A DNA stretch of 64,000 nucleotides from Dyella thiooxydans (GTDB lineage Bacteria > Pseudomonadota > Gammaproteobacteria > Xanthomonadales > Rhodanobacteraceae). The DNA is taken from assembly GCF_001641285.1 (NCBI RefSeq), contig NZ_CP014841.1:1054001-1118000 (forward strand). Reading direction: 5' to 3'. Shown piece by piece: positions 1 to 64,000 of the stretch; position 1 is the first letter of the stretch; each line of letters starts with the position of its first letter. Below the pieces are notes generated by a model. It saw only the letters and a program-made list of their open reading frames with translations. It ran no database searches and was not told the DNA's origin. The position numbers and the translations under genes were made by a program.

Positions 1-1780
1 CCTGGCCCCAGGGCAGCGCGAAGGTGCGGTCGAACGCCTCGCTCTCCGAGGTCGGGTCGAAGCCGACCGCCACCACCGCGGCATCGGCTATCGCCGCCAT
101 CTTCAGCGCCGCCGGCGAGATCAGCTCGTCGACCGGTACCACGCCCAGGCCCATGCGGCTGTAGTCCACGTCGGGCAGGTAGTCCAGCCGCACCGACACC
201 GCCTGCCCTGCCTTCAGATCCAGCGCGGCGTACAGCGGCGCCTGGCCTTCGCGCTTGGGCTGTTTGATCACCGGCTTGCCGTCCACGTACAAGGTGTAGC
301 TGTCCGCGCTCGCCGCCGCGGTGAGGAACAGGTAACGCCCCGCGTGCGGCGCCACGTAACGACCGCTCCAGCGGATGCTTCGCCGCTGCACCGCCGGCGT
401 GGTCCACAGCTCCGGCTTCCACTGGTCGACATGGGTATCCACGGCGGTCAACGCCGGCGTGCCGCGGAAGTCGGGATTGTCGAACGTCTCGCGCTGCAGG
501 CCGGGCTTGCCGCCGGCCGTAGTGAAACCGTCGCGCTTGAACACCGTGTCCGGCGACGGCAGGCCACGGTCGTACAGCACGCGCACCTTCGGACCGACAT
601 GGTCGACGATGCCGGCGAGGATGCTCTCGCTGCGGAACGTATCGATGTGCGAGCTGCCGCCCGCGGTGGCGTAGCCCGGGTAGGCATCCGGGCCGATCAC
701 AGCGATCGTCTTGATCTTGCCGGCATCGAGCGGGAGGGCCTGCCGATCATTCTTGAGCAGCACCAGCGACTCGCGCGCCGAGTCCAGCGCCACCTGGTCG
801 TTGGCGGCGCTGAATCGCGGCTGCGCCAGATCGAGCTGGGGCCGGTCGAGGAAGCCGAAGCGCACGGCCGTACGCAGGATGCGGCGCACCTTGTCGTCGA
901 GCTCGGCGCGGGACAGCGTGCCGTTGCGCAGGCCGGCCATCACCAGCGCAGGCTGCATCTTGTCGGCCGCGGGCATCTCCAGGTCCAGGCCGGCCTTGAA
1001 CGCCTTGAGGCCGTCGTCCACCGCACCCCAGTCGGACATGAACAGGCCGTCGAAGCCCCAGTCGTGCTTGAGGATGCCGCTGACCAGGCGCTTGTTCTCG
1101 GCGGTGTATTCGCCGTCGAGCTGGTTGTAGCTGCTCATCACCGCGCCGACATGACCCTGCTTCACCGCCATCTCGAAGGCGCGCAGGTAGATCTCGTGCA
1201 GCGGCCGGGGATCGATGACGGAGTTGATCTGGCGGCGGTCGTATTCGGAGTTGTTGGCGACGAAGTGCTTGATCGTGGCCACCACGCCCTGGCTCTGGAC
1301 GCCGTCGATCAGGCCGACGGCGGTGCGGCCGGCGAGGTACGGATCCTCGCCGTAATACTCCATGCTGCGGCCGTTCAGGGGCGAGCGGTAGATGTTCGCC
1401 CCTGGCCCGAGCAGGAAGCTGATGCCGCGGGCGCGCGCATCGCGTCCCATGGCCTCACCGACGCGCCTGGCCAGCGCCGGATCCCAGCTCGCCGCCAGCG
1501 CGATGCCGCCGGCATAGGCATTGGAGGGGCCACCCACGCGTACCCCGTAGGGGCCGTCGGACATGCCCAGCGCCGGCAGGCCGATCGACGGTACGGCGCG
1601 GATGTCGAAGCCGTCGGAGCCGCCGATCAGCGCCACCTCCTGCTCCAGCGTGAGCTTCTGCATCAGGCTGTCGACGCGGTGCTCGACGGCGGGCGAGTCG
1701 GGCTGCGGCCCGGCGGCCAGCGCCGGCAGGGTCAGGCCGGTGAGCAGCAAACTCATGGAAAGCGTTTTCCAACGGATCAT
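1..1780 (-). CDS. Glycoside hydrolase family 3 beta-glucosidase with PA14 insert (partial)
   Basis: Secreted GH3 exo-glycosidase; 593 residues are visible and the C-terminus lies beyond the left edge. The N-terminus is a signal peptide (about residues 1-22, ending LPALA). The catalytic barrel carries the family nucleophile Asp in MSDWGAVDDG (D250), and KHFVANN and GEDPYL are typical GH3 motifs. From about residue 385 to 540 there is a PA14-like insert (DSYTLYVDGKPV). It is the last visible gene of the TonB receptor-GH74-GH35-GH3 series, starting 11 bp after the GH35 stop. Its likely job is to trim glucose from xyloglucan oligosaccharides in the periplasm. Family assignment is firm; the substrate is inferred from neighbours. 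Confidence 0.93.
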   Translation of the reverse strand, partial: MIRWKTLSMSLLLTGLTLPALAAGPQPDSPAVEHRVDSLMQKLTLEQEVALIGGSDGFDIRAVPSIGLPALGMSDGPYGVRVGGPSNAYAGGIALAASWDPALARRVGEAMGRDARARGISFLLGPGANIYRSPLNGRSMEYYGEDPYLAGRTAVGLIDGVQSQGVVATIKHFVANNSEYDRRQINSVIDPRPLHEIYLRAFEMAVKQGHVGAVMSSYNQLDGEYTAENKRLVSGILKHDWGFDGLFMSDWGAVDDGLKAFKAGLDLEMPAADKMQPALVMAGLRNGTLSRAELDDKVRRILRTAVRFGFLDRPQLDLAQPRFSAANDQVALDSARESLVLLKNDRQALPLDAGKIKTIAVIGPDAYPGYATAGGSSHIDTFRSESILAGIVDHVGPKVRVLYDRGLPSPDTVFKRDGFTTAGGKPGLQRETFDNPDFRGTPALTAVDTHVDQWKPELWTTPAVQRRSIRWSGRYVAPHAGRYLFLTAAASADSYTLYVDGKPVIKQPKREGQAPLYAALDLKAGQAVSVRLDYLPDVDYSRMGLGVVPVDELISPAALKMAAIADAAVVAVGFDPTSESEAFDRTFALPWGQ

Positions 1781-1791
1781 GCGGACATCCT

Positions 1792-3396
1792 TCAGTACGT
1801 GGCCAGCTTGACGTGCAGCCACTGCGGTGTGCTGGTGAGATTGAGGCCATAGTCGGTCTGGTCGCCGTTCCACACGCGCAGGAACTGCCACTGGCCGTCG
1901 ACGTAGCGGCCCTCTTCCACGCGCTCGAACAGCGAATGTCTGCCGGCGTTGCGACCCGACGGCTGGAAGCTCACCCGGGCGTGGTAGCCGGCCACCAGGT
2001 AGTCGTTGCGACCGAGCTGCACGATCAGCACACCGCCCTGCGGCGTCGGGTTGCCCTTCGGCTCGGGCGTGCCGAACAGCGGCAGGCCATAGCCGATCTG
2101 CGCGGTCCAGTCGCCCAGGTCGATCTGCTGGGTATGCGTCTGCTCCGGCTCGGACACGCCCCACACCCTGCCCTCGAAGTTCGCCTTGGCGACCAGCGAG
2201 GCGATCGGACGAAGCAGCGCATAGTCCAGCGCAAACGGCTTGAGCGTGTCCGCATCGATCTTGTGCGCGCCCAGCGGCCAGTTGGAGTAGCCGGTGTAGT
2301 CCATGCCGAACGGCGAGTAGCCGATCGCGCCGTGCCCCAGCGCCGTGAACAAGTAACGCGCATACGACGGCGCGCTGCTGGTTTCGCCGACGAACAGCGG
2401 GTTGTCGGCGCGGCGGTAGCGGTCCAGCACCGCGGTGTACTTCGCGTACTCCGGCATGTAGATGTCCGGCGCAATCAGGTCCAGCGCCGGTGCGGCGGCA
2501 CGCCAGATGGCGAGCACATTGTCGGTGGGGCCACCGCTAGAATAGCCACCGGGCGGACCGGGATGAAACGGATCGCGCAGCGCGACGTTGGCGTACATCG
2601 GCAGGTCGTAGACGGCCTTGCCGGCCGCAGCCACCTGGTCGACATAGTGGGCGATGGCCCAGGCGTAGGAGAACTCCGCCGCGTCCTTGCCGAACACATT
2701 GGCCCAGCTGCCGGCGCGATGGCCGGTCTTTTTCAACACGGCCGCAGGAACGGCCGACTGCAGCAGCCGGTCGCCCGCAGCGGAGTGATCGCGGTCGGTG
2801 CCGTAGGTGCCGGTCTCGTTCTCCACCTGCACCATGATCACGGTGTGCTGGTCGCCGTCGATCTGGCGCAGGTGCTTCATCAGGGCCACGAAGGCACGGC
2901 GGTCGGCGTCCAGCGTGGACTGCGCGAACGGCGACAGCGAGTTCAGCGTGTCGCCGTCCTTCTTGCGCACGCGCGGGAAGCGCCGGTTGTCCAGCTTCAC
3001 CCAGGCCGGTGCGTACGCCGGGCCGTTGTTCTTCCAGGTGGCAAACCACAGCAGCACCAGCCGCAGCTTGTGCCCGCGCGCCTGTGCGACCAGGGTGTCG
3101 AGGAAGCTGAAATCGAAATGCCCTTCGCTGGGCTCGATCTGCTCCCAGGCGATCGGCACCTGCACGGTGTTCACCTGCAGCGCGTCCATCGCCGGCCAGA
3201 CCTTCGGCAGCATCGCCGGCCAGGCGCTGGAATTGTTCACCTGCGCACCCAGCATCAGGTAGGGCTGGCCGTCCACCAGCAGCATGTGCCGGCCATGCGC
3301 GGTGACCACGCGCGGCAGAGGCGTGGCAGCGGCGGGCTGCACGGCAAGGATGCCGAAGACGAGCGCGAACGCGCCGACAAAAGAACAGAGCCTCAT
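1792..3396 (-). CDS. Glycoside hydrolase family 35 beta-galactosidase (with DUF5597-type C-terminus)
   Basis: A 534-residue secreted GH35 enzyme. The signal peptide ends near AAATPLP. Clan-A catalytic residues are visible: the acid/base in QVENETG (E194) and the nucleophile in FVGETSS (E338). The C-terminal third matches the DUF5597 domain common in xyloglucan-locus GH35 enzymes. Its start codon overlaps the GH74 stop (ATGA), so the two are translationally coupled. By analogy with characterised xyloglucan loci it would remove beta-galactosyl units from xyloglucan side chains. The family call is from motifs, the substrate from context. Confidence 0.92.
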   Translation of the reverse strand: MRLCSFVGAFALVFGILAVQPAAATPLPRVVTAHGRHMLLVDGQPYLMLGAQVNNSSAWPAMLPKVWPAMDALQVNTVQVPIAWEQIEPSEGHFDFSFLDTLVAQARGHKLRLVLLWFATWKNNGPAYAPAWVKLDNRRFPRVRKKDGDTLNSLSPFAQSTLDADRRAFVALMKHLRQIDGDQHTVIMVQVENETGTYGTDRDHSAAGDRLLQSAVPAAVLKKTGHRAGSWANVFGKDAAEFSYAWAIAHYVDQVAAAGKAVYDLPMYANVALRDPFHPGPPGGYSSGGPTDNVLAIWRAAAPALDLIAPDIYMPEYAKYTAVLDRYRRADNPLFVGETSSAPSYARYLFTALGHGAIGYSPFGMDYTGYSNWPLGAHKIDADTLKPFALDYALLRPIASLVAKANFEGRVWGVSEPEQTHTQQIDLGDWTAQIGYGLPLFGTPEPKGNPTPQGGVLIVQLGRNDYLVAGYHARVSFQPSGRNAGRHSLFERVEEGRYVDGQWQFLRVWNGDQTDYGLNLTSTPQWLHVKLATY

Positions 3397-5612
3397 GGTG
3401 CGGATTCCTCGGGGTCGCCAAACACGATGCCGCGCCCGCCCGTGGCCAGGTACACGCGGCCGAAGACACGGGGATCGCCGATGAGCACGTCGATACGGCC
3501 GTACTGGTGGGCGTCGTCGTTGATGCGCTGCCAGTGCGAGCCGCCGTCGAGCGAGCGGAACAGGCCCTGCTGCCGGCCGTAGCGACCGGCCACGAACAGC
3601 ACCGGCGAGTGCCCACCCGGCGCCGGCTTGCCGAAGCCGAAGGCGTCGACCCCGGCGATGCCGGGCAGCACCTGCTGCACGCGTCCGGTATCGTCGCCGC
3701 GCGTCAGCGGCAGGTCGCGCGCGGCCAGGTAGAGCGCCCCCGCCGCACCGGGCGCCGCCTGCAGCTGCACGTGCTGGCGCCCTTGCGCCGCGGTGCCGAG
3801 TGCGCCACCCAGCGACGCGAACGTCGCGCCACCGTCGTGGCTCGCGTACAGCGCGCCGGAGTCCGGATCGAACGCATAGCAGCGCCGCGGATCCACGCGG
3901 TCGCCCAGCACCTTCAGGCCGCCCGGCAGGTCGGCCGCGGCCTGCCAGTGACGGCCGAAATCGCGGGTGAGATAGACATGCTTCGCGTGGCGCGGCGCCC
4001 ACAGCACGCCGGCGCCATCTGCGGTCCAGGCGATGCTGCCCGCCCCCTCGCCTTCCGGCGGTTCGCTGGCCAGGGCCTGCCAGTGCTGGCCGCCGTCGTC
4101 GGACCAGGCCGCACGCACCGCCGGTCCGAACGGCTCGCGCAGGTAGCCGGTGCGCACGATCCGCTCCGGCCGCAGCCCGGCGTAGTCGATGGCCTGGCTG
4201 TTGGCGTAGCGCGGCGGTGCCTGGAACTGCAGCGGCGCCACGGCCAGATCGTCGTGGCGATAGCCGTCCAGGTCGCCCAGTGCGCTGAGCAGATGCGCGC
4301 CCTGCGGCGGGCTGATCAGGCCCAGCGGCACGGTCTCCTCCAGTCCGCGGTCGGCGAAGCTCCAGTGCACTTCGCCGCCGTGATCGAGCCGGCCCAGGTC
4401 ATGCGTGGACCACAGGCCGTAGCCGGTGACGAAGATCACGTGGTCGGGATCGAACGGGTCGATGGCCACGGTGGTCATCCAGTGCGGCGTGTGCTCCACC
4501 GTCCAGGGCGCCTCGCTCCGGTCGAACACCGAGTGCGCAAGCACTTCGGTCCAGTGCGCACCGCGGTCGGTGCTGCGGAACAGCAGGTCGTGCGGGTGGT
4601 AGTGATGGTGGGTACTGGCCACCAGCAACGCCGGGTTGGAGGGCGCCACCGCGACGTCGCCCCAGCCGAAGCCCGCGGGCCCGCCGTGGCGGGGGATCGG
4701 CGTGATGTCGGTCCAGCGGTTGGTGGCCGGCTGCCAGCGCCAGATGGCGCCGTCGTTCATGGTGTCCGGGCCGGGCTCGTCGCCGTAGCTCAGGTAGTAG
4801 TCGCCGTCACTGGCGCGGTGCATGTGGCTGGGCCGCAGACCCACCGGCTGGCCCGGCACGGCACTCCAGCGGTGGCCGCCATCGGTGGAACGGAACAGGC
4901 TGGTCTGGCGGGTGGACACGCCGGCATAGATCACGGGTGTCGGTTGGCCCGGCCGACCGCTGGCCGGATCGAACACCACGAACACGATGCCGATGGGCTG
5001 GGTGCGCCAGGCGTTGGTGGCACTGGCCGACGGCGACGTGGCCACGGCCGGGAAGCCGGCCACCCGTGCCCAGTGCGCGCCATGGTCGCCGCTGCGCCAG
5101 AGCCCGGCGTCGCGCGAACCGAGGAACAGCACGCGGCCGTCGTTGGGATCCACCGCCAGCCGCTCGCCATTGCCGCGTCCCAGCTCGTTGCCGCCAAGCT
5201 TGAACGGCAGGTCGACGCGCTGGAAGCTGCGTCCCTGGTCGTGCGAGCGCAGGATCGCGGCATCGCCGGATCGGGGCGTGGTGTACGTGCCCGCAGCCAG
5301 GTACAGCCACTGCGGATCGGAGGGATCGACCGCGAAGCTGTCGATGCCGAACAGGTTTTGATCCTTCGCCGCGATCCAGTCGGTCAGCGGCTGCCAGCGT
5401 CCGCGGCTCTCGTCCCAGCGATAGGCGCCGCCCACGTCGGTACGCGCGTAGTGCAGGCCGCGCACCGTCGGGTGGAAGAGTACGCCGGAGACATAGCCGC
5501 CACCGCCGATACGCACGTTGGCGAAGTGGTAGGGAACGGTAGCGGGTTGGCTGGCGTAGGCGCTCAGCGAGAGGAACCAGGCGCAGGCGATGACGCCGAT
5601 GTTTCTGAGCAT
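3393..5612 (-). CDS. Glycoside hydrolase family 74 xyloglucanase
   Basis: A 739-residue exported protein (signal peptide about 1-20, LSLSAYA) made of repeated seven-bladed propeller segments (STDGGHRW, SHDQGRSF, SRDAGLW). The first catalytic Asp lies in YARTDVGGAY (D59) and the second is probably in SIAWTADGAG, near residue 500. GH74 enzymes cleave the beta-1,4-glucan backbone of xyloglucan, endo or at the reducing end. The start is the Met after KSFFD, giving a clean signal peptide; the open frame upstream has no secretion signal. It lies downstream of the TonB receptor across a 155-bp gap holding two strong hairpins. Confidence 0.93.
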   Translation of the reverse strand: MLRNIGVIACAWFLSLSAYASQPATVPYHFANVRIGGGGYVSGVLFHPTVRGLHYARTDVGGAYRWDESRGRWQPLTDWIAAKDQNLFGIDSFAVDPSDPQWLYLAAGTYTTPRSGDAAILRSHDQGRSFQRVDLPFKLGGNELGRGNGERLAVDPNDGRVLFLGSRDAGLWRSGDHGAHWARVAGFPAVATSPSASATNAWRTQPIGIVFVVFDPASGRPGQPTPVIYAGVSTRQTSLFRSTDGGHRWSAVPGQPVGLRPSHMHRASDGDYYLSYGDEPGPDTMNDGAIWRWQPATNRWTDITPIPRHGGPAGFGWGDVAVAPSNPALLVASTHHHYHPHDLLFRSTDRGAHWTEVLAHSVFDRSEAPWTVEHTPHWMTTVAIDPFDPDHVIFVTGYGLWSTHDLGRLDHGGEVHWSFADRGLEETVPLGLISPPQGAHLLSALGDLDGYRHDDLAVAPLQFQAPPRYANSQAIDYAGLRPERIVRTGYLREPFGPAVRAAWSDDGGQHWQALASEPPEGEGAGSIAWTADGAGVLWAPRHAKHVYLTRDFGRHWQAAADLPGGLKVLGDRVDPRRCYAFDPDSGALYASHDGGATFASLGGALGTAAQGRQHVQLQAAPGAAGALYLAARDLPLTRGDDTGRVQQVLPGIAGVDAFGFGKPAPGGHSPVLFVAGRYGRQQGLFRSLDGGSHWQRINDDAHQYGRIDVLIGDPRVFGRVYLATGGRGIVFGDPEESAP

Positions 5613-5702
5613 GTCGAAGAAACTCTTTCTCAGCCTTGCCACCGTCCCGGCCCATGCGTCGAACGGGTCGGGGCGCGACGGGACTTCGCGGGTGCCGGGC
5701 GA

Positions 5703-5722
5703 GGCATCCGATGCCGGATGCC
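5703..5722 (-). terminator. Hairpin in the receptor-GH74 gap, inner copy
   Basis: GGCATCC (5703-5709) pairs perfectly with GGATGCC (5716-5722) around a 6-base loop. No U-tract follows, so it may be an RNA-stability or attenuation hairpin rather than a full terminator. Confidence 0.4.
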
Positions 5723-5730
5723 CTGCCCCC

Positions 5731-5759
5731 TGCCGGAACCCCCATCGACGGTTCCGGCA
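5731..5759 (-). terminator. 10-bp perfect hairpin just after the TonB receptor stop
   Basis: TGCCGGAACC (5731-5740) and GGTTCCGGCA (5750-5759) form a perfect 10-bp stem with a 9-base loop, 8 bp past the receptor stop. It lacks a U-run. It could set a high receptor to low enzyme transcript ratio by partial termination or 3'-end protection. Confidence 0.5.
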
Positions 5760-5767
5760 CCGCACGG

Positions 5768-8764
5768 TCAGAACGACGCGCGCAGTGTCAACGCGTAGCG
5801 GGTGTCGTTCACGTACCAGGACGTGGTGTGCTTGCCCGAGGCGTTCTGATACATGATCGTGCGCTGCTCGGCGTTGTTGAGGTTGTTCATCTCCAGGCCG
5901 AGCTTCAGGTGGTCGCTGAACGCGTAGAAGATCGAACCGTCCAGCTGTCCGTAGGCATCGGCGAACACCGGCAGCTTCCACGGGATGTTGTTGTCGGTGC
6001 CGTTGTAGCCGTTCGGACCGATCGACAGCAGATAGCGGCTGCGCCAGTTGTAGGCCAGGCGGACCTGCCACGGACCGTGCTCGTAGAAGCCGGCGACATT
6101 GAGCGAGTTCTTCGACAGGCCATCCGCCGGGAGGTTGCCGTAGGTGGAGCCATCCGTATCGACCGGCACCGCGGTGGTGTCGTTCGGCACGTGGGTCCGG
6201 CTGCGGATGTAGGTGTAGTTCGTCGACATGCCGAAGCCCTTGACCGGCAGGAAGTCGAAGAACTGGTTCCAGCCGATTTCCGCGCCGTCGATCGTCGCCT
6301 TGCCAATGTTCACCGGGCGGGTGATCAGGTACTGGTAGTTGTTGCCGTCGACGCCCGGATAGGTGACGAAGCGCGACTCGTTACGGAAATAGTCCCTGAT
6401 GCCCTTGTGGAACAGGTTGATCCAGGCCATGCCGCCGCGGTCCTGGTCGAAGTACCACTCCAGCGACAGGTCGAACTGATCGGCCTTCATCGGCGTGAGG
6501 TACGGATTGCTGTTGGAACTGCCGGTCAGGGTCAGCTTGTCGATCGGCAGGGCCGTCGTGCCCGGCGGCGGCGTGTAGCCCGATACCACCGCGGCATTGA
6601 GGATCTGGTAGGCCTGCATCTGGCTGAAGTCCGGTCGCGCGATCGCCTTGGAGAAGGCAAAGCGCGTGATCCAGTCCGGAGCGAACTCCCACTTCACGTT
6701 CAGGCTGGGCAGGACGTCGGTGTATTCGTTGCGGGCGTTGATGGGCGAGGACTGGCCTGCACCCAGATACGGCGCAAGCGCCTGGTTGGGGTACACCAGG
6801 AAGCCATCGGCCGAGTTCCGGGTCTTCACCGCGCGCACGCCGACGTTGCCGGTCAGGTTGGCCTCGTCGATCCCGAAGTCGAGCATGGCGTACGCCGCAT
6901 AGGTCTTCTCATGCTGGATGTTGGTGTGCGAGGCGTCGAGCAGCGTGGGCTGGTACGGATTGGCGTAGCAGCAGGAATAGAACGGGATCGCTGCGTCGTG
7001 GATGGCGGCGTAGCTGGCCGGATAACCCAGCGCTGTCGACAGCACCGGCGCGTAGAACGCACCCGGGATGCCGGCGTCACCCTTGTAGAAGTTCTTGAAC
7101 GTGTCCAGGTGCACCAGGCTGCTGTTGACCGTGCCGTTGAGGTCCAGGCCGGGCAATGCGCCGCCGGGCAGCGCCCAGCCCTGCATCCAGGTCTGGAACA
7201 CGGGCATCCAGTTGTAGCCGGTGTCGATGTTGTCGGCGTAACGGTTGGTCAGGCGCACGCCCGCTTTCACGCCCTGCAGGAAGCCGCTGCTGAAGCGGTG
7301 GTCGATATCCGCGCGCCAGGCCAGCTCTTTCGCGTAGTTCTGGTTCTGGTGGTCCATGGTGAACCCCCAGTAGTAATTGGCGGAGTTGCCGGTAAAGCCG
7401 GTGTCGACGCCGATCCGCGGCGGGCTGCTTCCGTTCAGCGCCACATCGATGTAGGGCACGTTGGTGCCCAGCGCCACGGTGGAATCCAGGCTTCTTGTGG
7501 TGGCCTTGACGAACTGCACCGAACTCGAGAGGTCGGTTTTGTCCCCCAGCCGCCACTTCATGCCGGTGGAGAAATCGGTGGTCTTGGAGTGGCTGTCCGA
7601 AGCACGGATGTCGGTGCCCATCGGCACGCCGCCGGGCTGGGTGAGACGACCGGACTGGAACACGCCGCCGTTGATCTTGCTGGGCTGGCTGGCGTCCACC
7701 ACCACCTGGGTCGGGTCGTTGCTGACGAAGATCGCGTCCTCGTCCCAGACCTCGTGGTACTTGCTCTGGAACGCGGTGGCGAAAAAGTCGAGGTCGTCGT
7801 TCGGCCGCCACTGGAAGGCCAAGTAGTAGCCGTCGCGCTTGCGGTTGTACTGCAGCGTGCGCCAGTCGGCACCGCGCGGCACCCAGATGCCGGCCGCGTT
7901 CTTGAAGAACGGGCGCACGAACAGGCCGTCGGTGCGCGTCGTCAGGCGCGAATCGGCGACGTCGACGAGGAAGCCCATCTCGCCGAGGCTGGTGTTCCAG
8001 CGATTGCTGTAGAGCACCGAGGCGGACGGCTTGTACTTCTTGCTGAAGTCGCCGTAGTTCTCGCTGGCCGATGCGGCGATCTTCTGGCCCTGGAAGTCGA
8101 AGGGCATGAAGGTACGCAGGTTCACCGTGCCGCCCAGGCCGCCTTCGATCATCTCGGCGGTCTGGTTCTTGTAGACGTCGACGCCGGACATCAATTCCGA
8201 CGGCACGTCCTGGAAGCTGAGCGCATGCCCGCCGTTGGCGGAGAAGATGTCGCGGCCGTTCAACTCCGAACGCACCTGGGTCAGGCCGCGCACCTGCACG
8301 CCATTGCCTTCGGCCGAGAAGTGCTCCGGATCGCCCTGCGAGAGAAAGTGGTCGATGGTGACGCCGGGAATGCGCGACAGGGTTTCGGTGACGCTGCGGT
8401 CCGGCAAGGCGCCGATATCGGTGGCGGACAGCGAGTCGACGAAGGTGTCGGCGTCGTACTTGATGTCCTGCGCCTTCTCCACCGAGGCCCGGATGCCGGT
8501 CACCACGACGGCGGAAAGATCCTTGGTCTGCTTGTCGTCGGCCTTCGCCGGCTTCTTCTTCGGCGACTTCGCGCCGGTGGCGGAGGCCGTCGACGCGGCC
8601 TGGTCCTGCGCCTGTGCGGGGGGCGTCCCGACAGCCGGCTGCGCGTGCACCTCCAGCGAACCGCTGCACAGCAGCGCGAAGGCGATCGCCCCCGACAACC
8701 GCGCCATCGGCATTCCGTTCGTCGAACGGCGACGCCCTGCATCAAACGTGAACTTGACCGGCAT
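5768..8764 (-). CDS. TonB-dependent outer membrane receptor
   Basis: A 998-residue TonB-dependent receptor of the large Xanthomonad carbohydrate type. After a signal peptide (ending about residue 41, LEVHAQP) comes a Pro/Ala/Lys-rich linker, the TonB box DLSAVVVTG (about 82-90), a plug domain (ALPDRSVTETLSRIPGV, VRGLTQVRSELNGRDIF) and a 22-strand barrel ending in aromatic F (ALTLRASF). The start was chosen at MPVKFTF because GGGAGGG precedes it; upstream codons in frame are not needed. As first gene of the locus it probably imports xyloglucan oligosaccharides across the outer membrane, feeding the GH74, GH35 and GH3 enzymes. Confidence 0.95.
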   Translation of the reverse strand: MPVKFTFDAGRRRSTNGMPMARLSGAIAFALLCSGSLEVHAQPAVGTPPAQAQDQAASTASATGAKSPKKKPAKADDKQTKDLSAVVVTGIRASVEKAQDIKYDADTFVDSLSATDIGALPDRSVTETLSRIPGVTIDHFLSQGDPEHFSAEGNGVQVRGLTQVRSELNGRDIFSANGGHALSFQDVPSELMSGVDVYKNQTAEMIEGGLGGTVNLRTFMPFDFQGQKIAASASENYGDFSKKYKPSASVLYSNRWNTSLGEMGFLVDVADSRLTTRTDGLFVRPFFKNAAGIWVPRGADWRTLQYNRKRDGYYLAFQWRPNDDLDFFATAFQSKYHEVWDEDAIFVSNDPTQVVVDASQPSKINGGVFQSGRLTQPGGVPMGTDIRASDSHSKTTDFSTGMKWRLGDKTDLSSSVQFVKATTRSLDSTVALGTNVPYIDVALNGSSPPRIGVDTGFTGNSANYYWGFTMDHQNQNYAKELAWRADIDHRFSSGFLQGVKAGVRLTNRYADNIDTGYNWMPVFQTWMQGWALPGGALPGLDLNGTVNSSLVHLDTFKNFYKGDAGIPGAFYAPVLSTALGYPASYAAIHDAAIPFYSCCYANPYQPTLLDASHTNIQHEKTYAAYAMLDFGIDEANLTGNVGVRAVKTRNSADGFLVYPNQALAPYLGAGQSSPINARNEYTDVLPSLNVKWEFAPDWITRFAFSKAIARPDFSQMQAYQILNAAVVSGYTPPPGTTALPIDKLTLTGSSNSNPYLTPMKADQFDLSLEWYFDQDRGGMAWINLFHKGIRDYFRNESRFVTYPGVDGNNYQYLITRPVNIGKATIDGAEIGWNQFFDFLPVKGFGMSTNYTYIRSRTHVPNDTTAVPVDTDGSTYGNLPADGLSKNSLNVAGFYEHGPWQVRLAYNWRSRYLLSIGPNGYNGTDNNIPWKLPVFADAYGQLDGSIFYAFSDHLKLGLEMNNLNNAEQRTIMYQNASGKHTTSWYVNDTRYALTLRASF

Positions 8765-9189
8765 GATGAGCCCTCCCCCAAAGATTTGACATGGCCGACC
8801 TGTTCGAACGTCGGTCGGCTCTCCCGCAACCTGCGAGGCATTCCGGAGCCCTCCTCCTCCGGGTGATGCCAGCGGGTAGTGATGCTGTCGCGACGCACTA
8901 AAGCCATACAATTGCGAAATCGAAAGCCGCGGTTAACGTTTCTCCGTGTGCGGCCGCAGCATGCGATCAGCCTGGACCGATCCGTCCGAAGCATGCAGCA
9001 ATCGGCGCCACCGGAACCCGGGCTTCGGCGCCTTGATGGTTCGAGGGGCGCCCGCCGACGCGGTGTGCTGCGACCATAGCCAAATGGGGCACGTTGCGCG
9101 CCCGGTCGAAGGTCCGGTGCTCGGGCCTGTCTGGTCGGAACGTTCCAGCAGCGGCCGTGTCCGATGGGGCGCCTGCTTCTTTCCCGAAG
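8765..9189. other. 425-bp non-coding gap upstream of the TonB receptor
   Basis: No convincing gene. It should hold the promoter and operator of the xyloglucan locus. On the minus strand AACGTTAACC at about 8933-8942 contains the self-complementary GTTAAC and might be part of a LacI-type operator, but no second half-site is clear. An 88-codon frame inside (8967-9233) overlaps the permease gene and looks spurious. Confidence 0.4.
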
Positions 9190-10422
9190 TCAGCTGGCTC
9201 GGGTTGCCACCACTGGCGGCACTGCAGCGGCACGAAGCGCCGGCACCAATACCGCGAGCTGGCCGATCATCCAGAGCGCGATCGCGCCTGCGGGGAGGTA
9301 GATCGACGGCATCCGCGGCAGCTCGTAGTGCTGCATAAGGAGCAGGTTCACGCCGTAGGCCAGCCCCATGCCCAGTGCGATGCCGAGGGTCGCCAGCAGG
9401 AAATTCTCGGTCTGGAAATAGCGAAGGATGTCGCCACGCGTGGCACCGAGGGCACGGCGTATGCCGATCGTTCGGCGACGTTGCGCCACCCAGAAGCTGG
9501 CCAGTCCCGCGATCCCCAGCGCCGTGATCGCGAGCATTGCCGCGATGACTCCTGCGAGCATGCCCGCCATGGCGCGGTCGCCCCCGAAGAAGCTTTGGCG
9601 CACCTCGTCATAGGTGCGCTTCTCGAGCACGATGCGATTCGGGTCGAGCCGTTGGAGGGCCACCAAGGCGGCTTTCAGCACCTGCTTGCGGTCACGCGCT
9701 GCGGTACGTATCACATAGCTGCCGCCCTCCGTCGCCGTCAGGCGTATCGGGTAGACAATGCTGTATTGGGGGCCATTCTGCAGATCGTCGGGGCGCGCCA
9801 GCGGACCGCTCACGCCGATCACCTGCAATGGGATGTCGTTGCCAACGTAGATCGTCTTGCCCAGCGCGTCCTGGCCAGGCCACAAGCGTGCAGCGACCGC
9901 CTGGGACACGATCACCGCGTGCGGCAGATGCGTCATGTCGTTGGTGTGCAGCGCGGGCATGACGGCCTTGTAGTCAAGCAGTTCGCCGGATCGGAAGTCG
10001 CGTCCCGCCAGTAGTCGAACCCCCAACGTGGCCAACAGGTTCTGTCCGTAGTAGCTGGCCACCTCCAGCGAGTCATGCTGCTGATTGGGGCGCAGCTTGA
10101 TGCCGCTGTTGGACATGGCGTAGCCGCTCAGGGGCAGCTGGTTTGCCAGCGCCACGGCCTGTACCCCGGCGATCTGCCGCAACGTGGCCAGATCGGCTTG
10201 TGCCTGCGCGTAGGCATCCGGGCGATCGCCCACGTAAGCAAACTGGATCTGCAGGAGTTGGTGCTCGGCGATGCCGCTGGGGATATCCATGCGCTGCAGA
10301 CGCTGGTGGATCAGGAATACCGCGTTGCAGACGATGGCGCAGGTCAGCGCGATCTGAACGATCAGCAGAAATGCCGTGGTCTTGTGCCGCAGCAGCGTGG
10401 AGAGAATCGGGCGGATTTCCAT
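9190..10422 (-). CDS. MacB-like ABC transporter permease (FtsX family), second of a pair
   Basis: A 410-residue permease: an N-terminal transmembrane helix (TAFLLIVQIALTCAIVCNAV), a large periplasmic MacB_PCD-type domain (about 45-270), then three helices of the FtsX fold (MAGMLAGVIAAMLAITALG, the IGIRRALGATRGDILRYF coupling loop, and a final pair near 330-400). It starts 1 bp after the preceding permease stop, so both belong to one operon. Such pairs normally work with a separate ATPase and often a periplasmic adaptor; neither is in this cluster. Substrate unknown; peptide or lipoprotein export or a sensory role is plausible. Confidence 0.85.
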   Translation of the reverse strand: MEIRPILSTLLRHKTTAFLLIVQIALTCAIVCNAVFLIHQRLQRMDIPSGIAEHQLLQIQFAYVGDRPDAYAQAQADLATLRQIAGVQAVALANQLPLSGYAMSNSGIKLRPNQQHDSLEVASYYGQNLLATLGVRLLAGRDFRSGELLDYKAVMPALHTNDMTHLPHAVIVSQAVAARLWPGQDALGKTIYVGNDIPLQVIGVSGPLARPDDLQNGPQYSIVYPIRLTATEGGSYVIRTAARDRKQVLKAALVALQRLDPNRIVLEKRTYDEVRQSFFGGDRAMAGMLAGVIAAMLAITALGIAGLASFWVAQRRRTIGIRRALGATRGDILRYFQTENFLLATLGIALGMGLAYGVNLLLMQHYELPRMPSIYLPAGAIALWMIGQLAVLVPALRAAAVPPVVATRAS

Positions 10423-10423
10423 G

Positions 10424-11722
10424 TCAGTGTCCCTTCAATTGCAGACCGGGGCTGACACGACAGGCACGCCATGCGGGCAGCACACCGGCCAACAGACTCG
10501 CTCCGACCGCCAACAGGAACGTCAGCAGCAGCATCGCGCCATCCAGGTGTGCGAGTGGTGCGTAGTCTGCCGGCTGCCGGCGTACCAGCCACAGGCCAAG
10601 GCAAGCCAGCAGCAGGCCGCCCAAGCCACCGGCCAGGCCGACCACGCCGGATTCCACCAGCAATTGGACGAACAGCGCCCGCCGCGATGCACCCAGTGCC
10701 CGGCGCACCCCCAGCTCGGGTGCGCGACGCAGGAACTTGGCCAGCATCAACCCCACCGTGTTCACCAGGCACACGAGCAGGAACCCCAGCGCCAGCCAGG
10801 TTTGCAGTTGGACATCACCTGGCACGACCTGCCGGTAATCCAGCCACTGCATCAGGTCGCGCAACCGTACATTGGGTGGGCGCTGGAAACGGCCGAGCGA
10901 CTCCTGCTCCTCCGAGTAATGGACAAGGAACTGCCGGTAGGCAGCTACCTGCGCTTGCGTGTGCAGCTGCACCCAGAACTGCAGCCACACGCAAGGCGCC
11001 GCCGGGGTGGCATCGGCCCCGCCGTTGCCCCAGCAATCGGCGCCGCCGAGGTGTGCGAGGTGCAGATCCTGCGAGGTGGACAACGGCAGGTAGACGCCCT
11101 CATGGCTGCCGTAGTTCTTGACGTTGAGATCATAGAAGTGCGGGTCCGGACGCCAGTCCCCCAGCACGCCGATGATGCGAAGCGCATGCCCATCCACGCG
11201 GAGCATGCGACCTCGGCTGTCCCTGCCTCCGAACAACCTGTCGTTGAGCCGGCTGCTGATCACGGCGACCGCCGCGCTGGCGGCATCTTCGGATGCACCC
11301 CAGGCATGTCCATACCTGAACGGCACGCGGAACATGGGGAAGAAGTCGGCAGTGGTGTAGCGAGCAGGCTCGTAGAACGGGTCGAGTGCCGACTGCGCGG
11401 GCTGGATGGCCACCGATCCGCCCGTCATCAAGGCCTGGTGATCCGCCCGCTTAGCCTGCAACAGATTCATGCCATCGATCCAGGTGACCTGGTCCGGCGG
11501 CTCGGCCCGGGGTTGGTAGCCTTGCATGTCGCGCGGGTCGAGTTGCGGTGCGTACAGCGTGCTGCTGGCGTCGGGCAAAGGGTTGCCCGACAGCACATGC
11601 AGCACCGTCAACGTGGTCATGCTGGCGCCTATGCCGAGCGCGATCGCCGCCACCATCAGTGCGGTAAGCGCCTTGTTGCGCACGAGGCTGTGCAGCGCGA
11701 GATCGAGGTAGTAGCCGAACAT
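10424..11722 (-). CDS. MacB-like ABC transporter permease (FtsX family), first of a pair
   Basis: A 432-residue paralogue of the next gene with the same plan: N-terminal helix (ALTALMVAAIALGIGASMTTL), periplasmic domain from about 50 to 290, and three C-terminal helices with the cytoplasmic coupling motif LGVRRALGASRRALF. It lies 107 bp downstream of the LytTR regulator on the same strand. In other Xanthomonads similar permease pairs sit with an ATPase and an HlyD-type protein, which are absent here. Confidence 0.85.
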   Translation of the reverse strand: MFGYYLDLALHSLVRNKALTALMVAAIALGIGASMTTLTVLHVLSGNPLPDASSTLYAPQLDPRDMQGYQPRAEPPDQVTWIDGMNLLQAKRADHQALMTGGSVAIQPAQSALDPFYEPARYTTADFFPMFRVPFRYGHAWGASEDAASAAVAVISSRLNDRLFGGRDSRGRMLRVDGHALRIIGVLGDWRPDPHFYDLNVKNYGSHEGVYLPLSTSQDLHLAHLGGADCWGNGGADATPAAPCVWLQFWVQLHTQAQVAAYRQFLVHYSEEQESLGRFQRPPNVRLRDLMQWLDYRQVVPGDVQLQTWLALGFLLVCLVNTVGLMLAKFLRRAPELGVRRALGASRRALFVQLLVESGVVGLAGGLGGLLLACLGLWLVRRQPADYAPLAHLDGAMLLLTFLLAVGASLLAGVLPAWRACRVSPGLQLKGH

Positions 11723-11829
11723 GCCTTTCTTCCTCCCGGACCTTCCGTGTTTGCGGGAGATTGATCGGTCGCCAGCAAGCGCGCGACGGATCGGGGGCGA
11801 AAGGAGACGCCGGCGTGGCGAGGTGGACG

Positions 11830-12566
11830 TTACTGCCCCAAGCGGGCGAACAGCGCCTCGCGATATCGGCGGCTGAGACGGAGGATGCGACCGTTGTTCA
11901 GGTGGATCTCGTAGTCGCCCTTGAAGAGCGGCGTGAGCGAGCCGATCGAGCCGAGGTTGACGGCTGTCGACTTGTGTATCCGCACAAAGCTCTGCTCACC
12001 CAATTGGGACAACAGGTCCTGCAGCGTCCTTCTCACCAGGTAGGTACGCACCGCCGTGTGCACGTGAACGTAGTTGTCGTCGGCCTGCAGCCACTCGATC
12101 GAGGCCGCATCGATCAGCTGCAGCCGCTCGCCATCTGGCACCAGCAGGCGGTCGCAGACCGGAGAGTGCTCACGTCCGATCGCGACCGCAGCTGCGCCGG
12201 GCTGATGCGTCCGGATCCTCTCCCTCACCCGCTGCACGGTTCGTGCGAGACGTTCCCGGTCGTAGGGTTTCAGCAGGTAATCGACAGCGTTGAGGTCGAA
12301 TGCCTTCACCGCATGCTCGTCGAACGCGGTCACGAAGACGATAAGTGGCGCGCTCGACGGCTCGAGTTGTGCCGCGACCTGGAGCCCCGACAGGGTCGGC
12401 ATCTGGACATCGAGAAAGGCTACATCCGGTTGGCATCGGTCGATGCACTGGGACGCAGAAAAGCCGTCTTCTGCCGATCCCACCACGGTCATGTCCGCCT
12501 GTTCGGAGAGCCAGTGCTGGAGCTTCTCGCGAGCAGGTGCCTCGTCGTCGGCGATTACCACGCGGA

Positions 12567-12570
<4 letters not shown>
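11830..12570 (-). CDS. LytTR-family response regulator
   Basis: A 246-residue regulator: CheY-like receiver (residues 1-115) with acidic pocket ADDE and phospho-acceptor D54 in FLDVQMP, switch residue in VTAF and Lys in LLKPY; then a LytTR DNA-binding domain (about 140-246, WLQADDNYVHVHT, RIHKSTAVNLGSI). It overlaps the sensor kinase gene by ATGA, a standard LytS/LytTR operon. Probable targets are its own operon and the adjacent permeases. Confidence 0.9.
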
Positions 12571-14858
<2,288 letters not shown>

Positions 14859-15026
14859 CTCCGGCCACCCGCGCGATCATCGGAGCCGTGCCCGATGCGC
14901 GTCCGGCGTGGTTGGCGCCAGACGCGGAACACGCCCGAGCCGTTGCGGCTCGGAAAGCACTTTTTCCTAACGCCTGCCAGCCCATGATGCCGGCCCCTGC
15001 TTCGCGAAGCCCTCCGGGAGCCATCG

Positions 15027-15275
15027 ATGATCTTCACCGTGTTTCTTGTCAGTGCGGACGACGCGAAAATCGAGCACCTGGAGGAGGCGCCCGAGCTGCT
15101 CGACTACGACGGACGCCCGTTCTCGCTGCGCGGCGGCCCGCGGACACCGCAACCGACCGACCATGCTTGGGATCCCGTCGCCGTATATGCCCCGGACGAA
15201 CTGAGCGAAGAGGAATTCCTGGAACTGTTCGAGATCCACAAGAAGCGGGTGCCGGAGTTGAACCTGAGGTATTGA
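15027..15275 (+). CDS. Small hypothetical protein (82 aa)
   Basis: An 82-residue acidic protein (MIFTVFLVSADD..., with the Glu-rich stretch DELSEEEFLELFEIHKK). GGGAG sits 7 bp before the ATG and codon use matches neighbours, so it is probably real. No membrane segment or known domain is recognised. It lies alone between the reductase and the convergent mug gene. Confidence 0.6.
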   Translation: MIFTVFLVSADDAKIEHLEEAPELLDYDGRPFSLRGGPRTPQPTDHAWDPVAVYAPDELSEEEFLELFEIHKKRVPELNLRY

Positions 15276-15395
15276 ACGGCCGCGCCAGCGGTCGCCGTCA
15301 CCGGCCCTGCCCGCCGCGGCACCCGGAGCGACTGCTCCCGGCTTCAGGAATTCCCGTGCGTCGGATGACACGGCGGCGAGCCCCAGCATTCACGT

Positions 15396-15929
15396 TCACG
15401 CGGCAGTAGACGCCATGGTCGCCGGGCACGCGGCAAGGCGCAGCGCGCGGTAGGCGTCCACCAGCTCGGCCAGGCCGAAGGCACGATTCCGCCCGCTCGG
15501 ATTGGGCAGCACCCAGACGGTACTGCCGTGGATCGTTTCCGGCTGCCGGCCCCACGTGACGGCCGTTCGCCCGGAGAGCGTGCCGTACGCGACCTTGCCG
15601 AGAAAGGCGATGCAGCCGGGGCGGTAGCGAGCGATCTTCTGCTCGAGGGCAGCAGCGGCGGCGAGAAATTCCGCGGTCGACAGTTCGTCGGCGCGCGCCG
15701 TGGGCCGCTCGACCACCGAGGTCAAGCCACACCGATAACCCAGCAGCAGGCGGTCATCCTCGGGGCGCAGCCGCCGGTCGGTAAAACCGGCCAGATGCAG
15801 GGTCTGCCAGAAGCGGTTGCCGCGGCCCGCGAAGTGGTGCCCGCTGGCCGCCGCATGCAGGCCCGGGTTGATGCCGCAGAACACCACGGCCAGGCCCTCG
15901 ACGAGGAGGTCGGGCAGTGCGTCAGCCAT
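15396..15929 (-). CDS. mug: G/U mismatch-specific uracil-DNA glycosylase (Mug)
   Basis: A 177-residue Mug/TDG-type uracil-DNA glycosylase, which removes uracil and ethenocytosine mispaired with G. The active-site motif GINPG (about residues 19-23), with FWQTLHLAGF and the intercalation motif NPSGRNR, is diagnostic. Length fits E. coli Mug (168). The start MADALPDLL follows a short gap after the TetR stop on the same strand. No operon partner in DNA repair is present nearby. Confidence 0.93.
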   Translation of the reverse strand: MADALPDLLVEGLAVVFCGINPGLHAAASGHHFAGRGNRFWQTLHLAGFTDRRLRPEDDRLLLGYRCGLTSVVERPTARADELSTAEFLAAAAALEQKIARYRPGCIAFLGKVAYGTLSGRTAVTWGRQPETIHGSTVWVLPNPSGRNRAFGLAELVDAYRALRLAACPATMASTAA

Positions 15930-15991
15930 GGCTCGACGCGGCGGTGCGGCCGGCTCCGGGAGTGCTTGCGGGCATGGGGCGCGGGACCCGC

Positions 15992-16621
15992 TTATCCGCA
16001 GATCACGGCGACGGCCTGTTCGGCGAACCGCCGCAGGTCTGCACGGGAGCTGCCGGCACGCGCCCGGATGGCCATCGTCTGCATCGTGGCGGTGGCGAGC
16101 ATCGCCAGTGCCTCCGGGTCGGCGCACGGCTTGAGTTCGCCGGTCTCCTGCGCAAGGCGCAGACGCGCCGCGAAGTCGGCATCGAGCTTGCGGAACCCGT
16201 CGCTGACCACCTTGCGGGTCTGTGCATCGTGCACCGCTTCGGTGACGGCGGTTCCCACCACGAAGCATCCACGCGCCCGGCCGCGGCCAGAGAAATAGAT
16301 CGACAGTGCCGCGTCGTAGACGGCCATCAGCGCCTGGTCGAGCGGCAGGTCTCCCCCAAGTGCCTCCCGCATCGCGGCGAGCTTGAGCTCCCAGTACGCG
16401 TTCAGCGCCTTCAGGTAGATGGCGCGCTTGTCGCCGAATGCGGCCCGCAGGCTGGGTCGGTTCATGCCGGTCGCCGCGGCGATGTCGTCGAGGGAGGTGC
16501 CGGCATAGCCGGTCTTCCAGAAAGCGTCGGTGGCCTGCTGCAGCGCCGCCGCCGGCTCGTAGGCACGCGGCCGCCCGCGGGGCTTGCGTGCGCTCTCGTC
16601 TTTTTTTGTTCCGTTCTGCAT
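15992..16621 (-). CDS. TetR/AcrR family transcriptional regulator
   Basis: A 209-residue repressor-type regulator: basic N-terminus (KPRGRPRAYEP), TetR helix-turn-helix about residues 20-62 (GYAGTSLDDIAAATGMNR) and a ligand-binding domain resembling the TetR_C_16/PsrA-like group (ARGCFVVGTA). It is divergent from the EmrAB-OMF efflux operon, a classic repressor-pump arrangement. A 12-bp palindrome 37 bp upstream of its start is a good operator candidate. Confidence 0.9.
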   Translation of the reverse strand: MQNGTKKDESARKPRGRPRAYEPAAALQQATDAFWKTGYAGTSLDDIAAATGMNRPSLRAAFGDKRAIYLKALNAYWELKLAAMREALGGDLPLDQALMAVYDAALSIYFSGRGRARGCFVVGTAVTEAVHDAQTRKVVSDGFRKLDADFAARLRLAQETGELKPCADPEALAMLATATMQTMAIRARAGSSRADLRRFAEQAVAVICG

Positions 16622-16657
16622 AAAAACCCTTGAAGACCGTCGATGGCGTGAATATTA

Positions 16658-16669
16658 TACGGCTCCGTA
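16658..16669. promoter_or_regulatory. Putative TetR operator palindrome
   Basis: TACGGCTCCGTA is a TACGG/CCGTA palindrome with a 2-base centre, in a locally AT-rich stretch (AATATTATAC before, AAAATTCAA after) between the divergent TetR and EmrA genes. An overlapping TATTAT could be a -10 element. Position and symmetry suggest autoregulation and control of the efflux operon. Confidence 0.5.
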
Positions 16670-16845
16670 CAAAATTCAACGGACGCCCGGTCCACCCCGA
16701 AGGACACCTGTGCCAGGTGCGGCTACCAGCCGCCGGATCGCGCAGTTCAGGGCGCCACAGCGCACGCAGGACACCCACGGTGGCGATGCCGCCCCACCAC
16801 CGCGCCGGCGACGGCGTCACTCACTCGAGATACCGGATCCAGACC

Positions 16846-17958
16846 ATGCATCAGGAAGTCGACGACAACACGAAGGCCCCGGACACGGGGCACGGGCATG
16901 CGGCTTCGACCCGCACGACGAAGGAAGGGCTGCGCTGGCCATTGATGCTTGCCCTGCCGGTGGTACTGGCGTTGGGCGGTGCCGCCTGGTTCCTCGCCGA
17001 CATGCGCTACGTCTCGACGGACGATGCGTTCGTGCGCGCGGCGAGGGACTCGATCAACGCCCGGGTGTCCGGCCAGGTGGTGGAGATCCGGGTGAAGGAC
17101 AACCAGCGGGTCCGCAAAGGCCAGTTGCTGTTTCGTGTCGATCCGCAGCCGTACCGGATTGCCGTGGCCCAGGCCCAGGCGCGGCTGGCCAGTGCGCGCC
17201 TGCAGATCGAGGCGCTGAAGGCGACCTATCGCCAGCAACTGGCCGACTCGCTTTCTGCCCGCGATGCGGCCGACTTCGACCGGCGCGAATTCGCGCGCAA
17301 GAAAGGATTGCTCGCATCGAACTTCGCCTCCCGCGCCGCCTATGAACGCGCCGAGACGGACTTCAAGGTCGCCCGGCAACACCTCGCCTCGGTGCAGCAG
17401 CAGGTCGCGCGGACCGTGGCCGGGCTGGACGGCAATCCGGACATCGACGTGGATCGGCATCCGGCGGTACGTGAAGCCCGGGCCCAACTGGACCGCGCGC
17501 GGCTGGACCTGTCCTACACCAACGTCGTCGCGCCCGATGACGGCATCGTGACCCATGTCGATGACCTCCAGGTGGGCGACTTCGTCCACGGCGGGGCGGC
17601 GGTGTTTTCGATGATCTCCAGCCGCGACGTGTGGATCGAGGCCAACTTCCGCGAGACCGGCCTGACCCGGATGCGCCCGGGACAGCCCGCGACCGTGGCG
17701 GTGGACGCCTATCCCGGGCACCCGTTCCGCGCCCATGTGGTGAGCATGAGTCCCGGCACCGGGTCGGATCTCTCGGTGCTGCCGCCGGAGAACGCCACCG
17801 GCAACTGGGTGAAGGTGGTCCAGCGCTTGCCGGTGCGCCTCGAGCTCGATGCCCCCGATGCGCGCTGGCCGCTGTATTCCGGCATCAGCGTGACCGCGCG
17901 GGTGGATACCCGGGCGCAACGGACGCCGGCCGGGAGCGTCGCGGACACACGCCTGTGA
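16846..17958 (+). CDS. EmrA/HlyD-family membrane fusion protein
   Basis: A 370-residue periplasmic adaptor: cytoplasmic N-tail, one transmembrane helix (about 31-50, LMLALPVVLALGGAAWFL), a split lipoyl/biotinyl domain (INARVSGQVVEIRVKDNQRV early; IVTHVDDLQVGDFV late), an alpha-hairpin (about 105-215) and a beta-barrel. The start MHQEVDD is the last Met before the TM helix; a longer frame to 16630 would overlap the presumed operator region. It connects the EmrB-type pump to the outer membrane channel. The stop overlaps the GTG start of emrB. Confidence 0.9.
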   Translation: MHQEVDDNTKAPDTGHGHAASTRTTKEGLRWPLMLALPVVLALGGAAWFLADMRYVSTDDAFVRAARDSINARVSGQVVEIRVKDNQRVRKGQLLFRVDPQPYRIAVAQAQARLASARLQIEALKATYRQQLADSLSARDAADFDRREFARKKGLLASNFASRAAYERAETDFKVARQHLASVQQQVARTVAGLDGNPDIDVDRHPAVREARAQLDRARLDLSYTNVVAPDDGIVTHVDDLQVGDFVHGGAAVFSMISSRDVWIEANFRETGLTRMRPGQPATVAVDAYPGHPFRAHVVSMSPGTGSDLSVLPPENATGNWVKVVQRLPVRLELDAPDARWPLYSGISVTARVDTRAQRTPAGSVADTRL

Positions 17959-19451
17959 GCAGCTCCCCTGCCCCGGGCGCGACGGCGTTTGGCCATCGCG
18001 TCATCGTCGCCGCCGCCCTGCTCGCGACCTATATGCAGGCGGTCAACATCTCGCTGCCGAATGCCGCGGTGCTGCATATCCAGGGCAGCCTGTCGATGAC
18101 CGACGACGAGATCGGCTGGGTGTTCACTTCCTATATCGCGGCGAGCGCCATCGTGATGCCGCTGATGCACTGGCTGGCTGCGCGGTTCGGGCGCAAGACC
18201 GTGTTCCAGACGTCCATCGTGCTGTTCGGCGTGGCGCTGGTGCTCGACACGCTGGCCACGACACCGCTGCAGTTCGTGGCCGCGCGCATCTTCCAGGGGG
18301 CCGCGGGCGGGACGCTTGCGCCCCTGTCCATGGCGATCCTGCTCGACGAACTGCCGCCGTTGCGGCACGGGCGGATCGGCATGGTGTGGAGCGTGACCTC
18401 GCTGCTCGGCATCCTCAGCGGGCCGGGCATCGGCGGCTGGCTCAGCGAGACCTGCGGCTGGCATGCGCTGTTCTGGTTCAGCCTGCCGATGGTCGCGTTC
18501 ATCCTGCCGGCCATGGGCCTGTACCTGCCCGAGAAGAAATTCGCCAAGGGTCCGCCACTCGACGTCTTCGGGCTGCTCACTTTCACCCTGGGCGTCGCGG
18601 GGCTGCAGATGCTGCTCGATCGCGGCGAGCGCCTGGAATGGTTCGCCTCGACCGAGATCCGGGTGGAAGCCGTCGTCTCGGCGCTGGGCTTCTACCTGTA
18701 CATCGTGCACGCGCTGACGCGGCGGGAGCACTTCCTCAACAAGGCGCTGTTCCGGGACCGCAATTTCGGGCTCAGCGCGATCATCTTCTTCGCCTTCGGC
18801 TTCGTGCTGTTGCCGACGCTGGCGCTGACCTCGCCGATGCTGGAGGAACTGCTCGGCTACCCCGCCGACACCGCCGGCTACCTCACGATCCCGCGCGGTG
18901 CCGCGCTGATCGGCGCGTTGATGCTGACCTGGCGCGCGCCCCGGGTGATCGACAACCGGCTGCTGGTCGCCGTCGGCATGGCGCTGGTGATCTATGCCAA
19001 CTGGCGCATGCTCGGTTACTCGCCACTGATGGATGGTATGCCGGTGATGGTCGCCGGTGCGCTCCAGGGTGCGGGCCTGGGCATGATGATGCCCGCGCTC
19101 ACCCGGGAAGCCTTCGGCACGCTGGACCCCAAGTTCCGCGCCGAGGGCACGGTGCTGTTCAACCTGTCGCGGCTGTACGGCAGCACGATCGGCGTCGCGA
19201 TCGTGCAGATCTACTTCTACAACAACACCCAGGCCATACACCTGGCGCTCGCCAGGCATCTGCGGCCCTACGGCGTCGCCGCGCAGGCGAGCGGCCCGCT
19301 CGCGGGGCCGGCACTCGGCGCGATCAACGAGATGGTCACCGGCCAGGCGGCACTGATCGCGGTGATCGGCCAGTTCAAGCTGCTGATGCTGGTGATGCTC
19401 GCGGCCAGCCCGCTGGTCCTGTTCCTCCGCAAACCCCGCCAACGCCTGTGA
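17955..19451 (+). CDS. DHA2-family MFS drug efflux permease (EmrB-like)
   Basis: A 498-residue, 14-helix major facilitator. It begins with GTG at 17955, overlapping the adaptor stop by GTGA. Typical DHA2 marks are ATYMQAVNISLPNAA in helix 1, the motif-A loop WLAARFGRKTVFQ and the motif-C-type GILSGPGIGGWL. With the adaptor and the lipoprotein channel it forms a proton-driven tripartite pump for hydrophobic toxins or drugs. Substrate range is unknown. Confidence 0.92.
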   Translation: MSSSPAPGATAFGHRVIVAAALLATYMQAVNISLPNAAVLHIQGSLSMTDDEIGWVFTSYIAASAIVMPLMHWLAARFGRKTVFQTSIVLFGVALVLDTLATTPLQFVAARIFQGAAGGTLAPLSMAILLDELPPLRHGRIGMVWSVTSLLGILSGPGIGGWLSETCGWHALFWFSLPMVAFILPAMGLYLPEKKFAKGPPLDVFGLLTFTLGVAGLQMLLDRGERLEWFASTEIRVEAVVSALGFYLYIVHALTRREHFLNKALFRDRNFGLSAIIFFAFGFVLLPTLALTSPMLEELLGYPADTAGYLTIPRGAALIGALMLTWRAPRVIDNRLLVAVGMALVIYANWRMLGYSPLMDGMPVMVAGALQGAGLGMMMPALTREAFGTLDPKFRAEGTVLFNLSRLYGSTIGVAIVQIYFYNNTQAIHLALARHLRPYGVAAQASGPLAGPALGAINEMVTGQAALIAVIGQFKLLMLVMLAASPLVLFLRKPRQRL

Positions 19452-19467
19452 CAGGCCGGAGCCGCGC

Positions 19468-20919
19468 ATGAAACTGTCTGGATCATCCCTTTCCCGGCGC
19501 GTCGCCCGGGCGGCGCTGTTTGCCGCCCCGGCCCTGCTCCTGTCGGCCTGCATGGTCGGCCCCGACTTCTCGCGACCGGCCGCACCCGCCTCGCGCCACT
19601 ACGACCTGCAGGCCGAGCGGGCGCTCACCGCGCCGGGCGTGCCAGGCAGCGCGCAGCGCATCGACGCGGATCGCGCGCCCACCGACGACTGGTGGGCGGT
19701 GTTCGGCTCGCCGAAGCTGGACCAGCTCATGCGCCAGGCGGTCGCCGGCAACCTGGACCTCGACGCTGCCGATGCGACCATCGCCCAGGCGAACGAAGCC
19801 GTCGCCGCGGCCGGTGGTGCGCTGCTGCCGCAGCTGGATATCGCCGCCCAGGGCGGGCGCCAAGGCACGGGGCACGGAACCACCACCCAGTACGCGGTCG
19901 GTCCGCAGGTCAGTTTCGATTTCGACCTCTTCGGCGGCAACCGCCGGCGAATCGAGGCGCAGGCGGCGCTGGCCGAGCTGCAGTGTCATCGATTCGATGC
20001 CGCCTACCTGACCGTGACCGGCGATGTCGCCCGCCAGGCCATCCTGCTCGCCTCGGCGCGGGCGCAGATGGACGCGCTCGACGAGCTGCTGGCCGACGAC
20101 CGCAGGAATCTCGAGCTGGTCCGCTCCGCCGAGCGCTACGGCAGCGCGACCCAGGTCGACGTCGCGCTCGCGCTGAATCAGCTCGCGCAGGACCAGACCT
20201 TGCTGCCGCCGCTGGCGCAGCAGCGGGATACGGCGCGGCACGCGCTGTCCGTGCTTGCGGGGAAAGGTCCCGCCGACTGGACGCCGCCGGACTTCGCGCT
20301 GTCCGATTTCGCGCTGCCGGCCGAGCTTCCCCTCACCCTGCCCTCCGAGCTCGCGCGCCAACGCCCGGACATCCTCGAAGCCGAGGCCGAACTCCACGCG
20401 GCGAGCGCCGCGATCGGCGTGGCCACCGCGGACCTCTATCCGCACCTGCAGCTCTCCGCCTCGGTGAGCCGGGCCGGGCCGGGCGCAGGCACGCTTTGGG
20501 GTGTCGCCGGGGCGTTGACCGCACCGCTCTTCCACGGCGGTACCCTCAAGGCGAACCGCCGCGGCGCCGTCGACGCCTACCAGGCCAGCTTCGCGATCTA
20601 CCGGCAAACGGTGATCCGCTCGCTGGGCCAGGTGGCCGACCTGCTGCAGGCGATCCATCACGACAACGAGGAATACGCGGCGCAGCAGCGCGCATTGAAC
20701 GCCGCGGGAACCAGCCTGCGGATCAGCCAGGCGGGCTACCAGGCGGGCGAGACCGGGCTGCTGCAGGTACTCGACGCCCAGCGGGCCTACCAGCACGCCT
20801 TGATCGGGCAGCTCCGCGCAAAGACGGCGCAGTACCTCGACACGGCGCAGCTCTCCGTCGCGCTGGGTGGCCATTCCGATAGCGCTCTTGCGCGCAGGAT
20901 GGCCCGCGACAACGAATGA
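19468..20919 (+). CDS. NodT/OprM-family outer membrane efflux lipoprotein
   Basis: A 483-residue outer membrane factor. The lipobox LLSAC puts the acylated Cys at residue 28; two repeated OEP domains follow (about 70-270 and 280-470), with the typical entry WWAVFGSPKLDQLM and AELHAASAAIGVATADLYP. It completes the EmrAB tripartite pump, 16 bp after emrB. Its stop overlaps an upstream ATG of the next gene, but that gene more likely starts at 20937. Confidence 0.93.
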   Translation: MKLSGSSLSRRVARAALFAAPALLLSACMVGPDFSRPAAPASRHYDLQAERALTAPGVPGSAQRIDADRAPTDDWWAVFGSPKLDQLMRQAVAGNLDLDAADATIAQANEAVAAAGGALLPQLDIAAQGGRQGTGHGTTTQYAVGPQVSFDFDLFGGNRRRIEAQAALAELQCHRFDAAYLTVTGDVARQAILLASARAQMDALDELLADDRRNLELVRSAERYGSATQVDVALALNQLAQDQTLLPPLAQQRDTARHALSVLAGKGPADWTPPDFALSDFALPAELPLTLPSELARQRPDILEAEAELHAASAAIGVATADLYPHLQLSASVSRAGPGAGTLWGVAGALTAPLFHGGTLKANRRGAVDAYQASFAIYRQTVIRSLGQVADLLQAIHHDNEEYAAQQRALNAAGTSLRISQAGYQAGETGLLQVLDAQRAYQHALIGQLRAKTAQYLDTAQLSVALGGHSDSALARRMARDNE

Positions 20920-20936
20920 TGACCTGGAGAACCGAC

Positions 20937-21878
20937 ATGCAACCTGCAAAACATCTTTATGAGACCACCCTCCCGCTGGCCAACGGCGCCGGAACGCTGC
21001 CCGCAGTCGGCTTCGGCACTTTGATCCGCGACCCCGTCGCGGCAAGGCAGGCGATCAAGGTGGCGCTGGAGACCGGCTTTCGCCATCTCGACTGCGCCGA
21101 GCTCTATCGCAACGAGGACGTCGTCGGCCAGGCGATGCGCGAGGCCTTCGATGCCGGCACGGTGAGGCGCGAGGATCTGTTCGTCACCACCAAGCTGTGG
21201 AACAACAACCACCGGCCGGAGCGGGTCGGCCCCGCGCTCGAGGCGAGCCTCAAGCGCCTGCAGCTCGACTACGTGGATGGCTATCTCGTCCACACGCCGT
21301 ACGCCTTCCGGCCCGGCGACGAGCAGTATCCGACCGACAAGGACGGCCAGCCCGCGTACGACCGCGAGGTGACGCTGGTGGAGACCTGGCGGGCGATGGA
21401 GCGGCTCGTCGACGAGGGCAAGTGTCGCTTCATCGGTCTTTCCGACATCCGCCTGGAGCGGCTGAAGGAGATCGTCGCGGTGGCGCGGATCATGCCTGCC
21501 GTGGTGCAGGTGGAGTGCCACCCTTACCTGCCGGAATGGGAACTGCTGGAGTTCTGCCAGGCCCACGGCATCGTGCTGCTCGCGTTCGCCCCGCTGGGCC
21601 ACGGCATGGAACCGCGGATCACCGACGACCCGGTGATCAAGGCCATCGCGCAGCGGCTCGACAGGACGCCGGCGCAGGTGGCGCTGGCCTGGGCCGTGCA
21701 GCGCGGCAGTGCGTTGCTGACCACCTCGACCAACCCCGCGCACATCCGGGAGAATTTCGCGATCTCGGCGTTGCCCGAGGACGCCATGCAGGCGATGCGC
21801 AGCGGCATCGAGACGACGTTCCGGCTGAATGCCGTGGTCGATACCGGTGTTCCGGGATTCGTTCCCAAGGCCGGCTGA
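20937..21878 (+). CDS. Aldo/keto reductase (2,5-diketogluconate reductase-like)
   Basis: A 313-residue NADPH-dependent aldo/keto reductase. Catalytic residues are visible: Asp/Tyr in LDCAELYRN, Lys in VTTKLWNN, His in GYLVHTP. Start 20937 was chosen over 20916 because GGAGA lies 7 bp before it. Being last in the efflux operon under the same TetR-type control, it may detoxify the reactive carbonyl that the pump exports, or its precursor; that role is inferred. It is only distantly related to the reductase at 13866. Confidence 0.9.
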   Translation: MQPAKHLYETTLPLANGAGTLPAVGFGTLIRDPVAARQAIKVALETGFRHLDCAELYRNEDVVGQAMREAFDAGTVRREDLFVTTKLWNNNHRPERVGPALEASLKRLQLDYVDGYLVHTPYAFRPGDEQYPTDKDGQPAYDREVTLVETWRAMERLVDEGKCRFIGLSDIRLERLKEIVAVARIMPAVVQVECHPYLPEWELLEFCQAHGIVLLAFAPLGHGMEPRITDDPVIKAIAQRLDRTPAQVALAWAVQRGSALLTTSTNPAHIRENFAISALPEDAMQAMRSGIETTFRLNAVVDTGVPGFVPKAG

Positions 21879-21885
21879 TGCGGCC

Positions 21886-21914
21886 ACCGATGCGGCCGTC
21901 GGGGCCGCATCGGT
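21886..21914. terminator. 12-bp perfect hairpin between convergent genes
   Basis: ACCGATGCGGCC (21886-21897) and GGCCGCATCGGT (21903-21914) form a perfect 12-bp stem with a 5-base loop, directly after the reductase stop and before the end of the opposing aldehyde dehydrogenase gene. There is no U-run on either side; it probably acts as a bidirectional transcript-end hairpin. Confidence 0.6.
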
Positions 21915-22020
21915 GTCAGGTGGCGGGCTGCACATCAGCCAGCAGAAGGGCCGAACGCCCGGGCCTGCCGCGCAGGCAGGCCGTCGGGCCAGGACCGCCG
22001 CGGTGGGCGGAGTCGGTGGG

Positions 22021-23412
22021 CTAACCCTCGTAGCGCAGCACGACCATCTTGTCCTGGGACATGTCTTCCATCGAATACGGGATGCCGCCCACGCCGTAGC
22101 CCGATTGCCGGCGACCGGCGAACGGCATCCAGTCGGTGCGGAACGCGGTGTGGTCGTTGATCAGCACCGCGGACGCATCCAGGCGCCGGGCGGCGCGCAT
22201 CGCCGGGGCGATATCCGCGGAGAACACGCTGGCCTGGAACGCGAAGGGCAGCGCATTGGCGGCGTCGATCGCCTGGTCGAGATCCCGGTAGCGGTAGACG
22301 CAGGTGACCGGGCCAAAGATCTCCAGCTGCGACACCTTCGCCTCCGTCGGCGGATCGAGCAGCACGGCGGGAGCGAGGGTGGTCTCGGACAGGCGTCCGC
22401 CGCCCACGATCTTCGCGCCGGCGGCCACCGCCTCCTCCGTCCACGACAGCACGCGATCCGCCTCGCGCGGCGCGATCAGCGGGCCCATCTCGGTACGTTC
22501 GAGCAAGGGATCGCCCACCCGCAGCGCCTGGACACGGGCGGCCAGGCGCTCGATGAAGCCGTCCGCGATATCCGCGTGGACGAAGATGCGCTGGGTGGAA
22601 ACGCAAACCTGGCCGGCGTGGTAGTAACCGCCCTTCACGATCGGCTCGATGATCGTATCGAGCGGCGCACTGCGATCGACGATCACCGGCGCGGCGCCGC
22701 CATGCTCGAGCGCGCAGCGCGTCCCGGGCGGCAGCTTGCTGCGCAGATACCAGCCGACCTTGGCCGAGCCGATGAAACTCAGGAACGCCACCCGTGGGTC
22801 GGTGGCCAGACGCTCGGCCAGCGCGTTGTCGTCGGTGATGAAGGTCTGGCACCACGCCTCGTCGAGCCCGGCCTCGTGCAGCAGCTCCACCAGGCCGAGG
22901 CACGACAACGGGGTGACCGCGGCCGGCTTCACGATGACCGGGCAACCGACGGCGATCGCCGGTGCCACCTGGTGAACGATGAGGTTCAGCGGATGGTTGA
23001 ACGCGGAGATGGCCGCGACCACCCCGATCGGTTCCTTGGTGGTGAAGGCCCAGCGTCCTTCGCTGGCCGGCGTCAGACCCATCGGGATCTCGCGGCCCGC
23101 GAACGTCCGGATCGCCTCGGCCGCGTTGCGCAAGCCGTCGACGGCCCGGATCACCTCCACGGTCGCATCCACCAGCGGCTTGCCGCCTTCCTGGGCGATC
23201 AGCCGGGCGAAATGGCCCTGCCGGGCCTGCAGCAATTCGGCGGTGCGCAGCAGCACGGCACTGCGTTGATGGGGTTTCAGCCACGCGTCGCGGTTGAGCA
23301 GCGTGCGGCTGGCCGTGGCGAGCCTGGCTTCGAGGGCGGCAGCATCGTCGACGGCAATCTCGGTAATCACCGCACGATCGAATGCCTGCACCACCTGCAG
23401 TGGACGTGTCAT
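22021..23412 (-). CDS. NAD(P)-dependent aldehyde dehydrogenase
   Basis: A 463-residue ALDH-superfamily enzyme. Motifs: cofactor-binding FNHPLNLIVHQVAPAIAVG and IGSAKVG, catalytic Glu in LEHGGAAPV and catalytic Cys in YYHAGQVCVSTQR. It follows the acetolactate-synthase-like gene by 2 bp, with AGGAGG inside that gene's end as ribosome site, so the two are tightly coupled. The pair suggests a pathway in which a 2-keto acid is decarboxylated and the aldehyde oxidised. The substrate is unknown; lactaldehyde or sulfoacetaldehyde-type aldehydes are possible. Confidence 0.92.
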   Translation of the reverse strand: MTRPLQVVQAFDRAVITEIAVDDAAALEARLATASRTLLNRDAWLKPHQRSAVLLRTAELLQARQGHFARLIAQEGGKPLVDATVEVIRAVDGLRNAAEAIRTFAGREIPMGLTPASEGRWAFTTKEPIGVVAAISAFNHPLNLIVHQVAPAIAVGCPVIVKPAAVTPLSCLGLVELLHEAGLDEAWCQTFITDDNALAERLATDPRVAFLSFIGSAKVGWYLRSKLPPGTRCALEHGGAAPVIVDRSAPLDTIIEPIVKGGYYHAGQVCVSTQRIFVHADIADGFIERLAARVQALRVGDPLLERTEMGPLIAPREADRVLSWTEEAVAAGAKIVGGGRLSETTLAPAVLLDPPTEAKVSQLEIFGPVTCVYRYRDLDQAIDAANALPFAFQASVFSADIAPAMRAARRLDASAVLINDHTAFRTDWMPFAGRRQSGYGVGGIPYSMEDMSQDKMVVLRYEG

Positions 23413-23414
23413 GG

Positions 23415-25061
23415 TCAGGCCTCCTTCTGGATGGGCAGGCGCTGCTGCAACTCGTCGACCAGCACGCGCTTGTTTTCCGAATAGTCGATGGGCACCACGA
23501 CGAGCTGCACGCCCCCGTCGGTGAACGCCTTTTCCAGCGTGGGGCGCAGTTCGTCGATCGTTTCCACCCGGGTGCCGGTCGCGCCATACGCCTTCGCGTA
23601 GGTCACGAAGTCCGGGTTGTCGAAGGTCATGCCGTAGTCGGGAAACGCGTCGACGGCCTGCTTCCAGCGGATCATGCCGAACGCCCGGTCCTCGATGATC
23701 AGCACCACCAGGTCGAGCTTGAGCCGGACGGCGGTCTCCAGCTCCTGGCTGTTCATCATGAAGCCACCGTCGCCGCAGACGGCCATCACCCGGCGCCCGG
23801 GATACAGCATCGCGGCCATGATGGACGAGGGCAGCCCTGCCCCCATGGTCGCCAGCGCGTTGTCGAGCAGCAGCGTGTTGGCGACCTGCGTGCGGTAATT
23901 GCGCGCGAACCAGATCTTGTACATGCCGTTGTCGAGGGCGAGGATGCCGTCGGCCGGCATCACCTCGCGCACGTCGTGCACCAGCCGCTGCGGCGTGAAG
24001 CGATCCTCGGTGGCGCGTGCAGCAATCCGGCTCAGGATGCCCTCGCGCAGCGGCAGCAGCGCCTGCGCGTTGGGGATGTTCCCTTCCACCCGATCGGCCA
24101 GTTGCCGCAGCGACGGCCCCAGGTCGCCGACCACCTCGGCCTGGGGAAAGTAGACCTGCTCGACATGCGCGGGCTCGTAGCCGATGTGCACGACCTTCGG
24201 CCCCTTGGCGCCCATCAGGAACGGCGGCTTCTCGACCGTGTCGTGACCGATGGTGACGATCAGGTCCGCCCGCTCGATCGCCTCGTGCACATAGTCCCGC
24301 TCGGAAAGCGCCGCGGTGCCCATGTAGAGCTCGCTGCCGCCGGGTACCGTGCCCTTGCCCATCTGCGTGGTGAAGTACGGGATGCCGGTGCGCAGGACGA
24401 ACGTGGCGAGATCGGACGACGAACGCGGCCGCGACGCCGCCGCGCCCAGCATCAGCAGCGGGGCCTGCGCCTGCATGATCAGCTGCGCCGCGCGTTCGAT
24501 GGACTCGATGCTCGCGACGGGGAGCTCGATCGGATGCGCCGGAATCAGCGCGGTCTCTTCGCAGGACTCCGCGGCGATGTCTTCGGGTAGTTCCAGCAGC
24601 ACCGGCCCGGGCCGCTCCTCCGCGGCGACGCGGAACGCCTCGCGCACCATGGCGGGAATCATGGTCGGCGAGACGATCTGGCGCGACAGCTTGGTCAGCG
24701 GCTTCATCGTGGCGATCACGTCGACGATCTGGAACCGCGCCTGCCTCGATGAGCGGATCGCCTTCTGGCCGGTGATCATGATCATCGGCATGGCGCCGAG
24801 CAGCGCGTATCCAGCCCCCGTCGCCAGGTTCAGCGCACCGGGCCCGAGCGTGGTAATGCATACCCCGGGCTTGCCAGTGAGCCGGCCGTAGGTCGCGGCC
24901 ATGAAGGCTGCGGCCTGCTCGTGCCGGGTCAGCACCAGCTGGATCGACGACCGGCGAATGGACTCGACCAGGTCGAGGTTTTCCTCGCCGGGAATGCCGA
25001 AGATGCGCTCCACACCCTCGTTCTCGAGCGCTGCGACGAACAGATCCGAAGCTTTCAACAT
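23415..25061 (-). CDS. Acetolactate synthase large-subunit-like ThDP enzyme
   Basis: A 548-residue thiamine-diphosphate enzyme with the three canonical domains: N-terminal (catalytic Glu in LTRHEQAAAFMA), central (about 190-320) and C-terminal ThDP/Mg site (VCGDGGFMMNSQELETAV). Length and lack of a regulatory-subunit gene beside it fit a catabolic acetolactate synthase or a related decarboxylase/carboligase rather than IlvB. The coupled aldehyde dehydrogenase argues for a catabolic role. Confidence 0.9.
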   Translation of the reverse strand: MLKASDLFVAALENEGVERIFGIPGEENLDLVESIRRSSIQLVLTRHEQAAAFMAATYGRLTGKPGVCITTLGPGALNLATGAGYALLGAMPMIMITGQKAIRSSRQARFQIVDVIATMKPLTKLSRQIVSPTMIPAMVREAFRVAAEERPGPVLLELPEDIAAESCEETALIPAHPIELPVASIESIERAAQLIMQAQAPLLMLGAAASRPRSSSDLATFVLRTGIPYFTTQMGKGTVPGGSELYMGTAALSERDYVHEAIERADLIVTIGHDTVEKPPFLMGAKGPKVVHIGYEPAHVEQVYFPQAEVVGDLGPSLRQLADRVEGNIPNAQALLPLREGILSRIAARATEDRFTPQRLVHDVREVMPADGILALDNGMYKIWFARNYRTQVANTLLLDNALATMGAGLPSSIMAAMLYPGRRVMAVCGDGGFMMNSQELETAVRLKLDLVVLIIEDRAFGMIRWKQAVDAFPDYGMTFDNPDFVTYAKAYGATGTRVETIDELRPTLEKAFTDGGVQLVVVPIDYSENKRVLVDELQQRLPIQKEA

Positions 25062-25135
25062 GACCTATCTCCACGATAGCCAGACGACCCGGTGGGCTTC
25101 ATGCGGGCCGCTGCCGGTGACCCCGGCATGAACCG

Positions 25136-25537
25136 TCAGCTCGACGGCGTACAGACCAGCTCGATACGGGCGCCGCCGGGCTCCCGAATCATGCAGTGCA
25201 CCCTGGGCCCCTTGCCCACCGGCTCGGGCGCGAACTCGACCACGGCATCCGGCCAGGCCGAGACGCGCGCGTGGAGTTCCGAAAGCACATCGAGGTCTGC
25301 GATCTTCAGGGCCAGATGATGCAAACCGACGTTCCGGCGCCGGTCGAACGCGACGTGGTCGCCGTCGGCCTGCCACAGGGTCAACCGCGTGGTGCCGTCG
25401 GACACGAAGACGGCCGGGTACGCGGGATTCCCGCCCACCACCGTCCATCCCAGGCACTCGACGAAGAAGCGGCGGGAGCGCTCGATGTCGCTCACGGTGA
25501 GGCCGACGTGGTCGACACCGAGGGTGTAGGGATTCAT
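25136..25537 (-). CDS. VOC-family (glyoxalase/dioxygenase fold) protein
   Basis: A 133-residue vicinal-oxygen-chelate protein. Candidate metal ligands are His in GVDHVGLTV, His in LHHLALKI and the late Glu in GARIELVCTP. Proteins of this size act as glyoxalases, epimerases or antibiotic-binding proteins. The start MNPYTLG was taken at the family-typical beginning; a longer frame exists but adds no conserved sequence. It lies just upstream of the acetolactate-synthase-like gene on the same strand, possibly one transcript. Confidence 0.87.
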   Translation of the reverse strand: MNPYTLGVDHVGLTVSDIERSRRFFVECLGWTVVGGNPAYPAVFVSDGTTRLTLWQADGDHVAFDRRRNVGLHHLALKIADLDVLSELHARVSAWPDAVVEFAPEPVGKGPRVHCMIREPGGARIELVCTPSS

Positions 25538-25731
25538 GTCTGCCACGGACCGCACTCCTGCATGATGGCCGGACAACGCGTCCAACCGGATTCGCCGGTA
25601 ACGCTACGCCTCATGCGTTGCCAAACGAATAGCCGACACCCGGCAGACACTCTTGCGCATACCGGAAGAATGCCGGCGCCAGCGCGGGATCGCCTTCCTT
25701 CCCGTCTTCGCCCCGTCCGGCAGCCCAAGGG

Positions 25732-26154
25732 TTACCCGGCCCGCCGGAGCACCCCGCGCAGGACGGTGCCGGGCGCGACCGTGTTGAACACCGTGCCGAA
25801 CTTCTTCACGTTCTCGTGGAGCAATTCGAGCCGGTGCTCGCTCTCGTCGGTGTCGACCAGGATCTCGTAGTCGATCGACTCCATCCGCGGCGGCACGTCC
25901 TGGCGCACCCCGTGCACGCGCACTTCCACCCCGCGAAGCTGGAAATCCAGTATCGGCGTGACCCGCTCGATGCCCTTGAGCATGCAGGCCGACAGTGCGG
26001 CCAGCAGCAGCTCGGCGGGGTTGAAGGCGTCGCGACGCCCGCCCAGGTCGGTGTCCAGCGCAAGGTCGGCCTCCTTGCAGTGCGCCGTGCTGCCGTGGGC
26101 GTCGATACGGCGTGCGCTGACGTCGAAAGTCATCTTTGTGCGGGTGTCGCTCAT
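25732..26154 (-). CDS. OsmC-family protein
   Basis: A 140-residue OsmC/Ohr-fold protein (FNPAELLLAALSACMLKGIE). The first family cysteine is present (C57), but the C-terminal position that normally carries the second reactive Cys reads KKFGTVFNTV, without Cys. It therefore probably lacks the classic two-Cys peroxidase mechanism and belongs to the broader OsmC-like group. Single gene, convergent with nothing close. Confidence 0.9.
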   Translation of the reverse strand: MSDTRTKMTFDVSARRIDAHGSTAHCKEADLALDTDLGGRRDAFNPAELLLAALSACMLKGIERVTPILDFQLRGVEVRVHGVRQDVPPRMESIDYEILVDTDESEHRLELLHENVKKFGTVFNTVAPGTVLRGVLRRAG

Positions 26155-26363
26155 GGCGATTCCTCGTTAGCGGGCAAGACCGCCGGGGCGGTCGAAGTGG
26201 GGGTTGGCGGCGGCTCGCCTTCGACTACATCGTGCGCCTTACCGGTCACCTCGAGCAGATCATCGTCACTGGAAGTGGCCTGAAACGCCGTAACCACGTA
26301 GATTTGGCGTGCCCAACGGCCATCGCTCCATGAGGGGCGGTGCATTGCATGAGACCGAAGATC

Positions 26364-26747
26364 ATGGCCACCAAGACCACTGCCAAGAAGACCACCAAAG
26401 CCAAGGCTGCCCCGAAGGCAGCTCCCACCATCAAGCCGATCAAGGACGCGATGAGCAAATCGGCGCTGATCGCGCACCTGGCCGAGCAGGCCAGCGTCGA
26501 GGCGAAGCACGTCAAGGCCGTGCTCGCTGCCCTCGAGCACACGGTGCTCGGCGCGGTGCACAAGAAGGGCGCGGGCAACTTCACCCTCCCCGGCCTGTTC
26601 AAGATCAACGCGGTGAAGGTGCCGGCCAAGCCGAAGCGCAAGGGCAAGAACCCCTTCACCGGCGAGGAGCAGGTGTTCGCCGCCAAGCCGGCCTCCGTGA
26701 AGGTGAAGGTGCGGCCGCTCAAGAAGCTCAAGGACGCGGCGCTCTGA
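26364..26747 (+). CDS. HU-family DNA-binding protein with Lys/Ala-rich N-tail
   Basis: A 127-residue basic protein. A Lys/Ala/Thr-rich tail (residues 1-30, MATKTTAKKTTKAKAAPKA) precedes a divergent HU/IHF-like core (MSKSALIAHLAEQASVEAKH, GNFTLPGLFKINAV). Similar long-tailed HU-like proteins are typical of Lysobacterales. Start at MATKTT fits the family; GTG 26340 or ATG 26349 in frame, preceded by GAGGGG, cannot be excluded. It is followed by another nucleoid protein in the same direction. Confidence 0.85.
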   Translation: MATKTTAKKTTKAKAAPKAAPTIKPIKDAMSKSALIAHLAEQASVEAKHVKAVLAALEHTVLGAVHKKGAGNFTLPGLFKINAVKVPAKPKRKGKNPFTGEEQVFAAKPASVKVKVRPLKKLKDAAL

Positions 26748-26869
26748 GTCGTCCGGTTGTCTGCGCGGCACCGTCCGCGCAGACAACCCTGTTGCAGGCG
26801 ATCAGGGGCGGATGAAGCATCGCCGGATCGCGGACGCATGATTTGCTGGTTCGACTCCCGAGGACAAAC

Positions 26870-27286
26870 ATGGCTATCAATCTCGACTCGCTCTCCCCTG
26901 CTGAACTCCAGGCGCTCATCAGGAACGCCGAAGCGCAGATGGAATCTGCCCGCAAGAACAAGGCCCAGGAAGTCCGCACCAGGATTGACGCGCTTCTCAA
27001 GAGCGCCGGCCTGAGCATCGACGAGGTCTACCCCCGGCGCGGCGGCAAGGGAAGCAAGGCCTCCAAGGCCGCCGTCGCACCGAAGTATCGCAATCCGGAA
27101 AACGCCGCCCAGACCTGGTCCGGCCGCGGCAAGCGTCCGCTGTGGTTCTCCGCGGCCCTGAAGAAGAAGGGCGTCACGGCGGAGAGCATGCTCATTGCCG
27201 GCTCCGCGCCGAAGGCCCCGCCGGCCAGGAAAGCGGCGAAGAAGGCCGTCAGGAAGGCCCCGGCGAAGAAAGCGGCAAAGAAGTAA
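26870..27286 (+). CDS. H-NS-family nucleoid protein
   Basis: A 138-residue H-NS-like protein: N-terminal coiled-coil oligomerisation region (about 8-50), linker, the C-terminal H-NS DNA-binding motif (KYRNPENAAQTWSGRGKRP) and an added Lys/Ala tail (APARKAAKKAVRKAPAKK) resembling a histone H1 tail. AGGA precedes the ATG at 26870. Such proteins coat AT-rich, often foreign DNA and silence it; this window's AT-richer tail beyond 62 kb is the kind of target expected. Confidence 0.92.
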   Translation: MAINLDSLSPAELQALIRNAEAQMESARKNKAQEVRTRIDALLKSAGLSIDEVYPRRGGKGSKASKAAVAPKYRNPENAAQTWSGRGKRPLWFSAALKKKGVTAESMLIAGSAPKAPPARKAAKKAVRKAPAKKAAKK

Positions 27287-27310
27287 CTTCCCGCCGTGCT
27301 GAAAAACTTG

Positions 27311-27339
27311 AAGCCCCGCAGCTCGCTGCGGGGCTTTTT
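27311..27339 (+). terminator. Rho-independent terminator
   Basis: GCCCCGCAG (27313-27321), loop CTCG, CTGCGGGGC (27326-27334), then TTTTT, with AA before the stem pairing with the first Us: a textbook intrinsic terminator 26 bp after the H-NS-like gene. Confidence 0.93.
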
Positions 27340-27392
27340 CGTGATCGAAGCCCGGTCCGTCGAGGCAGTCGTCCGCGACCACCGCACGAGAC

Positions 27393-29027
27393 CTAGTTCC
27401 CGGCGAGGTAGCGGTCGAGCACGTTCGACGTCACCCGGGCGACCATCGGGTCGTCGCGCAGCAGCGCCGCGACCCACTCGCAGCTTCCGGCGTGGAACAC
27501 CTCGCCGGCGCCCCGCGTGAAGTGCACGATCATGCCGCAGCCGCGCTTGACGCGATCGACCGACTCCTCGCTCGCATCGCCGAAGCGCAGTTCGGCGACG
27601 TAGGTCGCCTCCTCGTCGCCGATGAAGCGGTCGTCGATGCCGGTGTGCGAGCGGGGTTCCTCGATCAGCGAGGACATCCCGAGCGCCAGAATCGAGAGGC
27701 TCTCCGGCGCACCACCCTCTGGCAGGGCCTCGGGCAGGCCATCGCGGATCACGTAGGGCAAGCCATCGACCTCGTAGCCGAACGCGTGGCCGTCGGCGCC
27801 CAGCAGGTCGCCGTAGGAAAGATCCGTGCCCCGGAAGGCCCAGTGCTCGGGCCGGTAGACGGGAAAGCCGCGCACGCCCCGGGCAGCGCAGCCACCCCAG
27901 CCGGCGTACAGGCCGTCGATGGCGTTGAGACCGAACGTGGCCGCGCCTGGCCGGCCGCTCTCCGGCGCCTCCCAGGAGCCGGTCGTGCGTGCGTTGTCGG
28001 GCTGGCGATAGACCGGGTCCTCGGCGCGTGCGCGGTACTTGTAGCAGACCTGGCGCCTGCCGCCGTCCTCCAGCCGCGTCTGCCACATGAAGTTGCCGGC
28101 GAAGCGCGCCACGTGCCCGCCGCGCTCCACGTAGGCGTCGATCGCGTCGCGCATCTCCCAGCTCCAGTACTCGTCGTGGCCGACCATCACGACGCAGTCG
28201 TAGTCGTGCAGCAACTCCGGCTCGTAGTGAAGCTCGTGCTGGCTGACCAGGTCGACGGCGTAGCCGGCGCGTTCGGCCCAGCGCATGAAGTGCGAGTCGT
28301 AGCTCGCCCAGCCGGCCGACGCGTATTTGATCGAATGGCCGGTCGCGTAGGCCCACTCCATGTGCGGGTAGCGCAACGGTGCGCCGGGCGGTGGCGAGCA
28401 TTCGAGCGGCACCCGCGGTGCGTCGGCAGGCAGCACGACGAAGCCGCGGCACCACGGCCGCTCGACGCTGACGGTCGGCGAGTACTGGTCGCGATTCGGT
28501 CCGGTAAGGCCCCGGTAGTGGTTCGAACCGCCCCAGGTGTTGTAGGCCGTCCAGGTTCCGGTGGCGGCGACCTGCAGGATCCGGCCCGGCTTGGGACCGG
28601 GGTGCGGCTTGACGATGAACAGGTGATGCGAACGGATCGGCGCTCCGTCGCGCCCCTCCGCGACCAGGCTGACCCGGTAGGCACCGGACGGCCAATCCTC
28701 GCCGATCCGGAACTCGAACGCGGCCTCCCAGCCACAGCCGATGACCGAGCAATCCTCCGGGGTCGGCTGCCAGCGCAGACCCGCCAGCGATTGCTGCAGG
28801 ACGACGCGCAGTTCGGCACCGTCACGGGCGATCTCGAGCTCCGCGCGCTCCACGCTCGAACTGATCATCAACCGCACGAGCGAGCCCGGCGCGTAGGCCA
28901 ATGCATCGCTGTAGCACCACAGCTCGCCGCGGGCACCATCCATGCCCGGATACTCGTATCGATGGGCAAACACGGCATCGCGGCGCTGCGCCGCATCCAG
29001 TCCGAAATCAGGGTAATCCGTGCTCAT
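27393..29027 (-). CDS. N,N-dimethylformamidase large-subunit-like protein
   Basis: A 544-residue cytoplasmic protein (no signal peptide) resembling the catalytic large subunit of N,N-dimethylformamidase: an N-terminal beta-rich region (about 20-150) then the large amidase-like core (TGTWTAYNTWGGSNHYRG, DCVVMVGHDEYWSWEMRD). The characterised enzyme is about 760 residues and uses an iron held by Tyr/Glu with a separate small subunit; here the protein is shorter and no small subunit is present. Start MSTDYPDFG is the first sensible Met. Divergent from an NCS1 permease, so it probably hydrolyses an imported small N-compound. Function is by family only. Confidence 0.8.
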   Translation of the reverse strand: MSTDYPDFGLDAAQRRDAVFAHRYEYPGMDGARGELWCYSDALAYAPGSLVRLMISSSVERAELEIARDGAELRVVLQQSLAGLRWQPTPEDCSVIGCGWEAAFEFRIGEDWPSGAYRVSLVAEGRDGAPIRSHHLFIVKPHPGPKPGRILQVAATGTWTAYNTWGGSNHYRGLTGPNRDQYSPTVSVERPWCRGFVVLPADAPRVPLECSPPPGAPLRYPHMEWAYATGHSIKYASAGWASYDSHFMRWAERAGYAVDLVSQHELHYEPELLHDYDCVVMVGHDEYWSWEMRDAIDAYVERGGHVARFAGNFMWQTRLEDGGRRQVCYKYRARAEDPVYRQPDNARTTGSWEAPESGRPGAATFGLNAIDGLYAGWGGCAARGVRGFPVYRPEHWAFRGTDLSYGDLLGADGHAFGYEVDGLPYVIRDGLPEALPEGGAPESLSILALGMSSLIEEPRSHTGIDDRFIGDEEATYVAELRFGDASEESVDRVKRGCGMIVHFTRGAGEVFHAGSCEWVAALLRDDPMVARVTSNVLDRYLAGN

Positions 29028-29045
29028 CAACGAGGCCTGTTGCAC

Positions 29046-29060
29046 GTTCGCATTGCGAAC
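29046..29060. promoter_or_regulatory. Perfect 6-3-6 palindrome between divergent genes
   Basis: GTTCGC-ATT-GCGAAC lies 19 bp upstream of the dimethylformamidase-like start and about 78 bp upstream of the NCS1 permease start. Position and symmetry suggest an operator controlling both genes. The cognate regulator is not obvious in the window. Confidence 0.5.
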
Positions 29061-29137
29061 AAAAACAAATAGTTGTGGACGGTGTGCGTTTGTGTTCTCT
29101 TCGCCCAACACCGCGCAGAAAAAATACTTGCACGCCC

Positions 29138-30544
29138 ATGCAAACCCGCACAAGCACGCGTCGACGTCGCGTCGAACAGCACACGATCTTTCCGATTCCG
29201 CTCGATGAGCGACACGGCAAGGCGCGGCAATTGTTCTCGTTGTGGTTCGGCGCGAATTTGAACGTGCTGACGATCGTCACCGGTGCGCTGGCGACGACGG
29301 TGTTCAGGCAATCGTTCCTCGCCGGCACCCTCGCCATCGTGCTCGGCAACCTGATCGGCACCCTGTTCATGGCGCTGCACGCGGCGCAGGGGCCGCGTCT
29401 GGGCGTGCCGCAGATGGTGCAGAGCCGCGGCCAGTTCGGCGCGCGCGGTGCGGCGTCGGTGGTGGCGCTGGTGATCTTCATGTACGTCGGGTACGGGGCG
29501 ACCGCCCTGGTGACCGGCGGCCAGTCGCTGCATGCGATCGTGCCCGCGGTCGGCGTGCGCGAAGGCATCGCCGTGGTCGGCCTGCTGAGCCTGGCGATGG
29601 CGATCTACGGGCACGACCTGATCCATGCCGCCACGCGCGCCATCGCCTACGTTTCCGGCGCAGCGGTCGTGCTGTGCTACGTCGCCCTCGCGGTCGAGGG
29701 GCGGCTGCCGCACGCATACCTCACCCAGGGCTCGTTCTCCGTCGTCGGCTTCCTCGGCATGATGTCGATCGGCGTGTTCTGGCAGCTGGGCTACGCGCCG
29801 TACGTCTCCGACTATTCGCGCTACCTGCCCCCCGACACCGGCCCGCGGCAGGCGTTCTGGGCCTCGTACTGGGGCACCACCCTGGGCGCGGTGCTGCCGA
29901 TGATTTTCGGTGCCCTGATTGGCCCCGCTGTCGTCGGCGGCGATGTCGTCGCGGCGATCTCGGCGCTCACCGGAAAGGCAAGCACGCCGATCGTCATGCT
30001 GTTCACGCCGGGCGTGGCCGTCGCCGGCGCGATCTGCATCTACGGCGGCACGCTCGCGGTGATCACCCTCGCGCAGACCTTCATCCCCGACTGGCATGCG
30101 AGCTGGCGCACGCGGGCGCCGATCGCCACCGCGATCTTCCTCGTCGCCGTCGCGCTCGGCACCGTCGGTGCCGCCAGTTTCCTGCCGCTGTACAGCCGGT
30201 TCACCGAGCTGTTGCTCTACCTGATGGTGCCGTGGACGGCGGTGAACCTGGTCGATTACTACTGGGTGCGGTTCGGCGATTATCACGTGCCGTCGTTCTT
30301 CGCCGCCGACGGCGGCGTCTACGGCCGCTACAACGTGGCAGCGCTCGCCTCCTACGCGCTCGGCATCGTCGTGCAGGTTCCCTTCATCGCCGCCGATTTC
30401 TACGTCGGCCCGGTGGCGCGCCTGCTCGGCGGCATCGACCTTTCCTGGCTCGCCGGTCTCGTGGTCACCGCGGCCGTCTACTACTTCAGCGCGCCCCGCC
30501 ATGCCATGCCGGTGATGCTGGCCGAGGCCGAAGGCGTGGAGTAG
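29138..30544 (+). CDS. NCS1-family nucleobase/hydantoin-type permease
   Basis: A 468-residue, 12-helix transporter of the nucleobase:cation symporter-1 family (cytosine/purine/allantoin/hydantoin permeases). Family features: FSLWFGANLNVLTIVTGAL in helix 1, GPRLGVPQMVQSRGQFG between helices 2 and 3, and APYVSDYSRYLP. The N-terminus is short and basic. Divergent with the dimethylformamidase-like gene over a 110-bp promoter region, it likely imports that enzyme's substrate, a ring or amide N-compound. Confidence 0.9.
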   Translation: MQTRTSTRRRRVEQHTIFPIPLDERHGKARQLFSLWFGANLNVLTIVTGALATTVFRQSFLAGTLAIVLGNLIGTLFMALHAAQGPRLGVPQMVQSRGQFGARGAASVVALVIFMYVGYGATALVTGGQSLHAIVPAVGVREGIAVVGLLSLAMAIYGHDLIHAATRAIAYVSGAAVVLCYVALAVEGRLPHAYLTQGSFSVVGFLGMMSIGVFWQLGYAPYVSDYSRYLPPDTGPRQAFWASYWGTTLGAVLPMIFGALIGPAVVGGDVVAAISALTGKASTPIVMLFTPGVAVAGAICIYGGTLAVITLAQTFIPDWHASWRTRAPIATAIFLVAVALGTVGAASFLPLYSRFTELLLYLMVPWTAVNLVDYYWVRFGDYHVPSFFAADGGVYGRYNVAALASYALGIVVQVPFIAADFYVGPVARLLGGIDLSWLAGLVVTAAVYYFSAPRHAMPVMLAEAEGVE

Positions 30545-30547
30545 CCC

Positions 30548-30576
30548 GGCTCGACGCCCCGATGCCGGGGCGAGCC
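30548..30576 (+). terminator. Hairpin after the NCS1 permease
   Basis: GCCCCG (30556-30561), loop ATGC, CGGGGC (30566-30571), extended by GGCTC/GAGCC across a bulge. No U-tract. It lies 4 bp after the permease stop and probably marks the transcript end. Confidence 0.5.
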
Positions 30577-30769
30577 AGGCGCTCTCCCATCGGTGAACCA
30601 CCGCGACAAGCGACGGACGCCCTCGCTCGGTGGACACGGATGGCTTGGGCGGACGTCGCCGCGAACGCCACATCGCTGACCGAGGATCGCGTCTCCCTGC
30701 CGGAGCCTTCAGGGCTCCTCCCGGTGTCGTGGCCTTCGACGCACGTCGCCCACCACGACGCGGGTGGCG

Positions 30770-31009
30770 TCAGCCCTGGTCGACGATGAAGCTCACGCGC
30801 ATGTCCACGCGCCATTCGGTGATCTTGCCGTCGGGTGTGGTGCAGACCTTGATGTCGCTGATCCAGGCACCGCGGATGTCCCCGATGGTCTTGGCCACCC
30901 GGCCCAGACCGAAGCGCACGGCTTCCTCGATGCCCTTGTCCGATGCGGCGTTGACCTCGATCACCTTGGCGAGCTGCGTCCTTGCGGACCTGGACTTCTT
31001 CGTGGCCAT
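30770..31009 (-). CDS. Dodecin (flavin-storage protein)
   Basis: A 79-residue dodecin. These small proteins assemble into hollow dodecamers that bind pairs of flavins and buffer free FMN/FAD. Diagnostic sequence: SDKGIEEAVRFGLGRVAKTI and KITEWRVDMRVSFIVD. The start MATKKS has a good GGAGGAG ribosome site. It is divergent from the CBS gene and has its own perfect FNR-type box 60 bp upstream, so it probably belongs to the low-oxygen regulon. Confidence 0.92.
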   Translation of the reverse strand: MATKKSRSARTQLAKVIEVNAASDKGIEEAVRFGLGRVAKTIGDIRGAWISDIKVCTTPDGKITEWRVDMRVSFIVDQG

Positions 31010-31068
31010 GGGTGGCTCCTCCGGCATGGGAATGTCGGGCCACCGTAGGCGATGGGCGCAGAGCGACC

Positions 31069-31082
31069 TTGATCACGATCAA
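31069..31082 (-). promoter_or_regulatory. FNR/ANR-type box (perfect) for dodecin
   Basis: TTGAT-CACG-ATCAA matches the FNR/ANR consensus exactly. Its centre is 66.5 bp upstream of the dodecin start, which would fit a class II (-41.5) activator site with a 25-nt leader. Confidence 0.8.
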
Positions 31083-31170
31083 ACATGCCGGCCGGTACGA
31101 GCCGCGCCCCCTCCGCTGCCCGCATGGCGCAGGCGCCCGGCCGCTGCCGCACGCCTCGCAGCGCCATTCC

Positions 31171-31184
31171 TTGATTGCCGTCAA
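31171..31184 (+). promoter_or_regulatory. FNR/ANR-type box (one mismatch) for the CBS gene
   Basis: TTGAT-TGCC-GTCAA differs from consensus in one base. The centre is 69.5 bp upstream of the CBS-protein start, nearly the same spacing as at the divergent dodecin gene. Confidence 0.7.
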
Positions 31185-31246
31185 GGTGACGATCGCAGCG
31201 GCGCGCAGGCTGCATCACGAGTCACTCCTGACCGTGGGGTCGTGCC

Positions 31247-31696
31247 ATGCATGCCGCTGAAATCTGCACCCGACACGTCGTCTACATCGACCGGAAGGCG
31301 TCCATCCGCGAGGCGGCGCAGAGCATGCGCGGCCATCACGTCGGCGCCCTGGTGATCACCGACCAGCCGAACGGCGAACGCGTGCCGGCCGGCATCATCA
31401 CCGACCGCGACATCGCCATCGCCGTAGTGGCGGCGGGCATCCAGCCCGAAAACCTCACGGTCGAGGACGTGATGAACCGCAACGTCGCCACCTGCACCGA
31501 GAGCGAGGACCTGTTCGACATCATCACCACCATGCTCGCGCGCAGCGTGCGACGGCTGCCGGTCGTCAACGACAAGGGCGGGCTGGTCGGCATGGTCTCG
31601 GCCGACGACCTGTACGGCGCGCTGTCGACGCATCTGCGCATGCTGAGCCAGGCGCTGGCCCGCGAGCAGGTGCGCGAGATGGAAGTCCGCGCCTGA
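31247..31696 (+). CDS. Tandem CBS-domain protein
   Basis: A 149-residue protein made only of two CBS domains (about 8-68 and 75-135; GIITDRDIAIAVVA, GMVSADDLYGALS). Stand-alone CBS pairs bind adenosine nucleotides and act as energy sensors. First gene of a probable operon with the flavodoxin-like and phosphoribosyltransferase genes (9- and 4-bp gaps), preceded by an FNR-type box. Confidence 0.92.
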   Translation: MHAAEICTRHVVYIDRKASIREAAQSMRGHHVGALVITDQPNGERVPAGIITDRDIAIAVVAAGIQPENLTVEDVMNRNVATCTESEDLFDIITTMLARSVRRLPVVNDKGGLVGMVSADDLYGALSTHLRMLSQALAREQVREMEVRA

Positions 31697-31705
31697 GCCG
31701 CCGCC

Positions 31706-32203
31706 ATGAAGCCACGTATCCTGCTCGCCTATTACTCGATGACCGGTCACACCCGCGACATCGCCGAGGAACTGCGCTCGGCGCTGCAGGCCGACGTGGA
31801 GGAAATCCGCGAACCGCATCCACGCCGCGGCCTGCGCGGTGTACTGCGCGCCCTGTTCGATGCGGTCCTGCGCCGCGAACCGCCGATCGGAACGCCGCGC
31901 CACGATCCTGCCGTCTACGATCTGCTCGCGATGGGTGGCCCGGTGTGGGCCGGTCGCATGGCCTCGCCGCTGCGCAGCTACGCCAGGCAGCTGGCCGAGC
32001 GTGCGCCAAGGGTTGCGTTCTTCTGCACCGAGGGCGGACGCGGTGCCGAGCAGGCGTTCGACGATCTCGGCAGGCTCTGCGGCAAGATCCCGGAGGCCAC
32101 CCTGGTGGTGGATGCGCAACACCTTCCTCCGGGACTGCACCGCGATACCCTGCAGAGGTTCGTCGCGAAGCTCGGGAGAGAACGGCCCGCCCCGGGCCAT
32201 TGA
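31706..32203 (+). CDS. Flavodoxin-family protein
   Basis: A 165-residue protein starting with a flavodoxin FMN phosphate loop (LAYYSMTGHTRDIAEEL) and a second flavin-loop motif (LLAMGGPVWAGRMASPL). It resembles flavodoxin/NAD(P)H-quinone-reductase-like proteins often found beside stress genes. It sits between the CBS and phosphoribosyltransferase genes in the probable FNR-controlled operon. Electron partner unknown. Confidence 0.88.
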   Translation: MKPRILLAYYSMTGHTRDIAEELRSALQADVEEIREPHPRRGLRGVLRALFDAVLRREPPIGTPRHDPAVYDLLAMGGPVWAGRMASPLRSYARQLAERAPRVAFFCTEGGRGAEQAFDDLGRLCGKIPEATLVVDAQHLPPGLHRDTLQRFVAKLGRERPAPGH

Positions 32204-32207
32204 AGCC

Positions 32208-32837
32208 ATGCGCGGCCTGCCCTTCTTCGACCGGATCGAGGCCGCCCGCCTGCTGGTCGAGCGGCTCGGTGCCTACCGCGATGCCGATGCGCTGGTGCTC
32301 GCGATCCCACGCGGCGCCGTGCCGATGGGCCGCGTCATCGCCGACGCCCTGCACGCGGATCTTGACGTGGTGCTGGTGCGCAAGCTCGGTGCGCCGGGCA
32401 ATCCGGAATTCGCCGTCGGCGCGGTCGACGAGTCAGGGACCGTGCATTTGGCCGAATACGCCGCCAGCGCCGGTGCCGACCACAGCTATCTCGGGCACGA
32501 GCGCGCGCGACAGCTGCAACGCATCAGGGAACAGCGTCGGCTGTACAGCCAGGAGCGCCCGCCCATCGATCCGGCCGGACGTGTGGTGATCGTGGTCGAC
32601 GACGGCCTGGCCACCGGTGAGACCATGGCCACCGCGCTCGCCACCGTGCGACGGCAGGCGCCGGCGTAACTGGTCTGCGCGGTGCCGGTGGCATCCGCCG
32701 ATGCGCTTGCGCGGGTGCGCACCCTCGCCGACGACGTCGTCTGCCTGCACGTTCCGCCGCACTTCGGTGGCGTGGGGGCGTTCTACCTGCGCTTCGACCA
32801 GGTCGAGGACGAGGACGTCGTGGCGGCGCTGCGTTGA
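32208..32837 (+). pseudogene. Phosphoribosyltransferase-fold protein interrupted by an in-frame TAA
   Basis: The first 153 codons encode a type I phosphoribosyltransferase domain (ALVLAIPRGAVPMGRVIADA, the PRPP-binding loop VVIVVDDGLATGETM). A TAA at 32667-32669 stops the frame after RRQAPA, yet the same frame continues with family-like sequence (LVCAVPVASADALARVRTLA, then CLHVPPHFGGVGAFY) to a TGA at 32837. The full frame of about 209 codons is the usual length, so this looks like a nonsense mutation. Readthrough, or a functional shortened protein that keeps the PRPP loop, is possible. The start overlaps the end of the flavodoxin gene region closely (4-bp gap). Confidence 0.8.
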
Positions 32838-32853
32838 GCCGCGCAGGGCGGGC

Positions 32854-33150
32854 TCAATCGCGCGCGCGGCTGCCGAGCAGACCGATCAGGAAAGCCGCGG
32901 CCGCCACGCCGCCGAGAACGACCCAGGGCTGCTCGTGCACGTAACGGTTGCCACGGTCGACGGTCCGGCGCACACGATCGCCGGCATCGCGCTCGAGTCG
33001 CGAGACCCGCTCGCGGATCCCGCGCAGTCGGGCGTGGACATCCTCGGCCTCCTCTCCGGTCGCGGCCGCCACGTCTTTCATCAGTCGATCGACGTCGCCG
33101 GCGATCGCGTTCAGGTCGCTCTTCAGGTATTGGGCATGCACATGTGCCAT
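32854..33150 (-). CDS. DUF883/ElaB-YqjD-type membrane-anchored protein
   Basis: A 98-residue protein: amphipathic helical N-terminal two-thirds (DLNAIAGDVDRLMKDVAAAT) and one C-terminal transmembrane helix (WVVLGGVAAAAFLIGLLG) ending in charged residues. This is the plan of E. coli YqjD/ElaB, tail-anchored proteins that bind ribosomes in stationary phase. Within the stress island it fits ribosome parking. No clear FNR box precedes it. Confidence 0.85.
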   Translation of the reverse strand: MAHVHAQYLKSDLNAIAGDVDRLMKDVAAATGEEAEDVHARLRGIRERVSRLERDAGDRVRRTVDRGNRYVHEQPWVVLGGVAAAAFLIGLLGSRARD

Positions 33151-33233
33151 GACGGGCCTCCGGGATGCATCAATGCGGGGTTGTGGTTCTGCAAAGGGGC
33201 GGGGCGGTGCCCGCCAAGCCGGGCAGCCGGGGC

Positions 33234-33995
33234 TCAGGCCACCGCCACCTGCGGCACGTCGGTACGGGCGGAAGGCGCCGCTCCCCTGCCCCAGACCGCC
33301 GACCGCTCGAGCTGTCGCGGATCGCGGATGCGGATGCTGCGCCCCTGCACGTCGACCGCACCGATCCGGTTGAGACGACTCAGCCCGCGGCTGACCGTCT
33401 CCAGCTTCAGCCCCAGGTAGCTGGCGATGTCCTCGCGGGTCATGCGCAGCACATACTCGCTGGACGAGCAGCCGTGCTCGGCATGGCGCCGGCCGAGCTC
33501 CAGCAGGAACGTGGCCAGACGCTCCTCCGCCTTCGCCGAGCCCAGCAGCAGCAGGGTCTGCTGTTCGTACTCCACCTCGTGGGACAGCTTGCGGATCAGC
33601 GCCACGTAGAGCCCACGGATATCGATGCCGGCCTGCTCCAGCTGCGGCAGCGGAATTTCCAGCGCCACGCTGTACTCGAGCATGCGGATCGAGGTGGGAT
33701 GGACACCGGCATCCAGCGCATCCAGCCCCAGCAGGTCTTCGGCCATGTAGAAGCGGGTGATCTGCTCGCGACCGTCGGCGCCCGGGCAGGTCGCCTTGGC
33801 CGAGCCGCTGGTGAGCAGGAACAGCGAGCGGAAGGGCGCACCCGCACAGGCGAGGTAGCCGCCCTTCTGCATCCGGTGCACGTGCAGCGTGAAGCGGGAG
33901 GCCACTTTGAGAAGCTCCCGCCCGAAGGCGCTGCGATGCAGGGTGTCGTCGGCCAGCTTGCGTGCAGTGGACAAGGAGGCGATCGTCGCGGACAT
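33234..33995 (-). CDS. CRP/FNR-family transcriptional regulator lacking the iron-sulfur cysteines
   Basis: A 253-residue regulator: cyclic-nucleotide-binding-like beta-roll (about 30-115), long dimer helix (125-150) and a C-terminal winged helix (185-225). The recognition helix LETVSRGLSRL keeps the E-x2-S-R triad (E199, S202, R203) that in FNR reads TTGAT half-sites. The N-terminus has no Cys cluster; the only cysteines are C50, C70 and C176, not spaced like FNR. It is therefore closer to Dnr/FixK-type proteins that sense NO, haem or nothing directly. It lies amid genes with TTGAT-N4-ATCAA boxes and is their likely controller, alone or with a cluster-bearing FNR elsewhere. Divergent from the OmpR-type regulator gene. 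Confidence 0.9.
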   Translation of the reverse strand: MSATIASLSTARKLADDTLHRSAFGRELLKVASRFTLHVHRMQKGGYLACAGAPFRSLFLLTSGSAKATCPGADGREQITRFYMAEDLLGLDALDAGVHPTSIRMLEYSVALEIPLPQLEQAGIDIRGLYVALIRKLSHEVEYEQQTLLLLGSAKAEERLATFLLELGRRHAEHGCSSSEYVLRMTREDIASYLGLKLETVSRGLSRLNRIGAVDVQGRSIRIRDPRQLERSAVWGRGAAPSARTDVPQVAVA

Positions 33996-34063
33996 CGGAT
34001 GGCTCCAGTCAACTCGGGAGCCTCGATCCTGCACTGCCAGGCGCGTGCGACGGCTACAAAGAG

Positions 34064-34088
34064 GTAACCTTTTGTAACGGCGTGTAAC
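34064..34088. promoter_or_regulatory. Three GTAAC direct repeats with an exact 10-bp period
   Basis: GTAAC occurs at 34064-34068, 34074-34078 and 34084-34088, one helical turn apart, between the divergent FNR-type and OmpR-type regulator genes. Tandem half-sites at 10-11 bp spacing are the usual target of OmpR/PhoB-family response regulators (for example GTAAA-N5-GTAAA for CpxR), so this is a candidate site for the adjacent regulator. Confidence 0.6.
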
Positions 34089-34224
34089 AGCCCCGGCAGG
34101 CGCTGCCACGGCGTTGCAGCACGCCGGGTGCGGGGCGAGTAATCTGCCGCTGGCCGGAAGCACCGGGCGCAAGCCTCGCCTTCCTGGCGGGGGCCTGGCC
34201 GCAAGGCGGGATACGGAGGCAAGG

Positions 34225-34974
34225 GTGACGTCGACAGAAACCGACAAGTGCGGGACGTCCGGCCAGCAGACGCACGTGTTGGTGGTCGATGACGACAGCG
34301 AGATCGCGTTGCTGCTCAAGCGCTATCTCGCCGCCCAAGGCTTCGCGGTCAGCATCGTCGGCTCCGGTCGGGAGATGCTTGCCCGACTCGCAGAGACCGC
34401 GGTCGACCTGATCCTGCTCGACCTCGGCCTGCCCGGCGAGGACGGTCTCGACCTCACCCGGCATCTGCACGAGCACTGGCACGGACCGGTGATCATCGTC
34501 ACCGGGCGCGGGGATTCGGTCGACCGCATCGTCGGGCTGGAACTCGGCGCCGACGACTACGTCACCAAGCCGTTCGAGCTGCGCGAGCTGCTGGCGCGCA
34601 TCCGCAGCGTGCTGCGCCGTGTCGGCGAGCGCCCGCGGAACAACGAAGCGCAGCCGACCACCTATCGCTTCGCGGGCTACCGCCTGGAAGCCCACAGCCG
34701 CACGCTGACGACCGATGCCGGCCAGCCGGTCGCACTCACCAACGGCGAATACGAGTTGCTGCAGGTCTTCGTCACCCATCCGAACCGGGTGCTGTCCCGG
34801 GACGAGCTGATGAATCACCTCTATGGCCGCGATTCCGGTCCCTTCGACCGCGCGGTGGATGTGCAGGTCGGCCGCCTGCGGCGCAAGATCGAGCCCGACC
34901 CGGCTGCGCCCACGCTGATCAAGTCGGTGCGCGGCGCAGGCTACATGTTCAGCGACACGGTGCAGCGGGAGTAA
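34225..34974 (+). CDS. OmpR/PhoB-family response regulator
   Basis: A 249-residue regulator: receiver (about 17-130) with acidic pair in VVDDDSE, phospho-acceptor D66 in LLDLGLP, Lys115 in VTKPFELRE; then a winged-helix effector (about 150-245, LTNGEYELLQVF, RAVDVQVGRLRRKIEPD, RGAGYMF). GTG at 34225 was chosen because GGAGG lies 6 bp upstream and it gives the standard length. The hybrid kinase follows 4 bp later. Confidence 0.92.
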   Translation: MTSTETDKCGTSGQQTHVLVVDDDSEIALLLKRYLAAQGFAVSIVGSGREMLARLAETAVDLILLDLGLPGEDGLDLTRHLHEHWHGPVIIVTGRGDSVDRIVGLELGADDYVTKPFELRELLARIRSVLRRVGERPRNNEAQPTTYRFAGYRLEAHSRTLTTDAGQPVALTNGEYELLQVFVTHPNRVLSRDELMNHLYGRDSGPFDRAVDVQVGRLRRKIEPDPAAPTLIKSVRGAGYMFSDTVQRE

Positions 34975-34978
34975 AGCC

Positions 34979-37021
34979 ATGGCCAACGCCGGCATCGCCG
35001 AAAACGAACTCATGTTGCGGACGCTTTTCGACACGGTGCCCGACGCCATGGTGGTGGTCGACCGCAGCGGCGACATCGTGCTGGCCAATCCGCAGGCCCA
35101 CCACCTGTTCGGCTATGTACCCGGCGGCCTGCCCGGCCTGGCCATCGAGGCGCTGCTGCCGGAAGCCGTGCGCGCAGCGCATGCCCGGCATCGCGAGCGC
35201 TACATGAGCCATCCCCGGGTCCGTCCAATGGGCGCGGGCTTCGAGCTGACCGGGCTGCGACGCAACGGGGATACCTTTCCGGTGGAGGTTGCGCTGAGCC
35301 CGATCGGCCAGGAACTGTTCGCCGCCTCGATCCGCGACATCTCGGAAACCCAGCGGGTGCGACAAGCCCTGCAGCACGCCCGCTACCACGGCTACCTGGC
35401 GCAGCTGGGCCGGCTGGTGCTGGAATCGAACCGGGACGAGTCGGCGCGTACCGCCGTGCCCGCGCTGATCGCCGAAGCGCTGGGCGTGGAGGCGGCGGCG
35501 GTCGCCGTCGGCCTTCCCGACGGCGAAGCCTTGCCGATCCGCGCATCCCACGGGGTGCCTGCGCGGCTGGCGGATGCTCTGCCCGAAGCCTTCGCCAGCG
35601 ACCGGTTGTCCGAACGCCTGGCCGAGTTCCGGTCGACCGGCATCTGGACGCTCTCGCGCAGTCCGGCGGACGACCTGCCGGCGTTGCGCGCGACGCTGGA
35701 TGCCCACGGCTTCGCGGACATGGCGATCGTGCCGCTGCTCGACCGGCTCAAGCCCACCGGCGCCCTGCTCGCCTTCTCCACCCAGCCGGACAACTGCGAC
35801 GACGACAAGTCGAACTTCCTGCGGCTGGCCGCCCACATCCTGGCTGCGGCGATCCAGCGCAGCCGCAGCGAGGAGCAACTCGCCCATGTCCATCGCCTCG
35901 ACGCCCTGGGCCAGCTCAGCGGGGGCATCGCGCACGACTTCAACAACATGCTCACCATCATCTCGGGGAATCTGCAGATGCTGGATGCCGAGCAGGCCGG
36001 CGGCCAGGGAGCGCATCCGTTGATCGAAAGCGCGTTGCGGGCGGTCGATCACGGCGCCGCGCTCACCCGCAAGCTGCTGGGGTTCTCACGCCAGCAGGCA
36101 CTGTCCCCGCGCGCGCTGCGCCCGCAGCGCGTGCTCGCCGAGCTGGGCGAGATGCTCGCCCACACCCTGGGCGAGCGCGTCCGGCTCAGCACGGACTGCG
36201 CCGCGGACGTACCGGCGGTGCTCGCCGACCCCAACGAACTGGAGACCGCGCTGGTGAACCTCGCGCTCAACGCCCGCGATGCCATGCCGGACGGAGGAGC
36301 GCTGCGGATCACCGCCCGCGCGCGCCCGACGCCACCCGAGGGGCCGGATGGACTGCCACCGGGCAGCTACGTCGCTTTTACCGTGGCGGATACCGGCACC
36401 GGCATGTCGCGGGATGTGCTCAAGCGTGCGATGGACCCCTTCTTCACCACCAAGACGGCCGGCAAGGGCACTGGCCTCGGCCTGAGCATGGTCTACGGCT
36501 TCGTCAGGCAATCGGGTGGCCGGGTCAGGATCGAGAGCATGCCGGGCCAGGGGACCCGGGTCGAATTGCTGCTGCCGACCTCGCCAATGCCGCCGCAGGA
36601 AGAGGAGGAGTCCGACGCCGCCCCGGACGCCGCAGTGCGCCGGGATCCCCCGCGGGTGCTGGTGGTGGAGGACGAGCCAGACGTGCGCCGGGTGGCCATG
36701 GGATTGCTCCGTGCGCTCGGCTACGAACCGGTCGAGGCCGCCAGCGCCTCGCAGGCGCTGGCACGGCTGCATGAAGACCCGACGATCCGGCTGATGTTCT
36801 CGGACGTGGCCCTGGGCAACGGACACACCGGATTCGAGCTGGTGCGCGAGGCACGCATGATGCGGCCGGGCCTGGCCGTGCTGCTGACGTCCGGATACGA
36901 GCAGGCGGCCGCGGGGGCCGCGGCGGCGCAGCGTGACGGCATCCAGCTCCTGCGCAAGCCGTACCGGCAGAGCCAGCTCGCCGAGGCCGTGACCAGGGCG
37001 CTCGAAGGCAAGGTGCGCTAG
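34979..37021 (+). CDS. PAS-GAF hybrid sensor histidine kinase with C-terminal receiver
   Basis: A 680-residue soluble kinase: PAS (about 10-125, DAMVVVDRSGDIVLANPQA), GAF-like domain (about 150-295), HisKA with H319 in GGIAHDFNN, HATPase (LNARDAMPDG, ADTGTGM, GTGLGLSMVYG) and a receiver (about 558-678; D609 in FSDVALG, K660). There is no transmembrane segment, so the signal is cytoplasmic, consistent with redox, gas or metabolite sensing through PAS/GAF. The layout resembles kinases that dephosphorylate or relay to a partner such as the upstream OmpR-type regulator. Located in the low-oxygen island. Confidence 0.92.
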   Translation: MANAGIAENELMLRTLFDTVPDAMVVVDRSGDIVLANPQAHHLFGYVPGGLPGLAIEALLPEAVRAAHARHRERYMSHPRVRPMGAGFELTGLRRNGDTFPVEVALSPIGQELFAASIRDISETQRVRQALQHARYHGYLAQLGRLVLESNRDESARTAVPALIAEALGVEAAAVAVGLPDGEALPIRASHGVPARLADALPEAFASDRLSERLAEFRSTGIWTLSRSPADDLPALRATLDAHGFADMAIVPLLDRLKPTGALLAFSTQPDNCDDDKSNFLRLAAHILAAAIQRSRSEEQLAHVHRLDALGQLSGGIAHDFNNMLTIISGNLQMLDAEQAGGQGAHPLIESALRAVDHGAALTRKLLGFSRQQALSPRALRPQRVLAELGEMLAHTLGERVRLSTDCAADVPAVLADPNELETALVNLALNARDAMPDGGALRITARARPTPPEGPDGLPPGSYVAFTVADTGTGMSRDVLKRAMDPFFTTKTAGKGTGLGLSMVYGFVRQSGGRVRIESMPGQGTRVELLLPTSPMPPQEEEESDAAPDAAVRRDPPRVLVVEDEPDVRRVAMGLLRALGYEPVEAASASQALARLHEDPTIRLMFSDVALGNGHTGFELVREARMMRPGLAVLLTSGYEQAAAGAAAAQRDGIQLLRKPYRQSQLAEAVTRALEGKVR

Positions 37022-37046
37022 CCGCCGCCGACGGCCCGGGACCGGT

Positions 37047-38027
37047 TCACGGCACCAGCACGGCGGAACCCTCGAAGCGGCCGTGGCGCAGGTCGTCCAG
37101 CGCCTCGTTCGCCTGCTCCAGTCGATAGCGCCGCGTGGTGGCGCTCACGCAGGCGCGCCTTGCATGGTCGAAGAACTCCCGCGCGTCCGACCGGGCCAGG
37201 TTGGCCACTGACACCAGTTCCCGCTCCCCCCACAGCCACCGGTAGGGCATCGACGGAATATCGGACATGTGGATGCCACCGCAGACCACGCGCCCGCCCT
37301 TGCGCACCGCACGCAGGGCCCGGGGCACGAGCTCCCCGCTGGGCGCGAAGATGATCGCCGCGTCGAGCAACTCGGGCGGCGCCACGTCGGAATCTCCGGC
37401 CCAGGCGACGCCGTGCGCGCGGGCGAAATCCTGTGCCGCATGGTCCCCCGGCCGGGTGAACGCCAGCACGCGACGCCCCTGGTGGCGCGCGATCTGGGTC
37501 ATCAGGTGCGCCGCTGCGCCAAAGCCGTAGATGCCGATCGTGGCGGCCTCGTCGGTCCGGGCCAGCGCGCGCCAGCCGATCAGCCCCGCGCACAGCAGCG
37601 GCGCACAGGCCACCGGATCGACCTCGCCCAGCGGGATGCAGAAGTCGGCGCGGGCGATCAGGTGACTGGCAAAGCCGCCGGGCCGCGTATAGCCGGTGAA
37701 CTGCGGCGCGTCGCAGAGATTCTCGCGCCCACCGCGGCAGTAGTCGCATACGCCGCAGGTCCCTCCCAGCCAGGGCACGCCCACGCGCTGGCCCGGAACC
37801 AGCCCGCCGGCATCCGGCCCCACGCACTCGACCCACCCGACCACCTCGTGCCCGGGAACGACCGGCAGGGCCGGCTCCGGCAGCTCGCCGTCGACCAGAT
37901 GCAGGTCGGTGCGGCATACGCCGCAGGCCTCGACGCGAATCCGTGCCTCGCCAGGTCCCGGCACGGGATCCTCGTGATGGCGCAGCACCAGCGGCTGTCC
38001 CGCCGCTTCAAGCGTCATGGCACGCAT
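37047..38027 (-). CDS. Zinc-dependent alcohol dehydrogenase
   Basis: A 326-residue medium-chain dehydrogenase. Catalytic zinc ligands appear in ACGVCRTDLHL and GHEVVGWVE; the structural zinc site is CGVCDYCRGGRENLC. The Rossmann loop reads IYGFGAAAHL, with Ala in place of the last Gly of GxGxxG. It resembles AdhA/AdhP-like enzymes induced by oxygen limitation in other bacteria. The start lies 9 bp after the Usp stop with GAGGA upstream, so the two are co-transcribed. Confidence 0.92.
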   Translation of the reverse strand: MRAMTLEAAGQPLVLRHHEDPVPGPGEARIRVEACGVCRTDLHLVDGELPEPALPVVPGHEVVGWVECVGPDAGGLVPGQRVGVPWLGGTCGVCDYCRGGRENLCDAPQFTGYTRPGGFASHLIARADFCIPLGEVDPVACAPLLCAGLIGWRALARTDEAATIGIYGFGAAAHLMTQIARHQGRRVLAFTRPGDHAAQDFARAHGVAWAGDSDVAPPELLDAAIIFAPSGELVPRALRAVRKGGRVVCGGIHMSDIPSMPYRWLWGERELVSVANLARSDAREFFDHARRACVSATTRRYRLEQANEALDDLRHGRFEGSAVLVP

Positions 38028-38036
38028 GGCGAGTCC

Positions 38037-38864
38037 TCAGTGATGGAACAGCACGGGCAGCGACGCCTTCCACAACACGTGCCGGGTGGCGCCGCCGAGC
38101 ACCCGCTCGCTGAAACGGCTCCGCCCGAACGCCCCCATCACCAGCAGATCCGCATCGAACCGGCCCGCATGCTCCAGCAGCACCTCGCCGATCCCGCGGC
38201 CAGCGGCATTCAGATCCAGTGAGCGCGGCTGGATTCCGTGCCGGTTGAGATAGGCATCGATGTCGAAGGGCGGCTTCCAGGCGATATCGCGAAGGGTCTC
38301 CCTGGGTGCACCTCGCAACAGCAGCACGTCGTCTGCCCGTCTCAGCAGCGGCAACGCCGAGTGCACCGCGCGGATCGCCTCGGGCGCGCCGTTCCACGCA
38401 ATCGCGATGCGGGCCAGCGAGACCTCGCCGACCGGTCGCGGCGGCACTACGATGCACGGCAACCCGACCGAGAGGATCAGCCCGGCCAGGTCCTCGGGAG
38501 TGGACCAGGTCCGGTCCTCATCCCGCTCCACGACGAGCAGGTCATGCCAGCAGGCGATCCGCGAGAGCACGTCGCGCAGATCGCCCTGCACCACCACCCA
38601 GGCGGCCTGCTCCACCCCGAGGCTTTTCGCCCACGCGACGAATGCCGCTTCGGCACCGAGCGCGCTCGCTTCGAGTATCCGCGACATCCCGACCACCGTC
38701 TCGATCACTTCGGGCGTGCCGAATTCGGGCGCGGCGTAAAGCGGTGGCGGATAGGCGTACAGCCCGGTGACCGAGCCGTGCACGAGGGCGGCCAGCCGGA
38801 TGCCGTACTGGGCATCGCGGGACCAGGTCTCGAAGTTGATGGTGTTGACGAGGATGTCGTACAT
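38037..38864 (-). CDS. Tandem universal stress protein (UspA family)
   Basis: A 275-residue protein of two Usp domains (about 1-140 and 145-275). The second has the ATP-binding signature G-x2-G-x9-G in VMGAFGRSRFSERVLGG; the first lacks it. Tandem Usps of this type occur in anaerobic-survival regulons (ANR in Pseudomonas, DosR in Mycobacterium). GGAGGG precedes the ATG. A weak palindrome TGAC-CCAG-GTCA at 38943-38954 is a degenerate FNR-like site at the expected distance. Confidence 0.92.
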   Translation of the reverse strand: MYDILVNTINFETWSRDAQYGIRLAALVHGSVTGLYAYPPPLYAAPEFGTPEVIETVVGMSRILEASALGAEAAFVAWAKSLGVEQAAWVVVQGDLRDVLSRIACWHDLLVVERDEDRTWSTPEDLAGLILSVGLPCIVVPPRPVGEVSLARIAIAWNGAPEAIRAVHSALPLLRRADDVLLLRGAPRETLRDIAWKPPFDIDAYLNRHGIQPRSLDLNAAGRGIGEVLLEHAGRFDADLLVMGAFGRSRFSERVLGGATRHVLWKASLPVLFHH

Positions 38865-38987
38865 CGCGAGCCCTCCATTTGCCCATGCCGTTCGCCGGCG
38901 ACACCAGGGGAGCACGCTGGACCAAGTCGGCCATGGTCTTGGTGACCCAGGTCAAGGTTGCGACGGGTTCCCGCCCCATCCCGGGGC

Positions 38988-39001
38988 ATGATCTGGATCA
39001 A
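38988..39001 (+). promoter_or_regulatory. FNR/ANR-type box (one mismatch) for the second Usp gene
   Basis: ATGAT-CTGG-ATCAA differs from the consensus only in the first base. The centre is 81.5 bp upstream of the Usp start at 39076. Confidence 0.7.
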
Positions 39002-39075
39002 GCTCACCTGCGGCGGCCCATGCATGCTGGCGCTCAACCGGCTCTCCGTGCAGCCGGCTTTGCGAGGGGCATCAC

Positions 39076-39882
39076 GTGCGCGACATCGTCGTCCACAGCC
39101 CGGATTTCCGGCATTGGCCAGCCACCGTGCGTTACGCCGCACAGCTCGCCGCGGACACCCGCGCCGGACTGACCGGCCTGTACATCGCCGCGCCGACCGT
39201 GGCCCTGCCGGGCCCGCCACAACTGGCGCAGGAGGCGCTTGCCTACGCACAGGACGAACTCCAGCAGGCGGTGCTCGCCGGACCGGCCTTTGCCGCCTGG
39301 GCAACCACGCTCGGCGTGCGCGAAGCGCGCTGGCAGGTCGCACAGGGGCCGGCGGCGGACGCGCTGGTGTTGGCCGGCCAATGGAACGACGTGGTGATCC
39401 TGCAGGGCAACGTGCCGCCCTGCTCCGTCGACGAACGCCTGGTGCTGGAGACCCTGCTGTCCGGCGTGGGATGCATCCTGGTGCCCTCTGCCGGCTTTTC
39501 GCCCGGTCGCGTGGCGCGTGCCGTGGTGGCCTGGGACAGCAGCCTTGCGTCGCACCGCGCCCTGCATGGCGCCCTGCCGCTGCTGGTCGACGCGACGGCG
39601 GTCGCCCTGCTGCAGCCGCCGCCGGAGCGGCGACCAGGCCGCCCGTTGTTCGATCCGGCCTCGCACCTGCGATCGCGCGGCGTGAACGTGACCCGCATCG
39701 AGACCGTGGGCGAGGCCGACGAAGACGCGGGCGAACATCTGCTGGCCATCGCCGCCGAGGAGCGGGCCGACCTGTTGGTGCTCGGCGCCAGCGGATGCCG
39801 GCGTCCGGGTGGCTGCAGCTTCGGCGCCACCACGCGGGTGGTGCTGTCGCGCAGCCATCTGCCGCTCTATCTCCGGCACTAG
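39076..39882 (+). CDS. Tandem universal stress protein (UspA family)
   Basis: A 268-residue two-domain Usp, divergent from the first and distantly similar to it (DIVVHSPDFRHWPATVRYAA). The second domain keeps the nucleotide signature LGASGCRRPGGCSFGATT. The Val-start region and length match the neighbour. An FNR-type box lies upstream. A 276-bp non-coding stretch follows, holding the next FNR-type box but no gene. Confidence 0.9.
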   Translation: MRDIVVHSPDFRHWPATVRYAAQLAADTRAGLTGLYIAAPTVALPGPPQLAQEALAYAQDELQQAVLAGPAFAAWATTLGVREARWQVAQGPAADALVLAGQWNDVVILQGNVPPCSVDERLVLETLLSGVGCILVPSAGFSPGRVARAVVAWDSSLASHRALHGALPLLVDATAVALLQPPPERRPGRPLFDPASHLRSRGVNVTRIETVGEADEDAGEHLLAIAAEERADLLVLGASGCRRPGGCSFGATTRVVLSRSHLPLYLRH

Positions 39883-40084
39883 CGGGCCGTCACCGAGGTG
39901 ACCCGGCTGGCCCGGCCTTGACCAGCATCGGAAAGATGCGCCCGGCACGAGCAGGTCGAACCGGACGACCTCCCCGGCAAGATCGAACGCGTGGTGGCCG
40001 GCCCGGAAAAGCAGACCCGCATGCCCAACGAGCGGGAACCCCGGACCGTGGCCGCGACAGCCGTCGGCCACTCGTGGCAAGAGG

Positions 40085-40098
40085 CTGATCTGGATCAA
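40085..40098 (+). promoter_or_regulatory. FNR/ANR-type box (one mismatch) for the hibernation factor gene
   Basis: CTGAT-CTGG-ATCAA; the spacer CTGG is the same as in the box at 38988. Its centre is 67.5 bp upstream of the start at 40159. Confidence 0.7.
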
Positions 40099-40158
40099 AC
40101 CGTGCGACGCACAGGGCGCCAGCATGGCGGAGTACCCCAACGACGTGGAGTCCCCGTC

Positions 40159-40515
40159 ATGAGTTTCCTGATCGAAGTGAGCTTCCTCGACATGCGGCCG
40201 TCCAAGGCGTTGTACGAAGACATCTCGCGCCACGCGCTGCAGCTGGAACACTTCGCTCCCACACTGACCGACTGCCGGATCACGGTGCGCCATACCGAGG
40301 CGCGCCACCGCACCGGGAACCACTATCGCGTGCTCGCCCGGGTGAGCCTGCCCGGCGCCCAGTTCGAGGCGAGACGAGAGACCGGCAACGACACCCATGC
40401 CGACGTCCACGTGGCGGTGCGCGACACCTTTGCCGCGCTGCGGCGCCAACTGCAGGACTTCCTCCAGGTGCGCCGTGGCGAGGTGAAGCACCACGAGCGA
40501 CCCGATGCACGATGA
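40159..40515 (+). CDS. HPF/RaiA-type ribosome hibernation factor
   Basis: A 118-residue short-form ribosome-associated inhibitor-like protein (SFLDMRPSKALYEDISRHAL, then FEARRETGNDTHADVHVAVRDTFAALRRQL), with the beta-alpha-beta-beta-beta-alpha plan of HPF/YfiA. These bind the 30S decoding region and inactivate ribosomes in dormancy. The start MSFLIEV has GGAG 8 bp upstream. Divergent from canonical HPF, so function is inferred from fold and from neighbouring stress genes. Confidence 0.78.
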   Translation: MSFLIEVSFLDMRPSKALYEDISRHALQLEHFAPTLTDCRITVRHTEARHRTGNHYRVLARVSLPGAQFEARRETGNDTHADVHVAVRDTFAALRRQLQDFLQVRRGEVKHHERPDAR

Positions 40516-40541
40516 CGAAAGCCGGGGGACGCGTGTGGCCA

Positions 40542-40555
40542 TTGATGCAGGTCAA
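40542..40555 (+). promoter_or_regulatory. FNR/ANR-type box (one mismatch) for the host-attachment-family gene
   Basis: TTGAT-GCAG-GTCAA, one mismatch in the right half as in the CBS box. The centre is 76.5 bp upstream of the start at 40625. Confidence 0.65.
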
Positions 40556-40624
40556 GTGGCGCCGCCGCCCCCGCTCCTAGCATCGGAACACCCCATCTCA
40601 TCGGCCCGAAGGGCGGGAGGCAAC

Positions 40625-41068
40625 ATGACATCGACCTGGATCCTGGTGGCGGATGCGGCCCGCGCGAGGGTGTTCGAATCGGAGCGGCGCGGCGGTCCGT
40701 GGACGGTGGTGTCGTGCCTTGCCAATCCGGACGGGAGGGCCCCGGGCCGCGACGCCACCACCGAGCGTGCGCCACGCACCATGGAGAGCGTGGGCTCGGC
40801 GCGCCACGCGATCGAACCGCATACGACCCTGCGCGACAAGAGCAGCGAGCGCTTCGCGCGCATGCTGCGTGACGAGCTTGATCGCGGTTGCACCGAGCGT
40901 CGCTGCGAGCAACTGGTGCTGGTGGCCCCGCCACGCTTCCTCGGCACGCTGCACGGCGTGCTGGACAAGGCGCTGCGCGAACGGATCAGCGGCGAGCTGC
41001 AGAACGACTTCACCGCGCTGGAGGAACTGGACGTCCGCGAGCGCGTGATGCGCGAACTGCCGGTCTGA
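40625..41068 (+). CDS. Host attachment family protein
   Basis: A 147-residue protein of the host-attachment (Host_attach) family related to archaeal-type release factor folds: TWILVADAARARVFES at the start and LVLVAPPRFLGTLHGVL in the middle. Named from an Agrobacterium plant-attachment gene, but the family's real role is unclear; the fold suggests RNA or ribosome binding. Here it sits beside a hibernation factor with its own FNR-type box. Confidence 0.85.
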   Translation: MTSTWILVADAARARVFESERRGGPWTVVSCLANPDGRAPGRDATTERAPRTMESVGSARHAIEPHTTLRDKSSERFARMLRDELDRGCTERRCEQLVLVAPPRFLGTLHGVLDKALRERISGELQNDFTALEELDVRERVMRELPV

Positions 41069-41077
41069 ACGCGCCGG

Positions 41078-41108
41078 GTGGACGCACCGCATGCGGCGGT
41101 GCGTCCAC
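41078..41108. terminator. 13-bp perfect hairpin between convergent genes
   Basis: GTGGACGCACCGC (41078-41090) pairs perfectly with GCGGTGCGTCCAC (41096-41108) around ATGCG. It lies in the 54-bp gap between the convergent host-attachment and Hsp20 genes and probably ends both transcripts. Confidence 0.75.
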
Positions 41109-41122
41109 GGCGCATGGCGCAT

Positions 41123-41584
41123 TCATTTCACCGCGATGCGCTGACTGCTTCCATTCGGCTTCTTCGGCAGGGTCAGCGTGAGCACGCCACCCTCGTAGCG
41201 CGCCTCGGCCTTGCTGCTGTCGACTTCGGCCGGCAGGCTGAAGGCGCGGAAGACGCGTCCGACGTAGCGTTCGTTCACCAGCGCATGCTCGTTCTCCTTC
41301 TTTTCGCTGCTGTGCCTGGCTTCCGCACTGATCGCCACCTGGCCGCCGTCCACCGAGATCTCGATGTCGTTCTTGTCGACGCCGGGGATATCGGCCTTGA
41401 CCACGTAGGCTTCGTCTTTTTCGGACACGTCCAGGCGCATCTCCGGGATCATGTCCACGTCGCGCCAGAACGCCCGGTTGGCCATCGGACGGAACACGTC
41501 GTCGAAGGCGCCGAGCGGAAAACCGGCGAGCGGATCGATGCGGGCGGGACTCTTGAAGGGGTTCCAGTGTGTGAGGGTGCTCAT
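41123..41584 (-). CDS. Small heat shock protein, Hsp20 family
   Basis: A 153-residue alpha-crystallin-type chaperone: N-terminal arm (1-45), alpha-crystallin domain (about 46-138; VVKADIPGVDKNDIEISVDG, YVGRVFRAFSLP) and a short C-tail with the IxI-like IAVK. The conserved GVLTLTLPKK is present. Start MSTLTHW chosen at the family-typical N-terminus with GGAGGAACC upstream. An FNR-type box lies upstream, as for DosR-type hspX genes in other dormancy regulons. Confidence 0.95.
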   Translation of the reverse strand: MSTLTHWNPFKSPARIDPLAGFPLGAFDDVFRPMANRAFWRDVDMIPEMRLDVSEKDEAYVVKADIPGVDKNDIEISVDGGQVAISAEARHSSEKKENEHALVNERYVGRVFRAFSLPAEVDSSKAEARYEGGVLTLTLPKKPNGSSQRIAVK

Positions 41585-41666
41585 GGTGGTTCCTCCTGGT
41601 TGGGCGATGGCGCAACGGCTCGGGTCACGCCACCAGACAATCTGCGTCCGCCGCGACGGTGTGGTG

Positions 41667-41680
41667 TTGATTCCGGTCAA
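41667..41680 (-). promoter_or_regulatory. FNR/ANR-type box (one mismatch) upstream of Hsp20
   Basis: On the minus strand TTGAC-CGGA-ATCAA. The centre is 89.5 bp upstream of the Hsp20 start; it is also about 150 bp upstream of paoA on the other strand, so it could serve either. Confidence 0.6.
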
Positions 41681-41823
41681 GCTTGCGTGGCGCGGAAATC
41701 ACATCTTCACTGCTGCCGATCCGGCGCGTCGGGTGTACCGTTCACGGGTTGCTCCGTCGCCCGCTGCCCGCGGGTGCCCCTGCCGTCCCGCCGGCGTCCG
41801 CCGCTTCCCGGAGGTCAGACCGC

Positions 41824-42477
41824 ATGTCCCAGCGCAAGCCACCCCAGCCGCCTCTGGGCGACGTCACCGCCCCCGCCGTTTCGATCAGCCGCCGCGGCTT
41901 CCTGCAGATGGTCGGCGTCACCGGCGCGGCCTCCACCCTGGGCCTGGGCGGTCACGCCCTGGCCGCCACCGCGATGGCGCACCTGCCGCCGGACGCGCCG
42001 GGCAAGGACGGCGACGGCACGGTCACCGTGAAGCTGACCGTCAACGGCCAGCCGCGCTCGCTCACCGTCGATCCGCGCACCACCCTGCTCGACGCGCTGC
42101 GCGAGCACCTCGTGCTCACCGGCACCAAGAAGGGCTGCGACCACGGCCAGTGCGGCGCCTGCACGGTGCACGTCAACGGACGCCGGGTAAATGCCTGCCT
42201 CAGCCTGCTGGCGATGCACGAGGGCGACCACGTCACCACCATCGAGGGGCTGGGTGCGCCCGGGCGGCTGCACCCGATGCAGCAGGCCTTCCTCGAGCAC
42301 GACGGCTACCAGTGCGGCTACTGCACCTCCGGCCAGATCATGTCGGCGGTGGCGATGCTGGACGAGCCGTGGGCCGCCGACGACGCGGCCATGAAGGAGG
42401 CGATGGCCGGCAACATCTGCCGTTGCGGCGCCTACCCGAACATCCATGCCGCGATCCGCCGGGTCCGCAAGGGCTGA
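41824..42477 (+). CDS. paoA: Periplasmic aldehyde oxidoreductase, 2Fe-2S subunit
   Basis: A 217-residue iron-sulfur subunit. A twin-arginine signal (ISRRGFLQMVGVTGAAS, about residues 21-40) directs the folded complex to the periplasm. Two 2Fe-2S sites are visible: CDHGQCGACTVHVNG with a downstream Cys (VNACLSL), and CGYCTSGQ with NICRCGAYPN. It matches E. coli PaoA (YagT). First gene of paoABC-xdhC-mocA. Confidence 0.94.
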   Translation: MSQRKPPQPPLGDVTAPAVSISRRGFLQMVGVTGAASTLGLGGHALAATAMAHLPPDAPGKDGDGTVTVKLTVNGQPRSLTVDPRTTLLDALREHLVLTGTKKGCDHGQCGACTVHVNGRRVNACLSLLAMHEGDHVTTIEGLGAPGRLHPMQQAFLEHDGYQCGYCTSGQIMSAVAMLDEPWAADDAAMKEAMAGNICRCGAYPNIHAAIRRVRKG

Positions 42478-42488
42478 AGGAGCACACC

Positions 42489-43490
42489 ATGCAGGCCTTC
42501 ACCTTCCTCCGCGCCACCGACGCCCGCCAGGCGATCGACGCCGGCGCCCGTTCCCCCACCGCCCAGCAGGGCGCCAGCGTGCGCTTCGTCGCCGGCGGCA
42601 CCACCCTGCTCGACCTGATGAAGCTGCACGTGGAAACGCCGCAGCAGGTGGTGGACATCAACCACCTGCCGCTGGACCGGATCGAGCGCACGCCCGACGG
42701 CGGCCTGAAGATCGGCGCGCTGGCGCGCAACAGCGACGTCGCCAACCACGCCGAGGTGAAGCGCGACTACGCGGTGCTGTCGCAGGCGCTGCTGGCCGGC
42801 GCCTCGGCGCAGCTGCGCAACATGGCGACCACCGGCGGCAACCTGCTGCAGCGCACGCGCTGCATGTACTTCCGCGACGAGCACATGCCGTGCAACAAGC
42901 GCCAGCCCGGCAGCGGCTGTCCGGCGATCGGCGGCGCCAACCGCACGCTGGCGATCCTGGGCACCAGCGACCACTGCATCGCCACCAACCCCAGCGACCA
43001 GAACGTGGCGCTGGCCGCGCTGGAAGCACGCATCGCGATCCACGGCGCGCACGGCGAGCGCATCGTGCCGATCGCCGATTTCTTCCTGCTCCCTGGCGAC
43101 ACGCCCGACCGCGAGACGGTGATGCAGCCGGGCGACCTGATCACCCACGTGCTGCTGCCGCCGCCGCAGGCCGGCACGCGCTCGCACTATCTCAAGCTGC
43201 GCGACCGCGCCTCGTACGAGTTCGCGCTGGCCTCGGCCGCGGTGGTGCTGGGCGTGGACGGCGGGCGCATCCAGCACGCCCGCGTGGCACTGGGCGGGGT
43301 CGGCACGCGCCCGTGGCGCGCGCCCGAAGCCGAACGTGCCCTGCTCGGCCAGCCGGCGACGCCGGCCAGCTTTGCCGCGGCCGCGACCGCGGCGCTGCGC
43401 GACGCCCGCCCGCAGAGCGGGAACGGCTTCAAGGTGGAGCTGGCCCGGCGCTGCCTGGTGCACGCCCTCACCACCGTAGCCACCGCCTGA
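42489..43490 (+). CDS. paoB: Periplasmic aldehyde oxidoreductase, FAD subunit
   Basis: A 333-residue FAD-binding subunit (FVAGGTTLLDLMKLHVETP is the FAD pyrophosphate loop; RNMATTGGNLLQRTRC). The Cys set in RCMYFRDEHMPCNKRQPGSG, the following GCPAIGG and DHCIATN matches the extra 4Fe-4S cluster known in PaoB. No signal peptide; it is carried out by the Tat signal on PaoA. AAGGAG precedes the ATG, 11 bp after paoA. Confidence 0.94.
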   Translation: MQAFTFLRATDARQAIDAGARSPTAQQGASVRFVAGGTTLLDLMKLHVETPQQVVDINHLPLDRIERTPDGGLKIGALARNSDVANHAEVKRDYAVLSQALLAGASAQLRNMATTGGNLLQRTRCMYFRDEHMPCNKRQPGSGCPAIGGANRTLAILGTSDHCIATNPSDQNVALAALEARIAIHGAHGERIVPIADFFLLPGDTPDRETVMQPGDLITHVLLPPPQAGTRSHYLKLRDRASYEFALASAAVVLGVDGGRIQHARVALGGVGTRPWRAPEAERALLGQPATPASFAAAATAALRDARPQSGNGFKVELARRCLVHALTTVATA

Positions 43491-43513
43491 GCGCCCCGCG
43501 AGGAGAACCGACC

Positions 43514-45736
43514 ATGTCCCCCGATGCCACCTCGACCCGACCCGCCATCGGCGCCTCCCTCCCGCGCGTCGACGGCCCGCTGAAAGTCAGCGGCCGTGCC
43601 GGCTACAGCTCCGACCACCACTTCCCCGGCCTGCTCTATGCGGTGCCGGTGGGCGCGACCATCGCCCGCGGCGAGGTGGCGGCCATCGACGACTCCGCCG
43701 CCGCAGCCATGCCCGGCGTAAGCAAGGTCTACACCCGCGCCAACATCGGCACGTTCTACAAACCCGGCAAGTCCGGCACCATCGACGAGAGCCGGCCGCC
43801 GTTCGAGGACGACACCGTCCACTACTACGGCCAGTACGTGGCGCTGGTGGTGGCCGACACGTTCGAACACGCGACCGCCGCGGCGCGGGCGGTGAAGGTC
43901 GACTACCGCAACGTGTCCGCGCCGGACGTGCGCATGGCGCTGGACCCCGAGGAAAACCAGACCACCGACTCCGAACGCGGCCACGTCGACGCGGCCCTGG
44001 CCAGCGCGCCGGTGACGGTCGACCAGACCTACACCACGCCGCCGGAAACCCACAATCCGATCGAGCTGCATGCCAGCGTGGCGGTGTGGGACGGCAAGGC
44101 GTTCACGCTGTACGAGACCACCCAGTCGATCATGAACCACCGCGCGGTGATGGCGCAGATGCTGGGCGTGCCGAAGGAGAACGTGCGGATCGTTACCGAG
44201 TTCCTCGGCTCCGGCTTCGGCGGCAAGCTGTGGCCGTGGCCGCACGCCCTGCTCGCCGCCGCCGCGGCGCGCGACCTGGGCAAGCCGGTGAAGCTGGTGG
44301 TGACGCGGGAAATGATGTTCCACAACGTCGGCCACCGCACCAACACCCAGCAGCGCGTGCGGCTGGGCGCGAACCACGACGGCAAGCTGGTCGCGCTGCG
44401 CCAGGACTTCATCTACCGCACCTCGCGCATCGACGATTCCAAGGAGGACTGCGGCGAGGTCACCGCCTTCCTCTACTCCACGCCGAACCTCAAGGTCACC
44501 AGCGGCCGCGCCCGCCGCGACATCGCGCCGAACACCGCCATGCGCGGCCCCGGTGCGGTGCCGGGCCTGTTCGCGATCGAGTCGGCGATGGACGAGCTGG
44601 CGCTGGCGCTGAAGATCGATCCGGTGGAACTGCGCCTGCGCAACGAACCGGCGATCGACGAAAGCCTGGGCATCCCGTTCTCCTCGCGCCACATGAAGGA
44701 GTGCCTGACCCGCGGCGCCGACCGCTTCGGCTGGGCGCGGCGCAATCCGGCGATCGGTGCGATGCGGCAGGGCGGTGTCGTGCTCGGCTGGGGCGTGGCC
44801 GCCTGTGCGTGGATGGCGCAGCGGCTCGACGCCGAGGTGTCGCTGCTGCTCAACGCCGACGGCAGCGTGCGCGTGGCCAGCGGTACGCAGGACATCGGCA
44901 CCGGCACCTACACCATGCTGGCGCAGATGGTGGCGTACGACCTGGGCGTGCCGATCGAGCGCATCCAGGTGGTGATCGGCGACAGCGCGCTGCCGCCGGG
45001 GCCGCTCTCCGGCGGCTCGATGGTCACCGGCTCGCTGGTGCCGGCCGTGGCGCAGGCCGCGGCCGACGCCGTGCAGCACCTGCTGGACACCGCCGCCGGC
45101 CAGGGGCCGTTCGCCGGGGCGAAGGCCGAGCAGCTCTCCTTCACCGAGGGTCGCGTGCACCTGCGCAGCGGCACGCCGGCCGACGGCGTGCCGTTCGCCG
45201 ACATCCTGAAGCAGGCGCGGCTGGCGCACGTCGAGGGCAAGGGCAAGTCGCGCAACACCTTCGGCGACAAGGAGGCGAAGAAGTTCTCCATGCACTCCTA
45301 CGGCGCGCACTTCGTCGAGGTGACCTGGGAGCCGGCCATCGCGCGGCTGCGGGTCAGCCGCGTGGTCACCGCGATCGACGCCGGGCGCATCCTCAACCCG
45401 CTCACGGGACGCAACCAGATCGAGGGCGCGATCGCGATGGGCGTGGGCATGGCGCTGTTCGAGGACACCCATTACGAACCGCTGCACGGCAAGGCGATCA
45501 ACAGCAATCTGGCCGATTACATCATGACCACCCACGCCGACATGCCGGACGTGGACGTGCTGTTCCTCGACTATCCGGACACCAAGCTCAACGCGCTCGG
45601 TGCCCGCGGCATCGGCGAGATCGGCCTGGCCGGCGTGGCTCCGGCGATCGCCAACGCGGTGCACCACGCCACCGGCGTGCGCGTGCGCGACCTGCCGGTG
45701 AAGATCGAGGATCTGCTGGCCTCGCACGTGGCCTAG
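43514..45736 (+). CDS. paoC: Periplasmic aldehyde oxidoreductase, molybdopterin subunit
   Basis: A 740-residue molybdenum subunit of the xanthine oxidase family, the catalytic part of PaoABC, which oxidises aromatic and other aldehydes to acids. Moco-binding motifs FLGSGFGGK, AMRGPGAVPGLFAIES and GTQDIGTGTYTM are present, and the catalytic Glu is in ARGIGEIGLAG near the C-terminus. GGAGAA lies upstream. It probably uses the molybdopterin cytosine dinucleotide form, consistent with the MocA-like gene downstream. Confidence 0.95.
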   Translation: MSPDATSTRPAIGASLPRVDGPLKVSGRAGYSSDHHFPGLLYAVPVGATIARGEVAAIDDSAAAAMPGVSKVYTRANIGTFYKPGKSGTIDESRPPFEDDTVHYYGQYVALVVADTFEHATAAARAVKVDYRNVSAPDVRMALDPEENQTTDSERGHVDAALASAPVTVDQTYTTPPETHNPIELHASVAVWDGKAFTLYETTQSIMNHRAVMAQMLGVPKENVRIVTEFLGSGFGGKLWPWPHALLAAAAARDLGKPVKLVVTREMMFHNVGHRTNTQQRVRLGANHDGKLVALRQDFIYRTSRIDDSKEDCGEVTAFLYSTPNLKVTSGRARRDIAPNTAMRGPGAVPGLFAIESAMDELALALKIDPVELRLRNEPAIDESLGIPFSSRHMKECLTRGADRFGWARRNPAIGAMRQGGVVLGWGVAACAWMAQRLDAEVSLLLNADGSVRVASGTQDIGTGTYTMLAQMVAYDLGVPIERIQVVIGDSALPPGPLSGGSMVTGSLVPAVAQAAADAVQHLLDTAAGQGPFAGAKAEQLSFTEGRVHLRSGTPADGVPFADILKQARLAHVEGKGKSRNTFGDKEAKKFSMHSYGAHFVEVTWEPAIARLRVSRVVTAIDAGRILNPLTGRNQIEGAIAMGVGMALFEDTHYEPLHGKAINSNLADYIMTTHADMPDVDVLFLDYPDTKLNALGARGIGEIGLAGVAPAIANAVHHATGVRVRDLPVKIEDLLASHVA

Positions 45737-45838
45737 CACCACGCTCCGGCCGCGGCGGGCATCGTTCCGCCGTCGCGATGCCCTGCCCCCATCCCAGGAC
45801 CCCTGCTCGATGCACTTCCCGACCGGTTCAGCCCCGCG

Positions 45839-46933
45839 ATGAATTCGCCGCACGAACTGGCCCTGCTGATCGACGCCCTGCGCGCGCTGCACGGCGAACC
45901 CCATCCACGCGCCGCGCTGGCCACGCTCACCCGTACGCGCGGCTCCACCTTCCGCCGGCCCGGCACGCACATGCTGGTGTTCGAGGACGGCCGGCTGGTC
46001 TGCGAGCTGTCCGGCGGCTGCCCGCAGCGCGACATCGAACGACAGGCCCGCGAAGCCATCGCCAGCGGCCAGCCTCGCCGGATCCGCTACAACAGCGAAT
46101 CCGGGCTGGATGTGCTGATCGAAATGGGCTGCGGTGGCGAACTGGACGTCCTCATCGAGCCGCTGCCGTCGCCGAGTGCCGTGGACTTCGCCGAGCCGCT
46201 GGCGCAATGCATGGCGTCGCGCGACGACGTCCGGCTGGCGACCCTGTTCGCCGTCGACGACGAGGTGATCGTTCCTCGGCGACTGCTCTGGAGCCACGCG
46301 CGGGTGTGCTTCGACGGCACGGACGACGCGGTCCTCGGCGAGGCCATGGCCGCCGCCTGTGCCGACTGGCCGGGACGCGGGGCCGGCACGCGGCAGCTGT
46401 CCTCGCCGCGGGGCACGCTCGACGTGCTGGTCGAGGCGATCGAGCCGCCGCACGCGCTGGTGGTGATCGGCAGCAGCGCCGCCGCGCGTGCCCTGCTCCC
46501 GGTGTCGACCGCGCTGGGATGGCGCACCACCCTGGTCGACAGCGATGCCGACCGGCTGCGCCGCCACGAACCGCTGCCGGAGCTGCGCACGATGTGCACG
46601 ACCCCGGAGCGGCTCCGCGACGCGCTGCCGCTGGACCGGCACACTTCGGTCGTGGTGATCACCCACAACCTCGAACAGGACATCGCCTGGCTGGCCGCGC
46701 TGCGCGATGCACCCGTCGCCTATGCCGGTGCACTGGGATCGCGCGAGCGCGTCGCCCGCATGCGGCATGCCCACGAGCTGGCCGGATTGCGCCTGCACGC
46801 GCCGGCCGGCCTGGACATCGGTTCGGAAACACCGGAGGAGATCGCGCTCGCGGTCGCGGCCGAGATCATGGCCGTGCTCAACGGACGCGGCGGCGGCCCA
46901 CTGCGCGACAACGACGGCGCCATCCACGGATGA
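45839..46933 (+). CDS. XdhC-family molybdenum enzyme maturation factor (PaoD-like)
   Basis: A 364-residue XdhC/CoxI protein: N-terminal XdhC_CoxI domain (TRTRGSTFRRPGTHMLV, LSGGCPQRDIE) and a C-terminal Rossmann-like XdhC_C domain (GWRTTLVDSDADRL, VVVITHNLEQDIAWL, YAGALGSRERVARM). Such factors bind and sulfurate the cofactor and insert it into the partner apo-enzyme; in E. coli this is PaoD for PaoABC. It starts 102 bp after paoC; its stop overlaps the next start (ATGA). Confidence 0.92.
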   Translation: MNSPHELALLIDALRALHGEPHPRAALATLTRTRGSTFRRPGTHMLVFEDGRLVCELSGGCPQRDIERQAREAIASGQPRRIRYNSESGLDVLIEMGCGGELDVLIEPLPSPSAVDFAEPLAQCMASRDDVRLATLFAVDDEVIVPRRLLWSHARVCFDGTDDAVLGEAMAAACADWPGRGAGTRQLSSPRGTLDVLVEAIEPPHALVVIGSSAAARALLPVSTALGWRTTLVDSDADRLRRHEPLPELRTMCTTPERLRDALPLDRHTSVVVITHNLEQDIAWLAALRDAPVAYAGALGSRERVARMRHAHELAGLRLHAPAGLDIGSETPEEIALAVAAEIMAVLNGRGGGPLRDNDGAIHG

Positions 46934-47562
46934 GCGCGGTCGCCCACCAACCGGTGATCCTGCTGCTGGCCGCCGGCGAAGGCGCCCGCTTCGGCGGCAT
47001 CAAGCAGCTCGCCCCGGTCGACGGCGAACCGATGATCCGCCGTTGCGCCCGCCAGGCGCTGGCCTGCGGCGTGCCGGTGCTGGCGCTGCTCGGTGCGCAC
47101 GCCGACGCGGTGGCGCCTGTGCTGGCCGACCTGCCGCTCGACGTGCACGTCCACCCGGGCTGGTCGCAGGGCATGGGCGACTCGCTGGCGGCCGGCGTGC
47201 GCGAGGTGCAGGCACGCCATCCGTGCACCAGCGGCGTATTGGTGACGCTGGCGGACCAGCCCCGGATCGGCCTGCGGTTGCTGCCCGCGCTGCTGCAGGC
47301 CCACGCCCGCTCGCCGCGGCGGATCATCGCCACCGCCCTCGACGGCCGCGCCGGACCGCCCGCCCTGTTCCCCCGCGACGACTTCGCCGCGCTCGCCGCG
47401 CTCACCGGCGCACACGGCGCCCGCGGACTGCTGCAGCGCGAGGCCGACCGCGTGACACGGCTCGACCCGCGCGACCACGACGCCGATCTGCTCGACATCG
47501 ACACGCCGGACGATCTGGTCCTGGCCACCCGCCCTTCCGCCAACGCGACCGCCCGCCCGTGA
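46930..47562 (+). CDS. mocA: Molybdenum cofactor cytidylyltransferase (MocA-like)
   Basis: A 210-residue nucleotidyltransferase with the glycosyltransferase-A fold and the CTP-binding loop LLLAAGEGARFGGIKQLAPV. GWSQGMGDSLAAGV and LADQPRI are the family's catalytic motifs (MocA/MobA-like). MocA adds CMP to Moco to give the cytosine dinucleotide form needed by PaoABC-type enzymes, exactly the enzyme encoded upstream. Overlaps its neighbours at both ends. Confidence 0.9.
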   Translation: MSAVAHQPVILLLAAGEGARFGGIKQLAPVDGEPMIRRCARQALACGVPVLALLGAHADAVAPVLADLPLDVHVHPGWSQGMGDSLAAGVREVQARHPCTSGVLVTLADQPRIGLRLLPALLQAHARSPRRIIATALDGRAGPPALFPRDDFAALAALTGAHGARGLLQREADRVTRLDPRDHDADLLDIDTPDDLVLATRPSANATARP

Positions 47563-48791
47563 ACGCCACCCCGACGCCGCCCACGCCCCGCCACTGGTTG
47601 AACCGCACCGTCGCCGGCGCCGGCCTCACCAGCGCGCTGGGCGATTTCTGCTACGAGACCACCACGGTGATCCTGCCCGGCTTCCTGGCCGTGCTCGGCA
47701 TCCCGGCCGCCGCGCTCGGGCTGATCGAGGGCGCCGCCGACGCGTTGGCCAGCTTCACCAAGATGGTGGCCGGGCATGTCGCCGATCGGCTCGGCCACCG
47801 CAAGGCGCTGGTGGTCGCCGGCTATGCGCTGACGCCGGCCGGCCAGGCGCTGATCGCGCTGGCGGCCGGGTGGCCGCTGCTGCTGGCCGGCCGGCTGCTT
47901 TCCTGGTTCGGCAAGGGGCTGCGCGGACCGCTGCGCGATGCCATCGTGGTGCAGGCGGTGAGCGAGACCACCCGCGGCCGCGCGTTCGGCTTCCATCGGG
48001 CTGCCGACACGCTGGGCGCGGTGGCCGGACCGCTGCTGGGCGTGGCCTTGCTCGGCTGGGCGCGCGGACTGAACGGTGTGGACGCGGCCTGGCCGTTCCG
48101 GCTGGTGCTGTGGCTGTCGCTGGTGCCCGGCGTGCTGGCGGCGCTGGCGTTCCTGCTGCTGGTGCGCGACCCGCGCGAGTCGCCGAACCCCGCCCTGCGC
48201 CTGATGCGCTCGCTGCGCGAGCTGCCGGCCAGTTTCAAGCGCTACCTCGGTGCGGTCGGGCTGTTCGGCATCGGCGACTTCTCGCACAGCCTGCTGATCC
48301 TCGCCGCCACCACCCTGCTGGCGCCTTCGCTGGGCGTGGTGCGCGCCGCGCAGGTGGCCGGCCTGCTTTACGTGGGGCGCAACGTGGTGCAGGTGCTCGC
48401 CTCGTTCCCGATCGGCGCGCTGGCCGACCGCATCGGCCACCGGCCGGTGCTGGTCGCCGGCTATGCGCTGGGCGCGCTGACCGCCGCGCTGATGGCGCTG
48501 GCGGTGCTGCGGCAGGTGCACAGCGTGGCCCTGCTCGCCGGGGTGTTCGTGGTGGCCGGGCTCTACACCGCGGTACAGGAGGCGCTGGAATCCACCGTCA
48601 CCGCGTCGATGGTGCCGGCCGAACGGCTGTCCACCAGCTACGGCGCGCTGGGCACGGTGAACGGCGTGGCCAAGTTCGTCTCCAGCGCCGCGGTGGGGCT
48701 GGCCTGGAGCCTGCACTCGCCCGCCGCCGGCTTCGCGCTGGCCGCCGGGCTGATGCTGGCCGGCACGCTGGCGATGTTGCGCGCACGCTGA
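47559..48791 (+). CDS. Major facilitator superfamily transporter
   Basis: A 410-residue, 12-helix MFS protein. GTG at 47559 overlaps the mocA stop (GTGA), so it is translated with the molybdenum operon. Motif-A loops appear as DRLGHRKALV and DRIGHRPVLV; RLLSWFGKGLRGPLRDAI resembles the uncharacterised YfkF/UMF-like group. Possible jobs are export of the carboxylate made by PaoABC or uptake of an aldehyde; nothing in the sequence decides. Confidence 0.88.
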   Translation: MNATPTPPTPRHWLNRTVAGAGLTSALGDFCYETTTVILPGFLAVLGIPAAALGLIEGAADALASFTKMVAGHVADRLGHRKALVVAGYALTPAGQALIALAAGWPLLLAGRLLSWFGKGLRGPLRDAIVVQAVSETTRGRAFGFHRAADTLGAVAGPLLGVALLGWARGLNGVDAAWPFRLVLWLSLVPGVLAALAFLLLVRDPRESPNPALRLMRSLRELPASFKRYLGAVGLFGIGDFSHSLLILAATTLLAPSLGVVRAAQVAGLLYVGRNVVQVLASFPIGALADRIGHRPVLVAGYALGALTAALMALAVLRQVHSVALLAGVFVVAGLYTAVQEALESTVTASMVPAERLSTSYGALGTVNGVAKFVSSAAVGLAWSLHSPAAGFALAAGLMLAGTLAMLRAR

Positions 48792-48820
48792 GCCGGGACG
48801 GTTGTCCGGCGGCGGGAATC

Positions 48821-48848
48821 GTCGTTATATAGCCAGGTTAATAACGAC
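48821..48848 (+). promoter_or_regulatory. ModE-like operator in front of modA
   Basis: GTCGTTAT (48821-48828) and ATAACGAC (48841-48848) are perfect inverted repeats with a 12-base AT-rich centre, resembling the ModE consensus (CGTTATAT-N-ATATAACG type). It ends 13 bp before the modA ATG, so molybdate-loaded ModE, encoded downstream, would block modABC transcription. Confidence 0.8.
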
Positions 48849-48861
48849 GTCCGGCATCGCC

Positions 48862-49620
48862 ATGCGCGCATTCCCTACCCGCCGCCTCACCGCCCTGCTG
48901 CTGGCGCTTGCCGCCCTCGGGACCGCCCACGCCGGCGACCTGGTGGTGTCGGCCGCCTCCAGCCTTACCAATGCCTTCCAGGCGGTCGCCAAAGGCTACG
49001 AGTCCGCGCATCCGGGCACCCACGTGGTGCTGAACTTCGCCTCCTCCGACACCTTGCTGCGGCAGATCCTCAATGGCGCGCCGGCCGACGTCTACGCCTC
49101 GGCCGACCAGGTGGCGATGGACCGCGCGCAATCGCAGGGCGCCATCGTGCCGGGCACCCGGATCGACTTTGCAGGCAACCAGCTGGTGGTGATCGTCCCC
49201 ACCGGAACGCGTACCCATCTCACCGCTCTCGCCGACCTGGCCGGGCCGGGATTCAAGCGCATCGCCTGGGGCAACCCGGCGTCGGTGCCGGTGGGCCGCT
49301 ACACGCAGCGCGTGCTGCACGATGCCGGCCTGAGCAGGCAGCTGGCGCCGCGGGCGGTGCTGGCGCAGAACGTGCGGCAATGCCTGGACTACGTCGAGCG
49401 CGACGAGGTCGATGCCGGCTTCGTCTACGCCACCGATGCCGCCATCGGCGGCAGCAAGGTGAAGCTGGCGCTGCGCCTGCCCTCGCCCACGCCGATCACC
49501 TACCCCATCGCCGTCGTCGCGCATTCGGCTCATGCGAGCGAGGCGCAGTCCTTCATCGATTTCGTGCGCTCGGCCGCCGGCCAGCAGGTAATGGCCCGCT
49601 TCGGCTTCCTGGCCCCCTGA
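48862..49620 (+). CDS. modA: Molybdate ABC transporter, periplasmic binding protein
   Basis: A 252-residue binding protein with a signal peptide (about 1-24, LAALGTAHAG). Oxyanion-binding family motifs: VVSAASSLTNAFQAVAKGYE, FASSDTLLRQI, PADVYASAD, and DAGFVYATDA late. First gene of modABC; the gap to modB is only 4 bp. Confidence 0.95.
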   Translation: MRAFPTRRLTALLLALAALGTAHAGDLVVSAASSLTNAFQAVAKGYESAHPGTHVVLNFASSDTLLRQILNGAPADVYASADQVAMDRAQSQGAIVPGTRIDFAGNQLVVIVPTGTRTHLTALADLAGPGFKRIAWGNPASVPVGRYTQRVLHDAGLSRQLAPRAVLAQNVRQCLDYVERDEVDAGFVYATDAAIGGSKVKLALRLPSPTPITYPIAVVAHSAHASEAQSFIDFVRSAAGQQVMARFGFLAP

Positions 49621-49624
49621 CGCC

Positions 49625-50302
49625 GTGCGGCCGGAGATCTGGCAGCCGCTGCTGCTGTCGCTGAAGGTCGCGCTGTGGGCGACCGGGATCAATCTCGTGC
49701 TCGGTGTCGCGGTGGCCTACGGATTGTCGCGCTGGCGCTCGCGGCTCAACGCCACCGTCGACGCCCTGCTGACCCTGCCGCTGGTGCTGCCACCGACCGT
49801 GCTGGGCTACTACCTGCTGGTGCTGCTGGGGCGACGCGGCCTGATCGGCGGCTGGCTCGACGACCTCGGCCTCAACCCCGTGTTCACCTGGCAGGGCGCG
49901 GTGATCGCCGCCACGCTGGCCGCCTTCCCGCTGGTGCAGAAGGCGGCGCGGGCCGCGTTCGAGGGCGTGGACGTGCAACTGGAGGACGCGGCGAAAGTGC
50001 TGGGCCTGAAGCCGCTGGCGATATTCGTGCGGGTGTCGCTGCCGCTGGCGATGCGCGGCATCGTGGCCGGCGCGCTGCTCGCCTTTGCCCGCGCGCTGGG
50101 CGAGTTCGGCGCCACGCTGATGATCGCCGGCAACCTGCCCGGCCGCACCCAGACGCTGTCGGTGGCGATCTATTCGGCGATCGAGGCCGGCGACGACGCT
50201 GGCGCCAACCTGCTGGTGCTGGTCGCCTCGCTCACCTGCGTGACGGCGCTGCTGCTCGCCAGCCGGCTGACCCGCGAGCGCACTCCGCGGGGGGCCGCCT
50301 GA
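49625..50302 (+). CDS. modB: Molybdate ABC transporter, permease
   Basis: A 225-residue permease beginning with GTG. Five or six helices and the EAA loop typical of importer permeases (EDAAKVLGLKPLAIFVRVSL); GEFGATLMIAGNLPGRTQTL is the ModB signature near the substrate gate. Stop overlaps the modC ATG by one base. Confidence 0.94.
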   Translation: MRPEIWQPLLLSLKVALWATGINLVLGVAVAYGLSRWRSRLNATVDALLTLPLVLPPTVLGYYLLVLLGRRGLIGGWLDDLGLNPVFTWQGAVIAATLAAFPLVQKAARAAFEGVDVQLEDAAKVLGLKPLAIFVRVSLPLAMRGIVAGALLAFARALGEFGATLMIAGNLPGRTQTLSVAIYSAIEAGDDAGANLLVLVASLTCVTALLLASRLTRERTPRGAA

Positions 50303-50982
50303 TGCGCCTGGACATCGCCATCCAGCGCCGGCTGGACGATCCGCAGCGCCCGTTCGCGCTCGACGTGGCGTTCCGTTCGGACGCCGGCCGGCTGGTGCTG
50401 TTCGGCCCGTCCGGCGCCGGCAAGAGCCTCACCCTGCGCGCCATCGCCGGCCTGCTGCGACCGGATCGCGGTCACGTCACCGTGGCCGGCCGCACCCTGT
50501 TCGACGATTTCCGCGGGGTCGACGTGCCGGCACGGGATCGCCAGGTCGGCTTCGTGTTCCAGGACTACGCGCTGTTCCCCCATCTGACGGTGGCGCAGAA
50601 CGTGGCGTTCGGTCTGCGCGTGGGCCTGCGCCAGCCGTCGCCGCGGCGCGTACCCGAAGCCGCGCGCCGCTGGCTGGAAGCGTTCGAGATCGACGGCCTC
50701 GCCGCGCGCTATCCCTCGCAGCTCTCCGGCGGCCAGCGCCAGCGTGTCGCACTGGCGCGCGCCCTGGCGCCGGAGCCGCGGCTGCTGTTGCTCGACGAGC
50801 CGTTTGCCGCACTGGACACCGCCCTGCGCGGCCGCCTGCGCGACAGCCTCGTCGCGCTGCAGGAACGGCTGGGGTTGCAGATGCTGATGATCACCCACGA
50901 CCCGGCCGACGTCGAAGCGGTGGCGCAGCAGGTGCTGGAGATCCGCGACGGGCGCATCCATCCCGGCCCGCGACCGGACTGA
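50302..50982 (+). CDS. modC: Molybdate ABC transporter, ATPase (short form)
   Basis: A 226-residue ATPase: Walker A GPSGAGKS, Q-loop FQDYALFP, signature LSGGQRQR, Walker B LLLLDEP and switch His in ITHD. E. coli ModC has about 350 residues with a C-terminal molybdate-binding MOP/TOBE domain; this one stops after the ATPase domain, so it lacks that trans-inhibition module. Ends 5 bp before the convergent modE stop. Confidence 0.93.
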   Translation: MRLDIAIQRRLDDPQRPFALDVAFRSDAGRLVLFGPSGAGKSLTLRAIAGLLRPDRGHVTVAGRTLFDDFRGVDVPARDRQVGFVFQDYALFPHLTVAQNVAFGLRVGLRQPSPRRVPEAARRWLEAFEIDGLAARYPSQLSGGQRQRVALARALAPEPRLLLLDEPFAALDTALRGRLRDSLVALQERLGLQMLMITHDPADVEAVAQQVLEIRDGRIHPGPRPD

Positions 50983-50987
50983 CGGAC

Positions 50988-51782
50988 TCAGCCGGTGGTA
51001 CCCAGCAGCACGCTGGATGCATCGATCACCGCGCACACGGGCCGTCCCTCGGCCAGCTGCAGCGCATCGATCCGCTCCCCCGGTGTCACCGCGACCAGCA
51101 CACCACCACCGTCCAGTTCGAGCCGCACCTCGGCATCCGCCGCATCGCGATGGATTGCCACGACGGTGCCGTCCAGCCGGTTGCCGTCGGCGGCGTCGTC
51201 ATCGACCGGGACCAGGATGACCGCCGAGGCCTTGATCAGGGCGATCGCCTCGACGCCCACGGCCAGCGCCAGTTCCTCCGTGCTCGCGCGGGTGATGGTC
51301 ACCCGCAGCGCCTGCCCGCCGGGCAGCCGCAGCTCGATCAGGTCATTGACCTCGCCGGGTGCGAGGGCGACGACGGTGCCGGCCAGCTGGTTGCGGGCGC
51401 TGGTGCGCAGGGCGAAGCGGCGCATGAGCCGGAGGTCGCGCGACGAGGCTTCGTCCAATGCGCCGAGCCGGGCCACGTAGCGCGCATGCTCGGCGGCCAC
51501 GGCACGGAAGGCATCGACCAGTCGTTGCCCACGCGCCGTGAGCGTGGTGCCGCCGCCGCGGCGACCGCCAGCGGCCCGCACCACCAGCGGCTCATCAGCG
51601 AGGTTGTTCATCGCATCGATGGCGTCCCAGGCGCCCTTGTAGCTCATGCCCACCAAACGGGCGGCCGCACTGATGCTGCCGGTCTCGCCGATCGCCGCCA
51701 GCAGCTCGATGCGCTCCGGTCCGCCGAGCGGGCGATCGCCCGCGTGCAGCGAGAGCGCGCCTTTGAATTCGAGCCTGGTCAT
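50988..51782 (-). CDS. modE: Molybdate-responsive regulator ModE
   Basis: A 264-residue ModE: N-terminal LysR-like winged helix (GSISAAARLVGMSYKGAWDA, about 30-55) and two tandem MOP/TOBE molybdate-binding modules (about 125-190 and 200-262; SARNQLAGTVVALAPGEVND, NRLDGTVVAIHRDAADAEV). With molybdate bound it represses mod genes and may activate molybdoenzyme genes. Convergent to modABC. Confidence 0.95.
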   Translation of the reverse strand: MTRLEFKGALSLHAGDRPLGGPERIELLAAIGETGSISAAARLVGMSYKGAWDAIDAMNNLADEPLVVRAAGGRRGGGTTLTARGQRLVDAFRAVAAEHARYVARLGALDEASSRDLRLMRRFALRTSARNQLAGTVVALAPGEVNDLIELRLPGGQALRVTITRASTEELALAVGVEAIALIKASAVILVPVDDDAADGNRLDGTVVAIHRDAADAEVRLELDGGGVLVAVTPGERIDALQLAEGRPVCAVIDASSVLLGTTG

Positions 51783-51854
51783 GCGTCCTCGTGTCGCCCG
51801 GCAATGCCCGATGCAGTCTAGCGGCAAGCCAGGCGTGCGCGTGGCTCGGCAAGG

Positions 51855-52889
51855 TCAGCCGGGAGCACGGATCGCGCGCGAGAAATCCTCGCCCGGGCCG
51901 ACCCGGTGGGCCTTGTCGGTGATGCGGGCACGGGCGCGCTGCGCGGCTTCCGGTTCGCGGGTGTCGATGGCATCGTGGTCGCGCAGGTAACCCTGCAGGT
52001 GCCCGGTGAGCAGCAGGCGGATGTCCATCGGCAGGCCGGGGTTGATCTGCCGCGCCATGCGGTACACCAGCGTGGTGCAGTTGGACGTCACGGTGTTGTA
52101 GAACGCCGGCCGTTCGGCCAGCCGGTTGGCGGCCTCGACGTAGGCGAGGAACAACTTGCGCATGGTCGGCCGCTCCAGCGTCATCGGATACAGGTAGTCG
52201 TCCTCGCCGCGCACGTTGGTGCGCACGCGCACGATGTCGTTTTCCTCGGCCGCCACCAGCACCGTCTCGAACTGCTTGAAGAAGCCGCCGATGCTGGAGA
52301 ACGCCTCGCCGCGCTTCTTGCGGATCTCCACCGAGAACACCACGTGGCGGCCGTCGTCGAAGCCGAACGAGATCATCGCGTGGGCGATCGCCCGACTGCC
52401 CCAGTACGACAGGATCGCGTCGGCCGACACCAGGTGGTCCAGGTCGTAGGTCTGCGTCTCCCAGCGCACGTCGTAGTCGTCGTCGCGGCGCCAGGTGAAG
52501 TCGCGCACGTTGGTGAGGGTGACCCGGTTGCCGTGCACTTCGCCGCGCATCAGCCGGGCGACGTCGTCGGCCCAGACGCGATCGTTGGAGGGACGGATCG
52601 AGCTCCACCAGGCCAGCAGCAGCGCGAAGCCCACCACGTACGCCGCCAACGGCCAGCCACTGCGCCGGACCACCGCCAGCGCGAACAGGCCGAGCACCAG
52701 CACCGACCACAGCGCGCTGCCCAGTCCCCGGACGATCCCGCCGCCCGGCAGGCGGTACCACAGTGCCAGCGTTCCCCAGGCACCACTGGCCAGCAACAGC
52801 AGCCCGGTGAGCACCGTCATCGTGACGTGCACGGCGCGGCGCAAGCGGGACGAACCTGCGGACGGCATCGGCGGCGACGATTCGATCAT
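51855..52889 (-). CDS. DUF4105 membrane protein
   Basis: A 344-residue inner membrane protein: three N-terminal helices (VHVTMTVLTGLLLLASGAW, LWSVLVLGLFALAVV, WPLAAYVVGFALLLAWW) and a large periplasmic DUF4105 (Lnb-like) domain with HAMISFGFDDG, YLYPMTLERP and the conserved Asn-Cys-Thr in TVTSNCTTLVYR. The Cys/His arrangement resembles a papain-like or N-acyltransferase active site; related domains act in lipoprotein modification (Lnb). The reaction here is unknown. Confidence 0.85.
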   Translation of the reverse strand: MIESSPPMPSAGSSRLRRAVHVTMTVLTGLLLLASGAWGTLALWYRLPGGGIVRGLGSALWSVLVLGLFALAVVRRSGWPLAAYVVGFALLLAWWSSIRPSNDRVWADDVARLMRGEVHGNRVTLTNVRDFTWRRDDDYDVRWETQTYDLDHLVSADAILSYWGSRAIAHAMISFGFDDGRHVVFSVEIRKKRGEAFSSIGGFFKQFETVLVAAEENDIVRVRTNVRGEDDYLYPMTLERPTMRKLFLAYVEAANRLAERPAFYNTVTSNCTTLVYRMARQINPGLPMDIRLLLTGHLQGYLRDHDAIDTREPEAAQRARARITDKAHRVGPGEDFSRAIRAPG

Positions 52890-52964
52890 GCAGGCAGTCT
52901 AGTGCCTGGCCGCTCGCGCCCGCGCAGACGATCGCCCCCGCGGGAAACCCGGCGGACGGACGGC

Positions 52965-55151
52965 TCAGGCGTCCTGAAACGGCATATCCGTCGTTGACGG
53001 AACCGGGCACACCGGATGCTCGCGGTACCACTGCAGGAACGCGTCGGCGGGCATGGGATCGGCATAAAGGTAGCCCTGCACCACGTTGCAACCCAGCTCG
53101 TCGAGGCATTCCACCTGCTCGGCGCGTTCCACGCCCCCGGCGATCACGCGCATGTCCAGGCTATGCGCCATGCCGATCACCGCGGCGACGATGGCTCGCG
53201 AGCCGCTGTCTTCCGGCAGGCCGGCCAGGAAGCTCGGCGCCAGCTTGATCGCCTCCACCGGCAGACGGCGCAGGTAGGCCAGCGAGGAGTAACCCGTGCC
53301 GAAGTCGTCGATGGACAGACCCACGCCCAGCCGGCGCAGCGACTGCAGCAGCGACGCGGTGGCCGCGCCGTGCTCCATCAATCCGCTCTCGGCGATCTCC
53401 AGCTCGAGCAGTTCCGGCGACAGGCCCGTATCGGCCAGCACACGCACCAGGAACAGCGGCAGTTGCGCATCGACGGCCTGGCGCGGCGAGAGATTCACCG
53501 CGATGCGGAACGACGGCAGGCCGTCGACCTTCCACTGGGCCAGTTGCCGTACCGCATGCTCCAGCACCCACTCGCCGATGGGTTCGATCAGTCCGGTTTC
53601 CTCCGCATACGGAATGAAATGCTCGGGCATCGCATCCGGACCGCCATCGGGCCAGCGCAGCAGCGCCTCGACGGCGACCAGGCGACCGGTGCGCAGGTCG
53701 ATCTGCGGCTGGTAGTGGAGCTCGAAGGCCCCGTCCTGGATCGCGCGGCGCAGCTTCACGCCCAGTTGCAGCCAGCTGCTGGCCTGGTCGGTGAGCGAGC
53801 GGTTGTAGAAGCGGCAGTCGCCCGCCCCGGACTGCTTGGCCCGGTCCAATGCGGTATCGGCATTCCTGAGCAGGGTGGCGCCGTCGCGCCCATCCACCGG
53901 GCACAGGCTCACGCCGATGCTGGCGCCGACCACCACCTCGCCGCCGTCCAGCCGATACGGTTCGGACAAGGCGCGCTGGATGCGCCCGGCGGTGGCCGAC
54001 ACGCTCATCGCGGTGACGTTGCTGGCCAGCAGCACCACGAACTCGTCACCGCCAAGGTGGGCGATGAGGTCGTGCTCGGGCACGGCGTCGCCGAGGCGCT
54101 TCGCGGCCGCCTGCAGCAGGAGATCGCCGGCGGCGTGGCCCAGGCTTTCGTTGACGCGCTTGAAGTTGTCCAGGTCCACCGCCAGCAGCGCCAGCGGCGA
54201 GGCGTTCGCCTGGCTGGTGAGCTGGTCGAGGCGGAACTGCAGCATGCGGCGGTTCGGCAGGCCGGTCAGCGCGTCGTGGTGGGTCAGGTGCTCGAGGTCG
54301 CGGGTGCGCCGCTCCACCGCCCGCCGCAGCGACAGGCCCCACAGCAGCAGCGCCACGCCGAGACCGATCGCCACCAGCAGCGCATAGCCGAACGTGCGCA
54401 TGTACGGCGCAAAGTCCAGCGGCCGCCCCATCCACTTGCGTTTGAGCGCCTCGCGTTCGGCTGGGGTGATCATCGCCATGCCGCGCTCGACCAGCGCCAG
54501 CGTCTGCGTGTCGCCCTTGCGTACGCCGCGGCGGAACTCGTCAGTGTAGAAGTCGAACGCCTTCACGAAGCGGGTGTCGCCCTGCAGCCGGTACAGGTAG
54601 TAGTTCGCCGGCATCTCGTCCATGCAGAAGATGCGGATGTCCAGCCGCTGCGCCGCGCCGATGATGTCGGCGTAGCCCGGGTACTCGTGCAACGAATCCA
54701 CCCCGGCCCGGTGCAGGCGGTCCACGCAGGCGTCGCCGCGCTCCACGCCCACGTTGAAGCCCGACAGCGCCTCCGGGCTGTCGATGCCGGTGATGCCCGC
54801 ATCCACGTAGACGCCCACGTGCACGGTGGCGAACGGCTCGGTGAAGTCGTACAGCGCCTCGCGTTCCGGCGTGCGGAAGATCATGTCGATCACGTCGGCC
54901 TGGCCGGACCGCAGGCGCTGCTGGGCATCGGCCCAGTCGGTGGCCACCAGATCCACGTGCACGCCGGTCTTCTGCTCCCACAGCTTCCACTCGTCCACGA
55001 CGTAGCCGCGCGGCTTGCCGTCGGGGCCGAGGAACAGGTAGGGCGGATAGTTGTTGTCGCCGACGACGCGCAGCACCTTGCCCGCCGCCGTCAGGGGCAG
55101 CAGCAGAAGCATCGACACGATCAGGCAGTACCAGGCCGGCTTTGCAGTCAC
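52965..55151 (-). CDS. Periplasmic-sensor GGDEF/EAL c-di-GMP signalling protein with degenerate EAL
   Basis: A 728-residue protein: N-terminal helix or signal (about 5-22), SBP_bac_3-type periplasmic amino-acid-binding domain (about 25-250, DNNYPPYLFLGPDGKPRGYV), a transmembrane helix (ALLVAIGLGVALLLWGLSL), GGDEF (intact LGGDEFVVLL) and EAL. The EAL domain keeps EALLRW, VNLSPRQ, ELEIAES and DDFGTGYSS, but the usual IKID-SF reads IKLAPSF and the AEGVE loop reads AGGVE (codon GGG at 53136-53138), losing a catalytic Glu. It is predicted to be a cyclase with a weak or purely allosteric EAL. GTG start at 55151 has GAAGGA upstream; GTG 55154 is possible. Confidence 0.9.
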   Translation of the reverse strand: MTAKPAWYCLIVSMLLLLPLTAAGKVLRVVGDNNYPPYLFLGPDGKPRGYVVDEWKLWEQKTGVHVDLVATDWADAQQRLRSGQADVIDMIFRTPEREALYDFTEPFATVHVGVYVDAGITGIDSPEALSGFNVGVERGDACVDRLHRAGVDSLHEYPGYADIIGAAQRLDIRIFCMDEMPANYYLYRLQGDTRFVKAFDFYTDEFRRGVRKGDTQTLALVERGMAMITPAEREALKRKWMGRPLDFAPYMRTFGYALLVAIGLGVALLLWGLSLRRAVERRTRDLEHLTHHDALTGLPNRRMLQFRLDQLTSQANASPLALLAVDLDNFKRVNESLGHAAGDLLLQAAAKRLGDAVPEHDLIAHLGGDEFVVLLASNVTAMSVSATAGRIQRALSEPYRLDGGEVVVGASIGVSLCPVDGRDGATLLRNADTALDRAKQSGAGDCRFYNRSLTDQASSWLQLGVKLRRAIQDGAFELHYQPQIDLRTGRLVAVEALLRWPDGGPDAMPEHFIPYAEETGLIEPIGEWVLEHAVRQLAQWKVDGLPSFRIAVNLSPRQAVDAQLPLFLVRVLADTGLSPELLELEIAESGLMEHGAATASLLQSLRRLGVGLSIDDFGTGYSSLAYLRRLPVEAIKLAPSFLAGLPEDSGSRAIVAAVIGMAHSLDMRVIAGGVERAEQVECLDELGCNVVQGYLYADPMPADAFLQWYREHPVCPVPSTTDMPFQDA

Positions 55152-55221
55152 CACGATTCCTTCGTCGGAGATTGCTCCGGGCCCTCCTCCACGCCGGGCC
55201 GCCAGGGCACAGAGCATCCTC

Positions 55222-55245
55222 CAGTTGCCCGCGCACAGGCAACTG
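55222..55245 (-). terminator. 8-bp perfect hairpin after the ClC gene
   Basis: CAGTTGCC (55222-55229) and GGCAACTG (55238-55245) pair perfectly around 8 bases, 10 bp past the ClC stop. There is no long U-run; it is a likely transcript-end hairpin. Confidence 0.5.
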
Positions 55246-55254
55246 GGACAACTG

Positions 55255-57096
55255 TCAGTTTGCCGGGCGCAGATGTTTGCGTCGTTCGCGTGCCTCGCGC
55301 AGCCGCTGGCCATGCGCCTGGAGCAGGTCGCCGCGGGTGAGGATGCCGACCATCCGCGTGGCGTCCCCGGCGGCCAGCACGAGCAGCCGGCCCACCTCGG
55401 CGGTCACCATGTGGTCGGCCGCCTCGCGCAGGCTGTGGTCCTCGTGCACGGCCAGCGGCGGACGCGTGACCAGGCTGCCCACGCGGGCGGCGTTCGGCAC
55501 CGTGGCATCGAACAGGTTGCGCCGGGTCAGCACGCCGATCGCCCGCCCCTGCGCGTCGACCACGGGAAAACCCTGGTGGCGCGACACGTCCTCGCCGCGG
55601 GCCAGCCAGGCGCGCAGCTCGGCCATGGTCTGCTCGGCGCGCAGCGTCACCACCTCGCGCGTGCACGCCTCACCCACCGCGATGCGGTCCAGCGGGTCGG
55701 CGCTGTAGTCCGACGGCACACGCACGCCGCGGCGCACGATCTTCTCGGTCATGATGGTGTTGCGCATCATCAGCCCGGACACCAGGTAGGCCGCGGCGCA
55801 CGCACCGAGCAGCGGCAGCAGGCCGTGCGGCTGCAGCGTGGTCTCGAAGGCGAACACCACCGAGGTGAGGAAGGCGCGCGAGGCGCCGGCGAAGATCGCC
55901 GCCATGCATACCAGCGCGGCCATCCGCGGATCCACCTGCAGCGCCGGCATCGTCTGGGCGATCACCAGCCCCAGAGCGCCGCCCAACGTGCTGCCGATGG
56001 TGAACAGCGGCGCCAGCGTGCCGCCGGAGGTGCCGCTGCCCAGCGCGATCGACCACGAGGCCAGCTTGGCCACGCACAGCACCAGCAGGGCCGACACGCC
56101 GAGCGTGCCGCCGATCGCGGTGGTGATGTTGGCGTAGCCCACGCCCAGCGTCAGCGGCTGCACGTAGCCGATCAGCCCCACCGCCAGGCCGCCCAGCGCC
56201 GGCCACCACATCCAGTGGATCGGCAGCTTTTCGAAGGCGTCCTCGATGCCGTAGCAGAGTTTGGTGATGCCTACGCCGACCACGCCGATCAGCGCACCCA
56301 GCAGCACGTAGACCGCCAGCGCAGCGGGCGCGGCCGCGGCCACCTCGGGCATTGGGAACATCGGTTCGCTCCCCTCCAGCACGAAGCGCACGCCGGTGCC
56401 GACGAACGCCGCCAGCGCCACCGGAATCAGCGAGCGGGCACGGCGCTCGAACAGCAGCAGTTCGATCGACAGCAGCACCGCCGATACCGGTGCGGCGAAC
56501 ACCGCCGCCATGCCGGCGGCGGCACCGGCGGCGAGCAACGTCTTGCGTTCGTCGGCGGTGACGTGGGCGAGCTGGCCGAGCAGCGAGCCGAGTGCACCGC
56601 CGGTGGCGATGATCGGGCCCTCGGCGCCGAAAGGTCCGCCGGTGCCGATCGCCACCGCCGAGGACACCGGCTTCAACCAGGTCATCCGTGGCGGGATGCG
56701 GCTCTCGTTGAGCAGGATCTGCTCCATCGCCTCGGGAATGCCGTGGCCACGGATCGCCCGCGAACCCCAGCGCGCCATCACGCCCACGATCAGCCCGCCG
56801 ACCACCGGCACCGCGATCACCCACGCGCCGAGGTGATGCCCCGCCGGGCTGACCAGCGAGGTGCCCCATTGGCCATAGAACGCCAGGTGGGTGATCGCAC
56901 CGATCAACGCGGTGAGCGCGCGGGCCACGCCGGCCACCACCGCACCGAGCGCCATCGCGGCCAGCGCGATGCCGACGACGCGACGGTCGAGCGGGCGGAA
57001 GCGGCGCGGCAGGTGCACCTCGGCCAGCGTCGGGTCCAGCGAAGGCGCGAGCGGAATCGCCGCACGCGAGTGCGGCGCGGAAGCAGGGTCGGTCAT
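55255..57096 (-). CDS. ClC-family chloride transporter with C-terminal CBS pair
   Basis: A 613-residue ClC protein: channel/transporter core (about 35-445) and two cytoplasmic CBS domains (about 465-600, VVDAQGRAIGVLTRRNLFD, MVGILTRGDLL). Selectivity motifs are GHGIPEA (Ser of the usual GSGIP replaced by His), GAEGP (gating Glu kept; usual Arg replaced by Ala) and SGGTLAP (usual GGIFAP). The gating Glu fits a coupled antiporter or slow channel; the changed central motif may alter anion choice. A longer frame exists upstream but MTDPASA is the natural start. Confidence 0.92.
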   Translation of the reverse strand: MTDPASAPHSRAAIPLAPSLDPTLAEVHLPRRFRPLDRRVVGIALAAMALGAVVAGVARALTALIGAITHLAFYGQWGTSLVSPAGHHLGAWVIAVPVVGGLIVGVMARWGSRAIRGHGIPEAMEQILLNESRIPPRMTWLKPVSSAVAIGTGGPFGAEGPIIATGGALGSLLGQLAHVTADERKTLLAAGAAAGMAAVFAAPVSAVLLSIELLLFERRARSLIPVALAAFVGTGVRFVLEGSEPMFPMPEVAAAAPAALAVYVLLGALIGVVGVGITKLCYGIEDAFEKLPIHWMWWPALGGLAVGLIGYVQPLTLGVGYANITTAIGGTLGVSALLVLCVAKLASWSIALGSGTSGGTLAPLFTIGSTLGGALGLVIAQTMPALQVDPRMAALVCMAAIFAGASRAFLTSVVFAFETTLQPHGLLPLLGACAAAYLVSGLMMRNTIMTEKIVRRGVRVPSDYSADPLDRIAVGEACTREVVTLRAEQTMAELRAWLARGEDVSRHQGFPVVDAQGRAIGVLTRRNLFDATVPNAARVGSLVTRPPLAVHEDHSLREAADHMVTAEVGRLLVLAAGDATRMVGILTRGDLLQAHGQRLREARERRKHLRPAN

Positions 57097-57231
57097 GGGA
57101 GTTCGCGAAGCAGCGAGGAGGCGGCGCAAGGCTACGCGGATCGAAGCGTCGTAGCTGGCTGGAAAATGAATGGGGTGGCGGCCGGTGCGACAGCACGCTA
57201 TCAATAGCCGCTGCCCAGCCGCCGAACCTCC

Positions 57232-58344
57232 ATGCCCACCACGCCCTCCGAACGTCCCCTGCGCCCGTTCCTGCTGCGCCGACCGCGCTGGCTGCTGGCC
57301 TATTTCGCCGGCTGGACCTTCATCGGCCTGTGGCTGGGCACCAACGTGTGGATCAGCCAGCGCGACAACCCCAATGCGGTGGCCTGGCACTACTACACGT
57401 GGGAGCTGAGCAGCGCGCTGGTGATCGGCGCGCTGGCGCTGGCGGTCGCCTCGTTCGAGTCGCGCTGGCGCATCACCGGTCCCGGCGCCTGGCGGCGCCT
57501 GCCGATCCACCTGCCGGCGGCGGTGGTGTTCTCGGTGGTGCACGTCGCCATCATCGTGGTGATCCGCAAGGCGGTGTACGCGGCAATGGGCTCGTCGTAC
57601 GAGTTCGGCGAGGTGTGGATCGGGCTGGTCTACGAGTTCCAGAAAGACCTGATGACCTACCTCAGCCTGGTCGTCGCCTGTGCGCTGATCCGCACCATCC
57701 GCGAGCGCCGCCAGCAGCAACTGGACGAGCTGGAGCTGCGCCGCGCGCTCAGCGAAGCGCGACTGGCGCACCTGTCCGCGCAGATCGAGCCGCACTTCGT
57801 ATTCAACACGCTCAACGCCATCTCCAACCGCATCTACGAGGACGTGCCGGCCGCCGACCGCATGATCGTGGCGCTGTCCGACCTGCTGCGCGCCGCAATG
57901 ACCGCCGATGGCTCGGAGTTCGTGCGCATCGCCGACGAGGTGCACTGGCTGCGCGCCTACACCGCACTGATGGCCGAACGGCAACCCGGCCTGCTGCAGG
58001 TGGATATCGCCGTGGACGAAGGGCTGGATGCCATGCGGCTGCCGCGCCTGCTGCTGCAGCCGCTGGTGGAGAACGCCTTCCGCCACGGCCTGCGCAACGG
58101 CCGCGGCCGGCTCGCCGTCACCCTGCGCCGCGACGACGGGCAACTGCACTGCCGGGTGGAGGACGACGGCGTCGGCTTCGCCGCCGATGCCCAACCCGGC
58201 GTGGGCCTGGCCAACGTGCGCGAACGCCTCGCCCTGCTCTACCCCGATCGCCACCACTGGCAGATCGGCCCCGCTGCGCAAGGCGGCACCGCGGTGGACA
58301 TCACCCTGCCGCTGGAACCGTGGACGGCGGAGCCGGCCGCATGA
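57232..58344 (+). CDS. LytS-type sensor histidine kinase
   Basis: A 370-residue membrane kinase with four helices in the first 160 residues (LLAYFAGWTFIGLWLGTNV, SALVIGALALAVAS, LPAAVVFSVVHVAIIVVI, LMTYLSLVVACALI), the H box AHLSAQIEPHFVFNTLNA and an ATPase domain (LLQPLVENAFRHG, VGLANVRERL). It is the same architecture as the kinase at 12567. The next gene's ATG overlaps its stop. Confidence 0.92.
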   Translation: MPTTPSERPLRPFLLRRPRWLLAYFAGWTFIGLWLGTNVWISQRDNPNAVAWHYYTWELSSALVIGALALAVASFESRWRITGPGAWRRLPIHLPAAVVFSVVHVAIIVVIRKAVYAAMGSSYEFGEVWIGLVYEFQKDLMTYLSLVVACALIRTIRERRQQQLDELELRRALSEARLAHLSAQIEPHFVFNTLNAISNRIYEDVPAADRMIVALSDLLRAAMTADGSEFVRIADEVHWLRAYTALMAERQPGLLQVDIAVDEGLDAMRLPRLLLQPLVENAFRHGLRNGRGRLAVTLRRDDGQLHCRVEDDGVGFAADAQPGVGLANVRERLALLYPDRHHWQIGPAAQGGTAVDITLPLEPWTAEPAA

Positions 58345-59102
58345 CGCTGCGCCTGGCCATCGTGGAAGACGAAGCCCCGGCCCGCGCCCGGCTGCGCCGT
58401 CTGCTGGCCGAACACGCGGACCTCGAAGTCGTACTGGAAGCCGACACCCTGCCCGCCGCCCTGGCCAGCCTGCCCGGCGCCAACGCCGACGCGCTGTTCC
58501 TCGACATCGCACTAGGCGAGTCCACCGGCTTCGACCTGCTCGACCAGTTGCCACCGCCGTGGCCACTGCTGGTGTTCGCCACCGCCTACCACGAGCATGC
58601 GCTGCGCGCGTTCGAGGTCGCCGCGGTGGACTACCTGCTCAAACCCTTCGACGCCCCGCGCCTCGCCGCCACGCTGGACCGCCTGCGCGCCCGCCTCGCC
58701 GACACCGATCCGCTCCCCGCCGAGGAAGACCTGCGCCGCCTGCAGGCCGCCATGCCCACCCCCGCCTTCAATCCGCCGCCGCTGGTCATCACCGAACGCG
58801 GCCAGCGCGTGGTCGTGCCGCTGGACGAAGTGACCCATCTGGTCGGCAGCGGCAACTACGTGGAACTGCACACCCCGCAACGCAGCTACCTGATGCGCGC
58901 CACACTCACCCAACTGGCAAGCCGGCTGCACCCCGCGCAGTTCCTGCGCGTGCACCGCAGCTACCTGGTCCGCGCCGACCAGATCGCCGCGCTGACGCCG
59001 CGGGGGCATGGGGATGCGGAGCTCACCCTGCGGGATGGGACCACGGTGATGGTGAGTCGGCGGTATCGGGAGGCGTTGCCGGAGGGGTTGCGGGGGCGGT
59101 AA
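58341..59102 (+). CDS. LytTR-family response regulator
   Basis: A 253-residue AlgR/LytR-type regulator: receiver with D55 in LFLDIALG and Lys in YLLKPFD, then LytTR DNA-binding domain (about 150-250; VGSGNYVELHTPQRSYLMR, FLRVHRSYLVRADQI). The paired kinase overlaps by ATGA. Targets are unknown; no promoter near it is clearly a LytTR site. Confidence 0.92.
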   Translation: MTLRLAIVEDEAPARARLRRLLAEHADLEVVLEADTLPAALASLPGANADALFLDIALGESTGFDLLDQLPPPWPLLVFATAYHEHALRAFEVAAVDYLLKPFDAPRLAATLDRLRARLADTDPLPAEEDLRRLQAAMPTPAFNPPPLVITERGQRVVVPLDEVTHLVGSGNYVELHTPQRSYLMRATLTQLASRLHPAQFLRVHRSYLVRADQIAALTPRGHGDAELTLRDGTTVMVSRRYREALPEGLRGR

Positions 59103-59148
59103 AGCTGCGCGCCAGCCCGGCCCATGCCACAACTCCCCCTCACCGTCA

Positions 59149-59168
59149 TTCCCGCGAACGCGGGAATC
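59149..59168. repeat. REP-type palindrome
   Basis: ATTCCCGCG-AA-CGCGGGAAT, a perfect 9-bp stem preceded by CCGTC and followed by CCATC, matches the widespread gammaproteobacterial REP/BIME core (GTCATTCCCGCG...). It is 47 bp after the response regulator and may also end that transcript. Confidence 0.75.
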
Positions 59169-59196
59169 CATCTTGCTCTTCGCTAAGGGTTGGCTT

Positions 59197-59216
59197 GATT
59201 AGCCGCGTCCCCCTTT
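59197..59216. repeat. Solo end of the mini-element (degenerate)
   Basis: GATTAGCCGCGTCCCCCTTT, starting at about 59198, matches the right terminal repeat of the mini-elements at 60404 and 62061 with two differences. No left end is present at the expected distance, so this is a solo remnant. Confidence 0.45.
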
Positions 59217-59309
59217 AATTCCTATTCCCCAACCTGCCCCCGGTCGGTTGGTCTTGACCAGCCTGTCTCACCGCCGTACATTACCTTTAGGTTATGTATC
59301 TGGATAGTT

Positions 59310-59666
59310 ATGCAAAGCTCGGAACGCCTCAACCTGACCTTTGCCGCCCTGGCCGACCCTACCCGCCGCGCGATCCTTGCCCGGCTGGCCACGGGAGAGG
59401 CCACCGTGACGGAACTCGCCGTGCCGTTCGAGATGAGCCAACCCGCTATTTCCAAACACCTGAAAGTGCTTGAACGCGCCGGCCTCATCTCGATGGACAT
59501 CGATGCGCAACGACGTCCACGCAGATTGGAACCGGAAGGATTGAAGGAGGCCGCGGACTGGATCGAACGTTACCGCGAGATCTTCGAGCAGAACTACCAG
59601 CGTCTCGATGCGTTGCTCGGGGAACTCCAGGCCAAACCGTCCCGGCGCAAACAGAAAAACAAATAG
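59310..59666 (+). CDS. ArsR-family transcriptional regulator
   Basis: A 118-residue winged-helix regulator (ALADPTRRAILARLATGEAT, MSQPAISKHLKVLERAGLI). It lacks the metal-site ELCV-C-D motif of arsenic sensors and matches the group paired with SRPBCC/AHSA1 genes. It lies 79 bp upstream of such a gene, and probably represses the pair. Its base composition is a little lower in GC than the preceding genes. Confidence 0.93.
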   Translation: MQSSERLNLTFAALADPTRRAILARLATGEATVTELAVPFEMSQPAISKHLKVLERAGLISMDIDAQRRPRRLEPEGLKEAADWIERYREIFEQNYQRLDALLGELQAKPSRRKQKNK

Positions 59667-59745
59667 CGCTGACTTGTCAGCGCACTGTTCGCTCATGCGT
59701 CCTCAGGGCCGCGCGCCATCACGAAGGATCACCAAGGAGAGAACC

Positions 59746-60261
59746 ATGCCCAAGCCCGCAGAAGTGACATTTCCCAGTGATCGCGAAGTCCGTGTCACAC
59801 GTACATTCAATGCGCCTCGCCAGATGGTGTGGGATGCACATACCCGCCCCGAGCTCGTGCGCAAATGGCAAGGCTATGAAGGCTGGGACATGCCCGTGTG
59901 CGACATGGATGTCCGCGTCGGCGGCACATACAAGTGGCAGTGGAAAAACCGCGAAGACGGCAACGCGTTTGGCTTCCTGGGTACGTTCACCGAAGTCGAT
60001 GACGGCTCCAGGCTTGTCCACGAACAATATTTCGACCCGGGCGACATGGACTTCACCATGCCAACGGGCGATCCCTGCATCGTGTCACTTGAACTCACGG
60101 AGGAGAACGGCATCACGACGCTGATCTGCAACCTGACGTTCGCCTCGAAGCAAGCACGTGAAGAAGCAGTCTCCACCGGCATGACCGACGGCATGGAGCA
60201 CAGCTACACCCGCCTCGACGATATGTTCCAAGGACGGGGCACGTTCAGTTCCACTGACTAG
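59746..60261 (+). CDS. SRPBCC (AHSA1-like) domain protein
   Basis: A 171-residue START-like fold protein (VRVTRTFNAPRQMVWDAHTR, WEMPV-like WDMPVCDMDVRVGGTY), with AAGGAGAG before the ATG. ArsR-AHSA1 pairs are common in proteobacteria and often linked to stress, lipid binding or toxin tolerance, but the ligand is unknown. Confidence 0.9.
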   Translation: MPKPAEVTFPSDREVRVTRTFNAPRQMVWDAHTRPELVRKWQGYEGWDMPVCDMDVRVGGTYKWQWKNREDGNAFGFLGTFTEVDDGSRLVHEQYFDPGDMDFTMPTGDPCIVSLELTEENGITTLICNLTFASKQAREEAVSTGMTDGMEHSYTRLDDMFQGRGTFSSTD

Positions 60262-60313
60262 ATAAGTGAGCCGGGAGATTCCAGCGCCTGCTGAACGAAC
60301 CCGGTTTTGGACT

Positions 60314-60403
60314 GGGTGTACGCCGCGCAAACCGGGCGAGCCGCATCAGAACGCCTATGTCGAGCGCTTCAACCGCAACTTTCGCGAGGAAATCCTGGCG
60401 CAT
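60314..60403 (+). pseudogene. IS3-family transposase remnant
   Basis: About 30 codons encode KPGEPHQNAYVERFNRNFRE, the conserved rve/DDE end of IS3-type OrfB (normally PGKPxQNAYVERFN). The rest of the element is missing; the fragment ends exactly where the mini-element at 60404 begins. It is a scar of an insertion sequence. Confidence 0.7.
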
Positions 60404-60481
60404 AAGGGGACGTGGCTAATTGATCCGAGCATACGACCGCCTCATAAGGCAAATTCCGCATTTAATTAGCCACGTCCCCTT
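60404..60481. mobile_element. 78-bp mini-element with 18-bp perfect terminal inverted repeats
   Basis: AAGGGGACGTGGCTAATT (60404-60421) and AATTAGCCACGTCCCCTT (60464-60481) are exact reverse complements bounding 42 bases with no gene. A second copy is at 62061-62136 and a solo end at 59198. It has the form of a MITE or REP-like palindromic element; no transposase for it is present. Confidence 0.7.
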
Positions 60482-60500
60482 TGATTGCTGTCAGGTGGGT

Positions 60501-61097
60501 TCAGTGCATTTCCCGCTGCGGGTACTTCCATCCGGCCAGCGAAAGAAACTGCTCGCCGATGGCGCGGACCGGACCGGACTCGGGGGTCCAGCGGGTGACC
60601 ACGCGATAGCGGTCAGTAACGCCTTCGATGATCCATTCGGAGCCATCCTCGCCGACGGCCGAACCACGTCGCGCAATAGACCAGAAGCCATGGTCGCGGA
60701 TGAATGCCTCAAACCTGGCGCAGGCCTCGGGAGCGATCTCTTCGACCTTCTGCCGATACACCCTGCCCGGTGCAGAGCCGCCCGCACCATCGAGTTCCGT
60801 CGCGTGGAGCGTGCATTGCGCCTGGCCAATGACCACCCTGATAGCGACCGGATGATTGAAAGTCCGGAGCCAGGTGAATCGATATGTGCGCGTGCCCGCT
60901 ACCGGCTTCAGCGCAGGCTCGGACATGACCTCGAGTTGCCCGGAGTACCAGCTGTTCCTGAAACCATCGGACCCGGTCGAGGCGGGATCGAGCGCCCCTT
61001 CCGGGAAATAGCGCTTCTGGCCGGCAACCACGACCGCGCAGAGTGACACCATCAGCAGGAGGATGGTGATCGAGAGCGTAGCGGTATGTTTGAGCAT
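60501..61097 (-). CDS. Hypothetical exported or membrane-anchored protein
   Basis: A 198-residue protein with an N-terminal membrane segment (SITILLLMVSLCAVVVAG), possibly an uncleaved signal anchor, and a mixed alpha/beta domain with IGQAQCTLHATELDG and FRNSWYSGQLEVMSEPA. Two Cys in the body (QCTL, EACARF) could pair in the periplasm. ATG 61097 was chosen; GTG 61106 is in frame. No family recognised. Single-gene unit in the cassette-like region. Confidence 0.7.
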   Translation of the reverse strand: MLKHTATLSITILLLMVSLCAVVVAGQKRYFPEGALDPASTGSDGFRNSWYSGQLEVMSEPALKPVAGTRTYRFTWLRTFNHPVAIRVVIGQAQCTLHATELDGAGGSAPGRVYRQKVEEIAPEACARFEAFIRDHGFWSIARRGSAVGEDGSEWIIEGVTDRYRVVTRWTPESGPVRAIGEQFLSLAGWKYPQREMH

Positions 61098-61140
61098 GTC
61101 GATCACCGAAGAAGCAGTCTGAATGTGTTCCCGCCGAGTT

Positions 61141-61166
61141 TTCGCATGGTAAGTCGACCCTGCCCC
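61141..61166. repeat. Partial copy of the intergenic cassette repeat
   Basis: Contains GTAAGTCGACCCTGCCCC, similar to the AAAGTCGACTCCGCCCC and AAAGTCTACTCTGACCC parts of the two better copies at 62876 and 61603. Only this part is recognisable. Confidence 0.35.
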
Positions 61167-61183
61167 ATGCCTCCCGACGCGAC

Positions 61184-61564
61184 CTAGATCATCGGCAAGG
61201 CCATCATCAAAAGACCAGCCATGCTGACCAGCCAGACCAGCGATCGCAGCCAGGGGATGCCGCTGACGTAGGCGGGCACGTAGACGACGCGGGCGACAAG
61301 AAAGACCAGGGCGCCCCGAGCCTCGGCCTCCTGGCTGGTGCCACTCGTGAGGGCCAGCAGTGCCAGGGAGATGAAGATCGGCAAGGCCTCCAGAAGATTG
61401 TTCTTCGCCCGATCCAGCCGGGCCGCGATCACCGAGGGTTCGGGCTGAACGTCGCGGTTGCCAACGATGCCCTTGAGATCAAACCTGAAGCGCGAGGTCT
61501 CTTGCAGGAAGATCTGCGCGACGTATAGAGCGAGCACGAGCAGGATGATCGTTGTCAGGTGCAC
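61184..61564 (-). CDS. MAPEG-family membrane protein
   Basis: A 126-residue protein with four helices (LTTIILLVLALYVAQIFLQ, LLEALPIFISLALLAL, ALVFLVARVVYVPAYVSGI, SLVWLVSMAGLLMMALP). The ARVVYVPAYVSGIPWLRS motif marks bacterial MAPEG (microsomal glutathione S-transferase-like) proteins. The start is GTG at 61564 with GGAGG 7 bp upstream; the open frame extends to TTG 61597. Substrate unknown. Confidence 0.85.
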   Translation of the reverse strand: MHLTTIILLVLALYVAQIFLQETSRFRFDLKGIVGNRDVQPEPSVIAARLDRAKNNLLEALPIFISLALLALTSGTSQEAEARGALVFLVARVVYVPAYVSGIPWLRSLVWLVSMAGLLMMALPMI

Positions 61565-61602
61565 TCGATAGCCTCCGGTAACTTCGCTCAATAGCAAAAA
61601 GT

Positions 61603-61655
61603 GTCAGAGCGCAGTTTCACCACCATCGCTCATCAAAAAGTCTACTCTGACCCTG
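61603..61655. repeat. Cassette repeat, copy A (attC-like)
   Basis: A roughly 53-bp sequence related to copy B at 62876-62928. GTCAGAG (61603-61609) and CTCTGAC (61645-61651) are inverted repeats that would fold it. In the gene direction it is flanked at the cupin side by GCTTAAC (61669-61675), which fits the RYYYAAC site of integron attC sequences. Confidence 0.5.
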
Positions 61656-61709
61656 CTTTTATCCCCGGGTTAAGCCTAGCCGCGAGGCGGCGACGGCTTC
61701 GAAGGATTG

Positions 61710-62015
61710 CTAAGCCCCGCTGTCGATGATGACGAGCGTGCCATGGCTTCCTTCTGCCACGGCGTGCGGCACGCCGGCCGGCACGATGTATACCTCGCCG
61801 GGGCCTACGCGTGTTACCGCGTCGCCAAACTGCAGATTCATCTGTCCGTCCAGAACCAGAAGCGCCTCATCGAACGGATGGGATTCGTTCGGATAGGCCT
61901 GGCCGTCCATTCGCACCACCTTGAAGTTGGCACCGGCAGGCCGGCCCACCACATGCGACCGCCAGGCTTCCGGGAGCGAGGATGCGAGGGCGACGAGATT
62001 CGTGTGTTCGGCCAT
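61710..62015 (-). CDS. Cupin-domain protein
   Basis: A 101-residue single-domain cupin. Motif 1 region reads ESHPFDEALLVLDGQMNLQF and motif 2 reads PGEVYIVPAGVPHAV; two of the usual metal-binding His and one Glu are present. Likely a small sugar- or metal-binding enzyme or sensor; role unknown. In the gene direction GTTAGGC (62034-62040) lies 18 bp before its ATG, as at the start of an integron cassette. Confidence 0.85.
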   Translation of the reverse strand: MAEHTNLVALASSLPEAWRSHVVGRPAGANFKVVRMDGQAYPNESHPFDEALLVLDGQMNLQFGDAVTRVGPGEVYIVPAGVPHAVAEGSHGTLVIIDSGA

Positions 62016-62033
62016 CGGGAGATTCCTTGTAGG

Positions 62034-62040
62034 GCCTAAC
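62034..62040 (-). promoter_or_regulatory. GTTRRRY-type recombination-site-like heptamer before the cupin gene
   Basis: On the minus strand GTTAGGC, matching the integron core-site consensus GTTRRRY, 18 bp upstream of the cupin ATG. The same heptamer precedes the next gene. Confidence 0.45.
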
Positions 62041-62060
62041 GCTGGAGAACCGATAACAAT

Positions 62061-62136
62061 AATGGGACAGCTAATTAATCCAGGAAGACGCACACCATGC
62101 CAGACAGAGCTCGCATTTAATTAGCCACGTCCCCTT
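62061..62136. mobile_element. Second copy of the mini-element (76 bp, decayed left end)
   Basis: The left end AATGGGACAGCTAATT is a degenerate version of AAGGGGACGTGGCTAATT; the right end AATTAGCCACGTCCCCTT (62119-62136) is identical to the copy at 60404, as is the preceding CGCATTT. The interior differs. It sits between the cupin gene and the next gene and provides the latter's stop codon. Confidence 0.65.
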
Positions 62137-62819
62137 TTATTCCCTTTTATTGCGCCCCCTTTTATTGCGGCAAGCTCTTCGGGGGACATTGCCTTGGTGG
62201 CGATGTAGCCACGAAGATAGTGCGCAAGGATGGCAGTGGACTCGTGTGCGCAATCAAGCACTTCGATCCAACTAAATGGCGGATAGTGATCGTCGGACTT
62301 CCCAATATGAAACGATACTTTTCTCGTCTCAGTGTCGAGCGCTGCAATGCTTGCTGCCACGTGACTGCCAGAGAGATGCACGAATCCGGAGAGATTCTCG
62401 TAGACGGCCGGAAGCCAAGGATGGTCAGGGGATAGGAGCTCGACAAGTCGAGCGTCTGTCAACTTCTTGCCTTGGGTATCCTTCATCTTGTCGATCCTGG
62501 CTCCGCCGTGGACGGCTGAAGCGAAGTCCTGTGGCTTATCCACGAACCATGCGGCGGCGAAGCGAAGAGACGTATCGATGTGCACTCGGAGAAGAGCACG
62601 CGCGGACACAAGATTAAAGTTTTCAACCAGCAGCGCCAAAGCTTCGGCCGTACTCAGGTTCCGCTTAAGAGCGGCGTAGGCAAGTAAGTCAAGCGGGAAG
62701 AATGCCGTCCCCGGCGCGCCAAAGAGGTGCTTTCCGATGTCGAGCATCTGCTGCTCGTCATTCCGAAAAGTCGCGATTCGCTTACGCACTTCCAAGGGGT
62801 GCTTCACGGTGTTCGCCAT
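62121..62819 (-). CDS. Hypothetical helical protein (possibly DUF5677-like)
   Basis: A 232-residue, mainly helical protein (ALALLVENFNLVSARALLRV, HESTAILAHYLRGYIATK). The pattern of an N-terminal helix bundle with ARALLR and a VHLSGSHVAAS segment recalls DUF5677-type proteins, but the match is weak. Its last residues (KGNKRGRG) and stop are encoded by the mini-element end, so the natural C-terminus may have been replaced. GTTAGGC lies 3 bp before its ATG. GC is lower than the core genome. Confidence 0.7.
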   Translation of the reverse strand: MANTVKHPLEVRKRIATFRNDEQQMLDIGKHLFGAPGTAFFPLDLLAYAALKRNLSTAEALALLVENFNLVSARALLRVHIDTSLRFAAAWFVDKPQDFASAVHGGARIDKMKDTQGKKLTDARLVELLSPDHPWLPAVYENLSGFVHLSGSHVAASIAALDTETRKVSFHIGKSDDHYPPFSWIEVLDCAHESTAILAHYLRGYIATKAMSPEELAAIKGGAIKGNKRGRG

Positions 62820-62822
62820 GGA

Positions 62823-62829
62823 GCCTAAC
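62823..62829 (-). promoter_or_regulatory. GTTRRRY-type heptamer before the helical protein gene
   Basis: On the minus strand GTTAGGC immediately before TCCATG, the second perfect copy of this heptamer next to a start codon in the same gene series. Confidence 0.45.
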
Positions 62830-62875
62830 TAAAAGTAAGTTTGAAAATGCAGTGTAATCCTGCACAACAACGGGG

Positions 62876-62928
62876 GAGCAGAGTGCACTTTCACCAGGCC
62901 AGCTCATCGAAAAGTCGACTCCGCCCCT
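62876..62928. repeat. Cassette repeat, copy B (attC-like)
   Basis: About 53 bp related to copy A at 61603-61655: both contain TTTCACCA, then GCTCATC(A/G)AAAAGT and a C-rich end. Together with the flanking GTTAGGC at 62823 and AACGCC near 62938 (minus strand) it spans about 120 bp, the size of an integron attC site. Confidence 0.5.
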
Positions 62929-62934
62929 TTTTCT

Positions 62935-63987
62935 CTAGGCGTTACGTCTCCCCCGCCTGCGCAACATACCATCATGCCCACTTAGCTTTGCGCAACCGGC
63001 ATCAAGGAGTCGCACAAACTCGCGTGCGTCAGTAAAGTAGTTGCGAAAAGCAGTTCGAACTTCATCGCTCGAGTCTGCGCGCACCAACACAATGTCTTTT
63101 CCAGGCATCTCCTTTTCGAGATCAAATAGATCTCGGAGCGCATCAGTAGCATCTCGATAGCTACGGATGGTTAGCTCACCTGATGGGTCAAAAATTAAAA
63201 TACTATTTTTCTTGTCGGAAATTTCGCTCTTAGCCTGATGAAGTCCGCGCAGCGTTTGCAGAAGGCCCAGTTCTTTATCAAGCGACAGAAATGACTCAAG
63301 CAGATCTCGGTCACTCATGTCAGGAAATGGGCCAGTTCTACCCTCATGCGCCCTGGCCAAAATTTCGCTCGCAAGAGCCATTTCCTGATGGTATCTCTCA
63401 TCACCACGTTCAAATTTTGGCTGACTCTCCGTAATAAAACCAACAATCTCCACCGCCGTAGCCCACGCATGCTGAACGAGAGTGCGATACTGGATCTCTA
63501 CGTAAAGACCTTTTAACCCTCTACCGGCCTCAGAGTTCACATCATATTCGTAAACGTCGTGTATTCCACGATACCCGGTGTGCTTTGGATTTTCAATGTA
63601 ATCGTACTTATCCGGATTATGACGAAGCTTATGATTAAATCTGGCCTCATGAAGCGAACGACGAAAATTTCTAAGCTCCCTCTCATTGCGAAAGATTAAC
63701 CGGCATCCGGCGACGTCGTCCATTCTGGCGAGTTGCATCCCGGGCAAACGTCTAAGCTTGTCGAAAATGGTGTTTCGGCGCTTATGCCGTTGGGCAACTA
63801 TAACCCGCTGTCCCCGAAGGCGATTGCGGAGAATTGCTTGAAATGTGTTGATGACGCCGCGATGCGCTGCACGCCAATCTTCAATTACGGAAAGGTCCTC
63901 GTCGGTAGCTCTATCGTCACGGACATTGTCTCCAGCTCGGCTGACGCGAGATTTAGATCCACCGGGATATGAGCTTTCCTGCGCCAT
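62935..63987 (-). CDS. RelA/SpoT-domain alarmone synthetase-like protein
   Basis: A 350-residue protein with a RelA_SpoT nucleotidyl/pyrophosphokinase core at about residues 75-185: ARMDDVAGCRLIFRNEREL, DYIENPKHTGYRGIHDVYEY and LYVEIQYRTLVQHAWATAVE are the conserved synthetase motifs. No HD hydrolase domain precedes it and no TGS/ACT follows, so it is a small alarmone synthetase with its own helical extension (about 200-350). It should make (p)ppGpp, (p)ppApp or pyrophosphorylate tRNA. It lies in clearly AT-richer DNA with atypical codons (ATA, AAA, TTA-rich), a sign of transfer. A ToxSAS/CapRel-like defence role is inferred; no separate antitoxin is visible in the window. Confidence 0.85.
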   Translation of the reverse strand: MAQESSYPGGSKSRVSRAGDNVRDDRATDEDLSVIEDWRAAHRGVINTFQAILRNRLRGQRVIVAQRHKRRNTIFDKLRRLPGMQLARMDDVAGCRLIFRNERELRNFRRSLHEARFNHKLRHNPDKYDYIENPKHTGYRGIHDVYEYDVNSEAGRGLKGLYVEIQYRTLVQHAWATAVEIVGFITESQPKFERGDERYHQEMALASEILARAHEGRTGPFPDMSDRDLLESFLSLDKELGLLQTLRGLHQAKSEISDKKNSILIFDPSGELTIRSYRDATDALRDLFDLEKEMPGKDIVLVRADSSDEVRTAFRNYFTDAREFVRLLDAGCAKLSGHDGMLRRRGRRNA

Positions 63988-64000
63988 AATTTTCCCTAAT

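Follow-up and report, generated by a model that had tools for sequence, protein, structure and literature searches.

Three GTAAC half-sites, spaced at one helical turn, lie between two divergent regulator genes in the 64,000-nucleotide stretch of the Dyella thiooxydans genome analysed here (hereafter the window). Their position raises the question of which protein reads them and whether they serve one of the two genes or both.

The GTAAC triple and the genes that flank it

The three exact GTAAC copies occupy 34064-34068, 34074-34078 and 34084-34088 on the plus strand (GTAAC-N5-GTAAC-N5-GTAAC, a 10-bp period), confirming to the exact coordinate the arrangement given in the original prediction, and this is the single exact triple in the 4.23-Mb genome. 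It is separated by 68 bp from the start of an FNR-type gene (33995, minus strand) and by 136 bp from the GTG of an OmpR-type regulator gene (34225, plus strand). The features of the locus are as follows:

33234..33995, minus strand: gene of an FNR/FixK-type regulator of 253 aa, the proposed target (HTH_Crp_2 and cNMP_binding domains; helix ETVSR)
34026..34031, minus strand: CAGGAT, -10-like hexamer of the FNR-type gene, 32 bp past the proximal half-site (predicted start near 34019)
34064..34088, minus strand: the triple read on the strand of the FNR-type gene, GTTAC-N5-GTTAC-N5-GTTAC, the proposed three-half-site operator of the response regulator (genome-unique exact copy; conservation before FNR-type genes)
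34225..34974, plus strand: gene of an OmpR-family response regulator of 249 aa, FxkR-like, the proposed binder (Response_reg and Trans_reg_C domains; 47% identity to FxkR9)
34979..37021, plus strand: gene of a hybrid histidine kinase of 680 aa, hFixL-like (PAS, GAF-like stretch, HisKA, HATPase and C-terminal receiver; 43.5% identity to hFixL9)

At up to two mismatches, the window contained one match to the triple, the exact one, and 100 dinucleotide shuffles contained none. At the same tolerance, two places were found in the whole genome (4,227,172 bases), namely 34064-34088 and one place with two mismatches, and one in the backward-read control. The pair GTAAC-N5-GTAAC gave two overlapping genomic matches, both inside the triple (control, 1). 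A GTAAC-repeat regulon with many members was rejected for this genome, as the exact pair is absent outside the triple; this search covered exact pairs, and weaker sites may exist. At 0.762 Mb, the two-mismatch triple has a second regulator about 5 kb away (0.756 Mb); this regulator resembles OmpR, and a search of the stretch around the triple with the window FNR-type protein gave no match. No copies on plasmids were found by DNA similarity.

The FNR-type protein of the window has the same ETVSR helix as FixK9a and FixK9b and is only 32% identical to FixK9b. Its cysteines are found at positions 50, 70 and 176 only, residues 1-49 being cysteine-free, a statement that concerns the window protein alone, as the automatically chosen start codon is out of frame for several of its relatives. 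Because it is without an N-terminal cysteine cluster, this protein is probably not an oxygen sensor itself. The GAF-like stretch of the kinase scored 24.1 bits, under the Pfam cut-off of 28.6. By regulator identity, the closest named relatives are Dyella ginsengisoli (95%) and D. lutea (93%). Elsewhere in the window, a phosphoribosyltransferase-like frame (31839-32669, Pfam match) stops at a TAA at 32667-32669; the codons past 32669 in the same frame resemble, by eye, the rest of a phosphoribosyltransferase, and this looks like a broken gene or a sequencing error.

Resemblance to the rhizobial hFixL-FxkR-FixK cascade

In the hFixL-FxkR-FixK cascade of rhizobia, a hybrid kinase and a regulator induce fixK via the K-box GTTACA-N4-GTTACA, as set out in passages of PMC4999443 and PMC7888657, and FxkR is assigned to the OmpR family in a passage of PMC7769827. 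The FxkR motif is described in the relevant part of PMC4999443 as a 17-bp palindrome and not as a direct repeat. Part of the window triple matches the K-box exactly:

34073..34088, minus strand: GTTACACGCCGTTACA, exact match to the K-box GTTACA-N4-GTTACA (consensus from passages of PMC4999443 and PMC7888657)

The promoter of the FNR-type gene starting at 33995, a fixK-type gene, thus contains a K-box. The window regulator is 47% identical over 239 residues to FxkR9 of pRL9, and the window kinase is 43.5% identical over 393 residues to hFixL9. In a search of the genome with FxkR9, the window regulator came first (212 bits) and the OmpR-like paralogue second (197 bits). In a regulator tree, FxkR and the window group split from the four tested paralogues of this genome and from the Magnetospirillum regulator with moderate support (0.859).

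With the cascades of Rhizobium etli, R. leguminosarum 3841 / R. johnstonii (pRL9) and Sinorhizobium meliloti, the window locus shares an OmpR-family regulator, a hybrid PAS kinase with a C-terminal receiver, a FixK-type target lacking a cysteine cluster and the operator GTTACA-N4-GTTACA. Like pRL9, where the K-box separates the divergent genes fixK9b and fxkR9, it also has a divergent fixK/fxkR pair. Different from these systems, its host belongs to another order, the Lysobacterales (often called Xanthomonadales), it keeps a third half-site at the same period whereas the third is degenerate on pRL9 (TTCAC, GGCAC), and no role in nitrogen fixation is implied. A perfect GTTAC pair was also found on plasmids in an S. 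meliloti relative, between the regulator and a divergent Crp/Fnr gene, and in an Ensifer relative, between the regulator and a divergent gene annotated as a helix-turn-helix protein. A Variovorax relative has the regulator, kinase and Crp/Fnr genes in the order seen in most family relatives of the window locus, with no clear triple (best, four mismatches), and no annotated Crp/Fnr gene was found within 6 kb on either side in a Magnetospirillum relative. Among the literature titles on FixK in Rhodanobacter/Xanthomonadaceae and on FxkR and hFixL, mostly from non-subscription journals, none points to such a cascade outside the rhizobia. More distant relatives of the regulator (33-37% identical) occur in metagenome-assembled genomes of Deferribacteres, Calditrichia, Ignavibacteria and Kapaibacterium, and the loci of distant regulator relatives L054-L058 gave no match to the window FNR-type protein at E 1e-5.

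Other known systems are alike in part. In the FixLJ-FixK cascade, a sensor kinase and a regulator also switch on a FixK-type gene, but FxkR is not a FixJ homologue according to a passage of PMC7888657, and the FixJ site is a different, imperfect palindrome of 16-18 bp in the part of PMC4999443 that describes it. The GlnR box (GTnAC-n6-GTnAC) and the RstA box (tandem TACA), as outlined in parts of their literature, likewise consist of tandem half-sites about one helical turn apart that are read by OmpR-family proteins, but they belong to other regulators with other targets, and the GlnR period is 11 bp. The original prediction that GTAAC repeats at 10 bp fit a tandem operator of the OmpR family is thus supported in kind by the K-box match and by the conservation described below. 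Taken together, it is very probable that the triple is an operator of the neighbouring OmpR-family regulator, located in the promoter of the FNR/FixK-type gene and part of a cascade resembling hFixL-FxkR-FixK.

Conservation of the triple with the FNR-type gene

The exact triple stands at the same place between the same flanking genes in all four genomes of the window's genus. In the most distant member, whose regulator is 82% identical, the spacers and the surrounding DNA have diverged and the three GTAAC are unchanged. In the family (233 genomes), the triple at up to one mismatch was found at 88 places in 76 genomes, and at 37 places in the backward-read control (hand count). All 88 places were read: 69 lie before an FNR-type gene (67 genomes; FNR-linked, that is, within 300 bp of an FNR-type protein match), 5 before the regulator, all in genus g14, and 14 elsewhere. 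The 14 unlinked places are no more than expected by chance, because the control gives 37. At 58 of the 69 FNR-linked sites the kinase gene lies behind the FNR-type gene and points towards it, with the triple on the far side; the FNR-type gene is divergent from the regulator at 4 sites (the window's genus), and 7 sites are without a kinase in the stretch read. The convergent order of the FNR-type and kinase genes in most of these relatives is a further difference from the rhizobial systems. As the triple stays with the FNR-type gene even where this gene stands behind the kinase, it appears to be part of the FNR-gene promoter rather than of the regulator-kinase operon.

Two FNR-type subfamilies are found behind the same triple (loci L159, L160 and L162 versus the window gene at 33234-33995). 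The window type, 60-100% identical, occurs in 7 of the 233 family genomes; the second is about 33-46% identical to it, and its N-terminal part was matched in 66 of the 233. In addition, two genomes of genus g2 share an unlinked near-triple before what is apparently the same unrelated gene (L158 in G004, L161 in G029), the -10 spacing being absent there.

A regulator-positive set was chosen without reference to the motif, comprising the 64 of 233 family genomes, from 14 genera, with a regulator match of E 1e-85 or better. FNR-linked triples at up to one mismatch were present in 54 of these 64 genomes, a count that, like the other conservation counts, overstates the number of events because genomes of the same genus are not independent. 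Seven of the remaining 10 have a triple with two or three mismatches at the expected place, and the other 3 are without readable FNR upstream DNA, owing to a contig end (G063, G237) or to an FNR-type gene not found on a short contig (G255). Conservation of the repeats in orthologous intergenic regions, proposed as a check in the original prediction, is therefore strong. The 61 readable genomes provided 60 distinct upstream regions, in which the best 10-bp triple had 0, 1, 2 and 3 mismatches in 10, 43, 6 and 1 regions, respectively. In these 60 regions, periods of 6 to 15 bp other than 10 bp never reached two mismatches or fewer on either strand, nor did 10-bp triples of CAATG, GTTAC, GATAC, GTCAC or ACTAG on the same strand, while the near-identical half-site GCAAC at 10 bp did, as expected.

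These data bear on the proposal, also made in the original prediction, that the regulator controls both genes through the site, in which case it would activate the FNR-type gene and either activate or repress the regulator-kinase operon. In the window's genus the triple does sit between the two genes, 136 bp from the regulator start in the window, and a passage of PMC7888657 suggests that the K-box shared by fixK9b and fxkR9 represses fxkR9 because of its position at +6. Conservation argues against dual control: at 58 of the 69 FNR-linked sites the FNR-type gene stands between the kinase and the triple. Moreover, of the 64 regulator-positive genomes, no more than 9 (the 4 from the window's genus plus 5 from g14) have a triple at up to one mismatch within 400 bp before the regulator, versus 54 with one before the FNR-type gene. 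The triple also has no fixed position relative to the regulator, the distance being 161 or 171 bp in the window's genus and 119-348 bp in g14. Joint control of both genes is thus rather unlikely. As a conserved role, the idea that the site chiefly controls the operon of the regulator itself was rejected, since the triple goes with the FNR-type gene.

Another possibility is that the triple is bound by a different OmpR-family regulator, such as the OmpR-like paralogue at 0.756 Mb, which is itself 47% identical to FxkR9; GlnR, as described in part of its literature, is an example of an OmpR-family protein that reads GTnAC-n6-GTnAC repeats. Against this, the FNR-linked triple tracks the adjacent regulator-kinase pair, being found in 54 of the 64 regulator-positive genomes (plus the 7 at two or three mismatches) but in only 13 of the 169 genomes under the regulator threshold. 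Of these 13, 11 carry a related regulator or kinase within the DNA that was read, where G087 and G158 showed neither. We consider binding by another regulator improbable, and the neighbouring regulator remains the favoured binder.

Spacing between the triple and a -10-like hexamer

The hexamer located 32 bp past the triple was compared across 65 distinct FNR-type promoters of the family: A at the second position and T at the sixth are each present in 91%, and the first position is T in 75% and C, the window base, in 23%. The window hexamer, CAGGAT, departs from the form TANNNT, and a scan of the intergenic region with the sigma-70 consensus returned no promoter. Among the seven family sites with a two- or three-mismatch triple, TANNNT was present at this spacing in five and absent at L218 and L220. 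If transcription starts 7 bases after the -10-like hexamer, the edge of the window K-box would lie at about -54, nearer to the inferred start than the downstream edge of the published rhizobial K-box, which is at -62 from the start site as derived from coordinates.

For the g14 triples that precede the regulator, the spacing points at the divergent gene (exact in three of five, shifted by one base in two). This divergent gene encodes a universal stress protein in G254, and a universal stress protein is also encoded behind one further unlinked triple. Based on this geometry and on these genes, the regulator may have further targets in g14, namely universal stress genes. Two other unlinked triples, L185 (G253) and L171 (G223), keep TANNNT at the promoter spacing and are possible further targets of the regulator.

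The same relation was found in other families of the order. Across 398 genomes of the order, 45 have the exact triple in its GYAAC form. Outside the window's family, 13 places were found and 12 were read (G479 was left out). Ten of the 12 lie before an FNR-type gene, nine of those with an adjacent kinase, and TANNNT is present at the same spacing at all 10 FNR-linked sites and at neither of the 2 unlinked ones.

FNR boxes around the locus

Searching the window for TTGAY-N4-RTCAA with up to one mismatch gave 11 matches (shuffles: mean 1.64, largest 7), 8 of which cluster at 30.9-41.7 kb (30951-41680), a stretch with dodecin, CBS-domain, dehydrogenase and universal-stress genes. Four FNR-box-like sequences are listed here, all unstranded:

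31069..31082: TTGATCACGATCAA, between the dodecin and CBS-domain genes, a possible member of the regulon of the FNR-type protein
31171..31184: TTGATTGCCGTCAA, in the same dodecin/CBS-domain intergenic region
40542..40555: TTGATGCAGGTCAA, from the motif search
41667..41680: TTGATTCCGGTCAA, from the motif search

In the family, 37 of 66 distinct FNR-type promoters carry TTGA-N6-TCAA in the 120 bp that precede the triple (shuffles: mean 0.03, largest 1). Of 63 distinct 300-bp regions upstream of the regulator match, 24 contain it (shuffles: mean 0.07, largest 1). An FNR box upstream of the regulator is a possible return link from the FNR-type protein; in the window itself, no FNR box was found between the FNR-type gene and the regulator.

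That the FNR-type protein itself uses the repeats, or that no protein does and they are a chance or structural feature, is barely credible: autoregulation is known for FNR/FixK proteins (in a passage of PMC4999443), but FixK proteins bind TTGAT-N4-ATCAA (in a passage of PMC7888657), those 37 of 66 promoters have TTGA-N6-TCAA as an element of its own ahead of the triple, and the conservation and the period test do not fit chance.

The sensor domain of the kinase

The PAS domain of the window kinase matches haem-PAS structures of FixL with E values down to 4e-17; a different structure, with the title multi-sensor signal transduction histidine kinase, gives the best match (1.4e-20). His68 of the kinase aligns with the His of the FixL structures, which we take to be the haem ligand, and every one of the 28 kinase rows spanning this position has His there (one row being a second copy of the window locus). 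The distal-pocket Arg of FixL, Arg220 in B. japonicum, is absent: the window kinase has Phe88 there, and its relatives have Tyr, Phe, Gln, His, Met or Gly, mostly Tyr or Gln. This Arg is present in two rhizobial kinases of the same alignment, so that Phe, Tyr or Gln in the PAS pocket here stands against Arg there. The kinase is therefore possibly a haem sensor with an altered ligand preference, and if these kinases are haem sensors, the replacement of the distal Arg by Tyr, Phe or Gln could tune their response to another ligand or another range of oxygen.

Discussion

Judged from sequence, the most likely reading is that the site is a K-box with three half-sites and that an FxkR-like regulator acts through it to activate a FixK/FNR-type gene. 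The operator reading is built on the repeats themselves, their conservation with the FNR-type gene, the near-fixed 32-bp distance to the -10-like hexamer, the K-box match and the resemblance of all three proteins to their rhizobial counterparts. In the proposed mechanism, the hybrid kinase would sense a signal, perhaps oxygen or another haem ligand, via its FixL-type PAS domain and phosphorylate the regulator, which would bind the half-sites in a head-to-tail arrangement immediately upstream of the -35 region and recruit RNA polymerase; the FNR-type protein would then act on FNR boxes. The link between the kinase signal and the FNR regulon that the original prediction had drawn thus holds up, in that the FNR-type gene appears to receive input from the regulator-kinase pair, but the label feed-forward does not suit it, and the arrangement is better described as a cascade running from kinase to regulator, FNR-type gene and FNR regulon.

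More tentatively, and with rather less than even confidence, a cascade of this kind may extend across the Lysobacterales/Xanthomonadales. It would have three half-sites in its K-box, a rigid promoter and FixL-type haem-sensor kinases whose distal Arg is replaced by Tyr, Phe or Gln, and in one genus it would also act directly on universal stress genes. If this is true, the cascade would be an old proteobacterial stress and low-oxygen switch and not a rhizobial invention. That this operator recurs in the Lysobacterales/Xanthomonadales with a FixK-type target and with a regulator and kinase of the rhizobial kind, and that Sinorhizobium, Ensifer and Variovorax have related layouts, suggests that the role of the cascade is broader and perhaps more ancient, and that it probably lies in the physiology of low oxygen or stress. 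For the window locus, a concrete predicted binding site and a promoter model are obtained, and a kinase-regulator pair that annotation alone would read as 'OmpR family' gains a likely target.
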